Assembly (NCBI GenBank): GCA_003290465.1
Contig: CP030759.1
Location: 2,864,572 to 2,928,571, forward strand
Direction: 5' to 3'
DNA length: 64,000 nucleotides
Origin: Candidatus Sumerlaea chitinivorans
GTDB taxonomy: Bacteria; Sumerlaeota; Sumerlaeia; Sumerlaeales; Sumerlaeaceae
A model generated the notes under the pieces. The model was not told where the DNA came from. It was given only the letters and a program-made list of their open reading frames with translations, and did no database searches. The position numbers were made by a program, and so were the translations under genes. Below are positions 1-64,000 of this stretch, one piece after another (position 1 is the stretch's first letter; the number at the start of each line of letters is the position of its first letter).

Positions 1-3000
1 GCGCGGTCAAAAAACTCGGCGATGCTACCGTCAATGACCGGAGCCGGATTGGTTGGTGTGCTGCTCCCTCCCATACCCGTGATCGTGACGGAAGTCTCTG
101 CTTCAGCCACAATGCCGCTCCCGTCGGGGCCGGTGGCTACAAGTGCGCGGATGGGGAACGTCCCATCGTGTAGGTTGAGTTGAGCGCTTGCATCGCCTGT
201 TGCGTAATTTCCAGATGTCGCACTCAGTGTCACGGTTGTGGAAGTAAAGTCGTTCTTCACCTGAATGAGCTGCTGGACCCCATCCACAGAAATGTAGGCG
301 AGCGCACTTCGCGCCGTCAGATCCGTGGACAGCACGACACTCAAAGCCGTGGGCGCGTTAAGCGTCGTCCCCGGTGTGGGGGAGACGATCGTGATTGGCG
401 GCGCTGCCACCGAGTCGGGCACGGTCACAATCGCCGACATGCTGTTCTCGGGCGCCGTGCCTGAGGTCAGGCGCGCTCGCGCCACAAAATTGTGAATCCC
501 ACGCGAATAACCACTCCAGCGGAAGCGGAACTCATCCCACGTGTCGCTGAGGTTTTGATCATTCTGCACGAGGCGCCCCACAGGCGGCAGCAGACTTGAA
601 TCATACGGCACGGCATCGTAACGAACTCCGTCCACCTCAAGCGAGACAGTGTAGTCGGCCGGGAAGCTCAGCCCGACGTTTTTCACTCGCACCACGAAAT
701 CATAAGGATAGGTGCGCGAGGAGATAGTGGCTGGAACCGGCTGGAAATTGGTCGCAGTCGGATTGAAATCGAAGTCAATGCCGAATGCCATGTCCGGTTG
801 AGGCAACGCGGCGTGGATCGGCTCAAACCGCGTCACACTCGAGTTGCCCGTTGGCTCGAACGCCACAATGGTGATCGAATGGTTGCCCGGGGTGATGCCG
901 TTCCATGTGTAGCGGAACTCATTGCGATCCACGCGCGTCATTTGGTTCGAGGCGTTGACGTTGCCCAAGAAATCGTAGCTTGGCGGCAGGTCGAAGAAAA
1001 TGTGCATCGAGTTTGCTGTGAAGTCCGGGCATTGCGCCACCACCGTATAGCTTTGCGACTGAATATCGCTTGTGCCCGTTGTGCTCGGATAAAGGAGCGT
1101 TACGGGCGGAGGGACTCGATCCAGATAAATGACAGAGCGCTTGGAGGAGTACGCGGCCGGAGTTCCAGAGGGACGCGGTCGGAACGCCACGGTGTCGAGG
1201 AAATGCATGCCTTCAGCTAGCCCATTGGTATTGATCGTCAGCTTGTATGTGCCGCTGCCACCCGAAGCCCGTGGGCTGTGAATCTCCGTAAACTCCTCGA
1301 ACCCTGCGAACTCGCCCGATGTAATAAAGAGGCCAGGGTTTGCGTCAATGGGGACCCCACCATCCAAACGAATCAGGGCGTTATCCTCGGCCACCGACGC
1401 ATCGGTTTGGACGGTCACAGAGAAGGTCGTGCCGGTCACTACATGCAGCGGCGTGTGGCGCCGAATCCCATTGGGCACAGCCGTAGTTTCTGGCGCAAGT
1501 ACCTGCGTCACAGGCGCGATCGTCTGGGTCTGGTTGGGTGTCGCCAAACCGTACATAACGAAACCGCGATTGTGGGTCACGCTGTTGGTGCGATTGCGCG
1601 GGACTCGAATGGTTGCCATCCCGTCGTTGCCGATCGTAATGGTGGAGAAAATGTCTCCATTGGCATTCACGACTGGATCGGTCGCATTGCCCGTGAGCTC
1701 CACGAGGGTGACGTTGCGGAAGTTTGTGTATACCGTGCGCGTGTCGTATCCAGCGTCCCCTCGGTCGTTCAGTCCCACGAGCAAAGAGTTGTCGCGCTCG
1801 TAGACGAAAACGTTTTCGTCAATCCAGCGCGTGTAGTACGCGCCTTTGGCATAGCGCCGGGCGATATCCACGAGCCGCGGGATCAAATCCCCATAATCGC
1901 CTCCAAGGGCGTCGCCGCGCCCGTCCTTCGGGAAGCTCCGGCCCGTGCCAAACTCCTTCGCGTTGAAATAGACAATCGGGTAACCGGTACGCGTGAGGAT
2001 GTAGGCGTAAGCCAAGTTGTCGAGTGCCGGGGCTGGCTCGTCGTGCGACGCGACAAAGGTCACCCCCACGGAGCCGTCGTTCGCATTGCCATCAATCCCG
2101 TCCACGCTTGCGTACTCGAGTTGCCGCATGTCCCCGAATCCACCGGCATTGAAAACACTTTGCATCGTGAAGAAGAGCGGGAAATCGAGGACGTCGCGAT
2201 TGCCGAACCCGTCTTTGCGGATATACTGGCGCAGTTCGTTGAAGTCGCCCGTAAAGTCCTCGCTGAAAGAGTAGGGTGTACGGGGGCTGCCGTCGAGGTT
2301 TGGCCGACCACGCTGGTAGCATACATTATCGAAAAATGCCGAGAAATACCACGGCGGAATATGGCGCGCCGCATCAATCCGGAAGCCGTCGGCACCGATC
2401 ACCTCAAGCATCCACTGCGTGTAACGGAGTAAGAGGCCCGTTGCGTTCTCTGGAACCGGATCGCCAGCCATGGGGTTGGTAAGGTTGAAGGGGTAAATTC
2501 CCAGCGAGTTCGGCGTAAGGTCGCGGTCTGGGTAAAAGCGCCGATTCTCAGGTCGTGGTGTTTGGCGAGGAATGTTCAGAGGGTCTGGCACTACTGGATG
2601 GCGGATAAAGACGTGGTTTTTCTCCTGTGCGATATCAATAAGTCCCGCCAGTCGCATCTCCCACAGCCCACTCGCGAACGCGCTGTGGAAATCGCCGTCG
2701 ATGTCATTGGGCAGCGTCAGAACAAAGCCCGGATATCCGCCGGCAGCGTCGAAGCCCGGCGTACTCATGTCGCGGAAACCGTTGTGATTGACAACGTAGT
2801 CGAAGTAGACATCGAGACCGGCTGTGTGCGCGGTCCGAACAAACTGTTTCACCGCCGACTCTGTCCCATAAAGCGTCTGATCGAATGCCGACCCTAAGTT
2901 GAATCGGTCATAGACGTCGTAGCCCACCGAATATCCGCCGGTATCACCTTTACCGGGGGGAGGAACCCAGAATGCCGTATACCCCGAGACGAAGACATCG

Positions 3001-3134
3001 GGCATCTTCTTTTCAATGGTTTCCCATCGGCTCTCGAAGTACTGCAGCATCACCGGCCCCGCATACGCGGACGCGATGCAGGTCGTGAGTCCAATGAGAG
3101 CAAGGGATCGGCGGAAATCAGTCCAAAACTTCAT
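1..3134 (-). CDS. Secreted GH13 alpha-amylase family protein, 3' end outside window
   Basis: An open frame of at least 1044 codons starts at the ATG at 3134 and runs off the left edge. The N-terminus is a signal peptide (hydrophobic stretch about residues 10-24, likely cut after AYA). The four GH13 regions are present in order: DVYFDYVVNH (108-117), GFRIDAARH with the nucleophile Asp254, SED with the acid/base Glu292, and SHD with His364-Asp365. The product is therefore an exported alpha-glucan hydrolase or transferase, active outside the cytoplasm. Residues after about 480 form long beta-rich Ig-like/CBM-like segments, so the protein is far larger than a plain amylase (about 450-550 aa). It is divergent from the CBM9-like gene at 3375. 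Exact substrate specificity cannot be read from the sequence. Confidence 0.9.
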   Translation of the reverse strand, partial: MKFWTDFRRSLALIGLTTCIASAYAGPVMLQYFESRWETIEKKMPDVFVSGYTAFWVPPPGKGDTGGYSVGYDVYDRFNLGSAFDQTLYGTESAVKQFVRTAHTAGLDVYFDYVVNHNGFRDMSTPGFDAAGGYPGFVLTLPNDIDGDFHSAFASGLWEMRLAGLIDIAQEKNHVFIRHPVVPDPLNIPRQTPRPENRRFYPDRDLTPNSLGIYPFNLTNPMAGDPVPENATGLLLRYTQWMLEVIGADGFRIDAARHIPPWYFSAFFDNVCYQRGRPNLDGSPRTPYSFSEDFTGDFNELRQYIRKDGFGNRDVLDFPLFFTMQSVFNAGGFGDMRQLEYASVDGIDGNANDGSVGVTFVASHDEPAPALDNLAYAYILTRTGYPIVYFNAKEFGTGRSFPKDGRGDALGGDYGDLIPRLVDIARRYAKGAYYTRWIDENVFVYERDNSLLVGLNDRGDAGYDTRTVYTNFRNVTLVELTGNATDPVVNANGDIFSTITIGNDGMATIRVPRNRTNSVTHNRGFVMYGLATPNQTQTIAPVTQVLAPETTAVPNGIRRHTPLHVVTGTTFSVTVQTDASVAEDNALIRLDGGVPIDANPGLFITSGEFAGFEEFTEIHSPRASGGSGTYKLTINTNGLAEGMHFLDTVAFRPRPSGTPAAYSSKRSVIYLDRVPPPVTLLYPSTTGTSDIQSQSYTVVAQCPDFTANSMHIFFDLPPSYDFLGNVNASNQMTRVDRNEFRYTWNGITPGNHSITIVAFEPTGNSSVTRFEPIHAALPQPDMAFGIDFDFNPTATNFQPVPATISSRTYPYDFVVRVKNVGLSFPADYTVSLEVDGVRYDAVPYDSSLLPPVGRLVQNDQNLSDTWDEFRFRWSGYSRGIHNFVARARLTSGTAPENSMSAIVTVPDSVAAPPITIVSPTPGTTLNAPTALSVVLSTDLTARSALAYISVDGVQQLIQVKNDFTSTTVTLSATSGNYATGDASAQLNLHDGTFPIRALVATGPDGSGIVAEAETSVTITGMGGSSTPTNPAPVIDGSIAEFFDR

Positions 3135-3227
3135 GGTCCGAAACATCCTTTCGTGGGTGGCACCCAAGCCGCAGTGTAATGAAGTATAGACCAGAAGAAG
3201 CATAGGCGTTTGGGGAAGCGCAAGGAA

Positions 3228-3245
3228 AATTGGATCGATCCAATT
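3228..3245. promoter_or_regulatory. 18-bp perfect palindrome, candidate operator
   Basis: AATTGGATCGATCCAATT is perfectly self-complementary with a central CG. It lies in the 240-bp space between the divergent amylase and CBM9-like genes. Even-length palindromes with a central CG are typical of LacI-family operators, so shared control of both genes by a sugar-responsive repressor is a reasonable inference. No regulator gene is seen beside it. Confidence 0.45.
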
Positions 3246-3374
3246 GTTGTGTGGTTTGCCCTAAAGAAATTCCCTTGACGGGGGTCAACTATCGGTGGAA
3301 ACATGACGGCGCGCGCAAGAAAAAAACTAATTTTATGTGCGTAAGAAAACACATGGAAAGGAGGAGTTCCAACA

Positions 3375-4193
3375 ATGACTCGCAAAATTGGAGTACTCGC
3401 AGCATGCCTCTCCATCGTCGCGTGTGCTCTTTGGGCACAAAAAACCTACACAGTGCAATATACTTCGTCCGCCATCACGATCGACGGGCAGGCAACCGAG
3501 GCGGCGTGGACCGGTGTCTCCTCTGGCGGGGGTGATTTCGTTGGCCACGATACGGGCATTCCGGGGCTCGCGTCCACCGAGCAAACCACATTCAAGGCCC
3601 TTTGGGATGCAACCAACCTCTACATTTTCATCACGACTCAAGATGGCTCGCTGGCTTTTGACGTCAACCTCACGACAAACAACGCCACACTCACGTTTGC
3701 GAAGGACGACTTCGAACTGTTCCTTGATCCGATTTCGTCGCGCAACACTGAGCCAAACCCGACCCACAAGTACCAAATGGTTCTTTACCCGCAGACGGAT
3801 GCTTCCGGCCAAGCCATCAATCCGCCCACAGCGTTCAAGTGGGTTGCTGCTGGCAACACCGACTTCCCGTTCCCACCAGCGTCGTGGCCCTCTGGCCTTC
3901 TGATTCAGGCTGGTTTCATTACCTTCAGTGGTGGCTACTCGGTTGAGCTCGCCATTCCGTGGACGGCGTTTGATAATACGCTCGTGAACACGCAGCCGAT
4001 CAATCTGCCGCCCGCAAACGGCGACGTCTGGTCCGTGCAAGTGTGCCGTCTGCACTCGGGCGGAAATAACACGGCAGCCAGCAAGTGGAACCCCACTGCT
4101 ACCGGCGGCTTCCGCACGAAACCGTGGGGACTCTGGACGTTTACAGGCGCACCGGCGTCGACCGCTGCGACCGATTGGCAATTACTCGAATAG
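3375..4193 (+). CDS. Secreted CBM9/DOMON-like carbohydrate-binding protein
   Basis: 272 aa with a signal peptide (MTRKIGVLAACLSIVACALWA). The mature part begins YTVQYTSSAITIDGQATEAAW and continues with a TTFKALWDATNLYIFI-type strand and a DDFELFLDP segment, the pattern of CBM9-fold domains that bind sugars or cover cell-wall glycans. A strong Shine-Dalgarno AAGGAGGAG ends about 9 nt before the ATG. It is a single-domain protein followed by a clear terminator, so it is transcribed alone, divergent from the amylase. The last residues are ATDWQLLE, matching the C-terminal tail seen on three other exported proteins in this window. Sugar binding is inferred from the fold. Confidence 0.75.
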   Translation: MTRKIGVLAACLSIVACALWAQKTYTVQYTSSAITIDGQATEAAWTGVSSGGGDFVGHDTGIPGLASTEQTTFKALWDATNLYIFITTQDGSLAFDVNLTTNNATLTFAKDDFELFLDPISSRNTEPNPTHKYQMVLYPQTDASGQAINPPTAFKWVAAGNTDFPFPPASWPSGLLIQAGFITFSGGYSVELAIPWTAFDNTLVNTQPINLPPANGDVWSVQVCRLHSGGNNTAASKWNPTATGGFRTKPWGLWTFTGAPASTAATDWQLLE

Positions 4194-4240
4194 GTTGATC
4201 CTATGAGCGCGCCTTGGTGAGGCGCTTTCACCCATCTTGA

Positions 4241-4287
4241 GCGCGTGGGGAGGCCCTTTGCGGGGAATCTCCCACGCGCCTTTTTTT
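4241..4287 (+). terminator. Rho-independent terminator
   Basis: GCGCGTGGGG pairs with TCCCACGCGC across a short loop and is followed by seven T residues. It sits 48 bp after the stop of the CBM9-like gene. Confidence 0.85.
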
Positions 4288-4440
4288 GTGCGCCGCCGTT
4301 ATTTCAGTACCGCACGTCGCGTTGGCGCCTCCCTCGAATGGCCTTGGTCCATCCCTGCGGACGGTGTGGCTTTGGGGTTGCTATGCCGCCCACTTCCATG
4401 GTGCACTTCTGCGCGTTCACCGGAAAAGAAGGAGTGAGAC

Positions 4441-5889
4441 GTGGCCTACGAGAACTTGCGCGAGTTCATCGCAGCCTTAGAGAAAGCGGGAGAGTTGCGC
4501 CGCATCACCGTTGAGGTCGATCCCGAGCTCGAGATCACCGAAATCGCCGACCGCGTGATGAAGTCGCCGGGCGGTGGCAAAGCGCTCCTCTTCGAAAATG
4601 TACGTGGCTCGCGAATGCCGATTCTCGTCAACATGTTTGGCTCGCGGCGGCGCATGCAGATGGTGTGCGGCTCGGAGAAACTTTCGGAGATCACCGAGAA
4701 CTTTCTCGCTCTTCTCGAGTCGCGGGGTCCGATGAGTTTTCTCGAGAAGCTCAAAATGCTGCCGCGCCTCAAGCAGGTCAGCGATATCTTTCCGCAGGAA
4801 GTGCGCCGCGCTCCATGCTTCGATGTGGTGATCGAAGACCCGAGTTTTGAGCTCCTTCCCGTGTGCAAGTGTTGGCCGAAGGACGGTGGCCGCTTTATCA
4901 CGCTACCGATGGTGTTCTCGCGCGATCCCATGACGGGCGCGACGAACTGCGGCATGTATCGCCTGCAGATCTACGACGCCAAAACGTGCGGCATGCACTG
5001 GCATCTTCACAAAGGAGGGGCGGAGCACTTGCGCCGAATGAAGGAACGCGGCGAAGTGTTACCCGTGACGATCGTGCTGGGGGCAGGTCCTGCCGAAATC
5101 TTCTCGGCGACGGTGCCCCTACCGCCCGACGTCAACGAGATGATGTTCGCCGGCCTGCTGCGAGGCTCCCCCGTTAAGGTCGTCAAATGCCGCACCAACG
5201 ATCTGCTCATTCCCGCCGAGGCGGAGATCGTGCTCGAAGGCTATGTGGATCCCGGCGAGCTGAGGCTCGAAGGCCCATTCGGCGACCACACCGGCTACTA
5301 CTCGGTCGCCGACATGTACCCTGTCTTCCACCTGACGGCTATGAGCATGCGGCGCGATCCGATCTATCCGCACACGATCGTGGGGATCCCCCCAATGGAA
5401 GATGCCTACATCGGCGAGGCGATCGAAGAGCTGTTCACGCCCATCCTCCGCAAACAATTCCCAGAAATTGTGGACATGCATATGCCCGTATGGGGGTGCT
5501 TTCACAACGTCATGATTGTGGCGATTCGAAAGGCTTATCCGGGCCACGCGCGCAAAGTCATGCATGGCATCTGGGGCCTTGGTCAGGCCATGTTCACTAA
5601 ACTGATTATTGTCGTGGACCACGACGTGAACATCCGCAATTACGGCGAGCTGGTCTGGCGGGCGTCGAACAGCGTGGATTACAGCCGCGACGTGGAAATC
5701 GTGAAGGGCCCCGTGGACGACCTGGACCACGCAAGCGTGTTGCCGCGCTACGGCGGCAAAATGGGCATTGATGCGACCACAAAGTGGCCAAGTGAAGGCT
5801 ACACGCGCGAGTGGCCAGAGATCATCCGCATGAGCGACGAGGTGAAGAAGAGGATCGATTCCCTGTGGCCGAGTTTGGGGCTGGATTGA
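4441..5889 (+). CDS. UbiD-family prenyl-FMN decarboxylase
   Basis: 482 aa, GTG start with AAGGAG 6 nt upstream. The protein matches UbiD over its full length. The diagnostic block Glu266-Gly-Tyr ... Pro-Gly-Glu273 ... Glu277-Gly-Pro-Phe-Gly-Asp-His-Thr-Gly-Tyr-Tyr is intact. UbiD enzymes are cytosolic and use prenylated FMN, made by a UbiX partner, to decarboxylate aromatic or unsaturated acids. In many bacteria such proteins serve quinone biosynthesis (UbiD or the menaquinone/futalosine branch), but no quinone gene or ubiX lies nearby, so the substrate stays open. It is flanked by a terminator upstream and an oppositely oriented lipoprotein gene downstream, so it looks monocistronic. Family call firm, substrate unknown. 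Confidence 0.9.
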   Translation: MAYENLREFIAALEKAGELRRITVEVDPELEITEIADRVMKSPGGGKALLFENVRGSRMPILVNMFGSRRRMQMVCGSEKLSEITENFLALLESRGPMSFLEKLKMLPRLKQVSDIFPQEVRRAPCFDVVIEDPSFELLPVCKCWPKDGGRFITLPMVFSRDPMTGATNCGMYRLQIYDAKTCGMHWHLHKGGAEHLRRMKERGEVLPVTIVLGAGPAEIFSATVPLPPDVNEMMFAGLLRGSPVKVVKCRTNDLLIPAEAEIVLEGYVDPGELRLEGPFGDHTGYYSVADMYPVFHLTAMSMRRDPIYPHTIVGIPPMEDAYIGEAIEELFTPILRKQFPEIVDMHMPVWGCFHNVMIVAIRKAYPGHARKVMHGIWGLGQAMFTKLIIVVDHDVNIRNYGELVWRASNSVDYSRDVEIVKGPVDDLDHASVLPRYGGKMGIDATTKWPSEGYTREWPEIIRMSDEVKKRIDSLWPSLGLD

Positions 5890-6153
5890 GCGAGAACTCC
5901 CCTCACAGGCTTTCGTCTTCGGTTTGGCTGGGACACCCTCGTAGCACAATTTTTGCGGTCAGATGGCTCGTCCACCGATTCGCAGGTCGGTGGAGGTGAG
6001 CTGGGATAGAGGCCCTTTCAAGCCACTTTGTGTTTACCTTATACCGAACACGATTCGCCAACCCACCATCACTGCCTGTAGCCGCGACAGCCATGGTGCG
6101 GCTTGTCGTCGAGTTGAAACGCCGGCACCTTTCAGCAGTGCAATCGGCGCAGC

Positions 6154-6537
6154 TTACGGTTCTTCCTTCGGTGTTGGCGAGGCTGGCCGCTCGAAGGCCC
6201 GCTCTTCGCGCTCTAAATCTTTGCGCGCCGCATCTGTGCGCTGCAGTGAATCCATGGCGCGGCGCCGCGCATTCATGAGTTCACCATGGTAGGTGCCGTC
6301 CGCAGCAGATTTTGGTTTCGTCTCTTCTCCAGTTGTCGGGGGCTCCGCCGGCTCGGACGAAGTTCCGCAGCCAACCAGCAGCCCGCAGAGGAAAAGTACA
6401 AGCGCCCACGCGATCGCGCCCCGAGTAGCATGGGCTTTACGTGGTGGGAAAAGTCTGGAGCTTTCAACGCGCCACTCTTGCCCACGTGTTGTTGGGCCGT
6501 TCGGCTTTGTAAGTTTCTGTCGCGTTTGGCTCATCAT
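6154..6537 (-). CDS. Small lipoprotein of unknown function
   Basis: 127 aa from the ATG at 6537, chosen because GAGGAG (rc at 6547-6552) is spaced 9 nt from it; an upstream in-frame start at 6585 lacks this. A long basic N-terminus leads into a hydrophobic segment ending in the lipobox LLVGC, so it should be lipid-anchored. The mature part is short, charged and low in complexity (Pro/Glu/Thr stretch, then an Arg/Glu-rich likely coiled coil). It lies 73 bp downstream of ychF in the same direction and may be read through from it. No family recognised. Confidence 0.6.
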   Translation of the reverse strand: MMSQTRQKLTKPNGPTTRGQEWRVESSRLFPPRKAHATRGAIAWALVLFLCGLLVGCGTSSEPAEPPTTGEETKPKSAADGTYHGELMNARRRAMDSLQRTDAARKDLEREERAFERPASPTPKEEP

Positions 6538-6610
6538 GATTTCTATCTCCTCATTGGTGTTGCGCCATCGACGGTGACTGCACACTTAGGTAGACCCCAA
6601 TCCCAGTGCC

Positions 6611-7708
6611 TCACACGCTGAAAAGGAAATTGATGACATCGCCGTCCTGGACCACGTAATTTTTGCCTTCCAACCGGCAGAGTCCCAGCTTTTTCGCGTT
6701 GGCGAAAGAGCCATGCCGAATGAGTTCTTCGTAGGGAACGACCTCGGCTCGGATGAATCCGCGCTCGAAATCTGAGTGAATGGCCCCGGCTGCTTGCGGA
6801 GCCAGTGCCCCAGCAGGAATCGTCCACGCCCGCACCTCGTCGGGACCCACCGTGAGGAAAGAGATGTAGCCCAGTAGCTCGTAGCTCTTTGCGATAATGC
6901 GCTCGCTTGCAGGCTGGGCAATCCCGTAATCGCGCAAGAACGCCTCTCGGTCCTCGCCCTCGAGCTGAGCGATTTCCATTTCCACCTCTCCAGCGATCCA
7001 AGCGGTCATGGTACGTGGCTGATCGGTGATGCCCTTCGCTTCAAGTTGCCGAGCCAACTCCTCTCCGCGGCTCAAGTCTGTTTCGCCAACATTCAATAAG
7101 TACATGATCGGTTTGGCCGTGAGGAATTGGAATCCGCGAAGAAGCTTGACTTCCTCGGGGGTGAGTTCCGCTGCACGCACGGGCAGATTCTGCTCCAGCA
7201 GAGGTTTGATCTTCTGAAGCGCGTGGAGCTCGAGCTGATGCTGCTCCTTTTCCTTCCCGCTCAGCTTCGGTAAGGCCCGCTCGATCCGCGGAATGCGATT
7301 TTCCACCTTGGCGAGATCGCTGAAAATGAGCTCGAGGTGGAGCGTTTCGACGTCATGGGCGATGTGTGCCGGGCCGTGGAAGTCGTCCTCGAAACCCCGC
7401 ACCACGGCAAGGAGCGCATCGGCTGTGGAGACGTATTGGAGAAGCGCTTCCGGCACGCCACGCTCCGGACTGTCCGTTTCGCGCCCAATCCCGGCAACGT
7501 CGATGTACTTGACGGTGGCGTGCGTGACTTTTTTCGGCTTGTAGATCTCAGCCAATTTTTCCACCCGTGGGTCGGGAACCTTCACGACCGCAATGTTGGG
7601 CTCGAGCTTGCCACCCGCAAAGGCCGAGGTCTGGGCGTGTCCACCGGTCAGCGCATTGAACACCGTCGTTTTGCCCGATTTTTGAAGTCCGATAAGTGCC
7701 AGTTCCAT
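6611..7708 (-). CDS. ychF: YchF/Ola1-type P-loop NTPase
   Basis: 365 aa. The P-loop GLQKSGKTT lies at residues 7-15 and the G3-like DVAGIG near residue 71. An NVGE motif takes the place of NKxD, the substitution that makes YchF prefer ATP over GTP. A coiled-coil middle and a C-terminal TGS domain (FLTVGPDEVRAWTIP through DVINFLFSV) follow. YchF binds ribosomes and is linked to stress and redox responses. An AAAGGA site sits 9 nt before the ATG. The length is typical and the TGS end is complete. A lipoprotein gene follows 73 bp downstream. Confidence 0.95.
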   Translation of the reverse strand: MELALIGLQKSGKTTVFNALTGGHAQTSAFAGGKLEPNIAVVKVPDPRVEKLAEIYKPKKVTHATVKYIDVAGIGRETDSPERGVPEALLQYVSTADALLAVVRGFEDDFHGPAHIAHDVETLHLELIFSDLAKVENRIPRIERALPKLSGKEKEQHQLELHALQKIKPLLEQNLPVRAAELTPEEVKLLRGFQFLTAKPIMYLLNVGETDLSRGEELARQLEAKGITDQPRTMTAWIAGEVEMEIAQLEGEDREAFLRDYGIAQPASERIIAKSYELLGYISFLTVGPDEVRAWTIPAGALAPQAAGAIHSDFERGFIRAEVVPYEELIRHGSFANAKKLGLCRLEGKNYVVQDGDVINFLFSV

Positions 7709-8208
7709 TTCACGCTATCCTTTAGACGTCAAACTATCCTTTTGCGAATCTGCCGTTTCCAACGTCGTAGGAAGCCGACTCCGTCCGTTCTCATGGTCGC
7801 CTACGAGGCGCAAAAAATGGCGGGTAAGCTCCCTTCGCGAACGTAGTAACACGCTTGCTGATTACCAACTGCATTCGCGCACCAGAGCATGTGCTGCCGC
7901 AATATGAAAGTGCGAGGGAGCAAATCTTTCCTTCACGATCGTCCTTAGGAGGCGGCGAGACAAAGTTCCGCCCGCTCGTAAACCGAAGCGTAGACTCTCT
8001 GGCGGCACACTAAAGTACGGGCACTCGGCCGAGGAGAGGCGGGTGATAGATTGGCCCCACCCATTGGGCACTCGCACGGCATCCAGATGGATCCAGTGAA
8101 GGTTTTCAGACTGAGTCGGTACAATTTTCAGATAGCTTTGTGATTTTTGGAACAAGGCCATATTTTCTCGTGGCAGCGAGCAAGGTCGGCTCACTATAAG
8201 GTGGGGCT
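7709..8208. other. Intergenic region, no gene recognised
   Basis: About 500 bp between the divergent ychF and ctaA starts. Open frames here (for example 7862-8194 on the minus strand) have no recognisable domain or good ribosome-binding site. The region presumably holds the promoters for both flanking units, but I could not place one with confidence. AAGGTG stands 5 nt before the ctaA ATG. Confidence 0.4.
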
Positions 8209-9228
8209 ATGAGTGACCATTCAACGATAGCGACACCCAGCGGCTTAGCCGCAGATAATGAGTTCAGAGCCCGCCCCACCTCTTCTGTTTCCATGACCGA
8301 ACTCGCCGAGCCGGCCTATCGCCCTTGGTTAGCGCGCTTCACCAAGACGACGGCGGGAATGACGTTCCTCCTGATTGTCGTAGGAGCCCTTGTCACCGGC
8401 AATAAGGCGGCTCTTTCGGATCCGACATGGCCAGCTTTTGTGGGCCAGCCTCTCCCAACCGCACGAACGTTTGTGGGCGGTCTAATTTACGAGGATTCGC
8501 ACCGTGTGCTTGCTGGTCTCACCGGCCTTCTCACGCTTATTCAGGCCATCATTCTTCAGCGCGTCGAGCCACGTCGGCGCGTCCGCACCTTGGGGTGGGC
8601 CGCATTCGGTACAGTTGTCGCGCAAGCTCTTCTGGGTGGGCTCATCATTCATTCGATGCGCAATCCCTGGGTCTCGGTTGTCCACGGCATCCTTGCCCAG
8701 TCGTTTCTGGTGTTGATGACCGCCATTGCCTTTATGGAAAGCCGGGCGTGGCTCGCAGGACATGCGCCCACGTTTGCAGCCGGGGCCTCTGGTCTCGCCA
8801 AGCAACTCCGCGCCGCCACTATCATTGCATTTTTGCAGCTCATCTTAGGTGCTGGAGTTCGCCACTCGCAGACCGGCTTTGTCTCGCACCTGACCTTTCA
8901 CATCGCCGGAGGCGTGATTTTAGCAGGCCTTATTCTGTTTTTGACCATCCGCGCCTTTGGCCAGTTTGCCGAGCACCGCTTTTTGACTCGTGCCCTTGGA
9001 AGCCTTTCGGCGGCCGTGGTCATTCAAATGCTCCTCGGGGCAGCAGCGGTCTTTGCGAACCGGGCACGACCCGAGCCTGAAGTCGCGCAGCTTCACCACG
9101 TTGTCGTCTCCACCGGCCATGTCGCACTCGGTGCAGCCATCCTCGTTGGCCTTCTTCTCACTGCGATGGCGGTGCGGCGCCGACTTCATGAGGGCAATCA
9201 AGGGAGGGAGGGGGACAAGCCATCATGA
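8209..9228 (+). CDS. ctaA: Heme A synthase (CtaA/COX15)
   Basis: 339 aa membrane protein with about eight hydrophobic segments after a soluble N-terminus of about 45 residues. It carries the family's His/Glu features: EDSHR in the first loop, VVHGILAQ, HLTFHIAGG and a final HHVVVSTGH. CtaA oxidises the C8 methyl of heme O to make heme A for aa3-type cytochrome c oxidase. It is the first gene of the oxidase maturation operon and overlaps ctaB by 4 bp (ATGA). The N-terminal extension before the first membrane span is slightly long. Confidence 0.9.
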   Translation: MSDHSTIATPSGLAADNEFRARPTSSVSMTELAEPAYRPWLARFTKTTAGMTFLLIVVGALVTGNKAALSDPTWPAFVGQPLPTARTFVGGLIYEDSHRVLAGLTGLLTLIQAIILQRVEPRRRVRTLGWAAFGTVVAQALLGGLIIHSMRNPWVSVVHGILAQSFLVLMTAIAFMESRAWLAGHAPTFAAGASGLAKQLRAATIIAFLQLILGAGVRHSQTGFVSHLTFHIAGGVILAGLILFLTIRAFGQFAEHRFLTRALGSLSAAVVIQMLLGAAAVFANRARPEPEVAQLHHVVVSTGHVALGAAILVGLLLTAMAVRRRLHEGNQGREGDKPS

Positions 9229-10145
9229 GCACGTACGCACTCGATTCCCATGCCAAGGCAGAGGCTCCCCCAGTAGCTGCTGCTCCATCTTGGCTTGCGG
9301 ATCTGACCGAACTCTTCAAGCTGCGTATCGTGGCTTTCACCGCCTTCACGGCGGCGACGGGTTTTGCCGTGGCATCCCCGGCAGAGGTTGATTATTCCGG
9401 GCTGTTCTGGGCGGTTCTGGCTTGCGTCCTTGCCGCTGGAGGTAGCAGTGCGCTGAATCAGTACCTTGAGCGCGACACAGACGCACTCATGGAGCGGACT
9501 CGACACCGCCCCCTACCTGCCGGCCGAATCGCCCCGCGCGGCGCACTTTTCTTAGGTTTCCAGCTCGTCGTTGCGGGGGTGACGCTTCTTGCCCTCACGA
9601 CCAATCTTCTCGCTGCTGCGCTGCTTCTCGCTACCGTAGTATTGTACGTCTGGGTCTACACACCGCTCAAGCGTCGTACCGCACTTTGCACGATTGTTGG
9701 CGCCGTTCCCGGTGCGATGCCTCCTTTGGTTGGCTGGGCGGCAGCGACGGGAAAAATCGAGTTCGGCGGCATTGTCCTCTTTGCCATCATGTTTCTTTGG
9801 CAGCTTCCGCACTTCATTGCGATCGGTTGGGTTTACCGCGAGGATTATTTGCGTGGGGGCTTGCGGATGCTGACTCATCTGGATGCGGACGGGATTCTCG
9901 CGGCGCGCCAAGCTTTCCTCTATTCTGCCGCTTTGTTTGTGGTCGGCGCAATGCCGTGTGTCGCGCATCTAGCCGGAATGACGTATCTACTTGGGAGCTT
10001 CCTTTTGGGTGGTGCGTTCTTGGTGCTCAACCTGCGGTGGAATCTTCAGCCTTCGCGAAAGCATGCGTACGGAGTCTTCTTCGGTTCTCTAGCCTATCTC
10101 ATCCTACTGTTTTCGTTGCTTTTGGCAGATCGGGTTGGAGCGTGA
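9225..10145 (+). CDS. ctaB: Protoheme IX farnesyltransferase (heme O synthase)
   Basis: 306 aa UbiA-family membrane prenyltransferase. The allylic diphosphate-binding motif NQYLERDTDALMERT has the expected Asp spacing, and a second polar loop (YREDYLRGGLRML) follows. It adds a farnesyl group to heme B to give heme O, the substrate of the preceding CtaA. It is translationally coupled on both sides: ATGA overlap with ctaA and GTGA overlap with the next ABC gene. Length and topology are normal for CtaB/CyoE. Confidence 0.95.
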   Translation: MSTYALDSHAKAEAPPVAAAPSWLADLTELFKLRIVAFTAFTAATGFAVASPAEVDYSGLFWAVLACVLAAGGSSALNQYLERDTDALMERTRHRPLPAGRIAPRGALFLGFQLVVAGVTLLALTTNLLAAALLLATVVLYVWVYTPLKRRTALCTIVGAVPGAMPPLVGWAAATGKIEFGGIVLFAIMFLWQLPHFIAIGWVYREDYLRGGLRMLTHLDADGILAARQAFLYSAALFVVGAMPCVAHLAGMTYLLGSFLLGGAFLVLNLRWNLQPSRKHAYGVFFGSLAYLILLFSLLLADRVGA

Positions 10146-11242
10146 CACTGAATTCTCACATTTCAGCGGGCTCGAGTAGAGAAGGGCAATCCGCCCGAGA
10201 TTTTCCTGAGAAGCTGACCGATCAGCCACGGCCAACCTCCGGAGATTTCAGCGAATCGTCTCCCTCTTCTCATGCGTTGGAAGTCGAGCGGATCCGCTAT
10301 GCCTACGGCAACTCGTTGGCGCTCGAAGAGGTGTCTCTGCACGTTGAGCAGGGCGAGATTTTTGCTCTTTTGGGGCCGAATGGCAGCGGGAAGACGACAC
10401 TTTTTCGGATTCTCACCACCCTTTTGCCGCTTCAGTCAGGAGCGGCCCGCGTCGCTGGGCATGATCTTGCACACGAACCCGCTCAGGTGCGGCGCGCAAT
10501 TGGCGTCGTCTTCCAAAGCCCAAGTCTCGACCGCAAGCTCACGGCACGCGAGAACTTGATCTTTCAAGGGCGGATGTACGGTCTGCACGGCGGCCTGCTG
10601 GCGCGACGGGTAGGTGACGTGCTGGACGTGGTGGGTTTGACCCAGCGTGCCCATGAACTCGTAGAACGTTTCTCCGGCGGCATGCAGCGGCGTCTTGAGA
10701 TCGCAAAGGCATTGTTGCACGAACCGAAGGTTCTACTTCTCGACGAGCCCACCACAGGGCTCGACCCCACGGCCCGTCGCGAAGTGATGGAGCACTTGCA
10801 GAAATTGAAAGCCACACGCGGCGTCACGTCGGTGTTGACCACCCATTTAATGGAAGAAGCCGATGCGTGTGACCGGGTGGCAATCCTCGATCGCGGCCGG
10901 TTGGTCGTCGTCGGGCCGCCCGACGATCTCAAACGATTCGTAGGCCAAGAGGTGGTGCTCCTCATTTCCCCGCGTCCGGAAGAGCTCCGCTCGCTGATCG
11001 CAGAACGGTTTGGGATTCTGGCAACGGTCAGCCAAGAAGAATTGCGGATCGAGGTTCCCATAGATTTGGAAGGCGGAGCACCTCGCCTGTTGGTCCAGAT
11101 AGTCGAGGCGTTTCGTGGGCTTGTGGAATCCGCGCGGCTCGGTCGGCCGACCCTCGAGGACGTGTTCTTTCACTTCACCGGCAAGCGACTGATCGAAACT
11201 CAGGAAGCGAGTAGTGACCCTCGCGAAAGGAGCGCTTCATGA
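10142..11242 (+). CDS. ABC transporter ATP-binding protein in oxidase maturation operon
   Basis: 366 aa from the GTG at 10142, chosen because it overlaps the ctaB stop as GTGA; the open frame extends far upstream inside ctaB but that part is a shadow. Walker A GPNGSGKT, signature FSGGMQRR, Walker B VLLLDEPTTGLD and the H-loop THLMEEAD are all present. The type is the DrrA/CcmA-like subfamily for ABC-2 exporters. About 40 polar residues precede the ATPase domain. The partner permease follows with a 4-bp overlap. In this operon the transporter probably serves oxidase assembly (heme, copper or lipid handling). The cargo is not known. Confidence 0.88.
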   Translation: MTLNSHISAGSSREGQSARDFPEKLTDQPRPTSGDFSESSPSSHALEVERIRYAYGNSLALEEVSLHVEQGEIFALLGPNGSGKTTLFRILTTLLPLQSGAARVAGHDLAHEPAQVRRAIGVVFQSPSLDRKLTARENLIFQGRMYGLHGGLLARRVGDVLDVVGLTQRAHELVERFSGGMQRRLEIAKALLHEPKVLLLDEPTTGLDPTARREVMEHLQKLKATRGVTSVLTTHLMEEADACDRVAILDRGRLVVVGPPDDLKRFVGQEVVLLISPRPEELRSLIAERFGILATVSQEELRIEVPIDLEGGAPRLLVQIVEAFRGLVESARLGRPTLEDVFFHFTGKRLIETQEASSDPRERSAS

Positions 11243-12036
11243 GCACCGTGTCAGCATCTTGCTTCTTGGATGAAATGTTAGCCGCTTGGACACTGTGCGA
11301 GCGCGAGGTTGTGAGGTTTTTGCGCCAACGGGCACGCGTCCTTGCTGCGATCGGAACGCCACTACTTTTTTGGGCCGTCTTAGGGTCTGGCCTTGGGCGA
11401 TCTTTCCGTGTGGACAACGGCGGAGCCTCGGATGGTTACTTGCGCTATTTCTTCCCCGGTGCCATCTTGATGACCGTCCTTTTCACCGCCATCTTCTCTG
11501 CGATTTCACTCATTGAAGATCGTCGCGAAGGATTCATGCAGGGCGTACTGGTGGCGCCTGTGTCGCGTTTTGCCATTGTGCTTGGTAAGGTGTTGGGCGG
11601 AACGCTGGTGGCAACCGCCCAAGGGGCACTCATGTTGGCTCTTGCTCCGTTTTGTGGGTTCCGTCCGTCGCTCGGGGGCGCCGCTCTTGCTGTTGGGGCG
11701 ATTCTCCTTACCGCCTTCGCAATGACGTGCGTGGGCGTGGCCTTTGCGTGGCGGATTGCCTCCGTACAGGGCTTTCACGCTGTGATGAATCTCGTTTTGT
11801 TTCCAATGTGGCTGCTCTCGGGAGCCCTTTTCCCTGCCTCTGGCGCAAGTGGCTGGATACGATCTCTCATGGCGATTGATCCCGCGACCTACTATCTTGT
11901 GCTTCTTCGAGCTGGTTTAGGGGATTCCGCTCCGTTCGACCCCGCTCTTAGCGCCGGGATTGGCATCGTTTTCGCCGGAGCCGCTTATCTTACCGCATGG
12001 AGGATGGCATGTCGAACGAAACAAATTCCGCAGTAA
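11239..12036 (+). CDS. ABC-2 type permease partner
   Basis: 265 aa with about six membrane segments and the ABC-2 (DrrB-like) arrangement, including an LIEDRREGFMQGVLVAPVSR cytoplasmic loop typical of the family and a MWLLSGALFP segment. It overlaps the ATPase gene by ATGA and the SCO gene by 28 bp, so the three are produced together. The complete transporter would be a dimer of this permease with the ATPase dimer. Substrate not determinable. Confidence 0.85.
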   Translation: MSTVSASCFLDEMLAAWTLCEREVVRFLRQRARVLAAIGTPLLFWAVLGSGLGRSFRVDNGGASDGYLRYFFPGAILMTVLFTAIFSAISLIEDRREGFMQGVLVAPVSRFAIVLGKVLGGTLVATAQGALMLALAPFCGFRPSLGGAALAVGAILLTAFAMTCVGVAFAWRIASVQGFHAVMNLVLFPMWLLSGALFPASGASGWIRSLMAIDPATYYLVLLRAGLGDSAPFDPALSAGIGIVFAGAAYLTAWRMACRTKQIPQ

Positions 12037-12677
12037 CGCCGCCCCGCTTGCCCATTGCGAATTGGCTCACATGGGTCGCTGTTGCCGTGGCTCTTCTCGG
12101 GCTTGGGGGACTCGCCGTTTATCAGAGAGTGGTGCGCCCCGCCCCTCAGCTGGAGATCTATGGGGAAGTGCCACCTTTTCAATTCCTGAACGAGCGTGGG
12201 GAGCCCATGACCCGAGACAACTTTTTAGGGACGCTCTGGGTCGCGGATTTCATTTTCACGCGCTGCGGCGGACAGTGCCCCCGCATGACGGCCTCAATGG
12301 TCGAACTGCAGAAATGGCTCAACCAAGAACGGATCGAGGATGTTCGGCTCTTTTCGCTGAGCGTGGATCCTGAGTATGACACCACGACCACACTTCAGGA
12401 GTATGCGTTGCGCTTCAATTACGATCCGTGGCGGTGGAGCTTTCTTACCGGCGACAAGCCAACGATTTATCGCTTTATTCGCGAGGGGTTCAAGCTTGGC
12501 TTAGAGGACGCGCCTCCGCCGGGCACGGCGCCGGAGAATGAGCCGATCATCCACAGCAGTCGGTTCGTGCTTGTGGACCGAAAAGGCCAAATTCGCGGGT
12601 ATTTTGATGGACTCGACCCCGAAGAAATGAAAAAGTTGCGTGAGGCAATTCGTATTTTGCGGAGGGAAAAGAATTAA
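12009..12677 (+). CDS. SCO1/SenC family copper chaperone
   Basis: 222 aa from the ATG at 12009, preferred over 11997 because GGAGG ends 5 nt before it. One N-terminal membrane anchor (about residues 19-38) is followed by a thioredoxin-fold domain with the copper-binding CxxxC pair Cys86 and Cys90 (FTRCGGQC) and the distal His182 (IIHSSRF). SCO proteins deliver copper to the CuA site of cytochrome c oxidase. Its place after ctaA, ctaB and the ABC pair supports this role. Confidence 0.92.
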   Translation: MSNETNSAVTPPRLPIANWLTWVAVAVALLGLGGLAVYQRVVRPAPQLEIYGEVPPFQFLNERGEPMTRDNFLGTLWVADFIFTRCGGQCPRMTASMVELQKWLNQERIEDVRLFSLSVDPEYDTTTTLQEYALRFNYDPWRWSFLTGDKPTIYRFIREGFKLGLEDAPPPGTAPENEPIIHSSRFVLVDRKGQIRGYFDGLDPEEMKKLREAIRILRREKN

Positions 12678-12683
12678 GCAGTC

Positions 12684-13124
12684 GTGACGCCTGAATCCTT
12701 AACCTTCTTACCAACTCTGAACGCCTGCTTCAACGCGAGCTCCGCCGCGCTGGTTTTGTTGGCGTGGTGGGCCATTCGACGTGGAAACAAACCGCTCCAC
12801 ATTTGGGGCATGTGCGCAGCTCTTGTCAGCTCGGCGCTCTTCCTCAGCGGGTATCTCATTTACCATGCTTATCATGGGACGACGCGGTTTGAGGGACCAC
12901 CGGCAATACGGTTCATTTACTTAGCCATCCTACTTACCCATACGCTTCTTGCCATGGCGGTGGTGCCTCTGGTTCTTGGTACGGTGGTGTTGGCGATTCG
13001 GCAGCGCTTTGACCGACATAAGCGCTTGGCGCGCATCACTTTACCCATCTGGCTCTACGTTTCGGTGACAGGAGTGATCATCTACTGGATGCTCTATCAC
13101 TTAGCTCCTGCACTGCGGGGCTGA
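12684..13124 (+). CDS. DUF420 membrane protein
   Basis: 146 aa, GTG start, about four membrane segments. It contains the conserved histidines of DUF420 (YHAYHGTTRF, LLTHTLLA, DRHKRLARIT), a family often found beside cytochrome oxidase assembly genes. It begins 6 bp after the SCO stop and closes the operon. Function is not established; heme or copper handling is a guess from context. No T-rich terminator was seen directly after it. Confidence 0.8.
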   Translation: MTPESLTFLPTLNACFNASSAALVLLAWWAIRRGNKPLHIWGMCAALVSSALFLSGYLIYHAYHGTTRFEGPPAIRFIYLAILLTHTLLAMAVVPLVLGTVVLAIRQRFDRHKRLARITLPIWLYVSVTGVIIYWMLYHLAPALRG

Positions 13125-13385
13125 GACGTTGCCGTTAATAGAGTTATGTTTGGATCTCCGTGGCTGGGCCCTTGCGTACGGGAAGGCTTTCGGGCCCCAG
13201 TCTCAAACCCGCACGGTGGTCAGCGGATCCATCGGTGAAGAAGAGAAAGGGGGGGAACCACAGCAGAACCTCTTGCGCCCCGCACCCTCCGTTTTACTTT
13301 GAATTGTCCGTTGGCACGATGTTAGCTTCCTCACGAAAGGCAGTGGTAAGCCGTTCAATTCACTTACAATGTGGGAGGTGCGGAA

Positions 13386-14036
13386 ATGAATTCCGCTCGA
13401 GTCATTTCAATTCGGTCTCACCGCCTCGCCTTCACCCTCATCGAGTTGCTCATCGTCGTTGCAATCATCTCGGTTTTGGCGGGAATCGCCATCGTGAACT
13501 TTTTAGAAGCCCAGACGCGCTCGAAGGTTTCGCGTGCCCGCGCTGACATCAAGAGCATCGTCACAGCTCTCGAGGCCTATGCTGTGGACAACAACGCCTA
13601 TCCAACCTATCATTACTCGAATGTTCCGCAGGCCGCGTTGGAATTCCACATTGGCGGGACTGTGCCGGGGTTCGGGATGCCAGATCCTAACTGGAATGGG
13701 GCCAACCCGCTAACCACCCCCATCGCGTATATCTCGAGCATGCCCACCGATCCATTCGCATCGCACAAGACTGGGCTGCCACCGGAAGTGCGCGAATACC
13801 TCTACGTCAATTGGGGTTATGCGGTTCAAGCGATGCCCTCCGATCCCCATACCCCGACGTTTATGTATGCCTATCAGCATTACGGGCCGTATCGCTTGCA
13901 CAGCCGTGGTCCGGATGGCCAAGGGCCTGACTCTGGGATCCCCTACGACCCGACGAATGGCAGTGTGAGTAAGGGCGATATCACGTTTGGGCCAAATACA
14001 GGGTTCGATCGCTTCGTTCCGTTCCCATCGTCCTAA
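13386..14036 (+). CDS. Type IV prepilin-like protein (pseudopilin)
   Basis: 216 aa from the ATG at 13386, with GGGAGGT 6 nt upstream (an in-frame GTG at 13371 is less likely). The prepilin motif RLA|FTLIELLIVVAII has the key Glu5, but the residue before the cut is Ala instead of the usual Gly. The long helix (FLEAQTRSKVSRARADIKS, EAYAVDNNAYP) is followed by a globular part with PYDPTNGSVSKGDI near the end, also found in the second prepilin at 62200-62784. It is probably a minor pilin or type II secretion pseudopilin. No other pilus genes are nearby; it has its own terminator. Confidence 0.85.
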   Translation: MNSARVISIRSHRLAFTLIELLIVVAIISVLAGIAIVNFLEAQTRSKVSRARADIKSIVTALEAYAVDNNAYPTYHYSNVPQAALEFHIGGTVPGFGMPDPNWNGANPLTTPIAYISSMPTDPFASHKTGLPPEVREYLYVNWGYAVQAMPSDPHTPTFMYAYQHYGPYRLHSRGPDGQGPDSGIPYDPTNGSVSKGDITFGPNTGFDRFVPFPSS

Positions 14037-14072
14037 GTTTTGGAAGGTGGCATACTCGAACTGGTTTGCGTA

Positions 14073-14117
14073 GGGCGGCTCGCCAAGCGGTGAGGGCGGC
14101 CGCCCACTTTTATTTTG
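14073..14117 (+). terminator. Rho-independent terminator
   Basis: GGGCGGC pairs with GCCGCCC, with an inner TCGCC/GGTGA helix, followed by CACTTTTATTTTG. It lies just after the prepilin stop. Confidence 0.7.
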
Positions 14118-14475
14118 TTCACCCACGAGAAGATCACCTCTACTGTGGACCGGGCCAACAAGTGGAGCAGAGCGGGGGCTTGCATCAACGTTGCCTATGA
14201 TCGCGCTGCATGCTGAGTTGCTCAAACTCACTCGGTAGCAGACCGCCCCCCTGTCCGGTGTTTTTTTCGTGACTCGTGGCGTCGGCTTTTGACACGCATG
14301 TATCTCAGCTGGTCGGAGTGCCTAAGCATTTACGGCCCGAACGTTGAATGTTGCCAAACGTCGGGAAAACGGCACTTGAAAATTCAGAGACGTGGGACGG
14401 TCGCATGGCTGGGCCGTTGGCCTCTCGCCGTGACGGCTGAATCGGACAACTTTTCAAACGACTGTTAGGAACCCT

Positions 14476-15747
14476 ATGCGACAAGTGGATCTGAGTATTC
14501 TCATACCGATGCCGTCCAATGCTGTGCAAACCTGTGAGCTCCTCGAGCGGCTTCCAATTGCATGTGCGCGCTTGCCGGAGGGCGTGACTTGGGAAGTCGT
14601 GGTCGCCCTCCCCACTCATGGCGCGCCATCTGTAGAATCGACTCTCGCCAAGTTACCGGGAGGGCAAGGCTATCGCGCGAATGGTGGCTACGGCGCTTCC
14701 CTACGTCAAGCCCTCGAGCTCGCCCGCGGCGAGTGGATCCTTACCATGGAGAGCGGGCTTGCCCACAGCCCCTTCATTATTCCAGAGCTATTTGCTCGGC
14801 GCGAAGACAACGATTTAGTCGTTGCATCGCGTTATACAAAGACCGGTTATGACAACGCCGGATGGTTCCGCAGCTTCGTTGCCCGGTGCTCCAACCGCTT
14901 GGTCGCCACTCTTCTCGATTTACCTGTGCACGATCTCTCGAGCAGTTTTCGACTTTACCGGCGCCGAGTGTTCGATGAGGCGATGCCGGAGCATGAGGGA
15001 TTTGGAGCGCTGCTTGAAGTACTGGTGCGATCGTTTGCGGCGGGATTTCGTGTGGCGGAAGTACCATTTCATTATTTCCCGATCCACCGGGGTACAGATT
15101 CGACGTTTTGGCAGGTAGCGCGAGAGTACTTGGCGGCGCTCAGGCCTCTGTGGCGACTGCGCAATTCGATCGATTGTGCGGACTACGACGAGCGGGCTTT
15201 CCGAAGCCGGATCTGGTTCCAGCGCTCGTGGCAGCGGTGGCGTTATCATGCGCTTGTCGGAATGGTGCGCGAATGCCCGCGCATACTGGATATTGGTTGT
15301 GGCTCCAGCCAAGTGCTGGAAGGGCTGCCCCAAGCCGACGGCTGCGACATCCGCTTGAACAAACTCCGCTACAAGCGAGGACGCAGTGGGGCTCTCGTCC
15401 GAGCGAGTGTCTTCGATTTGCCTTTCAAAAGCGAGGCCTACGACGCAGCAATCTTCTCGCAGGTCATCGAGCACTTGCCCCGGAATCCTAAGATTTTGCA
15501 AGAAGTTGTGCGGGTCGTGCGGCCTGGCGGGATTGTTGTTGTCGGAACGCCAGATTATGCCACGTGGTGGACAACCATCGAGAAGATCTACGGGTTTGTG
15601 CATCCCACCGGCTATGCGGACGAACACATCACCCACTACACCTTCGAGACGCTCAAGGCAGAGGTGGAAGGGCTCGGGTGTGAGTACATGGATCACGCCT
15701 ATGTTTATGGCGCCGAGCTCATCATGAGATTCCGCAAGAATGGGTAA
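14476..15747 (+). CDS. GT2-like glycosyltransferase fused to SAM methyltransferase
   Basis: 423 aa with two parts. Residues about 1-225 align with DPM1-like GT2 enzymes (ILIP start, G-GA-LRQAL, SSFRLYRRRVF, EVPFHYFPIHRGTDS). Residues about 265-423 are a class I methyltransferase: motif I ILDIGCGSSQVL, an acidic D in GCDIR, and FSQVIEHLP ... VVRPGGIVVVGTPD, as in Methyltransf_11. The GT2 part is unusual: where relatives have a DxD-type M-D-A-D-L-S-H segment, this one reads M-E-S-G-L-A-H, and the DDGS loop is missing, so sugar transfer may be lost. It likely works on surface glycans or lipids, near the GT genes on the opposite strand. About 440 bp upstream hold only the prepilin terminator and no clear gene. 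Confidence 0.75.
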   Translation: MRQVDLSILIPMPSNAVQTCELLERLPIACARLPEGVTWEVVVALPTHGAPSVESTLAKLPGGQGYRANGGYGASLRQALELARGEWILTMESGLAHSPFIIPELFARREDNDLVVASRYTKTGYDNAGWFRSFVARCSNRLVATLLDLPVHDLSSSFRLYRRRVFDEAMPEHEGFGALLEVLVRSFAAGFRVAEVPFHYFPIHRGTDSTFWQVAREYLAALRPLWRLRNSIDCADYDERAFRSRIWFQRSWQRWRYHALVGMVRECPRILDIGCGSSQVLEGLPQADGCDIRLNKLRYKRGRSGALVRASVFDLPFKSEAYDAAIFSQVIEHLPRNPKILQEVVRVVRPGGIVVVGTPDYATWWTTIEKIYGFVHPTGYADEHITHYTFETLKAEVEGLGCEYMDHAYVYGAELIMRFRKNG

Positions 15748-15816
15748 GCGGCGTATGGGTTAGCGAAAATGCCCGCCAACCGCGTGCCCATGCGTCGCCT
15801 GCGATGAGCGGCCGGT

Positions 15817-17976
15817 TCAGAATTTCAAAATTGCTGCAAGTGGCTCGTTGTCGCCGACGCTCGCCAGCTCCACTTGCGCGAGCGATTGAATCTGTTCCAA
15901 ATTGATAAGACCGCTCAGGTCGAGAATGCGCCCGCGGAAGAGTAAGAACAAGTCCGGGAATTCGCGTCCCGCATCGCCGTAGGTGGTGTGCTTTTCAATA
16001 AACTCGCGCAAATGGCTGAGCACACTTTGCTTTGTGCCTGTCATCGTGTCGCCTCGACGAAGCTGTAAGCGAATGATCCCCTCGCGGTCAATGACACGCA
16101 CTTGGTTGGTGCGGCGTTTGACAAGTCCGGCGAGCATGGGTTGGACAGTCTTCACATGGTAAACCAGCAAGCCGCCGACGCTTGCTACCTGCTCCACGTG
16201 CTCAATCTCTCCACGTACACTCTTGCGCACGCGCTGCTCCAACTCCTCCTCGCCGAGAGCGGCTTTAGCCAAGTCACGGGTGCGAAGCTCCGTAGTCCCT
16301 GTGGCGGACGCACGCAGAATGTTTTTCTGCGCATCAATTTCAATCTCCACCTCGACCGATTGAGGATCGGCCCCCATGCGCACCACCGCTTCCTCAGCTT
16401 CGCGGCGGATTTGAAGGATGTCCTTTTCCGTCGGATTGATGACTGTCTTTTCAATCGAGTCGCGAACCAGTGCGAGCGCCACACCGATCGCGGAGATCAC
16501 GGCGGAGTTTGGCGCAATCTCAAAGGGAAGCCCCATGCGCTTCGCGGTGAAGGGTACGATAGCGGAGGCTCCACCCCCGCCGCCACTGAGGGTGAGCAAC
16601 TGTGGGTCGAGCTCATAGTCCTCGATCATCTCCTCGACCACCCGACGCACTTTCACCGTAGCTTTTTCCAAGAGTTCTTCAGCAAGCCCCTGAGCATCCC
16701 GGCGGACGAAGCGGCACAGTGCCGCCATTGCCGCAGTGATCGGCTCACGGTTGCCGTGGGCTGCATCCCCTTCCGGCACCAATCCGAGGAAGTTCGAAGC
16801 ACAGGTGGGCGTAACCGAAACAAGCCGTCCATCCTCCGTCCGAATGCGCAGATAATCGTCGGGATCTCCCGGCAGCGGCTGGAAGCGCTCCACCTTCAGC
16901 TCCCCACTGAGGTCCTTTTGGAATGCGCTATATTCGACGCCGGCAATGTGGGCGCTTCGTGGTCCCACATCTTCGATATGGTGATCGCTCGCCCGGGGCA
17001 AGCTTCCACCGGCGACTCCCACCGTTCGCACGTCCAGCGTGCGGAGGTACAGACGGTGTCCCCCCACGACCGCGCTCTTGACGAGCGACTTTCCGTTGCG
17101 AATGGCGCTGATGTCCGTGGACGTACCGCCAACTTCCAGAAAGATGCCATCGGTGATGCGTGCATACATGAGCGCGGCCGCCACGCCTGCCGCTGGACCA
17201 CTCAGCATCGTCAGAATGGGGCGCCGTCGCATCTCGGCGATGTCCATGATTCCGCCATCCGAGCGCATGATCATCAGAGGGGCCTTGATTCCCGCTTCGC
17301 GCACACTCGCTTCGGTCATGTCGGCCGTCTCGAGCATCTTCGGAAGCATCGAAGCGTTGATCACGGCCGTACGTGTGCGCGCCTTCAGCCCGTACAGCTG
17401 TGAGATGTGGCATGCTGCCGTCACCAGAATGCCCCGCTCGTTGCAATGGCGCACCACCATTTCCTCGTATTGGGGATCCTCGACGCTGAAGGCCGCGCTT
17501 GCCACGATCACTTTGGCGCCCTGCGCGAGAAGTTCATCGACCGCCTGCCGAATCTGCTCCTCGCGGAGGCCATCGGTGACGTCAATGAACGTGTGGAAAG
17601 TGTGCAAGAACCGGTTGGGTGCCAACTCGATATCGCCAATGCGAGTTTGGGAGCGCGCGCGCCGTTTGCCCATTCCCCCCGCCATGCCTACGATCCCCAC
17701 GGGGGCCACGTCGCCTTCCAGCAGCGCGTTCGTGGCTTGGGTGGTTGAGTGCGCAATCAGCACGATTTCGTCGGATTGAATTTTGCCTTCTTCCAGCAAC
17801 TTGAAGAGCGACTCCACAATGCCGGCGGCAACACCACGCGGATGTCGGTGGGTGGTGGGGACTTTGACCGTCGCCACAATCTCCAATGTGGCGGCGTCAA
17901 TGGCGACCGCGTGGGTGAAGGTTCCTCCAACGTCAATTCCAATCCGAATTCGGCGCGTGCTACTCGCTTGAGTCAT
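15817..17976 (-). CDS. Hydantoinase/oxoprolinase subunit A (HyuA-type)
   Basis: 719 aa with the HyuA order: N-terminal ASKHA-type nucleotide-binding motif IGIDVGGTFTHAVAID (about residues 12-27), central MIMRSDGGIMD and LSGPAAGVAAAL, a GGTSTDIS phosphate loop, and a long C-terminal part. HyuA proteins hydrolyse cyclic amides with ATP, usually paired with HyuB. No hyuB gene is adjacent. The start is 3 bp after the GT4 stop, so the two are co-transcribed. The true substrate (5-oxoproline, hydantoin or another lactam) cannot be told. Confidence 0.85.
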   Translation of the reverse strand: MTQASSTRRIRIGIDVGGTFTHAVAIDAATLEIVATVKVPTTHRHPRGVAAGIVESLFKLLEEGKIQSDEIVLIAHSTTQATNALLEGDVAPVGIVGMAGGMGKRRARSQTRIGDIELAPNRFLHTFHTFIDVTDGLREEQIRQAVDELLAQGAKVIVASAAFSVEDPQYEEMVVRHCNERGILVTAACHISQLYGLKARTRTAVINASMLPKMLETADMTEASVREAGIKAPLMIMRSDGGIMDIAEMRRRPILTMLSGPAAGVAAALMYARITDGIFLEVGGTSTDISAIRNGKSLVKSAVVGGHRLYLRTLDVRTVGVAGGSLPRASDHHIEDVGPRSAHIAGVEYSAFQKDLSGELKVERFQPLPGDPDDYLRIRTEDGRLVSVTPTCASNFLGLVPEGDAAHGNREPITAAMAALCRFVRRDAQGLAEELLEKATVKVRRVVEEMIEDYELDPQLLTLSGGGGGASAIVPFTAKRMGLPFEIAPNSAVISAIGVALALVRDSIEKTVINPTEKDILQIRREAEEAVVRMGADPQSVEVEIEIDAQKNILRASATGTTELRTRDLAKAALGEEELEQRVRKSVRGEIEHVEQVASVGGLLVYHVKTVQPMLAGLVKRRTNQVRVIDREGIIRLQLRRGDTMTGTKQSVLSHLREFIEKHTTYGDAGREFPDLFLLFRGRILDLSGLINLEQIQSLAQVELASVGDNEPLAAILKF

Positions 17977-17979
17977 GAA

Positions 17980-19104
17980 TTACTTCCCAAGAATCCTTTG
18001 ATAAGCAATTAAAGTTTCTCTTGCAGCTTTCTTCCACGAAAATGCTTTTGCGCGCGCAAGTCCTTTTTCGCGTAAAAGCGCACGGAGCGAGGGGTCTCCC
18101 AACACGCGAGCGATCGCTTGCGCGAGGGCGTCCACGTCGGTTGGGTCCACCTGCAGTGCCGCATCCGCCACCACTTCCGGGATCGAGCTGGTGTTTGAGG
18201 TGACCACCGGCGCACCGCACGCCATGGCTTCCAATGGCGGAAGGCCAAAACCTTCATACAACGACGGAAATACGAAAACGTCGCAGAAGTTCAGAAGCTC
18301 GACGACTCCGTCATCGGACACATGTCCCAGAAAACGGATCCGAGAAGAGGCACGAGCGCGCTTGGCCGCCTCAAAAATCCCTTCATAAAGCCATCCCCGA
18401 TCACCCGCGATGTAAAGCTCGTGCTCGGGAAACTCGTGTGCGATCCTGTCGAACGCTTCGATGAGCCGGGCCACGTTTTTCCCCGGTTCCAGCGTCCCCA
18501 CAAATAAGACATACGGTGCGTTGAGTCCACGTTTGGGCAAGTTGGACGCTTCTCGCGGAGTACCCAACGGGCGAAATCGTGCGTGAACGCCGTTGTGCAC
18601 GACCACCACCCGGTCGGCCGCCTCCGGAAAAAAGCGGATAATCTCGCGCTTGGAATGCTCGCTAACTGTCAGGATCAAGTCCGCCAGCTCAACCGTCCGG
18701 CGCGTCATGGCGTACCAATACTGACGTCGCAACCACGGGCAGCGCTCCGGATGAACGTGGTAGGATAAGTCGTGGATCGTGACCACGTAGGGGCAGACCT
18801 TGCGTGGCGGCAGAAAGTTCGAAAACCCATGGAAAAGATCGTATCGCTGCCGACGCAGCTCCGACGGGAGAAATGTGTACTCGTAGAGCAGGCGAGCGGT
18901 CCTTGCCTGCTCAGCCAGCCCCCAAACCTTTACGCGGTAGTTGGGGGCGTCAAACTGGTAATTGCGTACGTTCTGGGGTGAGCAGTAAAGTGTGAACGTG
19001 TCCGAAGCGTTCTCCTGAAGGATGGCTTCTACCAGCCCATGGATATACTGCCCCACGCCGCTCTTTGCGGCCCGCACTTGCATGGCATTCCACGCGACGT
19101 TCAT
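17980..19104 (-). CDS. Glycosyltransferase family 4 (GT-B)
   Basis: 374 aa. The N-terminal part has SGVGQYIHGLVEAI for acceptor contacts. The C-terminal part has the nucleotide-sugar domain: FVGTLEPGKNVARLIEAF, IRFLGHVSDD, and the E-x7-E motif YEGFGLPPLEAMACG. It is a retaining, probably cytosolic enzyme for building surface polysaccharide or glycolipid. It reads leftwards into the hyuA-type gene 3 bp later. Upstream is a terminator that separates it from the GT2 gene. No good Shine-Dalgarno was seen before the ATG. Confidence 0.9.
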   Translation of the reverse strand: MNVAWNAMQVRAAKSGVGQYIHGLVEAILQENASDTFTLYCSPQNVRNYQFDAPNYRVKVWGLAEQARTARLLYEYTFLPSELRRQRYDLFHGFSNFLPPRKVCPYVVTIHDLSYHVHPERCPWLRRQYWYAMTRRTVELADLILTVSEHSKREIIRFFPEAADRVVVVHNGVHARFRPLGTPREASNLPKRGLNAPYVLFVGTLEPGKNVARLIEAFDRIAHEFPEHELYIAGDRGWLYEGIFEAAKRARASSRIRFLGHVSDDGVVELLNFCDVFVFPSLYEGFGLPPLEAMACGAPVVTSNTSSIPEVVADAALQVDPTDVDALAQAIARVLGDPSLRALLREKGLARAKAFSWKKAARETLIAYQRILGK

Positions 19105-19144
19105 GCCGAGAACTGTGTGGGCGATGCGCTAAGAGGGCAAATAC

Positions 19145-19192
19145 AAAAAAGCGGACGAACTCGAGCGTTACTTTCCTCGGGCTCGCCCGCTT
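19145..19192 (-). terminator. Rho-independent terminator (minus strand)
   Basis: On the minus strand AAGCGGGCGAG pairs with CTCGAGTTCGTCCGCTT (with wobbles) and ends in a run of six T residues. It follows the GT2 gene at 19256-20800. A separate 20-bp perfect palindrome (19216-19235) lies between it and that gene's stop. Confidence 0.8.
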
Positions 19193-19255
19193 GCCAATCT
19201 CGTGATGCCAGCACGCTTCCACGCGCGCGTGGAAGGACGTTCACAGCTTCGTCAG

Positions 19256-20800
19256 TTATTGTTTTTGCTCCGAGGACGCCTGCTTGGGGGGCCACTTGCC
19301 CAGCTTGCGATTGATTTCCTGTCGCCGCTTGAGGGCCTGCAGCCGTGCGTGGTTCTTGTTGCGGATCTTCATCCACGGATCGCGCGTGACGTCCGTGTTG
19401 TCGGAGTGCCGACGATAGCGGTACAGGACTTCATGGACCCGGTCCACGTCGTACTTCTCGCCCACCTTCAGCACCATGTCGTAATCTTCACCGAAGTTGC
19501 CGTAGTTCTCCTCGTCGTAGAGCCCCATTTCTTCCAAGACGACCTTGGGGAAAACACGGAGGGCGCCCGCGCCGTCGCGCCGCAGGATCTGGTTGCGAGT
19601 GTAGCCCTTATGGGTGACGGGCTCGATCCCCGGGATCGGATTGCGGTTTTCGTCCATTAGCGTGTAGTACGAGATCGCCAGTCCGCATTTCGGATGGCTC
19701 TCCAGATGCGCGATCATTTTTTCGAGCGTCGTCGGGACGTACTCGTCGTCCGAATCCAACTGGCAGATGTACTTGCCGCGTGCCGCCCGAATGCCATCGT
19801 TGAGGGCCGAAGCGATGCAATTGCCGGTGCCCCGAATCAGACGCACCCGTGGATCTTTCTTTGCGTATTCTTGAACGATCTCGAGCGTGCCGTCCGTCGA
19901 GCCATTGTCTACCACAATCACCTCGAAGTCTTTGAACGTTTGCTCGAGGCAGCGTTCGATCGCGTTGCCAATGTACTTCGCGCGATTTAGCACGGGGATG
20001 ACCACACTTGCCATCACCGGATAGGGCTCTTTCGGATATGGCACATACTCGGTTTCGTGGTCAATGTATGCCCCGCGCCGCTTGAGCATCTCCTCGAAAA
20101 CCGACGTGACCTCTTGCTCGAGATCCGGCGGATAGAAGACGTAGGAGAAGCCCCCGAACTTGCCCTTGCCCGGGGAGTGAAGCGCCCCCGGCGCACTCTC
20201 GGCTTGCTCAGGCACGACCACCGAGTACAGCACCTCGTCCACAAGCTCCAAAGTGTAATTGTCGCCAAGTTTGAGCTCGACGTCATACTCGGCGGCGTGG
20301 ACCAGATCCTCGCGGAAACCACCGATCTCGCGGAGTTTGTCGGCGCGGTAGACTTTGATGTAGCCGAAGTCAAAGCGCTCGTGAATGCACCCCTCGTGCG
20401 GATAGAGTTGAACCTTTTCCTCTTTGCCGTCGGGCTTGACCTCAGCATAGCACGAGTACGCTACGGCCGCTTGTGGGTGTTGATCCAGATAGGAGGCGAA
20501 GCGTTCGAGCGCTTGTGGCTTCAAAAGTACCCCCTCGGGAAGCGGCATAATGTAGGTCGCCCCGCTTTCGCGCATTGCCCAGTTCATCATTTTCGCCAGT
20601 GTGGTGAGACCCGTCGGGCCTACCACAAAGCGATCATCTGCCAGCTCGGCAGCAAGTGTTTTCGCGGCTCCAGCGTCGCTTGCTCCCTCAAGCAGGTAGC
20701 ACTTCCAGTCGCGCTCGGTTTGGGGTTTGAGTGCTTCGAGCGTCCTGCGGGTTAGATCAGTGACCTTTCCCACCGGAAACAGCACAGCAAATTTGCTCAT
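19256..20800 (-). CDS. Two-part glycosyltransferase family 2 protein
   Basis: 514 aa from the ATG at 20800, chosen for GGAGGG 7 nt upstream; the longer frame starts at a GTG inside that site. Residues about 1-240 resemble a GT2-like domain (KFAVLFPVGKVTDLTRRTLE, MPLPEGVLLKPQALERF). Residues about 265-500 form a clear GT-A domain: VIPVLNRAKYIGNAIERCLEQ, VVDNGSTDGT, the DxD motif CQLDSDDEY, and EDYDMVLKVGEKYDV. It is probably cytosolic, adding sugars to surface glycan. It forms its own unit ended by the terminator at 19145-19192. Confidence 0.88.
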   Translation of the reverse strand: MSKFAVLFPVGKVTDLTRRTLEALKPQTERDWKCYLLEGASDAGAAKTLAAELADDRFVVGPTGLTTLAKMMNWAMRESGATYIMPLPEGVLLKPQALERFASYLDQHPQAAVAYSCYAEVKPDGKEEKVQLYPHEGCIHERFDFGYIKVYRADKLREIGGFREDLVHAAEYDVELKLGDNYTLELVDEVLYSVVVPEQAESAPGALHSPGKGKFGGFSYVFYPPDLEQEVTSVFEEMLKRRGAYIDHETEYVPYPKEPYPVMASVVIPVLNRAKYIGNAIERCLEQTFKDFEVIVVDNGSTDGTLEIVQEYAKKDPRVRLIRGTGNCIASALNDGIRAARGKYICQLDSDDEYVPTTLEKMIAHLESHPKCGLAISYYTLMDENRNPIPGIEPVTHKGYTRNQILRRDGAGALRVFPKVVLEEMGLYDEENYGNFGEDYDMVLKVGEKYDVDRVHEVLYRYRRHSDNTDVTRDPWMKIRNKNHARLQALKRRQEINRKLGKWPPKQASSEQKQ

Positions 20801-20938
20801 GTTTTTACCCTCCACACGTTTGCTAATCTCTTAGAAAGAGTTTCGGGGCGGTTGGTTGCCGAATCTCCTCTCGTTGTGCGCAACCCAAAAGTCAACGCAC
20901 GGCGCTTGCAAGCAAGATCGGCATGGCCAAGTCTGGCG

Positions 20939-22564
20939 TCAAAAGCTATCCCATTCAGTGATGCTCGAAACGGGGAGCCGATCCGCCCGAAAGTTCTCAG
21001 CGTAGGTGCCCGCGATGTTGGCATTGTTGGCGAAGTACTCGTGGTAGCCGATCCCAAATTGTCCTCGGGAGTGGGTCGCATCGCTTGTCAGGAGCAGGAG
21101 CTCGCCATCCATGCGAAACGCAATGGAGTTGCCGCTGACCTCAATGCGAAACAGTCGCCAGCCGCTTGAGGCGCGATACTGCGGGGTGGGAAGCAAGTCA
21201 GTCGCGGCTCCGTTCACTGTACGCAAACACCGCACCCTTCCGTCGTGAGAGTCCCACGTCAGCGCATAGTTGTTGCCCTTGATGCCACTCCCGGAAATTC
21301 CCTCGAACATGCCGTTGCCATCATCGCGCGCAAAAATCCCCACGCGCTCAAAGCCGTTCGTAGCGAGTTCCGGGCGGTACTGACAGTAAATGTAGGACTC
21401 CACGAAGTAGTCCTCGTGGTAGCTGTAGCCCGTGCGCGTGGAGTCAATCCCACCGCTGGGATCTCGCACGCGCAAAGCGTAGCCGTCTCCTCCCGGCGCG
21501 ATCGGCGCGAATGCTAAAACCGTGGGAGAGGTGAACCGATCGCTCCAGCAACTCAGCTCCCGTCCTGCGCTTGTGAAACGATCCGAAAACGGGAAAAGCG
21601 CGGGAGGCGGCGGCGCCGGGTAACGGTTTCCTGAGCTGAACGCTCCCTCGTCACTCACCAGCCCAGCCAACGTACTGTGGGCGAGCACCGCCTGCAACGT
21701 CGTCACTTGGCCATCTACTACGACTTCGTTTTTCACAAGCCGGATGCCGTGGCTGTAGTCCGCGTACGTCGCCTCGTGAACCAGCGAAAGCGGTTGGATC
21801 GGCGTGCCGTTTTGATAGTGCCAACCGTAAATGGCCACACGCGGCGGCGGTGGGCGCGTCGGCAGTTGCGGCGTAATCACCACGTCCTTTTTGTGACCCG
21901 ACAAAAGCGCGCCAAGGGCGGCCCCCATGCTTTGGCGCTGACTCTCAACCATCTGGTGGTGGGTGTAAAAAACTGGCACCGTGACCATCTCGGGCGAGGG
22001 AGCAATCGGTTGTGGGGCAAATTTCCACGCGGATTGAGCCCAGATATCGTTCACCATCTTGCGGGTGGGAAGCGAGCAGCCGAGGCGATCGCAGAGCCAC
22101 TGAGCCAAGTGGGGAGTCATGGGCATCCGGAAAAAGTCCGTGTCCGATCCGACAGCAAGGTAGTCTGGCGTCACTCCATACTGGATGGTGTGAGTTTGGC
22201 CGCCGAGCGTCGCGGTCACGGTAATGGTGGCGAATCCCCGCAGAAAATTCGGGACGTTCCCTGAGACGATCTGATCGAAGATGTAGGCCTCGCGGACTTC
22301 GCGGCTCATGCTGCTCGTGATGTCCCGAATCTGGGTGCCAGTGGGAGCGTCCGCACGCCGCGGGGGCAGCGGCAACGTGCTCCATGGCACTTGAGCATGA
22401 CCCAGTGGCGTAAGGGTGAGCCACAGGAGCACTAAGGCGATCCTGGGGTGCATCTTCAGGGAGCGCGCTGGGTGAATTCTCATTCCGCTGCCCGTGTTTG
22501 CCTCGCCGAACGCGCGCTTATTCGGCTGAAACTTTCCGATTGCTTTCAGAACCCCTTCCCACAT
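20939..22564 (-). CDS. Exported protein of unknown function with C-terminal tail
   Basis: 541 aa from the ATG at 22564 (AAGGTG 7 nt upstream). An in-frame ATG at 22453 gives a standard signal peptide MHPRIALVLLWLTLTPLGHA, so the first 37 residues may be untranslated or an unusually long n-region. The N-terminal half has a well-ordered domain with FYTHHQMVE and the string VAIYGWHY ... PIQPLSLVHEATYADYSHGIRLV, rich in His and Tyr, which I cannot assign to a named enzyme. The C-terminal half looks like a concanavalin/LamG-like jelly roll (SGWRLFRIEVSGNSIAFRMDG). It ends ...LPVSSITEWDSF, matching the tail on three other exported proteins here. Confidence 0.7.
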   Translation of the reverse strand: MWEGVLKAIGKFQPNKRAFGEANTGSGMRIHPARSLKMHPRIALVLLWLTLTPLGHAQVPWSTLPLPPRRADAPTGTQIRDITSSMSREVREAYIFDQIVSGNVPNFLRGFATITVTATLGGQTHTIQYGVTPDYLAVGSDTDFFRMPMTPHLAQWLCDRLGCSLPTRKMVNDIWAQSAWKFAPQPIAPSPEMVTVPVFYTHHQMVESQRQSMGAALGALLSGHKKDVVITPQLPTRPPPPRVAIYGWHYQNGTPIQPLSLVHEATYADYSHGIRLVKNEVVVDGQVTTLQAVLAHSTLAGLVSDEGAFSSGNRYPAPPPPALFPFSDRFTSAGRELSCWSDRFTSPTVLAFAPIAPGGDGYALRVRDPSGGIDSTRTGYSYHEDYFVESYIYCQYRPELATNGFERVGIFARDDGNGMFEGISGSGIKGNNYALTWDSHDGRVRCLRTVNGAATDLLPTPQYRASSGWRLFRIEVSGNSIAFRMDGELLLLTSDATHSRGQFGIGYHEYFANNANIAGTYAENFRADRLPVSSITEWDSF

Positions 22565-22874
22565 TCAGCCGCACCTTTCTGAGGCGAGCCCCTGCCTGCT
22601 CAGCCGAGTTCGCCCCGGTTTCTTACGCCACTACGATCCTCCACCGTCCGAGCTTCTAAAGAAGAGGTCAAGAGTGATCGAGCAGGGTAGGGGAGCATCC
22701 TGTGTGCGGCATGACGTGAGGGAAGGCTAATCTGGCCATCTCTCGGGGCACATGCATCATGCGCGTCCGTGTTCCTTTTTTCTGTATTCACTTCTTGCTG
22801 ACTCTTCTTGTCCTTCCCCAAAAAATGAGCGGATACGTCGGAGGCATGGCGCAAGAAAGCGAGCAGGTCGGTTG

Positions 22875-23567
22875 TTATTCCGCAGAGGTCGTGGGCGTGG
22901 TTTTGGGCGATTTCATGACGAGTTTATGGATCCAAATATAGACAGCCAGGAAGACCGCGCAGCCCAAAAGAATCCAGACAAGGTTATGGCGTACCATCTG
23001 TTCCCCTTGGTGGACAAGATCGCTGTAGCTCATGTGGGCTGTGCTCATTCCAAGGACATATCCCACGGCGGTGAGGATCGCGACCCAGATGCCAGCCCCA
23101 AGGCCAGTGCAGAAAGTAAAAATGCCAAGCGGCATCCCTGCAATCCCCGCTGGAATGGAGATCACTTGGCGGATTGCAGGCACCATCCGACACGCAAACG
23201 TGATGCCGGCCCCATACTCACGGAAAAGCTCTTCCGCACGTTGCAAAGTGTGTGGCGAAAGGAAAAAGTACTTGCCGTAGCGGTAAAGGAAAGGGCGGCC
23301 GAGCCAGCGCGCAAGATAGTAGTTGATGTACGCGCCCGCGAGCGAGCCTGCCACCCCCACCAGAACGGCTGCGATGGCATCCGCCACAGGGGAGCCGAAG
23401 GTGAGTTCTCCGCGAGCCGCAAGGAAACCCGCTGGGATCATCACCACTTCACTTGGGAAAGGAATGAACGAGCTCTCGATCGTCATAAAGATGAAAATCA
23501 TGACAAAGCCCCACACGGGGGCGAGGCGTGCTGCGGTCTCAAGATGCTGAATCAGCATTTCAGTCAT
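22875..23567 (-). CDS. DedA-family membrane protein (VTT domain)
   Basis: 230 aa from the ATG at 23567; the open frame reaches 23672 but that stretch is not family-like. DedA hallmarks are present: FMTIESSFIPFPSEVVMIPAG, an LGRPFLYRYGKYFFLS loop, and the RMVPAIRQVISIPAGIAGM block with the two key Arg residues. About five membrane segments. DedA proteins act as lipid (undecaprenyl phosphate or phospholipid) carriers and help keep proton motive force. It stands alone: about 310 bp separate it from the next minus-strand gene, and nothing was recognised in that gap. Confidence 0.9.
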   Translation of the reverse strand: MTEMLIQHLETAARLAPVWGFVMIFIFMTIESSFIPFPSEVVMIPAGFLAARGELTFGSPVADAIAAVLVGVAGSLAGAYINYYLARWLGRPFLYRYGKYFFLSPHTLQRAEELFREYGAGITFACRMVPAIRQVISIPAGIAGMPLGIFTFCTGLGAGIWVAILTAVGYVLGMSTAHMSYSDLVHQGEQMVRHNLVWILLGCAVFLAVYIWIHKLVMKSPKTTPTTSAE

Positions 23568-24107
23568 AGCTTTTGTGGGACATCCTTTCCGCCGAACTTG
23601 GTCGAGCCACGCGCTTGAGAGAACGCCACCCAGCCACAGCTTGTCAACGCAAATTGGGATGGGGCACACCATGTCGCAAAGAGTGAGGGGTCTCGAGCTT
23701 CGTTAGCTGCGTTGCCCGTGGCAGGGACGACTCTTCACGTTTCGATAGGAAGCGATCCAAGTGCACCAGCCCACTACACACGCGGATCTGATCCCCAAGT
23801 TGCCAGTCCTCAAAGTCGCTCATACCAGACTGCCGCCTTCCCGTGTGTGGCATGAACCAAGCCCCGCTTTCCACCTTAGCCGGCGCCGCTCCTACCGAGC
23901 GCAAGTGTTCACAAAGGTGCGATTTTTGCACCAAATGGTACACCGCGTGTTTCCCAGGGCAAGGCTCGGATTTGCCAAGTCATTCACTATCAATTATTCG
24001 CAGTTAGATGTCGCAGCACTCTCGCTCGACAAGCCGGTTGGCATGCGCTTTGTTCCTTCCTTCGTCAGCGAGGCACAGACCCTGTGACTAAAGGAGGTCA
24101 CAACGCG
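23568..24107. other. Intergenic region, no gene recognised
   Basis: 540 bp between the divergent DedA and small exported protein genes. Overlapping open frames on both strands (for example 23644-23943 minus, 23761-24087 plus) have no domain, signal peptide or good ribosome-binding site. A strong AAAGGAGGTCA at its right end belongs to the gene at 24108. Confidence 0.4.
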
Positions 24108-24395
24108 ATGCGAACAACCCGAGCAATGCTTCTTCTCTGCACGATTGCACTGGCAAGTAGCATGTTGGTAGCAGGTCCGCGGCACAGAGCGAATTGGGCT
24201 GGCTCTCAGGCCGCCCAACCTAACGTCGGCTCCGACAAGCCTGCCAAAGGATGGGTTGCGGCTTGTGACGACGCCACCACTGCGGCAAAGCAACGCCGCA
24301 AAGCCCGCAAGCAGCAGCGCTTACAGCAGCAAACTCAGGCTCAGCAGCAGACGCAAAACCAGCAGCAGTCGAGCCAATCCCCATCAAACCCCTAA
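24108..24395 (+). CDS. Small exported Gln-rich protein
   Basis: 95 aa from the ATG at 24108; a near-perfect Shine-Dalgarno AAAGGAGGTCA ends 9 nt upstream, which decides this start over a GTG at 24084. Signal peptide MRTTRAMLLLCTIALASSMLVAG, then a short mature part that ends in a basic and Gln-rich low-complexity tail (KQRRKARKQQRLQQQTQAQQ). No family recognised. It lies 33 bp before the LTxxQ gene and is likely co-transcribed with it, perhaps as a periplasmic partner. Confidence 0.65.
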   Translation: MRTTRAMLLLCTIALASSMLVAGPRHRANWAGSQAAQPNVGSDKPAKGWVAACDDATTAAKQRRKARKQQRLQQQTQAQQQTQNQQQSSQSPSNP

Positions 24396-24428
24396 CTCAC
24401 TATCTTTGAGAAAGAAAGGAGAATTGCC

Positions 24429-25451
24429 ATGAAAACATTACTCACCACAGTAGCCTTCGTGGGGCTCACCAGTCTCGTCCTTGCTCAACCACCCTCAGGA
24501 GGCGGGCCGGGCAGTGGGCCGGAAGGGCCAGCCGGACGCCCAGGCTGGCGACAGGCAGCAGAGGGTCGGCAGGGTGCCGGCCGTTGGCTCGCGAACCGCG
24601 AAATGGCCACTACACGGATCGTTGAGATGATGAAGCGTCGCCTCGAGCTCACAGCCGAGCAGGAGAAGAAGGTCGCTGCGATCCTCGAGCGCTCAAAAGC
24701 CGAACTTGGCGAAAAATTCCGCGGATTGCGCGATCTTGGCGAAAAAGCACGCGACGAACTCCGTGCGGTGCTCACCGACGAACAAAAGAAAAAGCTCGAT
24801 GCCATGCGCGAGAACGTCGGAAAAGCTGTCCAAGACATGGGGCAGACCTACGGCCCCGCCATTCGTGAGCGCATGCAAGCTGGCGGCGAGGAGCTACGCT
24901 TACGTATGGCGCTGAACTCACTGGATCTGTCCGCAGAGCAAAAGGAAAAGCTCCAGAAAGTCCAAGATGATTTCCGCCAGAAGCATCAGGCGATCATGGA
25001 AGAAGTGAAGCCCAAGATCGAATCGCTGCGCACCGAGACCCGCAAAAAGATCGAAGAGATTCTGACCCCTGAGCAGCGAGAGCAGCTCGAGAAACGTCTC
25101 AAGGAGATGCCTGCGGGCGGAAAAGGACGCGGTCCAGAGCAGCCCGGACCCGCTGGTCGGCCGAGGCCGCACGGGCCGGCTGGCCAGCCCCAAGGTCAAG
25201 GGCCTGGAGCCATGGGACCATGGCCGCCTGCCCCAATGATGGCGCAAGCTCCTCAGCAGCCCTTTGCGCCGTGGGCGCCGCAAGGGTTTGCACCGCCGCC
25301 GGCGCCACCATTTGCCGCACAATGGCAGGGACCTGCACCAAATCCTCCGCAGGAGCCAATGATGGCCCCGCCGGCAGCTCCCGCCCCCGAACCGTTTGGT
25401 GGGGTGCCTCCCGCGCCGCAACCTGATCCGCTCCTTGAGCTCTTGGGATAG
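24429..25451 (+). CDS. Spy/CpxP-like periplasmic LTxxQ protein with Pro-rich tail
   Basis: 340 aa with signal peptide MKTLLTTVAFVGLTSLVLAQ and GAAAGGAG 8-9 nt before the ATG. Residues about 60-225 are long amphipathic helices carrying LTxxQ-type motifs (LELTAEQEKKV, LDLSAEQKEKL, ILTPEQREQL), as in Spy and CpxP periplasmic stress chaperones. The last about 110 residues are Pro/Gly/Ala-rich and likely disordered, which is not usual for Spy (about 160 aa). It may sense or buffer misfolded proteins or metals in the periplasm. Ends at a strong terminator. Confidence 0.8.
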   Translation: MKTLLTTVAFVGLTSLVLAQPPSGGGPGSGPEGPAGRPGWRQAAEGRQGAGRWLANREMATTRIVEMMKRRLELTAEQEKKVAAILERSKAELGEKFRGLRDLGEKARDELRAVLTDEQKKKLDAMRENVGKAVQDMGQTYGPAIRERMQAGGEELRLRMALNSLDLSAEQKEKLQKVQDDFRQKHQAIMEEVKPKIESLRTETRKKIEEILTPEQREQLEKRLKEMPAGGKGRGPEQPGPAGRPRPHGPAGQPQGQGPGAMGPWPPAPMMAQAPQQPFAPWAPQGFAPPPAPPFAAQWQGPAPNPPQEPMMAPPAAPAPEPFGGVPPAPQPDPLLELLG

Positions 25452-25527
25452 AACGGTTCTTGTTCTCCGCCGGGGACGCCCCTTCCGCCGGCGGGGAATC
25501 TCTGACCAGACCTCTGCATCGTGGGTG

Positions 25528-25566
25528 GACGCCCGTCAGCCCCTCCCTGACGGGCGTCAACTTTTT
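25528..25566 (+). terminator. Rho-independent terminator
   Basis: GACGCCCGTCA pairs with TGACGGGCGTC over a 9-nt loop, followed by AACTTTTTC. A second GC-rich hairpin without a T run lies about 50 bp upstream. Both follow the LTxxQ gene. Confidence 0.9.
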
Positions 25567-25644
25567 CAGGCGCTTCTCCCTCTAACTCGGTGATGGTCGT
25601 CGCCGCAAAGCGAAAACCGCACTCTATTAAGGAGAAGAAGCCCC

Positions 25645-26817
25645 GTGGCGCGTCAGTCAGTGTCAAAAATAGCAGTTTTTCGCCCCCCCCATCCGCCGAA
25701 AGTCCCGGACTACGTTGGTGGCCAGAGGAAGTCGAGCTGCTGGCAGTGGATCCCCATAACGTTGGTACTGGTTTTGGGGGCGCAAATGGCCATGGCTCTG
25801 CCCGAGGTCAAACCCCTTCTTGGCGAGCCTGCGCCGCCCTTGCAGGGGCTGCTTTGGATCAAAGGCACGCCGGTGGACCTTGCCGCAAACCGCGGGACAA
25901 CCGTCACGGTGGTGGAATTCTGGGCCACATGGTGCGGTCCATGCGTAGAGAGTATCCCACACCTGACGGAGCTCCAAAAGCGCTTCGGCCCGCGCGGGCT
26001 CGCCATCGTAGGAATCTCGGACGAGGGGCCCTCCACCGTCCGTGAGTTTGTAGAGAAGATGGGGCAGAAAATGGACTATTCGGTGGCCGTTGATCCCACG
26101 GGAGACACCAAATCCGCATATATGGATACCTACGGACAACGCGGAATTCCCTGCGCGTTTGTTGTGGACCGTCAAGGCCGCATCGTATGGATTGGTCATC
26201 CCCAAAGTGAGCTGGAAAAAACGCTGGAGGAAATCCTCTCCGGGCGCTACGATCTTGCAGTTGCCAACGAGCAATACGTCCACGAACGGCTATCGATGTA
26301 TTTTAGAAATCAGTTGTCGCGGCGCGACCTGGATTCACAGAGCATGGTTGAACTCGAACGCGAAACAGAAGAATTCCTCGCCCGTATTTGTGAAACGACT
26401 CCTACGAAAAAGCGCGATGGCCGTCTTTGGCTCTTTGCCTACGCGATCAACGAGTCTCGCGTAAAAAATCCGAAAATCCGCGCCCTTGCTGTGCGAGCAA
26501 TGGACCAAAGAGAAAGTCACGACTACCGCAACGTTATGATTACCCACGTTTACGTCAAGGCACTCCAGCGGGCTGGGCAAACCACCCAAGCCTTGGAAGT
26601 TGCGGCAAGGGGGTATCGCGAAAATCCGGGCCACTCCGGTTTTGGGTTGTTGTACGCAGATATGCTCGAGGTAACGGGTCAACTTGCAGCCGCGAACGAC
26701 GTTCGCGCAAAGTTGCCCCCACCGGAAGAAGAAACGGATGCTCCGCCACGTAAGCCAAGCGAAACGGCCACCACTTCTACCCTGAGCTCGGAGCGAGGCA
26801 CCTCAACGCCGCGTTGA
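25645..26817 (+). CDS. TlpA-like thioredoxin, membrane-anchored, copy 1
   Basis: 390 aa, GTG start with GGAG 10 nt upstream. A hydrophobic N-terminal segment (WIPITLVLVLGAQMAMA) anchors or exports it. The thioredoxin domain (about residues 55-195) has the redox motif WCGPC with Cys97 and Cys100, the TlpA/ResA-type VGISDE strand and the cis-Pro region GIPCAFVVD. Relatives reduce disulfides of cytochrome c or oxidase CuA. A helical C-terminal region of about 190 residues follows, ending in Pro/Thr-rich sequence. It is a tandem paralogue of the next gene. Confidence 0.85.
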   Translation: MARQSVSKIAVFRPPHPPKVPDYVGGQRKSSCWQWIPITLVLVLGAQMAMALPEVKPLLGEPAPPLQGLLWIKGTPVDLAANRGTTVTVVEFWATWCGPCVESIPHLTELQKRFGPRGLAIVGISDEGPSTVREFVEKMGQKMDYSVAVDPTGDTKSAYMDTYGQRGIPCAFVVDRQGRIVWIGHPQSELEKTLEEILSGRYDLAVANEQYVHERLSMYFRNQLSRRDLDSQSMVELERETEEFLARICETTPTKKRDGRLWLFAYAINESRVKNPKIRALAVRAMDQRESHDYRNVMITHVYVKALQRAGQTTQALEVAARGYRENPGHSGFGLLYADMLEVTGQLAAANDVRAKLPPPEEETDAPPRKPSETATTSTLSSERGTSTPR

Positions 26818-27061
26818 GTTCACATCCTTATGGAGTAGGCTGAGGGGCCTAAGGTGATTCCTGTTGCTTTCGGAGGTGGTGGGGGACTAATGTCTCGCGG
26901 ACTGGAGCGCTCAAGAGCGCTGGTTCCGAACGCGAGAAGTGCCGGCGCGGGTTTGGGCGAACGGTGGCTGCAAGTTGCGGCTGCATCTCCTGTCCATGAA
27001 CGCTGTCGGCCACCGAGGATCCAATTCGACCCTGAAACACGGAAAGCGAATACCCGAATTC

Positions 27062-28111
27062 ATGAACAGCTTGGCGAGGAACACCATTTTTCGAATCTGG
27101 CCCCGCGTGATCCCAACGGTCTGTCTTCTTATGTTGGTCGCGATGGTGAATTTCCATGAGCTGGTGTGGGGATTACCGGCGATCGAGCCCAACTTAGGCG
27201 CGCCTGCACCGGAGCTCACGGACCTCCACTGGGTGAAGGGCCAACCGGTGAGCCTTGCAGCAAATCGTGGCACCACGGTCACTGTCGTCGAGTTCTGGGC
27301 CACGTGGTGTCCACCGTGTCGCACGAGCATTCCTCACCTGACGAACCTTCAACGGCGTTTTGGTCCGCAAGGGCTCGTCGTTGTGGGGATTTCTGACGAA
27401 GACACGTCAACTGTGGAGAGTTTCGTGGCCTCTATGGGCGAGCAGATGGACTATGCGGTTGCCACGTGTCTCTCCCCAACCACCAAACGCGCCTACATGG
27501 GGCGATATCGCGTCAGCACCATTCCCCATGCATTTGTGGTGGACCAACAGGGCCGCATCGTGTGGATAGGCAATCCCCTCAGTGGGCTGGAGAGAGCTCT
27601 CGAGCAATTGTTTGCAGGAACGTACGATCTCGAGGCCGCGAAGCGTGCCTATACAGCTGCTCGCACCATCGAAGTCTTCCGCGCGTTGCTGAATGCAGCG
27701 CAGCCTGACAGCGAGCAGATGCGCGCGGCCGAAAAGCTCGCGCATGAGATTCGAGACGCTCTTATGACCTCCGAGACTTCGTCTCAACGGTCTCTAATGC
27801 TGCTTGCTGGGTCGATTCTTACCACGCCGAAAGCCTCGCCGTCGCTGCGCGAGCTCGCAGCGCAGATCATTGACCAGCTTAAGGCGCAGAATCCTTCGGA
27901 TCCCCAGATCCAGCAACTGGTACGTTTCGCCTCCGCACGCGACAGCCGGTCCACGGTAACCCGTCCCTCAGGGCCGCGCCCGCCGTCCCCAGTGTCTCGG
28001 ATCTCGAAAGCTGTTTCCCCGGCTTCGCATCTGCGCAAAACCACGACACCGACGCTTGTTCACGGTTCGCACGGTGCTCGGCCGTCGCCTCCCCCTGTTG
28101 AACTGAAATAG
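27062..28111 (+). CDS. TlpA-like thioredoxin, membrane-anchored, copy 2
   Basis: 349 aa from the ATG at 27062, which gives a clean N-terminal membrane segment (VIPTVCLLMLVAMVNF); the open frame reaches back to 26939 but lacks a better start. The redox motif is WCPPC (Cys83, Cys86), then VVGISDE, YRVSTIPHAFVVDQQGRIVWIG. The core is very similar to the preceding protein (shared block GTTVTVVEFWATWC), so the pair arose by duplication, but the active-site dipeptide differs (PP against GP) and may set a different redox potential. The C-terminal tail is Pro/Ser-rich. Separated from copy 1 by about 240 bp. Confidence 0.85.
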   Translation: MNSLARNTIFRIWPRVIPTVCLLMLVAMVNFHELVWGLPAIEPNLGAPAPELTDLHWVKGQPVSLAANRGTTVTVVEFWATWCPPCRTSIPHLTNLQRRFGPQGLVVVGISDEDTSTVESFVASMGEQMDYAVATCLSPTTKRAYMGRYRVSTIPHAFVVDQQGRIVWIGNPLSGLERALEQLFAGTYDLEAAKRAYTAARTIEVFRALLNAAQPDSEQMRAAEKLAHEIRDALMTSETSSQRSLMLLAGSILTTPKASPSLRELAAQIIDQLKAQNPSDPQIQQLVRFASARDSRSTVTRPSGPRPPSPVSRISKAVSPASHLRKTTTPTLVHGSHGARPSPPPVELK

Positions 28112-28211
28112 GAGGAAGCTTCGGGTTCCGCTTTTTTCCTTGCCTTCTTGAGGGGGCGGCGCACAATCAGCTTCGGTTCGGTCCGAAAAACCTTTTTGGA
28201 GGAATGCTGGG

Positions 28212-29336
28212 ATGAGGCGTTCATTGTGGTTTTGCGGCGTCGTAGCAATGGCGGCAGGGGTGGCGTTCGCTCAGGAAACTCTCGTGCCAAGGATGCCCGC
28301 AGCGACCTGTGGGGGCTATAACTTCTGGGCCTATGATGGTCGCGCGCGGGTGGAGCTCGACAAGTATTGCCGCGAGCGGATCCCGCTTTCCGAAACTCAG
28401 CGCCTCCTCTGCGATCTCGTCGAATCCCAAATCCTCAGCAAGAAGGTCGCGGAATGGACGGATCTTGCCGGAGCCTCTTGCGCCCCGCTCAACCAAGAAG
28501 ATGTAGCGGTGACGTGGCTCGAGATTTGCCGTGAGAGCGGCGGCCCGCCGCATTTTGGTCATTTCGCAGGCAATGAACCCATGTATGCCTCGTCTCTCGC
28601 CCAGCTCTTCTATGCGGTCGCTGCCTATAAGAAGCTGGCAGACCAAGGAATCTCCCAAAGCAAAATCGAATCGGACATCGAAGCAATGTTGGCCGAAAAC
28701 GATTACGAGGCAGCAAACCGAGTGGTGGATTTTGTCACCGGGACGGAATCCGGCGACGAGCTCACGGGTGGCGATTTCAAGGCATTCAAACGTCAGCGCA
28801 ATGTCGTGAACCGCTATTTCCGAGATCTTGGGTTCGAGAACTTCAACGTGAACCAGAAGTTCTGGACGGATACACCTTCGCCGCGAGATCTCCAGTTGCT
28901 GGGCAAGCCGTTGTCCCAAAACTATGAGCATAGCAATCGTGTGACGGCCAACCAAGTGGCCGCGCTCGCCTATCTCATCGACCGCGAGGCGATCGTCTCG
29001 CCTCAGGCATGCCAAAAAATCAAATCCTACTGCTCGCGTCATGTGGATCAGGCAAAGATCGGTGCATTGGCCGGCATTGCAGCAGGGCTTCCCCGCGGAG
29101 CTAAGATGTGGGGTGTCAAAGGATTTACTCGCCAGAATTACAACGAGGTGGCAGTTGTGGATCTGCCAAACGGCAGCCGCTACGTGCTCGCAGTGCTGAG
29201 CCGCTATCAGCAACGCCCGAACAACTTTGCCACACAGGTGAGCCGAATCGCTGCGCATCGTGCGATGATGAAAACGGGCGACGACGAGCGCACCGAATAT
29301 GTGCCCCAGACAGCGCTGAGCGGAGCCTCACAATAA
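28212..29336 (+). CDS. Exported beta-lactamase-fold serine hydrolase homologue, site degenerate
   Basis: 374 aa with signal peptide (MRRSLWFCGVVAMAAGVAFAQ) and GGAGG 9 nt upstream of the ATG. The order of segments matches the class A beta-lactamase-like serine hydrolase family: MYASSLAQLFYAVAA, AENDYEAANRVVDFVTGTESG, RQRNVVNRYFRDLG, FNVNQKFW and a C-terminal WGVKGF strand. Relatives carry S-x-x-K in the first segment; here the residues are Ser128-Leu-Ala-Gln131, so the general base Lys is replaced by Gln. The KTG-like site reads Lys303-Gly-Phe. Catalysis is doubtful; binding of peptidoglycan or a regulatory role is possible. Confidence 0.75.
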   Translation: MRRSLWFCGVVAMAAGVAFAQETLVPRMPAATCGGYNFWAYDGRARVELDKYCRERIPLSETQRLLCDLVESQILSKKVAEWTDLAGASCAPLNQEDVAVTWLEICRESGGPPHFGHFAGNEPMYASSLAQLFYAVAAYKKLADQGISQSKIESDIEAMLAENDYEAANRVVDFVTGTESGDELTGGDFKAFKRQRNVVNRYFRDLGFENFNVNQKFWTDTPSPRDLQLLGKPLSQNYEHSNRVTANQVAALAYLIDREAIVSPQACQKIKSYCSRHVDQAKIGALAGIAAGLPRGAKMWGVKGFTRQNYNEVAVVDLPNGSRYVLAVLSRYQQRPNNFATQVSRIAAHRAMMKTGDDERTEYVPQTALSGASQ

Positions 29337-29390
29337 TTTCGCAAATTCGAACGATTGCCGAACGCCGACGAGGGGAAGGATAAAACCCCC

Positions 29391-29846
29391 ATGTTCTTAT
29401 CCCTCTTACTTGCGACCCTGCTTACCGCCACTGTAGTGTCAGCCATCGCAGCGTTTAGTTTCAATAAGCCCGTCAAGCAGATTCTGGCACGCCTCATTGC
29501 CGATCCAATCAGCGAAGCGTGGCGGCGCTACCTCCACTTTGCGCTCTTCGTTGTAGGCATTTCCACCGGGGTCCGCATTCATGATCTAGAGCGCTACATC
29601 TCTCCGCCCCCGTGGGCAAAGGACGCACAAATCCTCGAACTCACCTCCGAGCGGTGGGTGCTTGAGATTTATCGCACCATCATCGGAAGCCTTCAGGGAA
29701 TCGCATGGATGATGCTCTTTTTCTTCATTGTGGCACTGATTGCCTACGTCATCGTCCGAATCGCAAGCATGTGGCAGGCCGCCAAACTCTCTAAGACTCC
29801 GAGCGCCGAAAGTTCGTCGAGCGCAACCTCCCCTCCCCTCCAGTAA
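29391..29846 (+). CDS. Small membrane protein of unknown function
   Basis: 151 aa from the ATG at 29391 (AAGGA 10 nt upstream), preferred over a TTG at 29355. Three hydrophobic segments are visible: about residues 1-22, 45-60 and 102-126. The loop between the second and third holds about 40 soluble residues. The C-terminus is Ser/Pro-rich. It lies 54 bp after the serine hydrolase homologue in the same direction and may share its transcript. No family recognised. Confidence 0.6.
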   Translation: MFLSLLLATLLTATVVSAIAAFSFNKPVKQILARLIADPISEAWRRYLHFALFVVGISTGVRIHDLERYISPPPWAKDAQILELTSERWVLEIYRTIIGSLQGIAWMMLFFFIVALIAYVIVRIASMWQAAKLSKTPSAESSSSATSPPLQ

Positions 29847-30186
29847 GGATAGGCCTTCTGCCGGGATTCTGAGCGCGCGTAGTCTTCGCGACTAAAGCAG
29901 ACAGCGAAAAGATGGGACTCTGGTGCGCTACCACCGGGCCGGCGCGGTCGCGGGCAGCAACCTCCTGTTCCCACTCAACGCTACTATGCGCGAGCCTTTT
30001 TCCAGATGGTTTGGCAGGACCGGCATTGCAGAAGTCGACGCAACCGCCTTAGGGCAAGCCATAACCTAAGCCTTCTACGCTTAAAAACCGGGTAAGGGTA
30101 AAGTTCCGTGCGCAGCTCGAGTCCCTTATGGGAATAAGCCCAACTGTTTTCAAATAGTTGAGCTTAATAACACGCAGGCCGAGCTC
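29847..30186. other. Structured spacer, possible RNA or leader
   Basis: 340 bp without a gene, rich in short hairpins: TAGTC-TTCG-CGACTA near 29879, CTTAGG/CCTAAG at 30048-30070, CTTAT-GGG-AATAAG near 30125, and the palindrome at 30141-30160. It could be a leader or small RNA for the MFS gene. It does not match RNase P, tmRNA, SRP or 6S RNA well enough to name. Confidence 0.25.
30141..30160. promoter_or_regulatory. Near-perfect 20-bp inverted repeat before MFS gene
   Basis: CAACTGTTTTCAAATAGTTG has 9-bp arms with one mismatch and a 2-bp centre. It sits 26 bp before the MFS start. TetR- or MarR-type repressors often bind such sites before efflux genes; this is inference only. Confidence 0.35.
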
Positions 30187-31464
30187 ATGAGTCCAGACTC
30201 CGTGCCGTCAAACGACACAACGGAACAACAACGCAAGCATCACCCTCGTGCCGCATTTCAGTCGCGGGACTTTCGGCTTTTTCAAGCAGCGCGTTTCTTG
30301 TTTGTGGTGGGCTGGCAAATGCAAAGCGTCGCGATTGCGTGGCAGGTGGCCGAGGCGACCGGCCGCCCCCTCGACGTCGGTTTTGTCGGCCTGATTCAGT
30401 TCCTGCCTGCCATTGGGTTTTTTCTCGTCACTGGTCACGTGGCCGACCGCTACGATCGCCGCCGGATCGTTATGGCGTGTATGGCTGGGTTGGGACTTGC
30501 CTCGCTCTTGCTTGCAGTGCTCACCGTGAGCGGTCAGGTGCGGCTCTCATATATATTGGCGCTGACCTTCCTCATCGGTGTATGCCATGCTTTCGCAACG
30601 CCGGCGAGTCAGGCCCTTATGCCGCAGCTCGTTCCACCCGAGCATTTCCCAAATGCAGTCGCGTGGAACTCTTCCATTTGGCAAGTCGCGGCAATCACCG
30701 GCCCCGCCCTTGGCGGCTTGCTCATTCATTTCGGTGGTGGGCCACAAGTGGTTTACTTCACGGATGCTTTGATTTGCACCGTGGCGGCCCTGTTGGTTGC
30801 TCGCATCCACGCACGTTCGGTCGCGGCTAAGCAGAATTCCGCACCGACTTTGGAGACGTTGTTCGCTGGGATTCGCTACGTGTGGGAGAAGAAGGTCATT
30901 CTGGGCGCGATTACCCTCGACCTTTTTGCTGTCCTGTTGGGGGGTGCGGTGGCCCTGCTTCCTTTCTACGCGAAGGACATCTTGCACGTGGGCTCGCTTG
31001 GTTATGGTTTGCTGCGTGCCGCGCCGTCGATCGGGGCCGCCGCGATGGCGGTCATTGTGGCTCATTTACCACCGTTTCAGCGTGCCGGCCGACTGATGTT
31101 GATTGCGGTCGCGCTCTTTGGCGTCCTGACAATCGTCTTCGGACTTTCCCGAAGCTTTGGGCTGTCACTCGCTGCACTGGTGGCGCTCGGCGCGGCGGAT
31201 ATGATCAGCGTCGTCATCCGGCACACGCTCGTGCAGATTGTGACGCCCCACGAGATGCGAGGGCGCGTCAGCGCCGTGAACTCTGTGTTTATTGGCGCGT
31301 CGAACCAGCTCGGCGAATTTGAATCCGGTGTCACCGCTCAGTGGTTCGGGCTTGTGCCGTCGGTTGTGATCGGAGGGGTGGGCACGCTCCTCGTCGTCGC
31401 CGTTATCGCTGTGCTTTTTCCGGAGCTCCGAAGGTTTGGGCGCCTCGACCGAATGAAGACGTAA
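30187..31464 (+). CDS. MFS transporter (EntS-like, MFS_3)
   Basis: 425 aa with about twelve membrane segments. The A-loop GHVADRYDRRRIVMACM between TM2 and TM3 is the standard MFS motif, and the sequence RHTLVQIVTPHEMRGRVSAVNSVFIGASNQLGEFESG is typical of the EntS/MFS_3 exporter group, which includes the enterobactin exporter and multidrug efflux proteins. Soluble tails are short. It is transcribed alone after a structured spacer. Substrate unknown. Confidence 0.88.
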   Translation: MSPDSVPSNDTTEQQRKHHPRAAFQSRDFRLFQAARFLFVVGWQMQSVAIAWQVAEATGRPLDVGFVGLIQFLPAIGFFLVTGHVADRYDRRRIVMACMAGLGLASLLLAVLTVSGQVRLSYILALTFLIGVCHAFATPASQALMPQLVPPEHFPNAVAWNSSIWQVAAITGPALGGLLIHFGGGPQVVYFTDALICTVAALLVARIHARSVAAKQNSAPTLETLFAGIRYVWEKKVILGAITLDLFAVLLGGAVALLPFYAKDILHVGSLGYGLLRAAPSIGAAAMAVIVAHLPPFQRAGRLMLIAVALFGVLTIVFGLSRSFGLSLAALVALGAADMISVVIRHTLVQIVTPHEMRGRVSAVNSVFIGASNQLGEFESGVTAQWFGLVPSVVIGGVGTLLVVAVIAVLFPELRRFGRLDRMKT

Positions 31465-31733
31465 GTGGGGCGGGCACATTTCCAAGCAGATGCCAAGGAT
31501 TCGTTGCGCCCTTTCAGTGCGCTCGTAGAGCAACATCCGAAAGTTCAGTTCTTCAGCCACTTTTCCACAGGCCGGGTGGTGGGACAATCGAGGGCCGGGA
31601 ATCAGTAAATCAAGCCGTCAACAAAGTCGTGTTGGCGACAAGTGATTATAAATCAGTATTTTGCACCAAAATCGCTGGCCCGTGCAAGCCTCTCTCGCCC
31701 GCAAAGGTCTCATTTTCTTCACACCCATCCACC

Positions 31734-31770
31734 ATTTTTCCACAGGGGGGTTTTGTGTCTGTGGAAAAAT
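31734..31770. promoter_or_regulatory. Inverted repeat of DnaA-box-like sites upstream of nrdR
   Basis: ATTTTTCCACAG (31734-31745) and its exact inverse (31759-31770) are separated by 13 bp. Each arm contains TTTTCCACA, which fits the DnaA-box consensus TTWTNCACA. A third copy stands at 31561-31569. All lie in the 376-bp space before nrdR, which holds no gene. DnaA or another factor could bind here; the pattern does not resemble an NrdR box. Confidence 0.4.
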
Positions 31771-31840
31771 CGTTGACTTCAGCGTCAAGATTTCACGTCA
31801 AGTACAGTATCTTGGACTAAGGACTCGGTGAAACTCGAAG

Positions 31841-32308
31841 ATGTTGTGCCCATTCTGCGGTCATACGGAAAGTAAGGTCGTCAACTCCCGACAAAGTACA
31901 CGCGGGGACTCCATCCGGCGTCGGCGCGAGTGTCTGCAATGCGGCCATCGCTTTACCACCTTCGAGGTCATCGAGAAAGTTCCCATTATTGTGATCAAAC
32001 GCGACGGCAAGCGGGAAGCCTTTGACCGGCAGAAAGTCGCCGCAGGAATTTGGCGCGCATGCGAGAAGCGTCCCGTCACCCTCGAGCAAGTGGAACGCAT
32101 TGTCCAGTTTGTGGAGAAGTCTCTCTACAACAGCATGGAAAAAGAAGTGAGCTCGCTTAAGATTGGCGAGATGGTCCTGCGCAAGCTGCGTGAAGTTGAT
32201 GAAGTTGCGTATGTCCGCTTTGCCAGCGTCTATCGCCAATTCCGAGATGTGAGCGAGTTCAACCACGAAGTTCGGGTGCTGATGCAAAACGACTCGAACG
32301 GATCCTGA
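31841..32308 (+). CDS. nrdR: Transcriptional repressor NrdR
   Basis: 155 aa. The N-terminal zinc ribbon uses Cys3, Cys6, Cys31 and Cys34 with the basic stretch DSIRRRREC between them. The ATP-cone domain follows (VIKRDGKREAFDRQKVAAGIWRA). NrdR senses ATP/dATP and represses ribonucleotide reductase genes in the cytosol. Length and motifs are canonical. No nrd gene is adjacent. The upstream region contains DnaA-box-like repeats, which could tie it to replication. Confidence 0.97.
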   Translation: MLCPFCGHTESKVVNSRQSTRGDSIRRRRECLQCGHRFTTFEVIEKVPIIVIKRDGKREAFDRQKVAAGIWRACEKRPVTLEQVERIVQFVEKSLYNSMEKEVSSLKIGEMVLRKLREVDEVAYVRFASVYRQFRDVSEFNHEVRVLMQNDSNGS

Positions 32309-32489
32309 ATCGGTAAGAGGACTGTACGTTTTTCGCCTGTGCCTGCCACCACCGCTTCCCGGAATTTCCGTCGAAGTTGAGCATTGTCACACCTTTTTTG
32401 GGGCGACTGCGGCAAAGCTCATAGTGGAGGTGAGCACTCCAAATCAGTGGGCTTGGACCCGCGTCACAAGTTAGCTTTGCGCGCAAGCC

Positions 32490-33560
32490 TCAGAACGGAT
32501 TGAATTCCCCGCTTGGGCCGACTTTGATATCCCCAGCAATCCCCGGATAGATCATGTAGATTCGTGGAATGGTGCCTTTTTCCACGTAAACGGTGACGGG
32601 TACTGTGTCGCGCGATGTGGCTGTGTCGCGCAAAAAGTAGTAGGTATGTGTGTCCCCGAGAATATCTCGCCGGTCCTCACCGATGAATTTCAGCGTACGG
32701 TTCAGTTGCTTCTTGCGCAGCAAGACGCGGTAGTTGGCACGGAGCTCATAGTTCACGCTCCCATCTTTCTGGGTCACGGTGTGAATGCTCACTTCCCCTT
32801 CGCCGATGGGAATCCCCCGCCACGACCAACGCGAGTTCTGCTCGTATTCAATCTGGGGCCCACCTTGCGAGGCGGCTTTCAGTTTGCTGGACGACGCCGG
32901 TTTCTCCTCTTCTTCCACCGGCGGGAGAACGCCGAGGCGCTCGCCGACGATTTCCTCGTCGGTGACGATGTTTGCCGTTTCGTTAAGTTTCTTTAGCACC
33001 TGCGAGGCGATCTCGCGAAGCGTCTCGCGCACACCGATGCCCTCGGTCGCGATCGCCTCAAACTGCACGAAGCGTCTATCCGGATTAAGGCGTGCCTCAA
33101 GTTCTGCGACGGGCAGAGCATTGGGCAAATCGCGCTTGTTGTACTGGATCACACAGGGAATAGAATCCAGATCCAAGCCGTACTCGCGCAGGTTCTCGCG
33201 GAGGTTTTTCATACTATCCAGATTGTCCTGCAAGCGGTTCGACTGCGAATCCGCCACGAAGACGATGCCATCTACCCCTCGCAGGACCAGCTTGCGTGTG
33301 GCATTGTAGAAGACCTGTCCGGGGACGGTGTAGAGCTGAAACTTCGTCTTGAAGCCTTTCACCTCCCCAATGTCCAAGGGGAGAAAATCGAAGAAGAGGG
33401 TCTGGTCTTGTTCGGTCGCAAGTGACACCAGTTGTCCGCGATGTTTTTCAGGCACGTTTCCATACACGAACTGCAGGTTTGTCGTTTTACCCCCAAATCC
33501 AGGTCCGTAGTAGACAATCTTGCATGCAATTTCACGAAAAGCGTAGTTTATATTTGGCAT
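32490..33560 (-). CDS. MglA-like small GTPase with extra C-terminal domain
   Basis: 356 aa from the ATG at 33560; the frame extends to 33635 but the family starts at [18 protein letters not shown]-loop [10 protein letters not shown] (19-28), switch [15 protein letters not shown] with the MglA-type PGQ (80-82), and the base-recognition motif NKRD (near 139) are intact. MglA proteins set cell polarity and control type IV pili or gliding. They are usually about 195 aa; this one adds about 160 residues, beginning with a charged linker and ending in a beta-rich domain of no known family. It is divergent from bshC. Two prepilins elsewhere in the window suggest pili may be its target. Confidence 0.85.
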
Positions 33561-33629
33561 ATCGTGTGCCCGGTTTCTAAATAGGTTCGTTCTCTGTTTG
33601 GTCACTAAAAAGCAAGCTGACGATATCTT

Positions 33630-35552
33630 ATGCAAGAAGTGAAATCAAGTACCGACGGCGGGGCGTGGTGTATCAAGCACGAAATTTCTCTCGCAATCCC
33701 ATGGGGCCTTCCGGATCCGCTCGGGGAACAGCGCTTTGTCCGCGATTGGCTGGCGGGGGAGTCAGCTGCACGAGAGTTCTACCCACGGTTGCGTTGGGAA
33801 GAGCTTGCAGGAAGTGCGGTTGATTCACCTCCTGACAAGTCGTCCGCGACGCCGGCGAGGGCGTCCGATGTTGGTGACGAGGCGGTTGTCACATCCACCG
33901 ATCGAGGTCCGGACGGAACTGCGCCGCACCAGTGCTTATCCCCCGAGCTTCTCTCTCTGTTTCGCAACTCACGTCAGGGGCTGGATGAGGAAGCGATCCG
34001 GGAGATTCGCGAGTTCAATCTCTCTGTCGGGAACTGGGCGGGGGCGGAGCTTGCGGAATGGCTCGGCAACCCGGCAACGCGTGCAGTTGTGACCGGTCAA
34101 CAACCGTATCTTCTGCTTGCTCCCCTGTACAATCTTTGGAAAGCGGTTGGAGCAGCGGTTCTTGCGGAGAAGCTCACCGCCCTCACCGGACAGCGGGTCG
34201 TGCCCATTTTCTGGGTCGCATCTGATGACCATGATTTTGCGGAGCTACGCGATTCCTATATTGTGGATCGCGACGGGCAGCTTCGAAATCTCGGAGTGTT
34301 GCTGTCGCGTGGGGGGAAAATTCCGATTGGCTCCCCCGCCTATGAGTGGCACCTTGAGGACGTAGCGCCCTCCCTCGTTGCAGCGTTCGAGCATCAGCTA
34401 CCCGAGGGCCCAGCCCGGCGCCTTACCGTGGAGACGGTCGCGGCAAGCCTCCAGCCGCCCGCGACACTGGAGACGGTTTTCTGCCGGCTGCTGGCCACCT
34501 ATCTGGCGTCGCTGCCGATGATTTTTGTGACGCCACACATGCGCTTCCTCCGCCGAGGTCAGATAGCCCTCCTCCGGCAGGAAATCGAGCGGGGCGGCGA
34601 GCTGAATCAGTTGGTGACCGAACGTGGTCGGGCTATGGCCGCGGCCAAGTATCAACCACCCCTGCGCCGCCGCTCGTCCGACGTGAACTTCTTCTACATT
34701 TTGGATCGCGTCCGTGCGCGTGTCGTGCGCCGAGGGAAGAACTTCTCATTACTCCACCCTGAGACGGGGGCAAGGATCACAGAGATCGCGGCGCGGGACC
34801 TGCTCGAGCATTTGGAGCGGCATCCGGAGAACTTTTCACCCAACGTTGTCTTGCGACCCATTGTGCAGGACTTTGTCCTTCCGACGGTGGCGTACGTGGC
34901 GGGGCCAACGGAATTCACGTATCTGGCGCAGCTGGCGGAGGTCTATCAGGCCTTAGGCGTGACGCGGAGTTTGCCTGTCTTGCGCCCGTGTGGTGTCCTC
35001 ATGAGTGAGTTCGCCCAAACAGTCTTTCGTTCGCTTGGTGTGGATCAGGCGCTTCGCCAAAACGGGCTACAAGGGGTCATCGAAACGCTGGTGGGTCAGG
35101 ATCCCACCATCGGCCGTGTGCTTATGGAGTTGCGCAGTTTGGAGAACCATCTCCAAACGTCACTCTGCTGTCTTGATGCGAGTGCGTCGGCTCGATATCC
35201 GCACCTTGCCGTCGGCTTTGAAAAAACGCGCCGGAGTATCGTGCAAGCTTTTGAGCGGTTGCGGGAACGCATTTTCAACCAAATGGGACACGACTCGGCC
35301 CGAAAGTGTCGGAAGTTATGCCATGCTCTCACGGAGCTGACGCCAGCTGGGCAACCTCAGGAGCGGATTCTTGGCCCTTTAAGTTTTGGTTATGAAATCA
35401 CGCCGACAGATCTTGTGGCAGCCATGGCAGACGCTGTTCGAACGAACTGGCCCCGTGAGTGGCTGATGCTTGTAGAGTTGGCATCAACGACGCGTAGTGG
35501 AGTCGGGGCGGGAACGTTCGCTACCCCCTCCGCCGCCGTCCGAGACGTTTAA
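33630..35552 (+). CDS. bshC: Putative cysteine ligase BshC (bacillithiol synthesis)
   Basis: 640 aa. Family marks: [39 protein letters not shown], and [21 protein letters not shown] then [12 protein letters not shown], followed by the C-terminal coiled coil. BshC adds cysteine to GlcN-malate, the last step of bacillithiol, a low-molecular-weight thiol. The protein is about 100 residues longer than typical; the extra lies in the N-terminal part (residues about 45-95, a low-complexity segment). bshA and bshB are not in the window. The start has only a weak Shine-Dalgarno, so a later start is possible. Confidence 0.88.
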
Positions 35553-35567
35553 AAGAGTCGAAAATTC

Positions 35568-35598
35568 TTGGAATAAAGGTTTTGTGGTCGCGTATAGT
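35568..35598 (+). promoter_or_regulatory. Possible rpoBC promoter
   Basis: TTGGAA (35568-35573) and TATAGT (35593-35598) with a 19-bp spacer, in the 214-bp gap before rpoB. The long spacer makes this a moderate candidate only. Confidence 0.35.
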
Positions 35599-35766
35599 GG
35601 CTTTTGCTGTGCCTTTTCCAGTCCGTAGGAGACGTGTACGTTATTATCGCTCGTGCATTGTCATCAATCAATTTATTTCGCTGCACAACCGCGACTCGAT
35701 TTACCATCCCCATGCTCCGCATGACGCATATTTATGGAATGGAGTGCCCAGGAGGGAATTTGCCTA

Positions 35767-39909
<4,143 letters not shown>

Positions 39910-40027
39910 GCTCAAACCTGGTGAGAACTGGAGCCGGAACGCTCGGCAACGTCGAGCGATGCCGGAGCCACCCCGAACCACAGTGGCACAAAAACGAATC
40001 GGTTAGCCCGAGGAGATGGCAGGAAAT

Positions 40028-43000
40028 ATGGATAAGAAGCCAAAAGAGAAAACAACTCGTTCGGCGAAAGCTACACGCGTGGGGCGCCGCGTGGCGCAAC
40101 AGCCAATGGAGAAGCTCGCCTTTGAAGGCGTGCGCGAGGTCCAGGCAATCGACTTGTCGAAGTATCGCCCAATTCCCCTGAGTGTGGAAACGGGTGAAGA
40201 ACTGCCAGACCTGAATGCGATCACTTGTGTGGCTCGAATTTCGTTGGCTTCGCCTGAGCAAATCCTGGCATGGTCGCGTCGCCAGTCACGCGCGGCGGAA
40301 CGACGCATTGCCGCTCAGTCCACCCGCTTGTCCGAAGAGCTCGACCTTGCCAGCTTCGGCGAAGTAAAAAAGCCCGAAACGATCAATTACCGAACCTTCA
40401 AACCCGAGCGCGACGGATTGTTCTGCGAGCGTATCTTTGGCCCGACGAAGGACTGGGAATGCTCATGCGGCAAGTACAAGCGCATCAAATACAAGGGAAT
40501 CGTATGCGATCGCTGTGGCGTGGAGGTGATCGAAAGCAAAGTCCGCCGCACGCGAATGGGGCACATCAAGCTTGCCTCTCCGGTGTGCCACATCTGGTTT
40601 TATCGAGGATCGGGAAGCCGTATTGCCGCCCTCCTCGATATGAGCTCAAAAGACGTTTCGAAAGTCATCTATCTGCAGAATTATGTCGTCATTGATCCGG
40701 GGGATACCCCTCTTCAGGAGAAGCAGATTCTCACGGACGAAGAAGCTCGCAAGTACCGTGAGATGTACGGCGACAAAGTGAAAATCGGTATTGGCGCCGA
40801 AGCCATCAAAGAGCTTCTCAGCCGGATCGACATTGAGGAGCTGGCGACGACGTTAGCTATCGAGATGCGCAAAGCTACCAGCGCTCAGCGCCGCACAAAG
40901 ATCATCAAGCGGCTTAAGGTCGTCGAAGCCTTCCGCGGTTCTGGCAACCGGCCGGAGTGGATGGTTCTCGATGTGCTGCCGGTGATTCCCCCCGATTTGC
41001 GGCTGCTCGTGCATCTCGATGGCGGGCGATTTGCTACAAGTGATTTGAATGACCTGTATCGGCGCGTCATCAACCGCAATAACCGTCTGAAGAAGCTCAT
41101 GGAGCTCAAGGCTCCAGAGGTCATCCTGCGCAACGAGAAACGTATGCTGCAGGAGGCGGTGGACGCACTCTTTGATAATTCCAAGCGCACCCGACCCACG
41201 AAGGGGCACAACGGCCGGCCGCTCAAATCCCTGAGTGATATGCTCAAGGGTAAGCAAGGGCGTTTCCGTCAGAACTTACTGGGTAAGCGTGTTGACTACT
41301 CCGGCCGCTCCGTGATCGTGGTGGGTCCCGAGTTGCGGTTCAACGAGTGCGGATTACCGAAGAAAATGGCGCTCGAGCTCTTTGATCCGTTCATCATTCG
41401 CGAGCTTGAGCGTCGTGGCATCACGAATAGCATCAAGACCGCCAAAAAGATGATGGAGCGCGAAACTCCAGAGGTTTACGACATTCTGGATGACATCATC
41501 AAAGATCATCCGGTGCTCCTGAACCGCGCTCCCACACTTCACCGGCTTGGCATCCAAGCGTTCATGCCCAAGCTCATTGAGGGCAAGGCCATTCAGCTTC
41601 ATCCGCTCGCCTGCACGGCATTCAACGCTGACTTTGACGGCGACCAGATGGCCGTGCACGTCCCACTGTCGGTTGAGGCAAAACTGGAAGCCAAGAACAT
41701 CATGCTGGCGGAGAATAACATCCTTTCGCCTGCCAGCGGGAAACCGATCGCCACGCCCTCGCAGGACGTCGTCCTCGGGATTTTCTATCTCACGAAGATG
41801 GTCCCGAACGAGGAGCGGTACGCGGGTGTGAAGAGTGAAGAAGAAAAGATGGCCCGGATGCCGCGTTTTGCTTCCCCCGAAGAGTGCATCATGGCTTTCA
41901 ACCACAAGGTGGTGAAAGTGCACGAGGAAGTAATTGTGCGTCTGCCCTCGGGGCGCAAGGTTCGCACGACTCCTGGCAGGGTCATCTTCTCGCAGATCAT
42001 GCCCCCAGAAATCGATTACTTCGACACAGAGTCTTATCCATCGTTTGCGAACCAGGTACTTTCAAAGGGCCAGCTGTCTCAGATTGTGGCAGTTGCGCAT
42101 CGGCGCGTAGGCAAGACGCGTTGTGCGGAGCTCTTGGACCGCATGAAAGATCTTGGGTTCTATTGGGCAAAGCGCGGGGGCATCTCCATGTGCATTGACG
42201 ATTTGATCATTCCCCCGTCGAAAAATACGATTATCGAAGAGACCCGCAAGCGCGTGGAAGCCATTAAGGATCAGTGGCGCCAAGGTCACATCTCCTATGG
42301 CGAGCGCTATCAGCGTGTGGTCCACGAGTGGAACCTTGCCGGCGACCGCATCGCTGAGGAGTTGCTCAAAGTCCTCGAAAAGGACCAGAACGGCCTGAAC
42401 CCGGTCTTCATGATGGCCCACTCCGGTGCGCGCGGTAATGAGTCGCAGATCCGCCAGCTTGCGGGTATGCGCGGCCTGATGCAGAAGCCGACAAAGAAAA
42501 TCACGGGTGAGATCGGCGAGATCATTGAAAGCCCCATCACCTCGAACTTCCGCGAAGGTCTCACCGTGCTCGAGTACTTCATCTCGACCCACGGTGCCCG
42601 CAAGGGATTGGCCGACACCGCGCTCAAGACGTCAGACGCTGGATATCTGACTCGCCGTTTGGTGGACGTGGCTCAAGACCTGATCATCACCGAAGAGGAT
42701 TGCGGCACGCACGACGGCATTTATGTGTCCGCATTGAAGGAAATCACGACGACCGGTGAGCGGGAGCTCGAGCCGTTGGCCGACCGTATTATCGGTCGTG
42801 TTGCCGCCCGCGATGTGATTCACCCAAAGACGGGTGAAGTGATCGTACGGCGCAACGAAGAAATCACCGAAGATGCCGCGAAGGTGATCGAGCGCGCGGG
42901 CATTGAGCAGGTGATGATCCGCAGCGTCCTGACCTGCGCCACCTCGCGCGGGATTTGTGTGAAATGCTACGGCCGCAACCTTGCGACTGGCCGAATGGTT

Positions 43001-44413
43001 GAGCAAGGCGAGGCGGTGGGCGTGATTGCTGCTCAATCCATCGGTGAGCCCGGAACGCAGCTCACACTCCGAACCTTCCACATTGGCGGTATGGCGTCCC
43101 TGACGGTGGAAGGATGGTACCAAGCATCGCAAAGCGGTATCGTTCGCTTCCGTGACTTGAATTTTGTCGAGACGAAAGGCGGACGCCGCATTGTGATCAA
43201 CCGCGGCGGAATGATTATCATTGAGTCGCCCGACGGAGTGCCACTCCAGCGCCTCCCCAACGTGCCCTATGGCGCCCGTTTGCGCGTCGTAGATGGCCAA
43301 GAAGTCAAGCGTGGCGAGCGGTTGGCCGAGTGGGATCCTCACTTCACCCCGATCCTCACTGAGGTCAGCGGTAGAGTGCGGTTAGTGGATATTCTCCTCG
43401 GTTCAACCATGCGTGAGGAGATTGACCCCACGACTGGTGCGGTCAGCCGTGTGATTAGCGAGCACCGCGAGGAGCGCCACCCATCCATCCAGATCTTGGA
43501 CGACAAGGACAATGTGGTTGCTCAGTATGCTCTGAGCGCCGGGACGATCCTTGAGCGCGACCTCGCAGATGGCAAGAAAGTGGTCGCGGGCGAAATGCTC
43601 GCGCGTATCCCGCGGGCACACGCCAAGTCCAAGGACATCACCGGTGGTCTGCCACGCGTCGAAGAACTCTTCGAGGCGCGCAAGCCCAAGGATGCTGCCG
43701 TGCTTGCTGACATCAGCGGCGTGCTCCATATCCGTGGCAGCGGCCGCGGCGGCCGTAAGGTGACGATCACCGGCGATAACGGTGAGGAGCGGCTCTACAC
43801 GATTCCAATCTCTCGCCACCTCATTGTGACGGATGGTCAGCGCGTGGAAGCCGGTGACATGATCACCGACGGCACACCGGCCCCGCATGATATCCTTGCG
43901 ATCAAAGGCGAAAAGGCCGTGATGGAGTTCCTGCTGAGCGAAGTTCAGGAAGTCTACCGGCTCCAGAAAGTCTCCATCAACGACAAGCACATTGAATGCA
44001 TCATCCGTCAGATGCTCAAGAAAGTCGTGGTGGAAGAGGTCGGTAACACCCGCTTCCTCTACGGTCAACAGGTGGACCGCGCCGAGTTTGAGGAAGAGAA
44101 CCGCATCACGGTCGAGATGGGTGGAACACCGGCAAAAGCCCGACCCAAGCTGCTCGGCATCACCAAGGCCTCGCTCGAGACCGAGTCCTTCATTTCGGCT
44201 GCGAGCTTCCAAGAAACCGCACGGGTGTTGGCCGATGCAGCCGTCCGTGGGCGCATTGACCATCTGCGTGGGCTCAAAGAAAATGTGATCATGGGGCTTC
44301 TCATCCCAGCAGGAACGGGCTTAGTGAAGTACCGCAATATCGAAGTTCGCCCAGTCGCACAGGCACAACTTGAAGTCGCTGGCGAATCTTCTCAGGAGTC
44401 CGCTGGAGCCTAA
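40028..44413 (+). CDS. rpoC: RNA polymerase beta' subunit
   Basis: 1461 aa from the ATG at 40028 (AGGAG 12 nt upstream); an in-frame ATG at 40016 abuts that site and is less likely. First zinc site Cys145, Cys147, Cys160, Cys163; active-site NADFDGD at 533-539 with the three Mg-binding Asp; second zinc site near [11 protein letters not shown]. The order and length fit bacterial beta'. An oddity: 26 residues (84-109, nt 40277-40354) are inserted between the conserved [10 protein letters not shown] and [18 protein letters not shown] blocks, which are contiguous in the beta' sequences I know. A strong terminator follows. Confidence 0.98.
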
Positions 44414-44445
44414 GGACAGCGTTCGAATGACGTAGGAGAAACCTC

Positions 44446-44491
44446 GGCTGGTGGGAGGAAAACAGGTTCCTTCCACCAGCCTCATTCTTTT
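44446..44491 (+). terminator. Rho-independent terminator after rpoC
   Basis: GGCTGGTGG pairs with CCACCAGCC and AGGAA with TTCCT around a small loop, then TCATTCTTTT. It lies 32 bp after the rpoC stop. Confidence 0.85.
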
Positions 44492-44527
44492 GAGTAGAAG
44501 CAAATCCAGCGCGGGCCGATCCGTCCC

Positions 44528-45982
44528 TTACTCGTATAAGGTCCAGTCGCGCACAGAGGTGGGTTCCGGGCCGAATTCGGGGTAATCCGTAATCGCGACG
44601 ACTACAGTCCCACGCCAGTCGGTGGTGGAGATGTTATAGCTGCCGCCTGTGACCGTGGAAATGTGGAGAGTCGCGTCACTGAGCGAGTCATACGCATTCG
44701 TGATGTCTTCCGTAATTCCGTAGAGCAAATCGTAGTCTATTTCTTTCACATTTGTCTGCAGGGTGAGCTCCGTCTCGCCGGGAAGAATGAGATCATCAAA
44801 CCACACCGCGTTCAGGGTGCTGGTTGTTTGGGGTGGCAAGCGGTAGAATGGGAAATTTGTATCGTCGTACCGGTATTCGTGGATCGGCGCCGAGATGCCA
44901 TAGCGCTCTTGTGCTTTGGGTGAGTAAACACTAACGCCGAACACAAACTCGCCATTGCCGAGGCCCGACCGTTCCTTGGGATTGACCACATAGACATCCT
45001 TCAGGGTCACAGTGACCCGTCGGCGCCCAAAGAGGTCGGCTGCGATTCCAGCCCGCAATCCCAAATGATCTTTGCTGCTTTCATGTGTGGCGTGCACGCA
45101 ACTGCGTGTTGGGGGCAACCCCAAGTACTTGGACTGGCTACTGAGGGCGTGAAAAAACGTATCCCGTAGCAACTGAACACCATCATTGGGCTTCTGGGAA
45201 GCCAACGTCAGGGCGTAGCTATGGTAGTTATCGTCGGAAGGTATCCAAATATGGATGGGGACAAGTCCCAGCAGCGGATTGTCTGCCTCCGTGGAAGGGT
45301 TGTGCAGATGGGTCTCAATCCACGAGTAACTCATGTGCTGAAGGTCAATTGGATCGAGATCCAGTAAATCGCGCATGGCATCGCGGAGGCTGCTTCCCCC
45401 CTCGCTACAGATCCAGTTTCCCCCGACAACACCCTCCACGATGATCCAGCGTGCCACTCGTCCTTCGCTCACGAGGTGTTCCACGTCCTTCTCTACAATC
45501 CAGCGCGAGACGAGGCCGCCCATGCTAACTCCAAACAGAGTGATCTGCTGAGCCCCCGAGCGCCGCATGACCTCCTTCGCATATTTTGCGGTGATAAGGG
45601 CGTACCGGGGAACACCGCCGCCATAGGTGGCGGTCACAGCGGCGACGTCTGCAATATCTTGAGCTGTGTAGTAAGGTGGGGGCGTATCGCCATAGTAGTT
45701 TGCGTAGGCGACCTGATTGGGAGCGTAAGGAGCGACATCGCTCGTCGGCAGCCCCACAGTTGCCGCCAGTTGTCGGACCGTGTCCTCGGCGGTATCCGCG
45801 CCATAAACCCCATGGTGGCTTGCGCCTTCCTTATCAAATCCCCGCACCACAATGGTTGCCGTCTGGCTTGGTGGAGCCACCGCACCTGCCACCATTGCCC
45901 ATGCAAGCAATCCCACCCCCACCACTCCCCGCACCGTCCGCGCGCGCGACGCGTCGCGCGCACTTCCCAAGTATTGGGCCAT
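44528..45982 (-). CDS. Exported lipase-like alpha/beta hydrolase with C-terminal tail
   Basis: 484 aa from the ATG at 45982: GGAGG stands 6 nt upstream, and a consensus-like promoter overlaps the longer frame start at 46024. The signal segment is VVGVGLLAWAMVAGAVA. The nucleophile elbow GVSMGG carries Ser153, inside the order expected of triacylglycerol lipase/esterase folds (PGPL-like or PhaZ-like), with YALITAKYAKEVMRRSGAQ before it and IIVEGVVGGNW after it. Catalytic Asp and His cannot be fixed by eye. A C-terminal beta-rich part of about 200 residues ends ...PTSVRDWTLYE, the tail shared with three other exported proteins. Converges on rpoC. Confidence 0.78.
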   Translation of the reverse strand: MAQYLGSARDASRARTVRGVVGVGLLAWAMVAGAVAPPSQTATIVVRGFDKEGASHHGVYGADTAEDTVRQLAATVGLPTSDVAPYAPNQVAYANYYGDTPPPYYTAQDIADVAAVTATYGGGVPRYALITAKYAKEVMRRSGAQQITLFGVSMGGLVSRWIVEKDVEHLVSEGRVARWIIVEGVVGGNWICSEGGSSLRDAMRDLLDLDPIDLQHMSYSWIETHLHNPSTEADNPLLGLVPIHIWIPSDDNYHSYALTLASQKPNDGVQLLRDTFFHALSSQSKYLGLPPTRSCVHATHESSKDHLGLRAGIAADLFGRRRVTVTLKDVYVVNPKERSGLGNGEFVFGVSVYSPKAQERYGISAPIHEYRYDDTNFPFYRLPPQTTSTLNAVWFDDLILPGETELTLQTNVKEIDYDLLYGITEDITNAYDSLSDATLHISTVTGGSYNISTTDWRGTVVVAITDYPEFGPEPTSVRDWTLYE

Positions 45983-46000
45983 GATTAGCCTCCGCCAGAA

Positions 46001-46028
46001 ATTATAGTCCATACGGAGTGGCATTCAA
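46001..46028 (-). promoter_or_regulatory. Sigma70-like promoter with very short leader
   Basis: On the minus strand: -35 TTGAAT (46023-46028), 16-bp spacer, -10 TATAAT (46001-46006). Transcription would start near 45994, only about 12 nt before the ATG at 45982, so the leader would hold little more than the GGAGG site. This supports the chosen start. Confidence 0.6.
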
Positions 46029-46163
46029 CCCTGCTTTTGTCCCCTTGCCCCGCTTTCGTTCAAATTCACTCGGATTTCTGCGCGTCCCAGCGAATTTTGC
46101 CTCACCTTTCTGGTAATCGGGAACCGGCCGAGACTATTAGAGTGTAAGAGACGGAAAAAGACA

Positions 46164-46319
46164 ATGAAGCGCACATTCCAACCGAGTCTTCGTAAACGCT
46201 GGAACAAGCACGGTTTTCGTGAGAGGATGAAAACGAAGAGTGGGCGTGCGGTGCTTGCCCGCCGTCGGGCGAAGGGCCGTCATAAGCTCACACCTTCGGA
46301 CTCGCGCTCCGCACGCTGA
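46164..46319 (+). CDS. rpmH: Ribosomal protein L34
   Basis: 51 aa, short and highly basic: [19 protein letters not shown] then [19 protein letters not shown]. All L34 marks are present, with a few extra C-terminal residues ([11 protein letters not shown]). It is part of the large ribosomal subunit. It leads the classic cluster rpmH, rnpA, yidD, yidC, with rnpA starting 29 bp after its stop. dnaA, often upstream, is not here. Confidence 0.97.
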
Positions 46320-46348
46320 GTGGGCGTCCCGGCCATCGCCAATCAGAG

Positions 46349-46744
46349 ATGATTCATGTGGGGGAAAGAGTCCGCTACTTCTTTCGGAAGGAAAACCGGG
46401 TCAAGCGCCGAGCGGATTTTTTAGATGCCTACGCCCACGGCAAAAGCTACCGGCGCCGCGGAGTCCACGTGTTTATTCGTGAGCGCGAATCCCCCGATTT
46501 GCCTACACGCCTTGGAATTACCGTAACGCGTAAGGTCGGGCGCGCTGTGGTCCGCAATCGGCTGAAGCGGGTTGTCCGCGAGGTGTTCCGATTGGCGTTG
46601 CCGCGACTCAAATCGGGCTTTACAGTGATTGTAAATGTTGGGCCGGCTGCAACCCAGATGACATTTCATGAGCTGCAGGCCGAGCTGCATTCTGTGTGGA
46701 CTCAGGCGCGTATTTGGAAAGATGACGACAGCGCAGAAAATTGA
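46349..46744 (+). CDS. rnpA: Ribonuclease P protein component
   Basis: 131 aa. RnpA marks: [20 protein letters not shown], then [20 protein letters not shown] and RVVREVFRL, the RNR basic motif that binds P RNA. The protein assists P RNA in cutting tRNA leaders. It overlaps yidD by 23 bp. The matching P RNA gene was not found in this window. Confidence 0.93.
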
Positions 46745-47006
46745 ATATCCGTTTAAATGGGTGCTGATGTGGGGAATCCGTCTCTATCAGCGTCTCATAT
46801 CTCCTGTGCTCCCCCCGTCGTGTCGCTTCTATCCAACGTGTTCGAACTATGCTCTGGAAGCACTGCAAACCCACGGGCTCTTTCGCGCGCTCGGCTTGAT
46901 CGTTTGGCGGCTCGCGCGCTGTCAGCCACTTTGCAAAGGTGGGTATGATCCCGTCCCAGAGCCGCATCGTTGCAGTTTGATTTCTTGTTCGCAGAAGGAC
47001 CATTGA
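46722..47006 (+). CDS. yidD: Membrane protein insertion efficiency factor YidD
   Basis: 94 aa from the ATG at 46722 (frame opens at 46668). The DUF37/YidD core is clear: [20 protein letters not shown] then [20 protein letters not shown], with [10 protein letters not shown] near the end. It is an amphipathic membrane-attached helper of YidC. It starts inside rnpA and its stop touches the yidC start (TGATG). A few C-terminal residues beyond the family core include two Cys. Confidence 0.92.
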
Positions 47007-48964
47007 TGGAGCGCCGCTGGCTACTGTTTTTCTTACTGTCTTTCATTGTTATCCAGATTTTCACGATTTACATGGAGCGGAATAAGCCCCGGCCGACCCG
47101 CCGCGAGCTTGCACAGGAAACGACCGGAACACTTGTCGCGGACGCACTCACCACTGGGCCGCGCGTGTCTGTCGAGGTTCTTGCTGAAGGTGCCGAAACT
47201 TCCGACACTCAGGCCCAGCGCTCAGCATTAGCTCAGGCGCGTGAGGCAAGGTCGGTGGCAGGAACCTCGCTGACGATTGCCTCTCATCCCGGACGTATCA
47301 CCACGGCGACCACGGAAAAGTACGCGATCGGCATCGATGAAGTGGGGGCAGTCGTGAATAGCTGGCTTCTGCTGGATCCCGGCAGCCAGTCCTTTGTGCG
47401 CCGCTTTGGCGTCGAGGAAGGAATCGAAATGGTACGGCGGATTCCACGTCCCGTCGGATCCGACGAGCCCCTCCCCCAGAATTGGCCTCTCCAAATCAGT
47501 TTTCAGGAGCGTGGAGCTTACAGCTACGAAGACTTCAACGACATTGTGTGGGAAGTTCGAACCCCGGCCTCCGACGGTGAGAAGCGCGAAGTTCTCTTGC
47601 AATTCGTCTCCCCACCCATTCGAGGAATTCGCGTCGTAAAAACGTTCCTGATCCCCAGAAACGAGTATTTCTCCACCCTTCGGGTGACTTTGCGCAACGA
47701 AACCGACACGACCGTTCCGGTGACCGATGACAACGGGCGGGGATTACTCGTCCGGTGGGGGCCCGGACTTGTCGAGCGCTCTCTCGAAGCCGATCACGTG
47801 CTGGCGCCTTATGACCGGGCAGTGTACCGCACGGAAAAAGGAATCTTTTCCGCACACCCCGTGGCGGATAAAGAACCGATCGAAGGAGAAGGTCGCATCG
47901 AGTGGGCGGGTGTCGAGAGCAAATTCTTCGCTGCGTTGCTGGTGCCCGAGCAGCCCGATGATGCAGCACGCAAGCGCATTTACTATTTCCGCTCGCTTGT
48001 TCCTGCTGCGCATAATCCGCGCATCAAGGGTTTCTCGCCCCCCCTGACCATGGAGCTGGCCAGCCAACGGTTTGATCTCCCTCCTCGGAGCGAAGTCACC
48101 CTCGACTATGGCCTCTATGTCGGCCCGAAGAAATACAGTGTTCTAAAGAAATATGGCCATCATCTCCAGGCGCTGATGTTCCACGATTCGTGGCCGTTCA
48201 TGCGTGCGATCTACCTTTTCCTGACCGACCTACTGAATTGGATTTACCGGTTCGTTCACAACTATGGTGTGGCGATCATCATTCTCACGATTATTGTTCG
48301 CTTAGCGGTCTTCCCCCTCACGCAGCACAGCATTCGCATTCAGGCCAAGACCATGGCCGAGCAGGCGAAAATTAAACCCTACTTGGATGAGATCAACGAG
48401 AAGTACAAGAACGACCCACAGGAGAAAAACCGCCAAATCTGGAAAGTCTATCAGGAGCACGGTATCTCACCATTTGGGGCCCTGCGTGGCTGTGTGCCCA
48501 TGCTGCTGCAGTTGCCAGTCTTTTATGGGCTTTACCGTGTGTCGAACGACACAATTGATTTGCAGGGGGCGCATTTCCTTTGGATTCGCGACCTATCGCA
48601 GCCTGATCAGTTGTTTTCTTTCGGCATGGCTTTGCCCCTGATTGGCACACACTTCAATCTTTTGCCCATCCTCATGGGCTTGACCCAGATGCTTGCCACC
48701 AAGGTTTCCATGGCACGCGTGAAAGTCATGGATCCTACTCAGAAACAGATGATGTACATGATGCCGATCATCATGATCGTGGTCCTTTACCACATGCCGG
48801 CGGGATTGATGGTCTACTGGAACGCCTCGAATATCTGGCAGATTTTCCAAACGATTCTCACCAACCGCCAAATGGCCCGTGAGGAGGCAAAACATGCGGC
48901 TTTGGCAGGGAATCCCCCCGCACCCCCTGCTCCACCTCCTCGGCCAAAATCCAAGAAAAAATAA
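47006..48964 (+). CDS. yidC: Membrane protein insertase YidC
   Basis: 652 aa from the ATG at 47006, overlapping the yidD stop by 1 bp (TGATG); AAGGA is 7 nt upstream. N-terminal anchor (WLLFFLLSFIVIQIFTIYM), then a periplasmic beta-supersandwich domain (about residues 90-370), then the insertase core: GVAIIILTIIVRLAVFPLTQ with the conserved groove Arg, a cytoplasmic coiled coil, RGCVPMLLQLPVFYGLYRV and further membrane segments. The large periplasmic domain marks a Gram-negative type. Basic Pro/Lys-rich tail at the end. Confidence 0.97.
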   Translation: MERRWLLFFLLSFIVIQIFTIYMERNKPRPTRRELAQETTGTLVADALTTGPRVSVEVLAEGAETSDTQAQRSALAQAREARSVAGTSLTIASHPGRITTATTEKYAIGIDEVGAVVNSWLLLDPGSQSFVRRFGVEEGIEMVRRIPRPVGSDEPLPQNWPLQISFQERGAYSYEDFNDIVWEVRTPASDGEKREVLLQFVSPPIRGIRVVKTFLIPRNEYFSTLRVTLRNETDTTVPVTDDNGRGLLVRWGPGLVERSLEADHVLAPYDRAVYRTEKGIFSAHPVADKEPIEGEGRIEWAGVESKFFAALLVPEQPDDAARKRIYYFRSLVPAAHNPRIKGFSPPLTMELASQRFDLPPRSEVTLDYGLYVGPKKYSVLKKYGHHLQALMFHDSWPFMRAIYLFLTDLLNWIYRFVHNYGVAIIILTIIVRLAVFPLTQHSIRIQAKTMAEQAKIKPYLDEINEKYKNDPQEKNRQIWKVYQEHGISPFGALRGCVPMLLQLPVFYGLYRVSNDTIDLQGAHFLWIRDLSQPDQLFSFGMALPLIGTHFNLLPILMGLTQMLATKVSMARVKVMDPTQKQMMYMMPIIMIVVLYHMPAGLMVYWNASNIWQIFQTILTNRQMAREEAKHAALAGNPPAPPAPPPRPKSKKK

Positions 48965-49128
48965 GCACAATTCTTCGCCTTACGCCTGAAGGGTCGTGCT
49001 TGTCCCCACGCCGCCCGATGCTTCACCGTTTTTTCACTTGCGAAGTCGAAGAGGATTTGGTTACATTCTCGCCCGAGCTGAGTAGCCTCAGCGCATTTGC
49101 AATCGATACAGAAGAAAGGGTTGGCAAG

Positions 49129-49998
49129 ATGAGAAGGCGTTTTCTCTTTAGTTCCGTGGCGTTTGTCCTCCTTGCGATTTCGGCTTCAAGCTTCGCTGCG
49201 GCGTATCTGCGGGTGGTGAGTTGGAACCTCCGCCGCGAGGGGTATTCGGGCGAAACGAACTATACAGGCGACGCGCAGCAAATCTGGAACCAGTTTGGCT
49301 CATCGTCCACTTCCCCCAACGGCTGCGATGTCGTCTTTTGTCAGGAAGTGATGTATGAGAGTGCGGCTCAAGGCATTGCTTCGGCGCTCACAAGCATCAG
49401 CGGCGTCACTTGGACGTATGCTGTGACTCCCGCTCTCGGCCGCACGACCTACAAAGAGATGTATGCCGTTATTTATCGAACGGACAATGTGCAGCTCCTC
49501 TTGAACACAGTGTGGAACGACGTGGGTGATAAGTTTGAGCGTGAGCCCCAAATCGTAAAACTGCGTGATAAGCGCACGAATGCCGACTTCACCTTCATCA
49601 ACTGGCATACCATTTGGGGAACCACCACAGAACGACAGGCGGAGATCGCTGAAATTGCCAACGTCTTCAAGTCGGTGCAGAATTCTGATTCCTCAGATCA
49701 GGATGTGATTCTGCTTGGCGACCACAACTGCGAGGCAACCTCGACGTGGTGGGCGAATCTTACGAACACGTCGGTGATCTCCCCGCAGGTTTCGTACAAG
49801 GTAAATGATCTGACAACGATCAACTCCTCCGGAGCATATGTGAGTCCCTACGACCACTTCTGGTTCCAGGCTTCGTACGTGACCGAGTACAGCAGCTCGG
49901 GGCGTGATTACATCGCCGACACGGTAAATTTCTACACCAATCTCTCCGACCACGCGCCGATCTGGCTGAGACTTTACTCCTCCAGCGACACGGATTAG
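49129..49998 (+). CDS. Exported endonuclease/exonuclease/phosphatase-family hydrolase
   Basis: 289 aa from the ATG at 49129, with GAAAGGG 9 nt upstream; the frame opens at 49000 but that part has no family match. Signal peptide RRRFLFSSVAFVLLAISASSFAA. The DNase I-like fold is clear: VSWNLRREG, DVVFCQEV (metal-binding Glu), INWHTIWG, ILLGDHNCEA and the final SDHAPIWL with catalytic Asp-His. Substrate may be DNA, a sphingolipid or a phosphate ester; the family does not decide. It lacks the tail found on other exported proteins here. Confidence 0.85.
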   Translation: MRRRFLFSSVAFVLLAISASSFAAAYLRVVSWNLRREGYSGETNYTGDAQQIWNQFGSSSTSPNGCDVVFCQEVMYESAAQGIASALTSISGVTWTYAVTPALGRTTYKEMYAVIYRTDNVQLLLNTVWNDVGDKFEREPQIVKLRDKRTNADFTFINWHTIWGTTTERQAEIAEIANVFKSVQNSDSSDQDVILLGDHNCEATSTWWANLTNTSVISPQVSYKVNDLTTINSSGAYVSPYDHFWFQASYVTEYSSSGRDYIADTVNFYTNLSDHAPIWLRLYSSSDTD

Positions 49999-50044
49999 TG
50001 GCTGGTAGATTTTAGGCGGCAAACCGAGCTGCCCCATGTCTGAC

Positions 50045-50080
50045 CCGCGGCCGAAAGGAGTGTCCGGCCGCGGCTTCTTT
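50045..50080 (+). terminator. Probable terminator
   Basis: CCGCGGCCG pairs with CGGCCGCGG around an 11-nt loop, followed by CTTCTTT. It lies about 47 bp after the EEP-family gene. Confidence 0.65.
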
Positions 50081-50173
50081 GTGCTGAGCACATGAGGTGT
50101 GCGTCAGAGCGCGTTCCGGGCTTGAAGTGAATGCCGGACAACGCTTAGCTGCCGAACGAAGAGTAAAACAGTG

Positions 50174-51994
50174 ATGAACACGGTTTTCCGAACTCTAATC
50201 ATCCTCGTTGCCGCTGGGCTTCTCGCTTATGTGTTTGCGCGAGTGTTGTGGCGCTCGCCCCGCTCTCAAGTGCGAGAAACGGTTCGCGTTAGCGAACAGG
50301 TCTCATCCTCTGAAGTTTCCTTGCCGAAACCGACCCCATCGCGGGCGAAGGATCCGCGTGCCGTCCCGAGTCCACAACGCGTCACGGCATCTTCTGCCCA
50401 AGCGATGAGAAAAGCAGAAGAAGTCACGAGCCCGCCCACTCTTGCAGGTCAGCGCTTACTCAAAGTCCGGCTTCAGGTACCACACCAAGCGACGCTGGGG
50501 GCGTTCGAAGCTCGGATTGGCATCGCAGAAGTTGAGGCCGAAGCTGCTTTTGACGATGTGCCCCAAGCTATCGAAACGCTTACCAATATTCGAGCTTGGT
50601 TGCCAGCAAATGTGAGTTCCACTGACGGCCGGGTAGCGATCGTTGGGCCGGTTGAGGTGCCCGCGGCCGAGGCTTACGACGTCCTTGCGTGGAACCATGA
50701 AGCACGGCTCTATTACTACCGGCGCTATCATCCGCCGGCTGAAGAAAACACAACCACCGTTCTCGACGTCGGAGAGCTTCCCCCGCAACCTTACACGGGG
50801 GTGCGCATGTACGTCGCCGGTGAAGCGGAATTCACGACGGTGCGCGCAATTGCGGAACGGATTCTTCCGCCTGATCCCGAGCCTGCGTCAGCTATTCTTG
50901 GCTTGGTGCGCGTGATGGCGCCGGAATTGGGGGAGAGTCTTTACAACGGCGAGCCCATCCAACTCCCAATTGGCATGGAAACGGTCCTTGCTCCCCTCGC
51001 CCCAGACGCTGGTCTTCGCCTCACCTTTCTCTCGCCCGCGGACGTCGAGAGCACGCCGGTAGAGATCGCTCTCAAAGAAGGGGAGATCGTGAACGTTTCA
51101 CTCACGCTCGATGAACTCTTTCCCGCTGGAGCGAATGCGACTCTAACTTTGCACGGGCGTCTGATTGCATCCGACACCCGCGAACCTCTTGCCGGAACCA
51201 CTGTCCGACGCCCGCACGGGCTGGGTTTCGACGAATGGATGACGGACGCCGAAGGGACGTTTGTCATTGCGGATTTGCCCATGAATAGCCCTGTGGCTTT
51301 GGAGGTGGTCACGACCTCCGGTGTTAGCGCTCAACCGAGGTTTCCGCAACTCTGGCGATTCGAGTTTTCGCCACCTGTTGCGACCACCGGCACCGTGGTG
51401 CAACGGACGTGGGAAGTGCCCACGCTTTCGTGGCTTGTGCTGGATTTAGGGGAATGGTCCACGGGCGGCTTGCGCAACTTGGCCTCTTCGCCTTATCCCA
51501 TCTATTTCTTGGAGCGACGACATGAAGAGTCTGGGCGGTGGAGGTCGGTCCGCTCCGACCATTATCTCGAATCCGAAAAAGAAGTGAGCATTGCCATCGA
51601 GGAGCCCGGAACATACCGCGCCGGCGTCGCCCTCTCGCCGACAGCGTTGTGGTACAGTGAGCCTGTCCAGGTTGGTAAGGCTGCGACGCGCGCATTCCGC
51701 AGCCGCATCCAAGGTGAATTCCCTCGTTCGCAATCCTTTTTGGTCGAGGTTCAGGACGCTGTCACCGCACGGCCAATTTCAGACGCACTTGTCGTCGTGT
51801 CTGGCCCGCACGCCTCGCTACCTCCGCAACGCTTACGGACGAACCATCGCGGAATAGTGGAAATTCAAGTTGCAAACACGACTGAATGTGCGCTGGTTGC
51901 CGTGGCTCAAGGCTATGAGGAAAGGGAAGTTACGCAACATTTCGGGGACCCATCCAACGCACTGGTCATTAAACTTCTCCGCAAAAGCGAGTGA
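50174..51994 (+). CDS. Membrane-anchored protein with carboxypeptidase-regulatory-like domain, unknown function
   Basis: 606 aa from the ATG at 50174 (a GTG lies directly before it). One N-terminal membrane span (about residues 6-24), then a Ser/Pro-rich linker of about 60 residues, then beta-rich repeats. A segment around residues 330-380 (GRLIASDTREPLAGTTVRRP ... DAEGTFVIADLP) looks like a CarboxypepD-regulatory/transthyretin-like domain, and a second occurs near the C-terminus (DAVTARPISDALVVVSG). Such domains often mediate protein or glycan contacts in the periplasm. No catalytic motif seen. It converges on the bidirectional terminator. Confidence 0.65.
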   Translation: MNTVFRTLIILVAAGLLAYVFARVLWRSPRSQVRETVRVSEQVSSSEVSLPKPTPSRAKDPRAVPSPQRVTASSAQAMRKAEEVTSPPTLAGQRLLKVRLQVPHQATLGAFEARIGIAEVEAEAAFDDVPQAIETLTNIRAWLPANVSSTDGRVAIVGPVEVPAAEAYDVLAWNHEARLYYYRRYHPPAEENTTTVLDVGELPPQPYTGVRMYVAGEAEFTTVRAIAERILPPDPEPASAILGLVRVMAPELGESLYNGEPIQLPIGMETVLAPLAPDAGLRLTFLSPADVESTPVEIALKEGEIVNVSLTLDELFPAGANATLTLHGRLIASDTREPLAGTTVRRPHGLGFDEWMTDAEGTFVIADLPMNSPVALEVVTTSGVSAQPRFPQLWRFEFSPPVATTGTVVQRTWEVPTLSWLVLDLGEWSTGGLRNLASSPYPIYFLERRHEESGRWRSVRSDHYLESEKEVSIAIEEPGTYRAGVALSPTALWYSEPVQVGKAATRAFRSRIQGEFPRSQSFLVEVQDAVTARPISDALVVVSGPHASLPPQRLRTNHRGIVEIQVANTTECALVAVAQGYEEREVTQHFGDPSNALVIKLLRKSE

Positions 51995-52113
51995 GAGGCT
52001 CACTCCCTAATTTAAGCTTGCGGTCTCGCGAAATAAATCCTCTCAGTCAAGGTGAGCTGATGCCCCAGTCCCGGCGCTAAGTCAGGCAAAAACGTAATGG
52101 GTACGCGACATGG

Positions 52114-52155
52114 AAAAAAAATACGGGGGCCACGCACCGCTCGTGGCCCCCTTTT
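52114..52155. terminator. Bidirectional Rho-independent terminator
   Basis: GGGGGCCACG pairs exactly with CGTGGCCCCC around a 7-nt loop. On the plus strand it is followed by TTTT; on the minus strand by GTATTTTTTTT. It serves the plus-strand gene ending at 51994 and the leftward operon ending at 52320. A second perfect hairpin (11-bp stem, 52279-52306) without a T run stands just after the operon's last stop. Confidence 0.9.
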
Positions 52156-52319
52156 GTGGGAGGGGAGGGGTAAGGATTAGCAGAGGGAGCGACAGTCTAT
52201 CTTAACTTTCTCTCTCATCGCTCGATCTCAGCCGCAGTTGACGGAGGCTGGTACCCCTGCAGCGATGGGAATGGGGCGGTGCAGGGCCCCCGACCGGGCC
52301 CTGCACCTGCACCCGCGAA

Positions 52320-53486
52320 TTAATATAGCGACCACTCGTTTACGCTGGCTGCCGGCAGCGCCATGAGGTTATCGAATTTCAGATTATAAACCCCGGCATT
52401 GCCGCTGGCATTCGATACGCCAAGTCGCCAATACACGATCTGGCTAAGGTTCAAGCCCGGCACCGATCCCGCGGCCTGCAGGTACCAAGTGGTGGGGTCA
52501 CCGAAGTTCACAGTTGTCCACGCGGCGGTTGCGGGGACGTCCTGATCCGTCGTGGCCATTCTTGTGCCGTCTGCGTCGCCAAGCTCCATCCAGATCTTCT
52601 CTCCGGCAGCAGCTGGATCACCGTAGACATCGCAGGTGACACCGCTCGTACCCGAAATGTTACGACCGGTTGCAAGGCGCCGGGATACGGCGGCAAGTTG
52701 CCACGCCGTATTCGGGTTTTGGAGCTGCACGGTCAGGGAGTAGTCGCCCGAGCCACCGTTCTTGCCAGTATCCCACCCGCGGGAGTTCACTTGCCCACCC
52801 GAGGAATCCTCTTTCGTGCGTTTGGTCGGGTCTCCACCGACTACATCGAAGTCGTCGATCACCTGCGTCTTCGGAAGCGTACCGGGATCGTTCTCTAACG
52901 TGTATGTGACCGGCCCAAGGGTGTCCCATGCCCCTGAGTTGCCGTCGCCATAGACGACCGCAATAGTTGAACCCAATCCGCCGGGGAAGGACTGAGAAAT
53001 GTCACCCGGGATGGTCATATTGAGCGGAATCGCTAACTCAATATCGGTGCTCGGTGTCCAAGGGCTGAATAAGATTGAACCCGGGGTGGCAGCTCCGCTA
53101 TTAAACTGGGTTGTTGTTTCGCCAAACGCAGACGCTCCGGCGATCAACGTGTCGCTACCGATTCCTACCCCAAAAAGGTTGAAACCGGTAGTGCTGGTGG
53201 TATCCCCGTCGATGCCCGTGAATTCGTTGCCGTTGTAAGCTACGGAGTTGTAGCTTTGGATGCGGACGTAAAGGTTCTGGCCGTCATTCGCGAGGTACAG
53301 GGCCTGACAATCGCGGCCGGTTCCTCCATCGCCGGGGACGTCAATAGCAACAAACGGGACTTGACCGTCCCAGTCATCCACACTGCCATCCACGCTGATG
53401 CCTGGAGCCCATGTCCCAGCCCATGAAGCCAGTGTGCAGGCTGCCAAGGCTGCGACAAGGGTCGAGGGTGTGAGTTGTACGAACAT
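52320..53486 (-). CDS. Exported carbohydrate-binding-like protein with C-terminal tail
   Basis: 388 aa with signal peptide (LVAALAACTLASWA) and a perfect AAAGGAGGT 8 nt before the ATG. The N-terminal half begins WAPGISVDGSVDDWDG and NDGQNLYVRIQ, the CBM9/DOMON-like pattern that also occurs in the proteins at 3375 and 58532. The second half (VIDDFDVVGG ... YSLTVQLQNP ... GVYNLKFDNLMAL) looks like a galactose-binding jelly roll. No catalytic residues seen; sugar binding outside the cell is likely. It ends ...LPAASVNEWSLY, the clearest case of the shared tail. Last gene of the sugar operon, 120 bp after the DUF4922 gene and just before the terminator. Confidence 0.75.
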   Translation of the reverse strand: MFVQLTPSTLVAALAACTLASWAGTWAPGISVDGSVDDWDGQVPFVAIDVPGDGGTGRDCQALYLANDGQNLYVRIQSYNSVAYNGNEFTGIDGDTTSTTGFNLFGVGIGSDTLIAGASAFGETTTQFNSGAATPGSILFSPWTPSTDIELAIPLNMTIPGDISQSFPGGLGSTIAVVYGDGNSGAWDTLGPVTYTLENDPGTLPKTQVIDDFDVVGGDPTKRTKEDSSGGQVNSRGWDTGKNGGSGDYSLTVQLQNPNTAWQLAAVSRRLATGRNISGTSGVTCDVYGDPAAAGEKIWMELGDADGTRMATTDQDVPATAAWTTVNFGDPTTWYLQAAGSVPGLNLSQIVYWRLGVSNASGNAGVYNLKFDNLMALPAASVNEWSLY

Positions 53487-53567
53487 TGCTGTTTACCTCC
53501 TTTTGCGTATCGAAAATCTGTGTCTTCTCGTTGGGTGTTCGTGTCGGCTTCGGACGAGCTCAGCCGG

Positions 53568-53600
53568 CTAAGTGAATCCATGATATTGAGTCCGATCCAT
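53568..53600 (-). CDS. Ten-codon mini-ORF with strong ribosome-binding site
   Basis: MDRTQYHGFT and a TAG stop, preceded by AAAGGAGGTGAAAGCGT inside the last codons of the DUF4922 gene. It fills part of the only long gap in the operon. It could be a leader peptide that couples or controls translation of the next gene, or an accidental product. Confidence 0.3.
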   Translation of the reverse strand: MDRTQYHGFT

Positions 53601-53606
53601 ACGCTT

Positions 53607-54689
53607 TCACCTCCTTTTGGAAGTTGGCAAATCATGAAAACCGAGTAAGCTGGGGATCTCCCATTTCTCACAGTAAGCGGGGGGCGCGTTGCTGGTGATG
53701 AGCGCGACCGTAAATTCAGCCCCAATCTTCTCAAAGTACTCGCGATTGCCGTTGCGATCCAAATTCGGCTTTGGCGGAACAATAGCTTCCCCGGCCATCT
53801 CCACAATACCCACCCCTTCACTCTTGATCACTTTTAACTCGTCGGCGGTCACGTAAGCGGGATTTCGGAAGAAGAAGGTGAGCGTCAAAACGCCGGAAAC
53901 TAAGCGCATGAGGTAATTGCCAGTGTTTCGGCCCGGATCAATCGCCTTCCATGTTTCAATGAGATCGGAAGCCCACAAGAGCACGTCTTCAGGTGGCCCG
54001 ACCAGACGTGCGACGGGAGCTGGCCAGTTGACCCATTGCACGCGAGTAGCACCATCCCTTCGCGAGGCCAGCCAAGGTGCATGTTCTACTGGCAGCTGAA
54101 GCCCACGGAAAACCTGAAAATGGTGGTGGCCAAGCACCGAAGCTCCAGCCCATTCCACGTCACTATTTGAAGCGAGAAGCCATCCAGGCGCTTGTTGCAG
54201 AAATGCATAAGCCTCATCAAGCGATTGTCGGTTCACCCGCATGGGGGCGTGCTCGCGAACGTTCAAAACAAAATGCCCATCGTGGAGGGGGTAGGGGGTG
54301 GGATGGGCAAAATACCATGTGCCAGCTAACTCGAATTCGTAAACCCGAAGGAGTTCTTTTCCCTCGCTGCCGATGTTTTCGATGCATAGCGGGCAGTGCT
54401 GAGGCTGCCTTGCACTTGGAGCGCGATAACCGAGCCTTGAGTAATTAACCTGCAACCAGAGCTCCACGGAATCTGTCCACCAGCCTGGAAATCTAAGGAA
54501 AAGGTTTGGCTCCTTTAGGTGTGAAAAGTATCCGACGGAACGTAGCCATTCTTCAAGGACGGTAAGAATTTCGCCGGTGAGATACCCTTGCGATGCCAAC
54601 CCGTGAAGACGCTCTTGCACCTCGCTCTGTGGCAACAGGGTTTCCTCGGGCAGCGCGTTCAATCTTTCTTTGCTATCGATAACGGTCAT
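53607..54689 (-). CDS. DUF4922 / GalT-like nucleotidyltransferase
   Basis: 360 aa from the ATG at 54689, which overlaps the upstream stop as ATGA. A CPLC pair (Cys99, Cys102) precedes FAHPTPYPLHDGHFVLNVRE. The catalytic-type motif GHHHFQ gives H188-x-H190-x-Q192, as in the HIT/GalT superfamily (GalT has HxHxQ). Relatives transfer nucleotides to or from sugar-1-phosphates. With the galactokinase-like kinase upstream in the same operon, it may turn a sugar-1-phosphate into a nucleotide sugar. The natural substrate is not known. DUF4922 assignment is from recalled family features. Confidence 0.72.
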   Translation of the reverse strand: MTVIDSKERLNALPEETLLPQSEVQERLHGLASQGYLTGEILTVLEEWLRSVGYFSHLKEPNLFLRFPGWWTDSVELWLQVNYSRLGYRAPSARQPQHCPLCIENIGSEGKELLRVYEFELAGTWYFAHPTPYPLHDGHFVLNVREHAPMRVNRQSLDEAYAFLQQAPGWLLASNSDVEWAGASVLGHHHFQVFRGLQLPVEHAPWLASRRDGATRVQWVNWPAPVARLVGPPEDVLLWASDLIETWKAIDPGRNTGNYLMRLVSGVLTLTFFFRNPAYVTADELKVIKSEGVGIVEMAGEAIVPPKPNLDRNGNREYFEKIGAEFTVALITSNAPPAYCEKWEIPSLLGFHDLPTSKRR

Positions 54690-57600
54690 CGTGCCTCTAC
54701 CTCCGCCAACCACAAAATGCCTTTACGAGCTGCAGGGCCATCCCCCGGTTCTTGGTAAACTCGCAGTTTTGTGATAGTGACCGGACCGAAAGTGACAACC
54801 GACTTAGCGGTCGGCTGCTCGTTCTTCACTGTCGCAAGGGACTTCCATGTTCCGTTAGCATCGGGGACCTGTACGTGGACCTTGCGAGAGGTCCAGTACT
54901 TACCGTCGTCGAAAGCCCAATATAGCACGATTTCGCTCACAGGTGTGGGTTTATCAAAGTTGAACTCTACCCAGTGGGGAACAAGCCCCTCATCGCTCGC
55001 CCACGCGGCGTTCTGCCATTCCACTCCGCGCGTATCTACCACCCCATCCGTCAGGGGGTCTGGCGAATACCCGAGGTAACAGGAATCCACACGGACACGC
55101 ACGTGCGAAGACCTTAAAATACTCGACTTGCGTGCGAGGATCGTTAAGGGGATTTCAACCAGCGTGCTGGCGCGTGAGCTCTGCCACCGAATCTTCAAGA
55201 CGCTGGTGACATCCGCCTCGTCAGGTTGGCGTACTACCCGGAGCGGAAGTTGAACTTGTGTCGGTCTCCAAGGGGCTAGTTCAATTTCTTGAGGAGCAGG
55301 TTTCGCAATGCCATCCGGAACTTCGACGAGAAGTTGACCTCTTAAAGGTTCGGACAGATTATTTGTCAGATCGAAGGTCAGCTCATATTCGTCTCGGATC
55401 AGCAATTCTCTGTTCATTCCGCCGACCGTCAGAGCTGGGAGCACCGGCAAAGTTGTTTCGTAATATGGTGTCGGCTGACGCGGGTCCGCATTTCGTATGA
55501 CAATTGCAATGGGTTGGCCAACCGGCAGGTTCGCTGGAACCCGGAATGAGGCTGCGCCGTTTTGGAAAGTTACTTCTCGCTGCTGTTTTTGCGCAATGTA
55601 TACGAGAGCAAGATGCGCTGCAGCGTATTCCTCGTTCACGCGCACACAGACAAGTTCATTTGGAACAACCGCGGGTGGCAGAGTTGGACGAAAACGCTTT
55701 TGCGAGGTAACCTCGCCATAAACGCCGGACCAAACCCGCCACTCCCGAATGGCTCGCTGAAGCTCAAGTTGGTAAAGTGGGGGCAAGTTGGGGAACGACT
55801 GCGAGAGGAAATCTGCGAGACGGCTCGGTTGACTCGGGCTCGACGCCATCTCTTCTGCTTGGTGCATGGTCGGCTCGGGCACAAGACCATAACTTGTGTA
55901 TTTGGCGAGCTGGGAAAGAATCTCGTTCGTGGCGTGACGATACGCGTTTTCGACGGCAGCCCGTTCGCGCGCCACGAAGTACAGGCCAGCAGATTCATGG
56001 GCTCCCAAGCTCATCGCCAACGGCTCGGCAACGGACATGCTCGCAACCTTCCCCTCTAAGAGGTCAAATGCCACGTAGTCCTGGTCGCCCCGCAGGGTGC
56101 TCGGGATTTGCAGCGTGAGCGTTCGTGTGGTGTTAGTGGGATTATGGATTGTGAGGTAGAACGTCCGAGGTGAAAGAGGCTTCCCTAAGTAAGGTCCGCC
56201 CCCCCACCGTTCGACGATTAGCTGGGGAGTGTTTACAGTAGCCAGTGTGACCGGCTCCCATCCGGCTGCTGTAACGCGCTGCTGCGGGCGCATGTATTTC
56301 ACGAATAACGGCCGATCTTCCTCATAGTAGCCGCTTTCCCAATAAGGGGCGTTTGCGGCATCGTGGCTAAAGAAGCCTGGCCAGAAGCCGTACGCGAAAC
56401 ACCGGGCGAAGTACTCTGCAACTTTCTCGCCGCGGAAGGTTTCAAAGCGCACGTTTAGCAGGAAGCAGTACGGCTTGTGGTAAGCCATCGTGCGCAAGTA
56501 ATCTAATCGCTCTGAGGTCGCCCATTGTCCCCACGGCATCTCGATTCCCAGAACGTCCACAAAATGGGCCGACCACGGCCATTGATAGAGCACCGTGTTT
56601 GCCATGAGTATATGTCCGCGAGCACGAAGTCGTCGTACGGCTTCAGCTGCGAATTCGTAGTTGTGGAACATGATGACCTGTGCCGTGCGTCCCGTCAGGG
56701 CGTCGAAGGTCAACGGATAGTCCGACAAACGCAGATGGTCTTGCCTGAAATTAAGCTCGTGGGAATCCCAGCCTTCAAAGCTGTCCATGTAGAGTCCCGC
56801 GACCGCTTCCGAATCGCGCTCTCCGCGCTCGAATTCGCCGTTTTCCACCCTTGCTCCCTCCATGCGCAAGCCATCAACCCATACCTCGTCCTCGCGAGCA
56901 CTTAGAGTTAGAGCAGGGCCCCAGCGTGGGAATTGAGCTCGGTACTCTGCCATGGTGGGAGTAAGGGTGAACTCCTGCGTTGCATCGTCAGCCACCCGCA
57001 CCACGAGCTTGCCTTTTGCTCGTGTTTTCGCGCGGAAAGAAATCGTTATTCCATTGCCTTGCTCTTGGCTCCCTAGCCGCTGCAACTCTTGCTTCGCTTC
57101 TTGACCCTGCGGAAGATAGAGGGCCCGGCCGACCGCACCGATTACTCCATCAACGACCCTGCCACCCCCCTGCCAAGCTAGCGGTGAGTCATCGCTATGT
57201 CTGCGATAAAGTTCTTGGTATGGCGCCCAATTCTGGTCGAAACTATTTACCGGGTTCTTGTCGGTGCGGGGAATTTCTGGGTCGCCATTCGTGGGGACCC
57301 GCGCTCCTTTTGCCCACGGTGTATCCACCCATGTCGCACGCAAATGACCGTCTGCAGTAAAGGTGCCACTGGAACGCACTTGGCTCGCCTGTTTCGTGTC
57401 CAATGTTGCCAGGTAGTCTTCGAGAGCTGAGGCTTGCTTGGGGAACGAATCATCGAGGTTGATGTATTGAACGGGCGGTTCACAATAAACCAAAGGCAAT
57501 ACGCCGTGTTTCCAGTCCCACGCAACCGAGATGTCCGGATGATATTCGTGAAATTTGAAACAGAAATCCTGAGCGCGGGTGACCTTATCAATTTGCGTAA

Positions 57601-58528
57601 AAGGCATCCACTGGCCTTGTTCAGGCAGGCGCTTTGCGTATGACGTAGGGTTCAATGCGTAATAGGTTTGCGCTGCCCCCCGGAAGCCGAACTCGCGTGG
57701 AAAATCAAATAGCCAGAACGTGAAACTTGCTCGATTCGGAAACTTCTCCGGGACAGAGGAAAGCGCGACATCAATTTCCGCAATCAGGCAACCATGTTTT
57801 CCATCCCACCGGACTCGATGGATTCTGGGGCTATCGAGCGGCAGGCCCACGGCAAGGCATTTAGTTTTCCCTCTCACAGCAGCGAACGGATAACGGGACA
57901 TCGCGGCCCGACTTCCGGCTGTCGTCGGTACCGCAGAGATCTTTTCCTCATTACCTCGAATCGAATCAGTACGGCGCAAATCGGCCAACCACTCGAGGCT
58001 TGCTTCATCTACTGGGATTGCGAGAATGAGAGAGATCGGAATTTCCTCCCGACCGGCCGAGGGGGTTTCATTCATCACCTCGCCTGTTACGCGAATCGCA
58101 TCCCCAACTTGTTCCCAGAGCGCGCTGACAGTGATCCCGTTGGCAAATCGCCATCGCTGAACGTAGCGATCACCTTCGCGCTGAGTCGCGAGCTCGTAAG
58201 GGGCGCTCCAGCCGTCGCCCAACGGACGGAGTTGAGCTTTTATGTCAGGCATGTCTACGATGGAGCCAACGCGCGCCTTCGATGCCGCGTTCTTTGAAGT
58301 CGCCGATTTCGTGGCTACTCCCTGCCATTCCTGCACAACAAAACGCGGCTGCTCGTCTGCCACTGGTGTGCCATTTTGCTCGAGACGTAGCTCTCCGCGT
58401 TCGGCCGGACGCAGGCGCAACGCCGCGTGCCCGTCCAGCTGCGGGGTGAATAGCATCGCCGCTACCGCTGCGTTAATCGCTGTTTTCCACCATTTGCCAG
58501 ACATCGCTTGCATGCTCAGCCGTCGCAC
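54686..58528 (-). CDS. Very large exported protein, possible glycoside hydrolase
   Basis: 1280 aa from the GTG at 58528; in-frame ATGs at 58513 and 58504 are also possible. The N-terminus has a hydrophobic export segment (about residues 18-35). The middle (about 300-760) has the feel of a TIM barrel glycosidase of the alpha-galactosidase-like superfamily: SVAWDWKHGVLPLVY, YINLDDSFPK, GLYMDSFEGWDSHELNF (Asp-Ser-Phe-Glu as a possible catalytic site), FWPGFFSHDAANAPYW. Beta-sandwich parts follow, and the end (about 1140-1280) looks like a discoidin/F5-8C domain (GKYWTSRKVHVQVPD, VTITKLRVYQE). Translation is coupled to the next gene (ATGA) and starts 3 bp after the previous stop. Family not named with certainty. 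Confidence 0.7.
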   Translation of the reverse strand: MRRLSMQAMSGKWWKTAINAAVAAMLFTPQLDGHAALRLRPAERGELRLEQNGTPVADEQPRFVVQEWQGVATKSATSKNAASKARVGSIVDMPDIKAQLRPLGDGWSAPYELATQREGDRYVQRWRFANGITVSALWEQVGDAIRVTGEVMNETPSAGREEIPISLILAIPVDEASLEWLADLRRTDSIRGNEEKISAVPTTAGSRAAMSRYPFAAVRGKTKCLAVGLPLDSPRIHRVRWDGKHGCLIAEIDVALSSVPEKFPNRASFTFWLFDFPREFGFRGAAQTYYALNPTSYAKRLPEQGQWMPFTQIDKVTRAQDFCFKFHEYHPDISVAWDWKHGVLPLVYCEPPVQYINLDDSFPKQASALEDYLATLDTKQASQVRSSGTFTADGHLRATWVDTPWAKGARVPTNGDPEIPRTDKNPVNSFDQNWAPYQELYRRHSDDSPLAWQGGGRVVDGVIGAVGRALYLPQGQEAKQELQRLGSQEQGNGITISFRAKTRAKGKLVVRVADDATQEFTLTPTMAEYRAQFPRWGPALTLSAREDEVWVDGLRMEGARVENGEFERGERDSEAVAGLYMDSFEGWDSHELNFRQDHLRLSDYPLTFDALTGRTAQVIMFHNYEFAAEAVRRLRARGHILMANTVLYQWPWSAHFVDVLGIEMPWGQWATSERLDYLRTMAYHKPYCFLLNVRFETFRGEKVAEYFARCFAYGFWPGFFSHDAANAPYWESGYYEEDRPLFVKYMRPQQRVTAAGWEPVTLATVNTPQLIVERWGGGPYLGKPLSPRTFYLTIHNPTNTTRTLTLQIPSTLRGDQDYVAFDLLEGKVASMSVAEPLAMSLGAHESAGLYFVARERAAVENAYRHATNEILSQLAKYTSYGLVPEPTMHQAEEMASSPSQPSRLADFLSQSFPNLPPLYQLELQRAIREWRVWSGVYGEVTSQKRFRPTLPPAVVPNELVCVRVNEEYAAAHLALVYIAQKQQREVTFQNGAASFRVPANLPVGQPIAIVIRNADPRQPTPYYETTLPVLPALTVGGMNRELLIRDEYELTFDLTNNLSEPLRGQLLVEVPDGIAKPAPQEIELAPWRPTQVQLPLRVVRQPDEADVTSVLKIRWQSSRASTLVEIPLTILARKSSILRSSHVRVRVDSCYLGYSPDPLTDGVVDTRGVEWQNAAWASDEGLVPHWVEFNFDKPTPVSEIVLYWAFDDGKYWTSRKVHVQVPDANGTWKSLATVKNEQPTAKSVVTFGPVTITKLRVYQEPGDGPAARKGILWLAEVEAR

Positions 58529-58531
58529 CTT

Positions 58532-59986
58532 TTACTTTTGTGGATAAGTCCACCCACCGCTGTCAGGTGCCGTATCCGCTGTGTTCCACGTTGCGTCCGT
58601 AGTGGCGAACCAAACAGAAATGGTAGAACCCTTCGTTAAACCAACTCGCGAGCAGGGGATTGTGTAGGTGACCGTATTGCCTTGTTGTACGGGTGGTGGT
58701 GTAAGAGCGCCACTTGCATCCCATCCCCACCCTGTTCCGGCATCTGCTTTATGCTTGTAAAACGTGGTACCCTCGATCATGAACTCTGCGCCCGGATGAG
58801 CTCCATCCGAGTAGCCGGTGTTGTCCTGTTTGTCTGCGTTGATAAAGATGTGCAGGCTGTTGAGAGGCGCCTTCCCGCCGAGGACGAATTGAATCAAAAG
58901 CTTATCGCCGTCCAATGCAGCATTTACGGTCTGAATGTCAAATAGAGCGGGAGCGTCACCCTTGGGGTCTTCGAGAGTGGCTTTCGCTTCCCCTTTCAAC
59001 TCAGGAGCAGAGCTGGCCGCCGAAGCTGGCGAGGATTGTGATGAGGCACCGCTTGCAGCTGAGGCGTTGCTTGCCCTAGCGGCACTTGATGCTGCCGCGC
59101 CTCCCATGCCTGGTAGTGCTAATGGTCCTGTTTGTGGCGCCCAATCAGCCGGTTTGAAATCGGGAGTTTGACTTCCCACCCACACCCGAGGCGTTCCCGC
59201 TAGCCCTAAGGCGTTTGTGGGAACAGACACCACAAGCGTCTTGCCACGGACTTCGAGGTTAGCAGCGCCGACTTTATCCCATTTCCACTCGGCGGGGGTT
59301 GAACCAGAGAACTTGTAAACAAACGCGCCTTGGATGAGACGGTCAGCCCCCGATCCACCTCCCGTCTGAGCCCCTGTGTCCTCATTCCCGTCAGCATTCA
59401 CAAATATGTTGTAGTTCGCCGCTGTCCTGAGTTCCGGGGCTGCAGCGCACGTAATCTGAATTTGGAGGTTATCGCCAACCAACCCAGCACAGAGCTGAGT
59501 GATATCCAGGTTCCCGCTTGCGTTGTCACCCGAGGGGTCGATCTCGCATGTCAGATCTACACCAGTGGAAGCCGCCGCTCCCCCTCCCATGGCATTTCCT
59601 CCTGTCTGCGCGATAACTTTGCCTTGGAGAAAACCAAGGATTTGCTGCCGGTCGCTTTCTCGTTCCAAGCGGCGAAGCTGTTTTTGGCCGTCCCACAGAA
59701 TGAGCGTTGGAACCCATGGGACTTCAAACTTGGTGAAAAGAGCATCACTGCCCTTCGCATGAGCCTCGATTTGGGTCGCGTGAAACTTTTTCATTGCGTC
59801 GAGGATGCGCGTGTCGGTCCACACATCTTCGTCCAACTCCCGACACAAGACGCTCGAGCGGTCAGTGAAGCAAAGGAGAGCGGGGGAATCGCTGGATGCG
59901 CGCAACTCCAGTGGGGGGTGCCAAATGGGCTTCGCCCACCCAGTTGTGGCACAGAGCATACCAATTAAAGCCGGAATTATCTTCAT
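58532..59986 (-). CDS. Exported protein: thioredoxin-like domain plus two DOMON-like domains
   Basis: 484 aa from the ATG at 59986 (GGAGG 7 nt upstream), overlapping the kinase stop by ATGA. Signal peptide MKIIPALIGMLCATTGWA. Residues about 30-115 form a thioredoxin-like fold (cis-Pro in VPWVPTLILWDG), but only one Cys (Cys48, SSVLCREL) remains at the redox site, so no disulfide exchange is expected. Two DOMON/CBM9-like repeats follow (YNIFVNADGNEDTG and LHIFINADKQDNTGY), split by an Ala/Ser-rich linker of about 45 residues. It probably binds sugars or heme in the periplasm or outside. Confidence 0.7.
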   Translation of the reverse strand: MKIIPALIGMLCATTGWAKPIWHPPLELRASSDSPALLCFTDRSSVLCRELDEDVWTDTRILDAMKKFHATQIEAHAKGSDALFTKFEVPWVPTLILWDGQKQLRRLERESDRQQILGFLQGKVIAQTGGNAMGGGAAASTGVDLTCEIDPSGDNASGNLDITQLCAGLVGDNLQIQITCAAAPELRTAANYNIFVNADGNEDTGAQTGGGSGADRLIQGAFVYKFSGSTPAEWKWDKVGAANLEVRGKTLVVSVPTNALGLAGTPRVWVGSQTPDFKPADWAPQTGPLALPGMGGAAASSAARASNASAASGASSQSSPASAASSAPELKGEAKATLEDPKGDAPALFDIQTVNAALDGDKLLIQFVLGGKAPLNSLHIFINADKQDNTGYSDGAHPGAEFMIEGTTFYKHKADAGTGWGWDASGALTPPPVQQGNTVTYTIPCSRVGLTKGSTISVWFATTDATWNTADTAPDSGGWTYPQK

Positions 59987-61086
59987 ACAGCGACCTCCAA
60001 TTTTGTAGATCGGACTTCGACCCCTGACGTTGGACGAACAATCCACGCGCGGTAGTTCTGTTTGAAGAAATGGTTGTGAACAATAATCCCACGTCCCGGT
60101 GCATGGAGGAAGAATGAGCCACCGCAGCCCGAGCCGTTGATCTTGCCCCCTGATGCGCCGGCCAAGCGGCCTTCTTCCAACAAAGCGTCAATTCTGGGGT
60201 GAGAGACGCTCAAGTTGGAAGAAAGATGCACGTGATGTTGCGTAAATAACCGGCCCAGCCGCTCATCATTAACTCCATGGGTAAGGAGTTCTCGCGCGGC
60301 AACTGTCAGCAGGGCGTTCGCAATTGTTCCCTCAAGAAGCTTGCGGCTCTCGCCTTCGCGCTTAGCCAACTCGTTATCAAGGGGTGGGTAACCGCTTGCC
60401 TTCCAGGCGGCGAAGTCAATCCCCAGATTCTCGAGAGCACGACGTTTCGCTGCTAAGACCCCTGTCGTGTCCTTCGGAATTCCTGAATCCACGAGTACAA
60501 ACTCGCCGATCGACGTCGGAAGCTGAACGACTTCGTAAGGGGGACGAGTATCCAACCACATCACGCCCCCAAAGGATGTTGCGAAGTGATCCATCACGCC
60601 CCCCGGCGCATGGAATTCAACAACTTCCGAGCGATGTGCCAAAAGAGCGATTTCGCGCCGGTCGTAGACGCGAGGATCCCCCGCGGCAGCTAACAAGAAA
60701 GCGCACCACGCAACTTGAAGAGCTGTCGAGCTTGAGGCGCCACTATTGATGGGAATGGAGCTACGAACAGTCACTTCGTAGCCGCACGGCCATCGAACAC
60801 CTTCACGTCGCAGCACGTTAATCGCTGCCGGCAGATAATCATGCTCGTTGGCATAGCGATTCTCTGCATCAAGGTTGAACACTCGGTCCTGACCAATATC
60901 GGGCAAGTGAGCGACGCAGAGGTGATCCGCGCGCGGCATTGCCGTCAGGCGTATCCGTAAATTGATGGCAGCAGCGATGACCGGTAATCCAAGATAGTCC
61001 TGGTGCTCTCCGAAGAGGCAAATTCGCCCCGGAGCAGAGACATAGATCGGCTGGCCTCTCAAATCTTCTCCTCTTTGGTCGTCCAC
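59983..61086 (-). CDS. GHMP-family sugar kinase, galactokinase-like
   Basis: 367 aa. Galactokinase signature APGRICLFGEHQDYLG (about 18-33), ATP-binding motif SSIPINSGASSSTAL (about 112-126) and C-terminal GGKINGSGCGGS are all present. It phosphorylates a sugar at C1, as galactokinase does; the acceptor sugar may be galactose or a related sugar. It starts 2 bp after the Gfo/Idh stop and overlaps the next gene by ATGA. The last about 12 residues (VEVRSTKLEVAV) extend past the family core. Together with the DUF4922 gene it suggests a Leloir-like route. Confidence 0.85.
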   Translation of the reverse strand: MDDQRGEDLRGQPIYVSAPGRICLFGEHQDYLGLPVIAAAINLRIRLTAMPRADHLCVAHLPDIGQDRVFNLDAENRYANEHDYLPAAINVLRREGVRWPCGYEVTVRSSIPINSGASSSTALQVAWCAFLLAAAGDPRVYDRREIALLAHRSEVVEFHAPGGVMDHFATSFGGVMWLDTRPPYEVVQLPTSIGEFVLVDSGIPKDTTGVLAAKRRALENLGIDFAAWKASGYPPLDNELAKREGESRKLLEGTIANALLTVAARELLTHGVNDERLGRLFTQHHVHLSSNLSVSHPRIDALLEEGRLAGASGGKINGSGCGGSFFLHAPGRGIIVHNHFFKQNYRAWIVRPTSGVEVRSTKLEVAV

Positions 61087-61088
61087 AG

Positions 61089-62177
61089 TTACCGTAACTC
61101 CTCGATTTTGATAGGTCTCTGTTCTTGAATCGAGCGCTCGGCGGCCAATGCGATGATGAGCGAGCGGCGGCCCACTTCACCGTCTGCGAAGGGCCGTCTT
61201 CCCGTCTCCAAGCACTCGAGAAACTCGCGGCGTTGCCGTTGGCATCCGATGTGGCCGAGCCCCTCGCTGTCCGAAACGGGATCAATTTCCTCGATCTGCC
61301 ACGGTTCCCCTGCTCCACCGTGGCCCAGGCGACTGTCTGCATAGGCACAAATCTGCTTGCCGTTCATGCAAATGGCTCCGATTTCCAGGCCTTCAGGCAT
61401 CACGTTACGCGGTTGCAGGTAGATGCACAGTAACAGGCAGGCTCGCGCCCCATTGGCATATTCCACGATGACCATTGCGTGGTCGACTGTATCGATGTGT
61501 TCGATTTCGCGAGGGGGATCAGGGCAGTAATCGCATCGGATCACAGATCCCGACTTCCATACATGCTGACCGCCGCTGGCAACAACGCAAACAGGCTCAC
61601 TTTGGATAAGCCAGTTAAAGATGTCGAAGTGATGGCAATCCTTCTCGACGATCGTGCCCCCTGTGGCTTGCTGTGAATAGAACCACGGCTTTTGCGGAAA
61701 TGGCTGGCGTAGTTCTTTACACCACATGAAGGAGACGGGGGCACCCGCAGATTGTGCAATTTCCGCCATGCGCCGATAGAGCGTTGCGTAGCGATAAACA
61801 AGACCAATTTGCAGGATCTTCCCCGCCCCCTCGGCGGCTGCGAGGATCGCATCGCAGTCCTCAAGCGTTGTGGCAATGGGTTTTTCCAAAAACACGTGGC
61901 ACCCAGCAGCCAGAACCTGTTCGGTCACTGGCCGGTGAAGAATGTCAGGCACTGCCACAACGCAGGCGTCCGGTTGCACTGCCCGCAGCATTTCGCCGGT
62001 GTCCGTAAAATGCGGGGGTACGGTTGTCCCCTCCCAGGTCACTCCGTAACGGCTGAGCGCCGTAGGATCCGGGTCAACCGTCGCCACAACTTCACAATTG
62101 GGAAGTCGTGCGAACCCACGAACATGGGCGCTTCCCATGTCGCCACATCCGATGACTGCGATGCGATGCCTCTTCAT
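61089..62177 (-). CDS. Gfo/Idh/MocA-family oxidoreductase
   Basis: 362 aa. N-terminal Rossmann domain with GCGDMGSAHVRGFA for NAD(P), the EKP motif CHVFLEKPIATT near residue 98, and a C-terminal alpha/beta domain with KDCHHFDIFNWL, whose His-Asp pair matches the usual catalytic site. It oxidises or reduces a sugar or inositol-like substrate in the cytosol. It lies 22 bp after the prepilin and 2 bp before the kinase. Substrate not known. Confidence 0.9.
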   Translation of the reverse strand: MKRHRIAVIGCGDMGSAHVRGFARLPNCEVVATVDPDPTALSRYGVTWEGTTVPPHFTDTGEMLRAVQPDACVVAVPDILHRPVTEQVLAAGCHVFLEKPIATTLEDCDAILAAAEGAGKILQIGLVYRYATLYRRMAEIAQSAGAPVSFMWCKELRQPFPQKPWFYSQQATGGTIVEKDCHHFDIFNWLIQSEPVCVVASGGQHVWKSGSVIRCDYCPDPPREIEHIDTVDHAMVIVEYANGARACLLLCIYLQPRNVMPEGLEIGAICMNGKQICAYADSRLGHGGAGEPWQIEEIDPVSDSEGLGHIGCQRQRREFLECLETGRRPFADGEVGRRSLIIALAAERSIQEQRPIKIEELR

Positions 62178-62199
62178 TCGCCAAGAGTCCTTACGTTAA

Positions 62200-62784
62200 T
62201 CAGTCCTGTTTGAAGAACGTGATCCCGCCACCCGCTCGGAGTATGTCGCCATTCGACACTGTCCCGTTCGTTGGGTCGTACTTGCCGTTTTCCGGAACTG
62301 CCGAGTCGTTGTCCGACGGGCAGCCACACAGATCAAAGTCCAGATCCGGCCCCATACAGCGCAGTGTCCAGCCTGTCTGCCCGTTTAGCAGAAAAGTGTT
62401 CGTGCTGTAGACAAAGTAGCGTGGGATCATGCCGTAGTAGTCGTCGTAGTTCTTGTACGGGCAGGTCGTGGACAGCTTCGGTTTACCAGCCTGAAAGACG
62501 TCGTTGGGTATGGAACTGATGTACGCCACAGGGGTGGTAAGCAGATGAATTTGAAGTTCCCCCAAGAGGCCCCGAACCGGCACCACAAACGGCATGTACT
62601 TGTTGTTGTCGACCACGTAAGACTCAACCGCAGTGGCAAGCGACCGAAGGTCAGCTTTGGCTCGACTAACCTTTGAACGAGTCTGCGCCTCAAGGAAGTT
62701 CGGCACAGCAATCGCCGCGAGGATCGCGATAATTGCGACGACGATCAGAAGTTCGATAAGGGTAAAGCCCCGACGTTGCTTCAT
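62200..62784 (-). CDS. Type IV prepilin-like protein, first gene of sugar operon
   Basis: 194 aa, GAGGTG 9 nt before the ATG. Canonical prepilin cut site MKQRRG|FTLIELLIVVAII with Glu5, and FLEAQTRSKVSRAKADLRS after the hydrophobic helix. The globular part holds four Cys and a KYDPTNGTVSNGDI motif near the end, shared with the prepilin at 13386. It is likely a pseudopilin of a type II or type IV system. Heading a carbohydrate operon is unusual; it may help bring out the exported enzymes or bind the substrate. Confidence 0.85.
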   Translation of the reverse strand: MKQRRGFTLIELLIVVAIIAILAAIAVPNFLEAQTRSKVSRAKADLRSLATAVESYVVDNNKYMPFVVPVRGLLGELQIHLLTTPVAYISSIPNDVFQAGKPKLSTTCPYKNYDDYYGMIPRYFVYSTNTFLLNGQTGWTLRCMGPDLDFDLCGCPSDNDSAVPENGKYDPTNGTVSNGDILRAGGGITFFKQD

Positions 62785-63500
62785 AGCTAGAGCACCTCAC
62801 TCTCTTTCAAATCTGCACGAGTAACTTATTGAATTTACTCATGCTTTATTTTCGCTGGTACAAAAAATCAGGTATTTTATTGTTGGTCAAACAAAAAGAG
62901 GCTTCAGGTATCACTTTTTTTTGGGTGAGGGAGAACGCTTTTGGGCTTGTGAATGCAGGCAGCTTCAGCTGTGCCTTCGAATGCCACAGAGAAAGCTAAC
63001 CGTGATTAATTTCGTGTGAGAACAAAGTGCCCCTCACGCGAGTCGTGGCTCGAAAAACGACTTCAATTCGTGTTGCCACTGTCTCATCCGCGCTTAAGGG
63101 TGCGATAAAATTGTGTGCGCTGTTGCCCCGGTGTGTTGCTCCACCAAAATAGCCCTCCTACAAGTTATTGCGCCACATTTGTCAATTTCTCAATGTTTTA
63201 GCAAAATGGCTTGCATACTTACTGTCGGGCTTTCCGCTTTTTGAAGTGGGGGGCCGCACGAGTTAGCTCCCCCAGTGTTGTCAGAGCAGGTAGTAACGCG
63301 GGGATAGAAGTCATGGGAACCCAGTTGAACTGCGCTTGCTCGCTGTCAGATGCGCATCTCGGGAAAATAGCGCTGCCTGCCAAGGGGGCAGAAGGACTCA
63401 TATCATTGCTCGCTCGGCTACGTCTAAGGTTGGCTTTGCACAACGCCCAGACACTCGATCCAACAGAATGGGCATCCCATTAAGGTACGTTGGCTTTGGG
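62785..63500. other. AT-rich intergenic region with operon promoter, no gene recognised
   Basis: 715 bp between the ABC permease and the prepilin. The part nearest the operon (about 62821-62930) is clearly more AT-rich than the surroundings and holds a GAGTAA/TTACTC hairpin (62819-62840) and a TTGACC-like box on the minus strand, but no complete promoter could be placed. Open frames at 63211-63483 show no domain. Confidence 0.4.
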
Positions 63501-64000
63501 TTAACCTTTTAGCCCCGTTGTGGCGATGCCTTGGATGAAAACGCGTTGAGCCATCAAAAAGATCAGGAGAACAGGTAAAATCGAAATGACGGCGCCAGCC
63601 ATCATCATGGGCCAGTTGCTGCTATACTGTGTTTGAAGAAAACTCAGTCCTGCAGTCAGGGGCATTTTTTCGAGGGTATCCAAGTAGATAAGTGGACCTA
63701 AGAGGTCGTTCCAGCTTGCGATGAACGTAAACACGCCTAACGTCGTAAGGGCAGGCTTTGAGAGTGGGACGAAGATACGAAAAAGGATTCCTGGGGGCGT
63801 AAGGCCATCAACAAGGGCCGCCTCGTAGAGATCGCGGGGGATACCAAGAAAAAACTGCCGCAAAAAGAAGACCGCAAACGCGTTGCCAAAGAACGCCGGC
63901 ACCCAAAGCGGGTATTGAGTGTCCTTCCAGCCCAATTTTTGAAACAAGATAAACACGGGGATCAGGGTGGTTTGCCAAGGCACCATCAGGGTGACGAGCA
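63501..64000 (-). CDS. MalG-type sugar ABC transporter permease, 5' end outside window
   Basis: The last 166 or so residues of an inner-membrane permease. The EAA loop EAALVDGLTPPGILFRIFVP is the contact to the ATPase. Membrane segments before and after match MalG/UgpE-like permeases of carbohydrate ABC importers. It probably belongs to a sugar uptake operon that continues to the right, and could feed the catabolic operon starting 700 bp downstream. Confidence 0.88.
   Translation of the reverse strand, partial: LVTLMVPWQTTLIPVFILFQKLGWKDTQYPLWVPAFFGNAFAVFFLRQFFLGIPRDLYEAALVDGLTPPGILFRIFVPLSKPALTTLGVFTFIASWNDLLGPLIYLDTLEKMPLTAGLSFLQTQYSSNWPMMMAGAVISILPVLLIFLMAQRVFIQGIATTGLKG

Follow-up and report, generated by a model that had tools for sequence, protein, structure and literature searches.

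A glycosyltransferase-methyltransferase fusion of Candidatus Sumerlaea chitinivorans with a lost donor site and a candidate role in lipid-phosphate docking

The fusion gene and its surroundings

The window, a stretch of 64,000 nucleotides from Candidatus Sumerlaea chitinivorans, whose genome is one 3.29-Mb contig, carries a gene in which a GT2-type glycosyltransferase (GT) half is joined to a SAM-dependent methyltransferase (MT) half. The fusion, claimed earlier from the letters of the DNA, is borne out by an open reading frame of 423 codons with two Pfam domains, Glycos_transf_2 at residues 69-168 (E 4.4e-9) and Methyltransf_11 at residues 271-356 (E 4.6e-15). The gene and its parts are as follows.

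14476-15747, + strand: GT2-methyltransferase fusion gene, ATG start, 423 amino acids and a stop codon at 15745-15747 (open reading frame and orthologues)
14476-15165, + strand: GT half, about residues 1-230, with a predicted DPMS-like GT-A fold (AlphaFold2 model, VIA-align to 5mlz)
15166-15270, + strand: linker, residues 231-265, SIDCADYDERAFRSR..., the slowest-evolving segment within the window's family
15271-15744, + strand: class I SAM methyltransferase core, residues 266-423, motifs intact (PF08241, E 4.6e-15; motifs; 1vlm and 2gs9)

Linker and core are taken together below as the MT half (about residues 231-423). In the fusion alignment D236, Y237 and S244 of the linker are invariant, and the linker around ADYDERAF, together with homology to both domains over the full length, places the window protein in the fusion group; it shares 38-74% identity with the nine others of a ten-sequence alignment. 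Among solved structures, the N-terminal half comes closest to PfDPMS (5mlz, E 1.2e-9) and to ArnC, and the C-terminal half to small methyltransferases of class I. Structure prediction of both halves, which had been proposed as a check, gave a confident AlphaFold2 model from an alignment of 52 sequences (pLDDT 89.5, pTM 0.87), in which the predicted GT half has a GT-A fold with interface helices and superimposes on 5mlz with a VIA-align Z of 25.0 over 222 residues (rmsd 2.6), and the predicted class I MT half matches 1vlm (Z 20.6, 182 residues, rmsd 2.5) and 2gs9 (Z 19.5).

When gene neighbourhoods were compared, the neighbours differed between lineages and no pathway shared with the fusion was found. 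Facing the fusion in convergent orientation (window 15817-19104, - strand) are a gene of the hydantoinase/oxoprolinase type and a GT4 gene, and this arrangement, which recurs in a related genome (G029, L061), is the sole conserved one seen beside the window gene. In a second phylum, a gene of D-Ala-D-Ala carboxypeptidase type (Peptidase_S11 in L072), belonging to one cluster, was seen in six of nine regions compared in the order of genome G344 (L072-L080), and a PMT_2 match in a neighbour at L004 stayed below the cut-off (E 1.9e-4) and is given no weight. Several other genes of the window were characterized by reading their translations. An oxidase-assembly-like cluster (9225-13124, + strand) appears to hold a protohaem farnesyltransferase, an ABC exporter pair, an SCO1-like protein and a DUF420-like membrane protein, and a prepilin-like protein with the N-terminal stretch FTLIELLIVVAIISVLAGIA is encoded just upstream of the fusion (13371-14036, + strand). 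A 519-residue protein (19256-20815, - strand) reads as two GT2-type halves, the first with no obvious DxD (PLPEGV) and the second with DSDDE, and could possibly be another part-dead glycosyltransferase.

Distribution of the fusion

Searches covered two phyla, that of the window and a second one reached through L004. In the former, a match spanning both halves was found in nine of 40 genomes, namely in five of the eight genomes of the window's own family (f1, the window included), three in f11 and one in f14; a stand-alone GT relative with 35-38% identity occurs in four genomes of f7 and f8. In an even sample of 395 genomes of the second phylum, 10 have a match at E<=1e-20. Within one of its orders the figure is 37 of 41 at E<=1e-25 (one of them, G457, a contig-end fragment with the MT half only), within the class of that order 43 of 148 genomes, these 37 included, and in two other classes 1 of 17 and 1 of 8, each being the centre genome itself. 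The intact fusion is thus near-universal in that order, the order of G344, yet rare in the sample of its phylum, which suggests that it has a core role there. No full-length relative was found in the viral and plasmid collections searched. In all, 54 fusions were collected, five from f1 and 49 from outside it, with a readable DxD position in 48 of the outside GT halves.

Loss of the donor site

Three stretches of the GT half that are conserved among relatives are changed in the window protein.

14596-14640, + strand: place of the DDGS/DGGSxDGT nucleotide loop, residues 41-55, lost (alignment; D45 in 0/5 of f1, 46/47 outside)
14746-14766, + strand: MESGLAH, residues 91-97, in place of MDADLSH, DxD lost (D92/D94 in 1/5 of f1, 48/48 outside)
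15076-15123, + strand: acceptor loop and start of interface helix 2, residues 201-216, basic residue 203 lost (Arg in 0/5 of f1, 47/48 outside)

Both losses that had been read from the single sequence hold in the alignment: residues 91-97 are MESGLAH where DxD is expected, and the stretch that is VDGGSxDGT in relatives is VALPTHGAPSVE here. Glu 15, between beta1 and alpha1, is likewise absent from all five family members and present in 46 of 47 outside sequences. A search for other proteins with this fusion revealed that the loss is common to the family, with the DxD place occupied by ESG in the window, EAG in G029, ETG in G030 and QPG in G033; G035 keeps DLD and has lost the DDGS loop. The DxD is intact in the four stand-alone GT relatives as well. 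The occurrence of EAG, ETG and QPG in three related genomes shows that the change is neither an accident of a single genome nor a sequencing error, and the motif LTMxxGLAHSPFIIP is common to the four DxD-less members. A replacement acidic pair was sought in the local stretch and rejected, residues 88-99 of G033 (ILTMQPGLAHSP) containing no acidic residue and the window, G029 and G030 only E92.

Outside the family, the motif table contains one protein, of G038 (L022), without the loop Asp and the acceptor-loop Arg; it has lost the DGGS loop, keeps DPD and has a long GT branch (terminal GT/MT ratio 2.12), and its lineage may possibly represent an independent early stage of decay.

The functional meaning of these positions can be read from PfDPMS, in which D91 holds the metal and D39 the guanine, E12, R202 and K208 form a loop clamp, and the lipid phosphate is held by S135, R117 and R131, as described in PMC5526996. 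Residues were mapped by profile alignment to PfDPMS, with numbering counted with a tag offset of 22 and checked against the residues named in that paper: position 15 corresponds to E12, 45-50 to 37-42 (which contains the base contact D39), 92 and 94 to D89 and D91, 97 to H94, 119 to R117, 132 to R131, 136 to S135 and 203 to R202. Taken together, the residue roles and the mapping indicate that the donor side is gone in the family, and at the level of sequence a loss of normal donor binding by its GT half is well supported.

The lipid-phosphate side

The two arginines that align with ligands of the lipid phosphate are kept, as a lipid-binding remnant predicts.

14830-14832, + strand: R119, the aligned counterpart of the lipid-phosphate ligand R117 in PfDPMS, kept (5/5 of f1, 48/48 outside)
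14869-14871, + strand: R132, the aligned counterpart of the lipid-phosphate ligand R131 in PfDPMS, kept (5/5 of f1, 48/48 outside)

More broadly, SR...R, D153, R159, E181 and E195 of this side are kept in the family, R119, R132, R159 and E181 being invariant, as is H97, the counterpart of the sugar contact H94. The third phosphate ligand is variable, with A, A, S, T and S at position 136 in the five members (Ala in the window), and K178 of PfDPMS, which contacts the sugar and the phosphoester, aligns with a Gly in the window protein. Of the positions at which at least 95% of 52 outside sequences agree, the four DxD-less members retain five of 18 on the donor side (residues 1-96) and 23 of 28 on the acceptor side (97-200), and in the acceptor loop (201-216) they retain one of five; the Fisher p of 7e-5 for the donor/acceptor split is a guide only, since the borders were set after an earlier list of positions had been viewed.

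Evolutionary rates and selection

The family is monophyletic in a tree of 48 rows (UFBoot 99), and G035, with its DLD, branches first within it, from which it follows that, if this DLD is ancestral, the nucleotide loop and the clamp were lost first and the DxD later. On a fixed topology the ratio of GT to MT tree length is 4.7 inside the family and 0.94 outside, and the pairwise distance ratio is 3.55 inside (95% column bootstrap 2.80-4.47) and 1.14 outside, the lowest of the ten family pairs (2.71) exceeding the highest of 1,076 outside pairs (2.14); these distance ratios leave aside the rows of G457 and G467, the stand-alone GTs and the five of 1,081 outside pairs with an MT identity of at least 95%. 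A separate DPM-like enzyme with intact motifs is present in all five family genomes and, taken as a control, is 63-83% identical among them, against 31-62% for the GT half. Within the family the pN of the GT half is 0.25-0.50 and its pS 0.68-0.81, and although the codon test is weak with synonymous sites near saturation, pN well below pS indicates that the GT half is not drifting freely; judging from these substitutions, it is under purifying selection though fast. The acceleration extends to all segments of the GT half, the acceptor side included (four DxD-less members against the rest, 0.151, versus 0.045 for the MT half), though these segment-wise tree lengths rest on short alignments and are rough.

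The methyltransferase half and decay in the other direction

The MT half had been claimed to keep its SAM motifs, and it does: motif I, the acidic residue after strand 2 and the E of VIEHL, which mark class I SAM methyltransferases, are all found, with LDIGCGSS at residues 271-278, D291 and E332 in the window protein. Within the family the MT halves are 73-91% identical.

The reverse situation occurs in the same fusion at L021 (G015) and L060 (G115), where MT motif I is lost and the GT half intact. The motif I losses concern D272 and G276 (LYIGCSSS and LNIGYSVS, respectively), and the GT halves retain the DxD as well as both the Asp of the nucleotide loop and the Arg of the acceptor loop. In each of the two, the terminal branch is longer for the MT half than for the GT half, with GT/MT ratios of 0.25 and 0.35. 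Set against the window's family, these two cases, each of them one genome and the G015 gene lying at a contig end, indicate that either half can go while the fusion stays. In G441 the later MT motifs are changed.

Interpretation

The reading that we prefer, which we hold at about even odds, is that the methyltransferase of the window protein is active and that the pseudo-glycosyltransferase fused to it has been retained to dock lipid phosphate. The N-terminal part would descend from a polyprenyl-phosphate sugar synthase of the DPM1/AglJ type. In the ancestral fusion the GT half would have charged polyprenyl phosphate with a sugar taken from a nucleotide donor, and the MT half would have methylated a product. 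The donor side, made up of nucleotide loop, DxD metal site and acceptor-loop clamp, would then have been dismantled stepwise in the window's family and the lipid-phosphate side kept. Transfer from a nucleoside-diphosphate sugar would presumably have ceased in this protein, the polyprenyl-phosphate sugar would be made by the cell's separate DPM-like enzyme with intact motifs, and the GT half would dock this product and present it to the SAM-dependent MT half, whose activity and substrate are putative. The original prediction, that the GT half may now only bind a glycolipid for the methyltransferase, is supported in part, by the lost donor site, the extension of this loss across the family, the conserved MT half and the kept arginine pair; docking and presentation themselves are inferred.

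What weakens the docking reading is that the acceleration affects all GT segments rather than the donor side alone, a pattern that also fits general decay. Further points against it are the variable position 136, the Gly in place of K178, the DLD still present in G035, gene neighbourhoods that suggest no common pathway and the residual activity of PfDPMS variants altered in the DxD. The GT half could accordingly be a structural relic, redundant with the separate DPM-like enzyme and kept for folding of the methyltransferase, for dimerisation or for membrane placement, with no specific ligand, an explanation to which we give roughly one chance in four. The presence of the intact DPM-like paralogue in all five genomes and the high conservation of the MT half alone agree with it. 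The losses are uneven, however, falling on the donor side far more than on the acceptor side, and the four invariant charged residues are not obviously needed by bare folding. The amphipathicity of the interface helices makes no distinction here, since dead-site and intact members overlap.

It is rather unlikely, and less to be expected than a relic, that the GT half is still a glycosyltransferase, either metal-free or using a donor other than a nucleoside-diphosphate sugar. Bacterial GT6 (NXN) and GT14 are GT-A fold enzymes that work without a DxD (PMC3961637), the D89A and D91A variants of PfDPMS keep residual activity (PMC5526996), and the invariant H97 and the motif shared by the four DxD-less members agree with this reading. 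Metal-independent GT6, however, retains a conserved basic residue that holds the diphosphate (PMC3961637), whereas here the nucleotide-loop Asp, the loop Glu and the acceptor-loop Arg have gone as well in all five members, a joint loss of nucleotide loop and clamp that argues against continued transfer, and the replacements of the DxD vary. An artefact of sequence errors or a pseudogene is hardly credible: of the other four family genomes, three correspond to records titled as metagenome-assembled genomes, but open frames in five genomes, the same losses in independent assemblies, a pN far below pS and the confident fold rule this out.

Extending the docking reading to the whole fusion, one may tentatively propose that a polyprenyl-phosphate sugar synthase became a cradle of a lipid-linked sugar for the methyltransferase, and that the halves decay reciprocally, each being able to hold the substrate for the other; this broader scheme is well short of an even chance. 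If true, the fusion would offer a natural series in which either half can hold the substrate for its partner while no longer catalytic itself. A pseudoenzyme with one substrate site retained and another abandoned can teach what a domain does besides catalysis. In this gene family, dead-site members can be compared with intact relatives and with the half-decayed forms of G035 and G038, so that the idea of a dead glycosyltransferase turned to lipid docking is testable with few proteins. For annotation, a GT2 label in this family is not to be taken as sugar transfer.

Comparison with known systems

A search of the open-licence literature, which does not prove absence in print, found no paper on this fusion or on a DPM-type pseudo-GT2. 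Among NCBIfam models, none of the best 25 of 41 families for the 52 aligned members covers the fusion, GT and MT models matching separately, and the window protein reaches the curated cut-off of none of the best 25 of 34. The closest known enzyme is PfDPMS (PDB 5mlz, 5mm1, 9ep0; GT2), the best match of the fusion-family profile (E 4.9e-41), which shares with the window protein the fold, the lipid-phosphate Arg pair and the His after the DxD; unlike PfDPMS, the window protein lacks the DxD, the nucleotide loop, the loop Glu and the acceptor-loop Arg, and has a methyltransferase where PfDPMS has a transmembrane domain. The models of AglJ (TIGR04182) and of dolichyl-phosphate hexose transferases (NF041391) are each matched by 50 of the 52 aligned members at E<=1e-5 (best E 3.6e-37 and 4.2e-24, respectively), whereas the window protein matches AglJ weakly (E 0.0035). 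With the class I SAM methyltransferases of Methyltransf_11 (1vlm, 2gs9 and the DVU_1556 family) it shares the fold and the SAM motifs; the DVU_1556 model is matched by 48 of the 52 aligned members, whereas the window protein remains below its cut-off (39 of 155 bits) and is fused to a GT2 half. It differs from GT6 in having ESG (elsewhere in the family also EAG, ETG or QPG) rather than NXN and in having lost the clamp counterpart Arg 203. A DPMS-type domain joined to another envelope enzyme is also found in mycobacterial Ppm1, a polyprenol-phosphate mannose synthase fused to an acyltransferase, but there the DPMS domain is active and the partner is not a methyltransferase.
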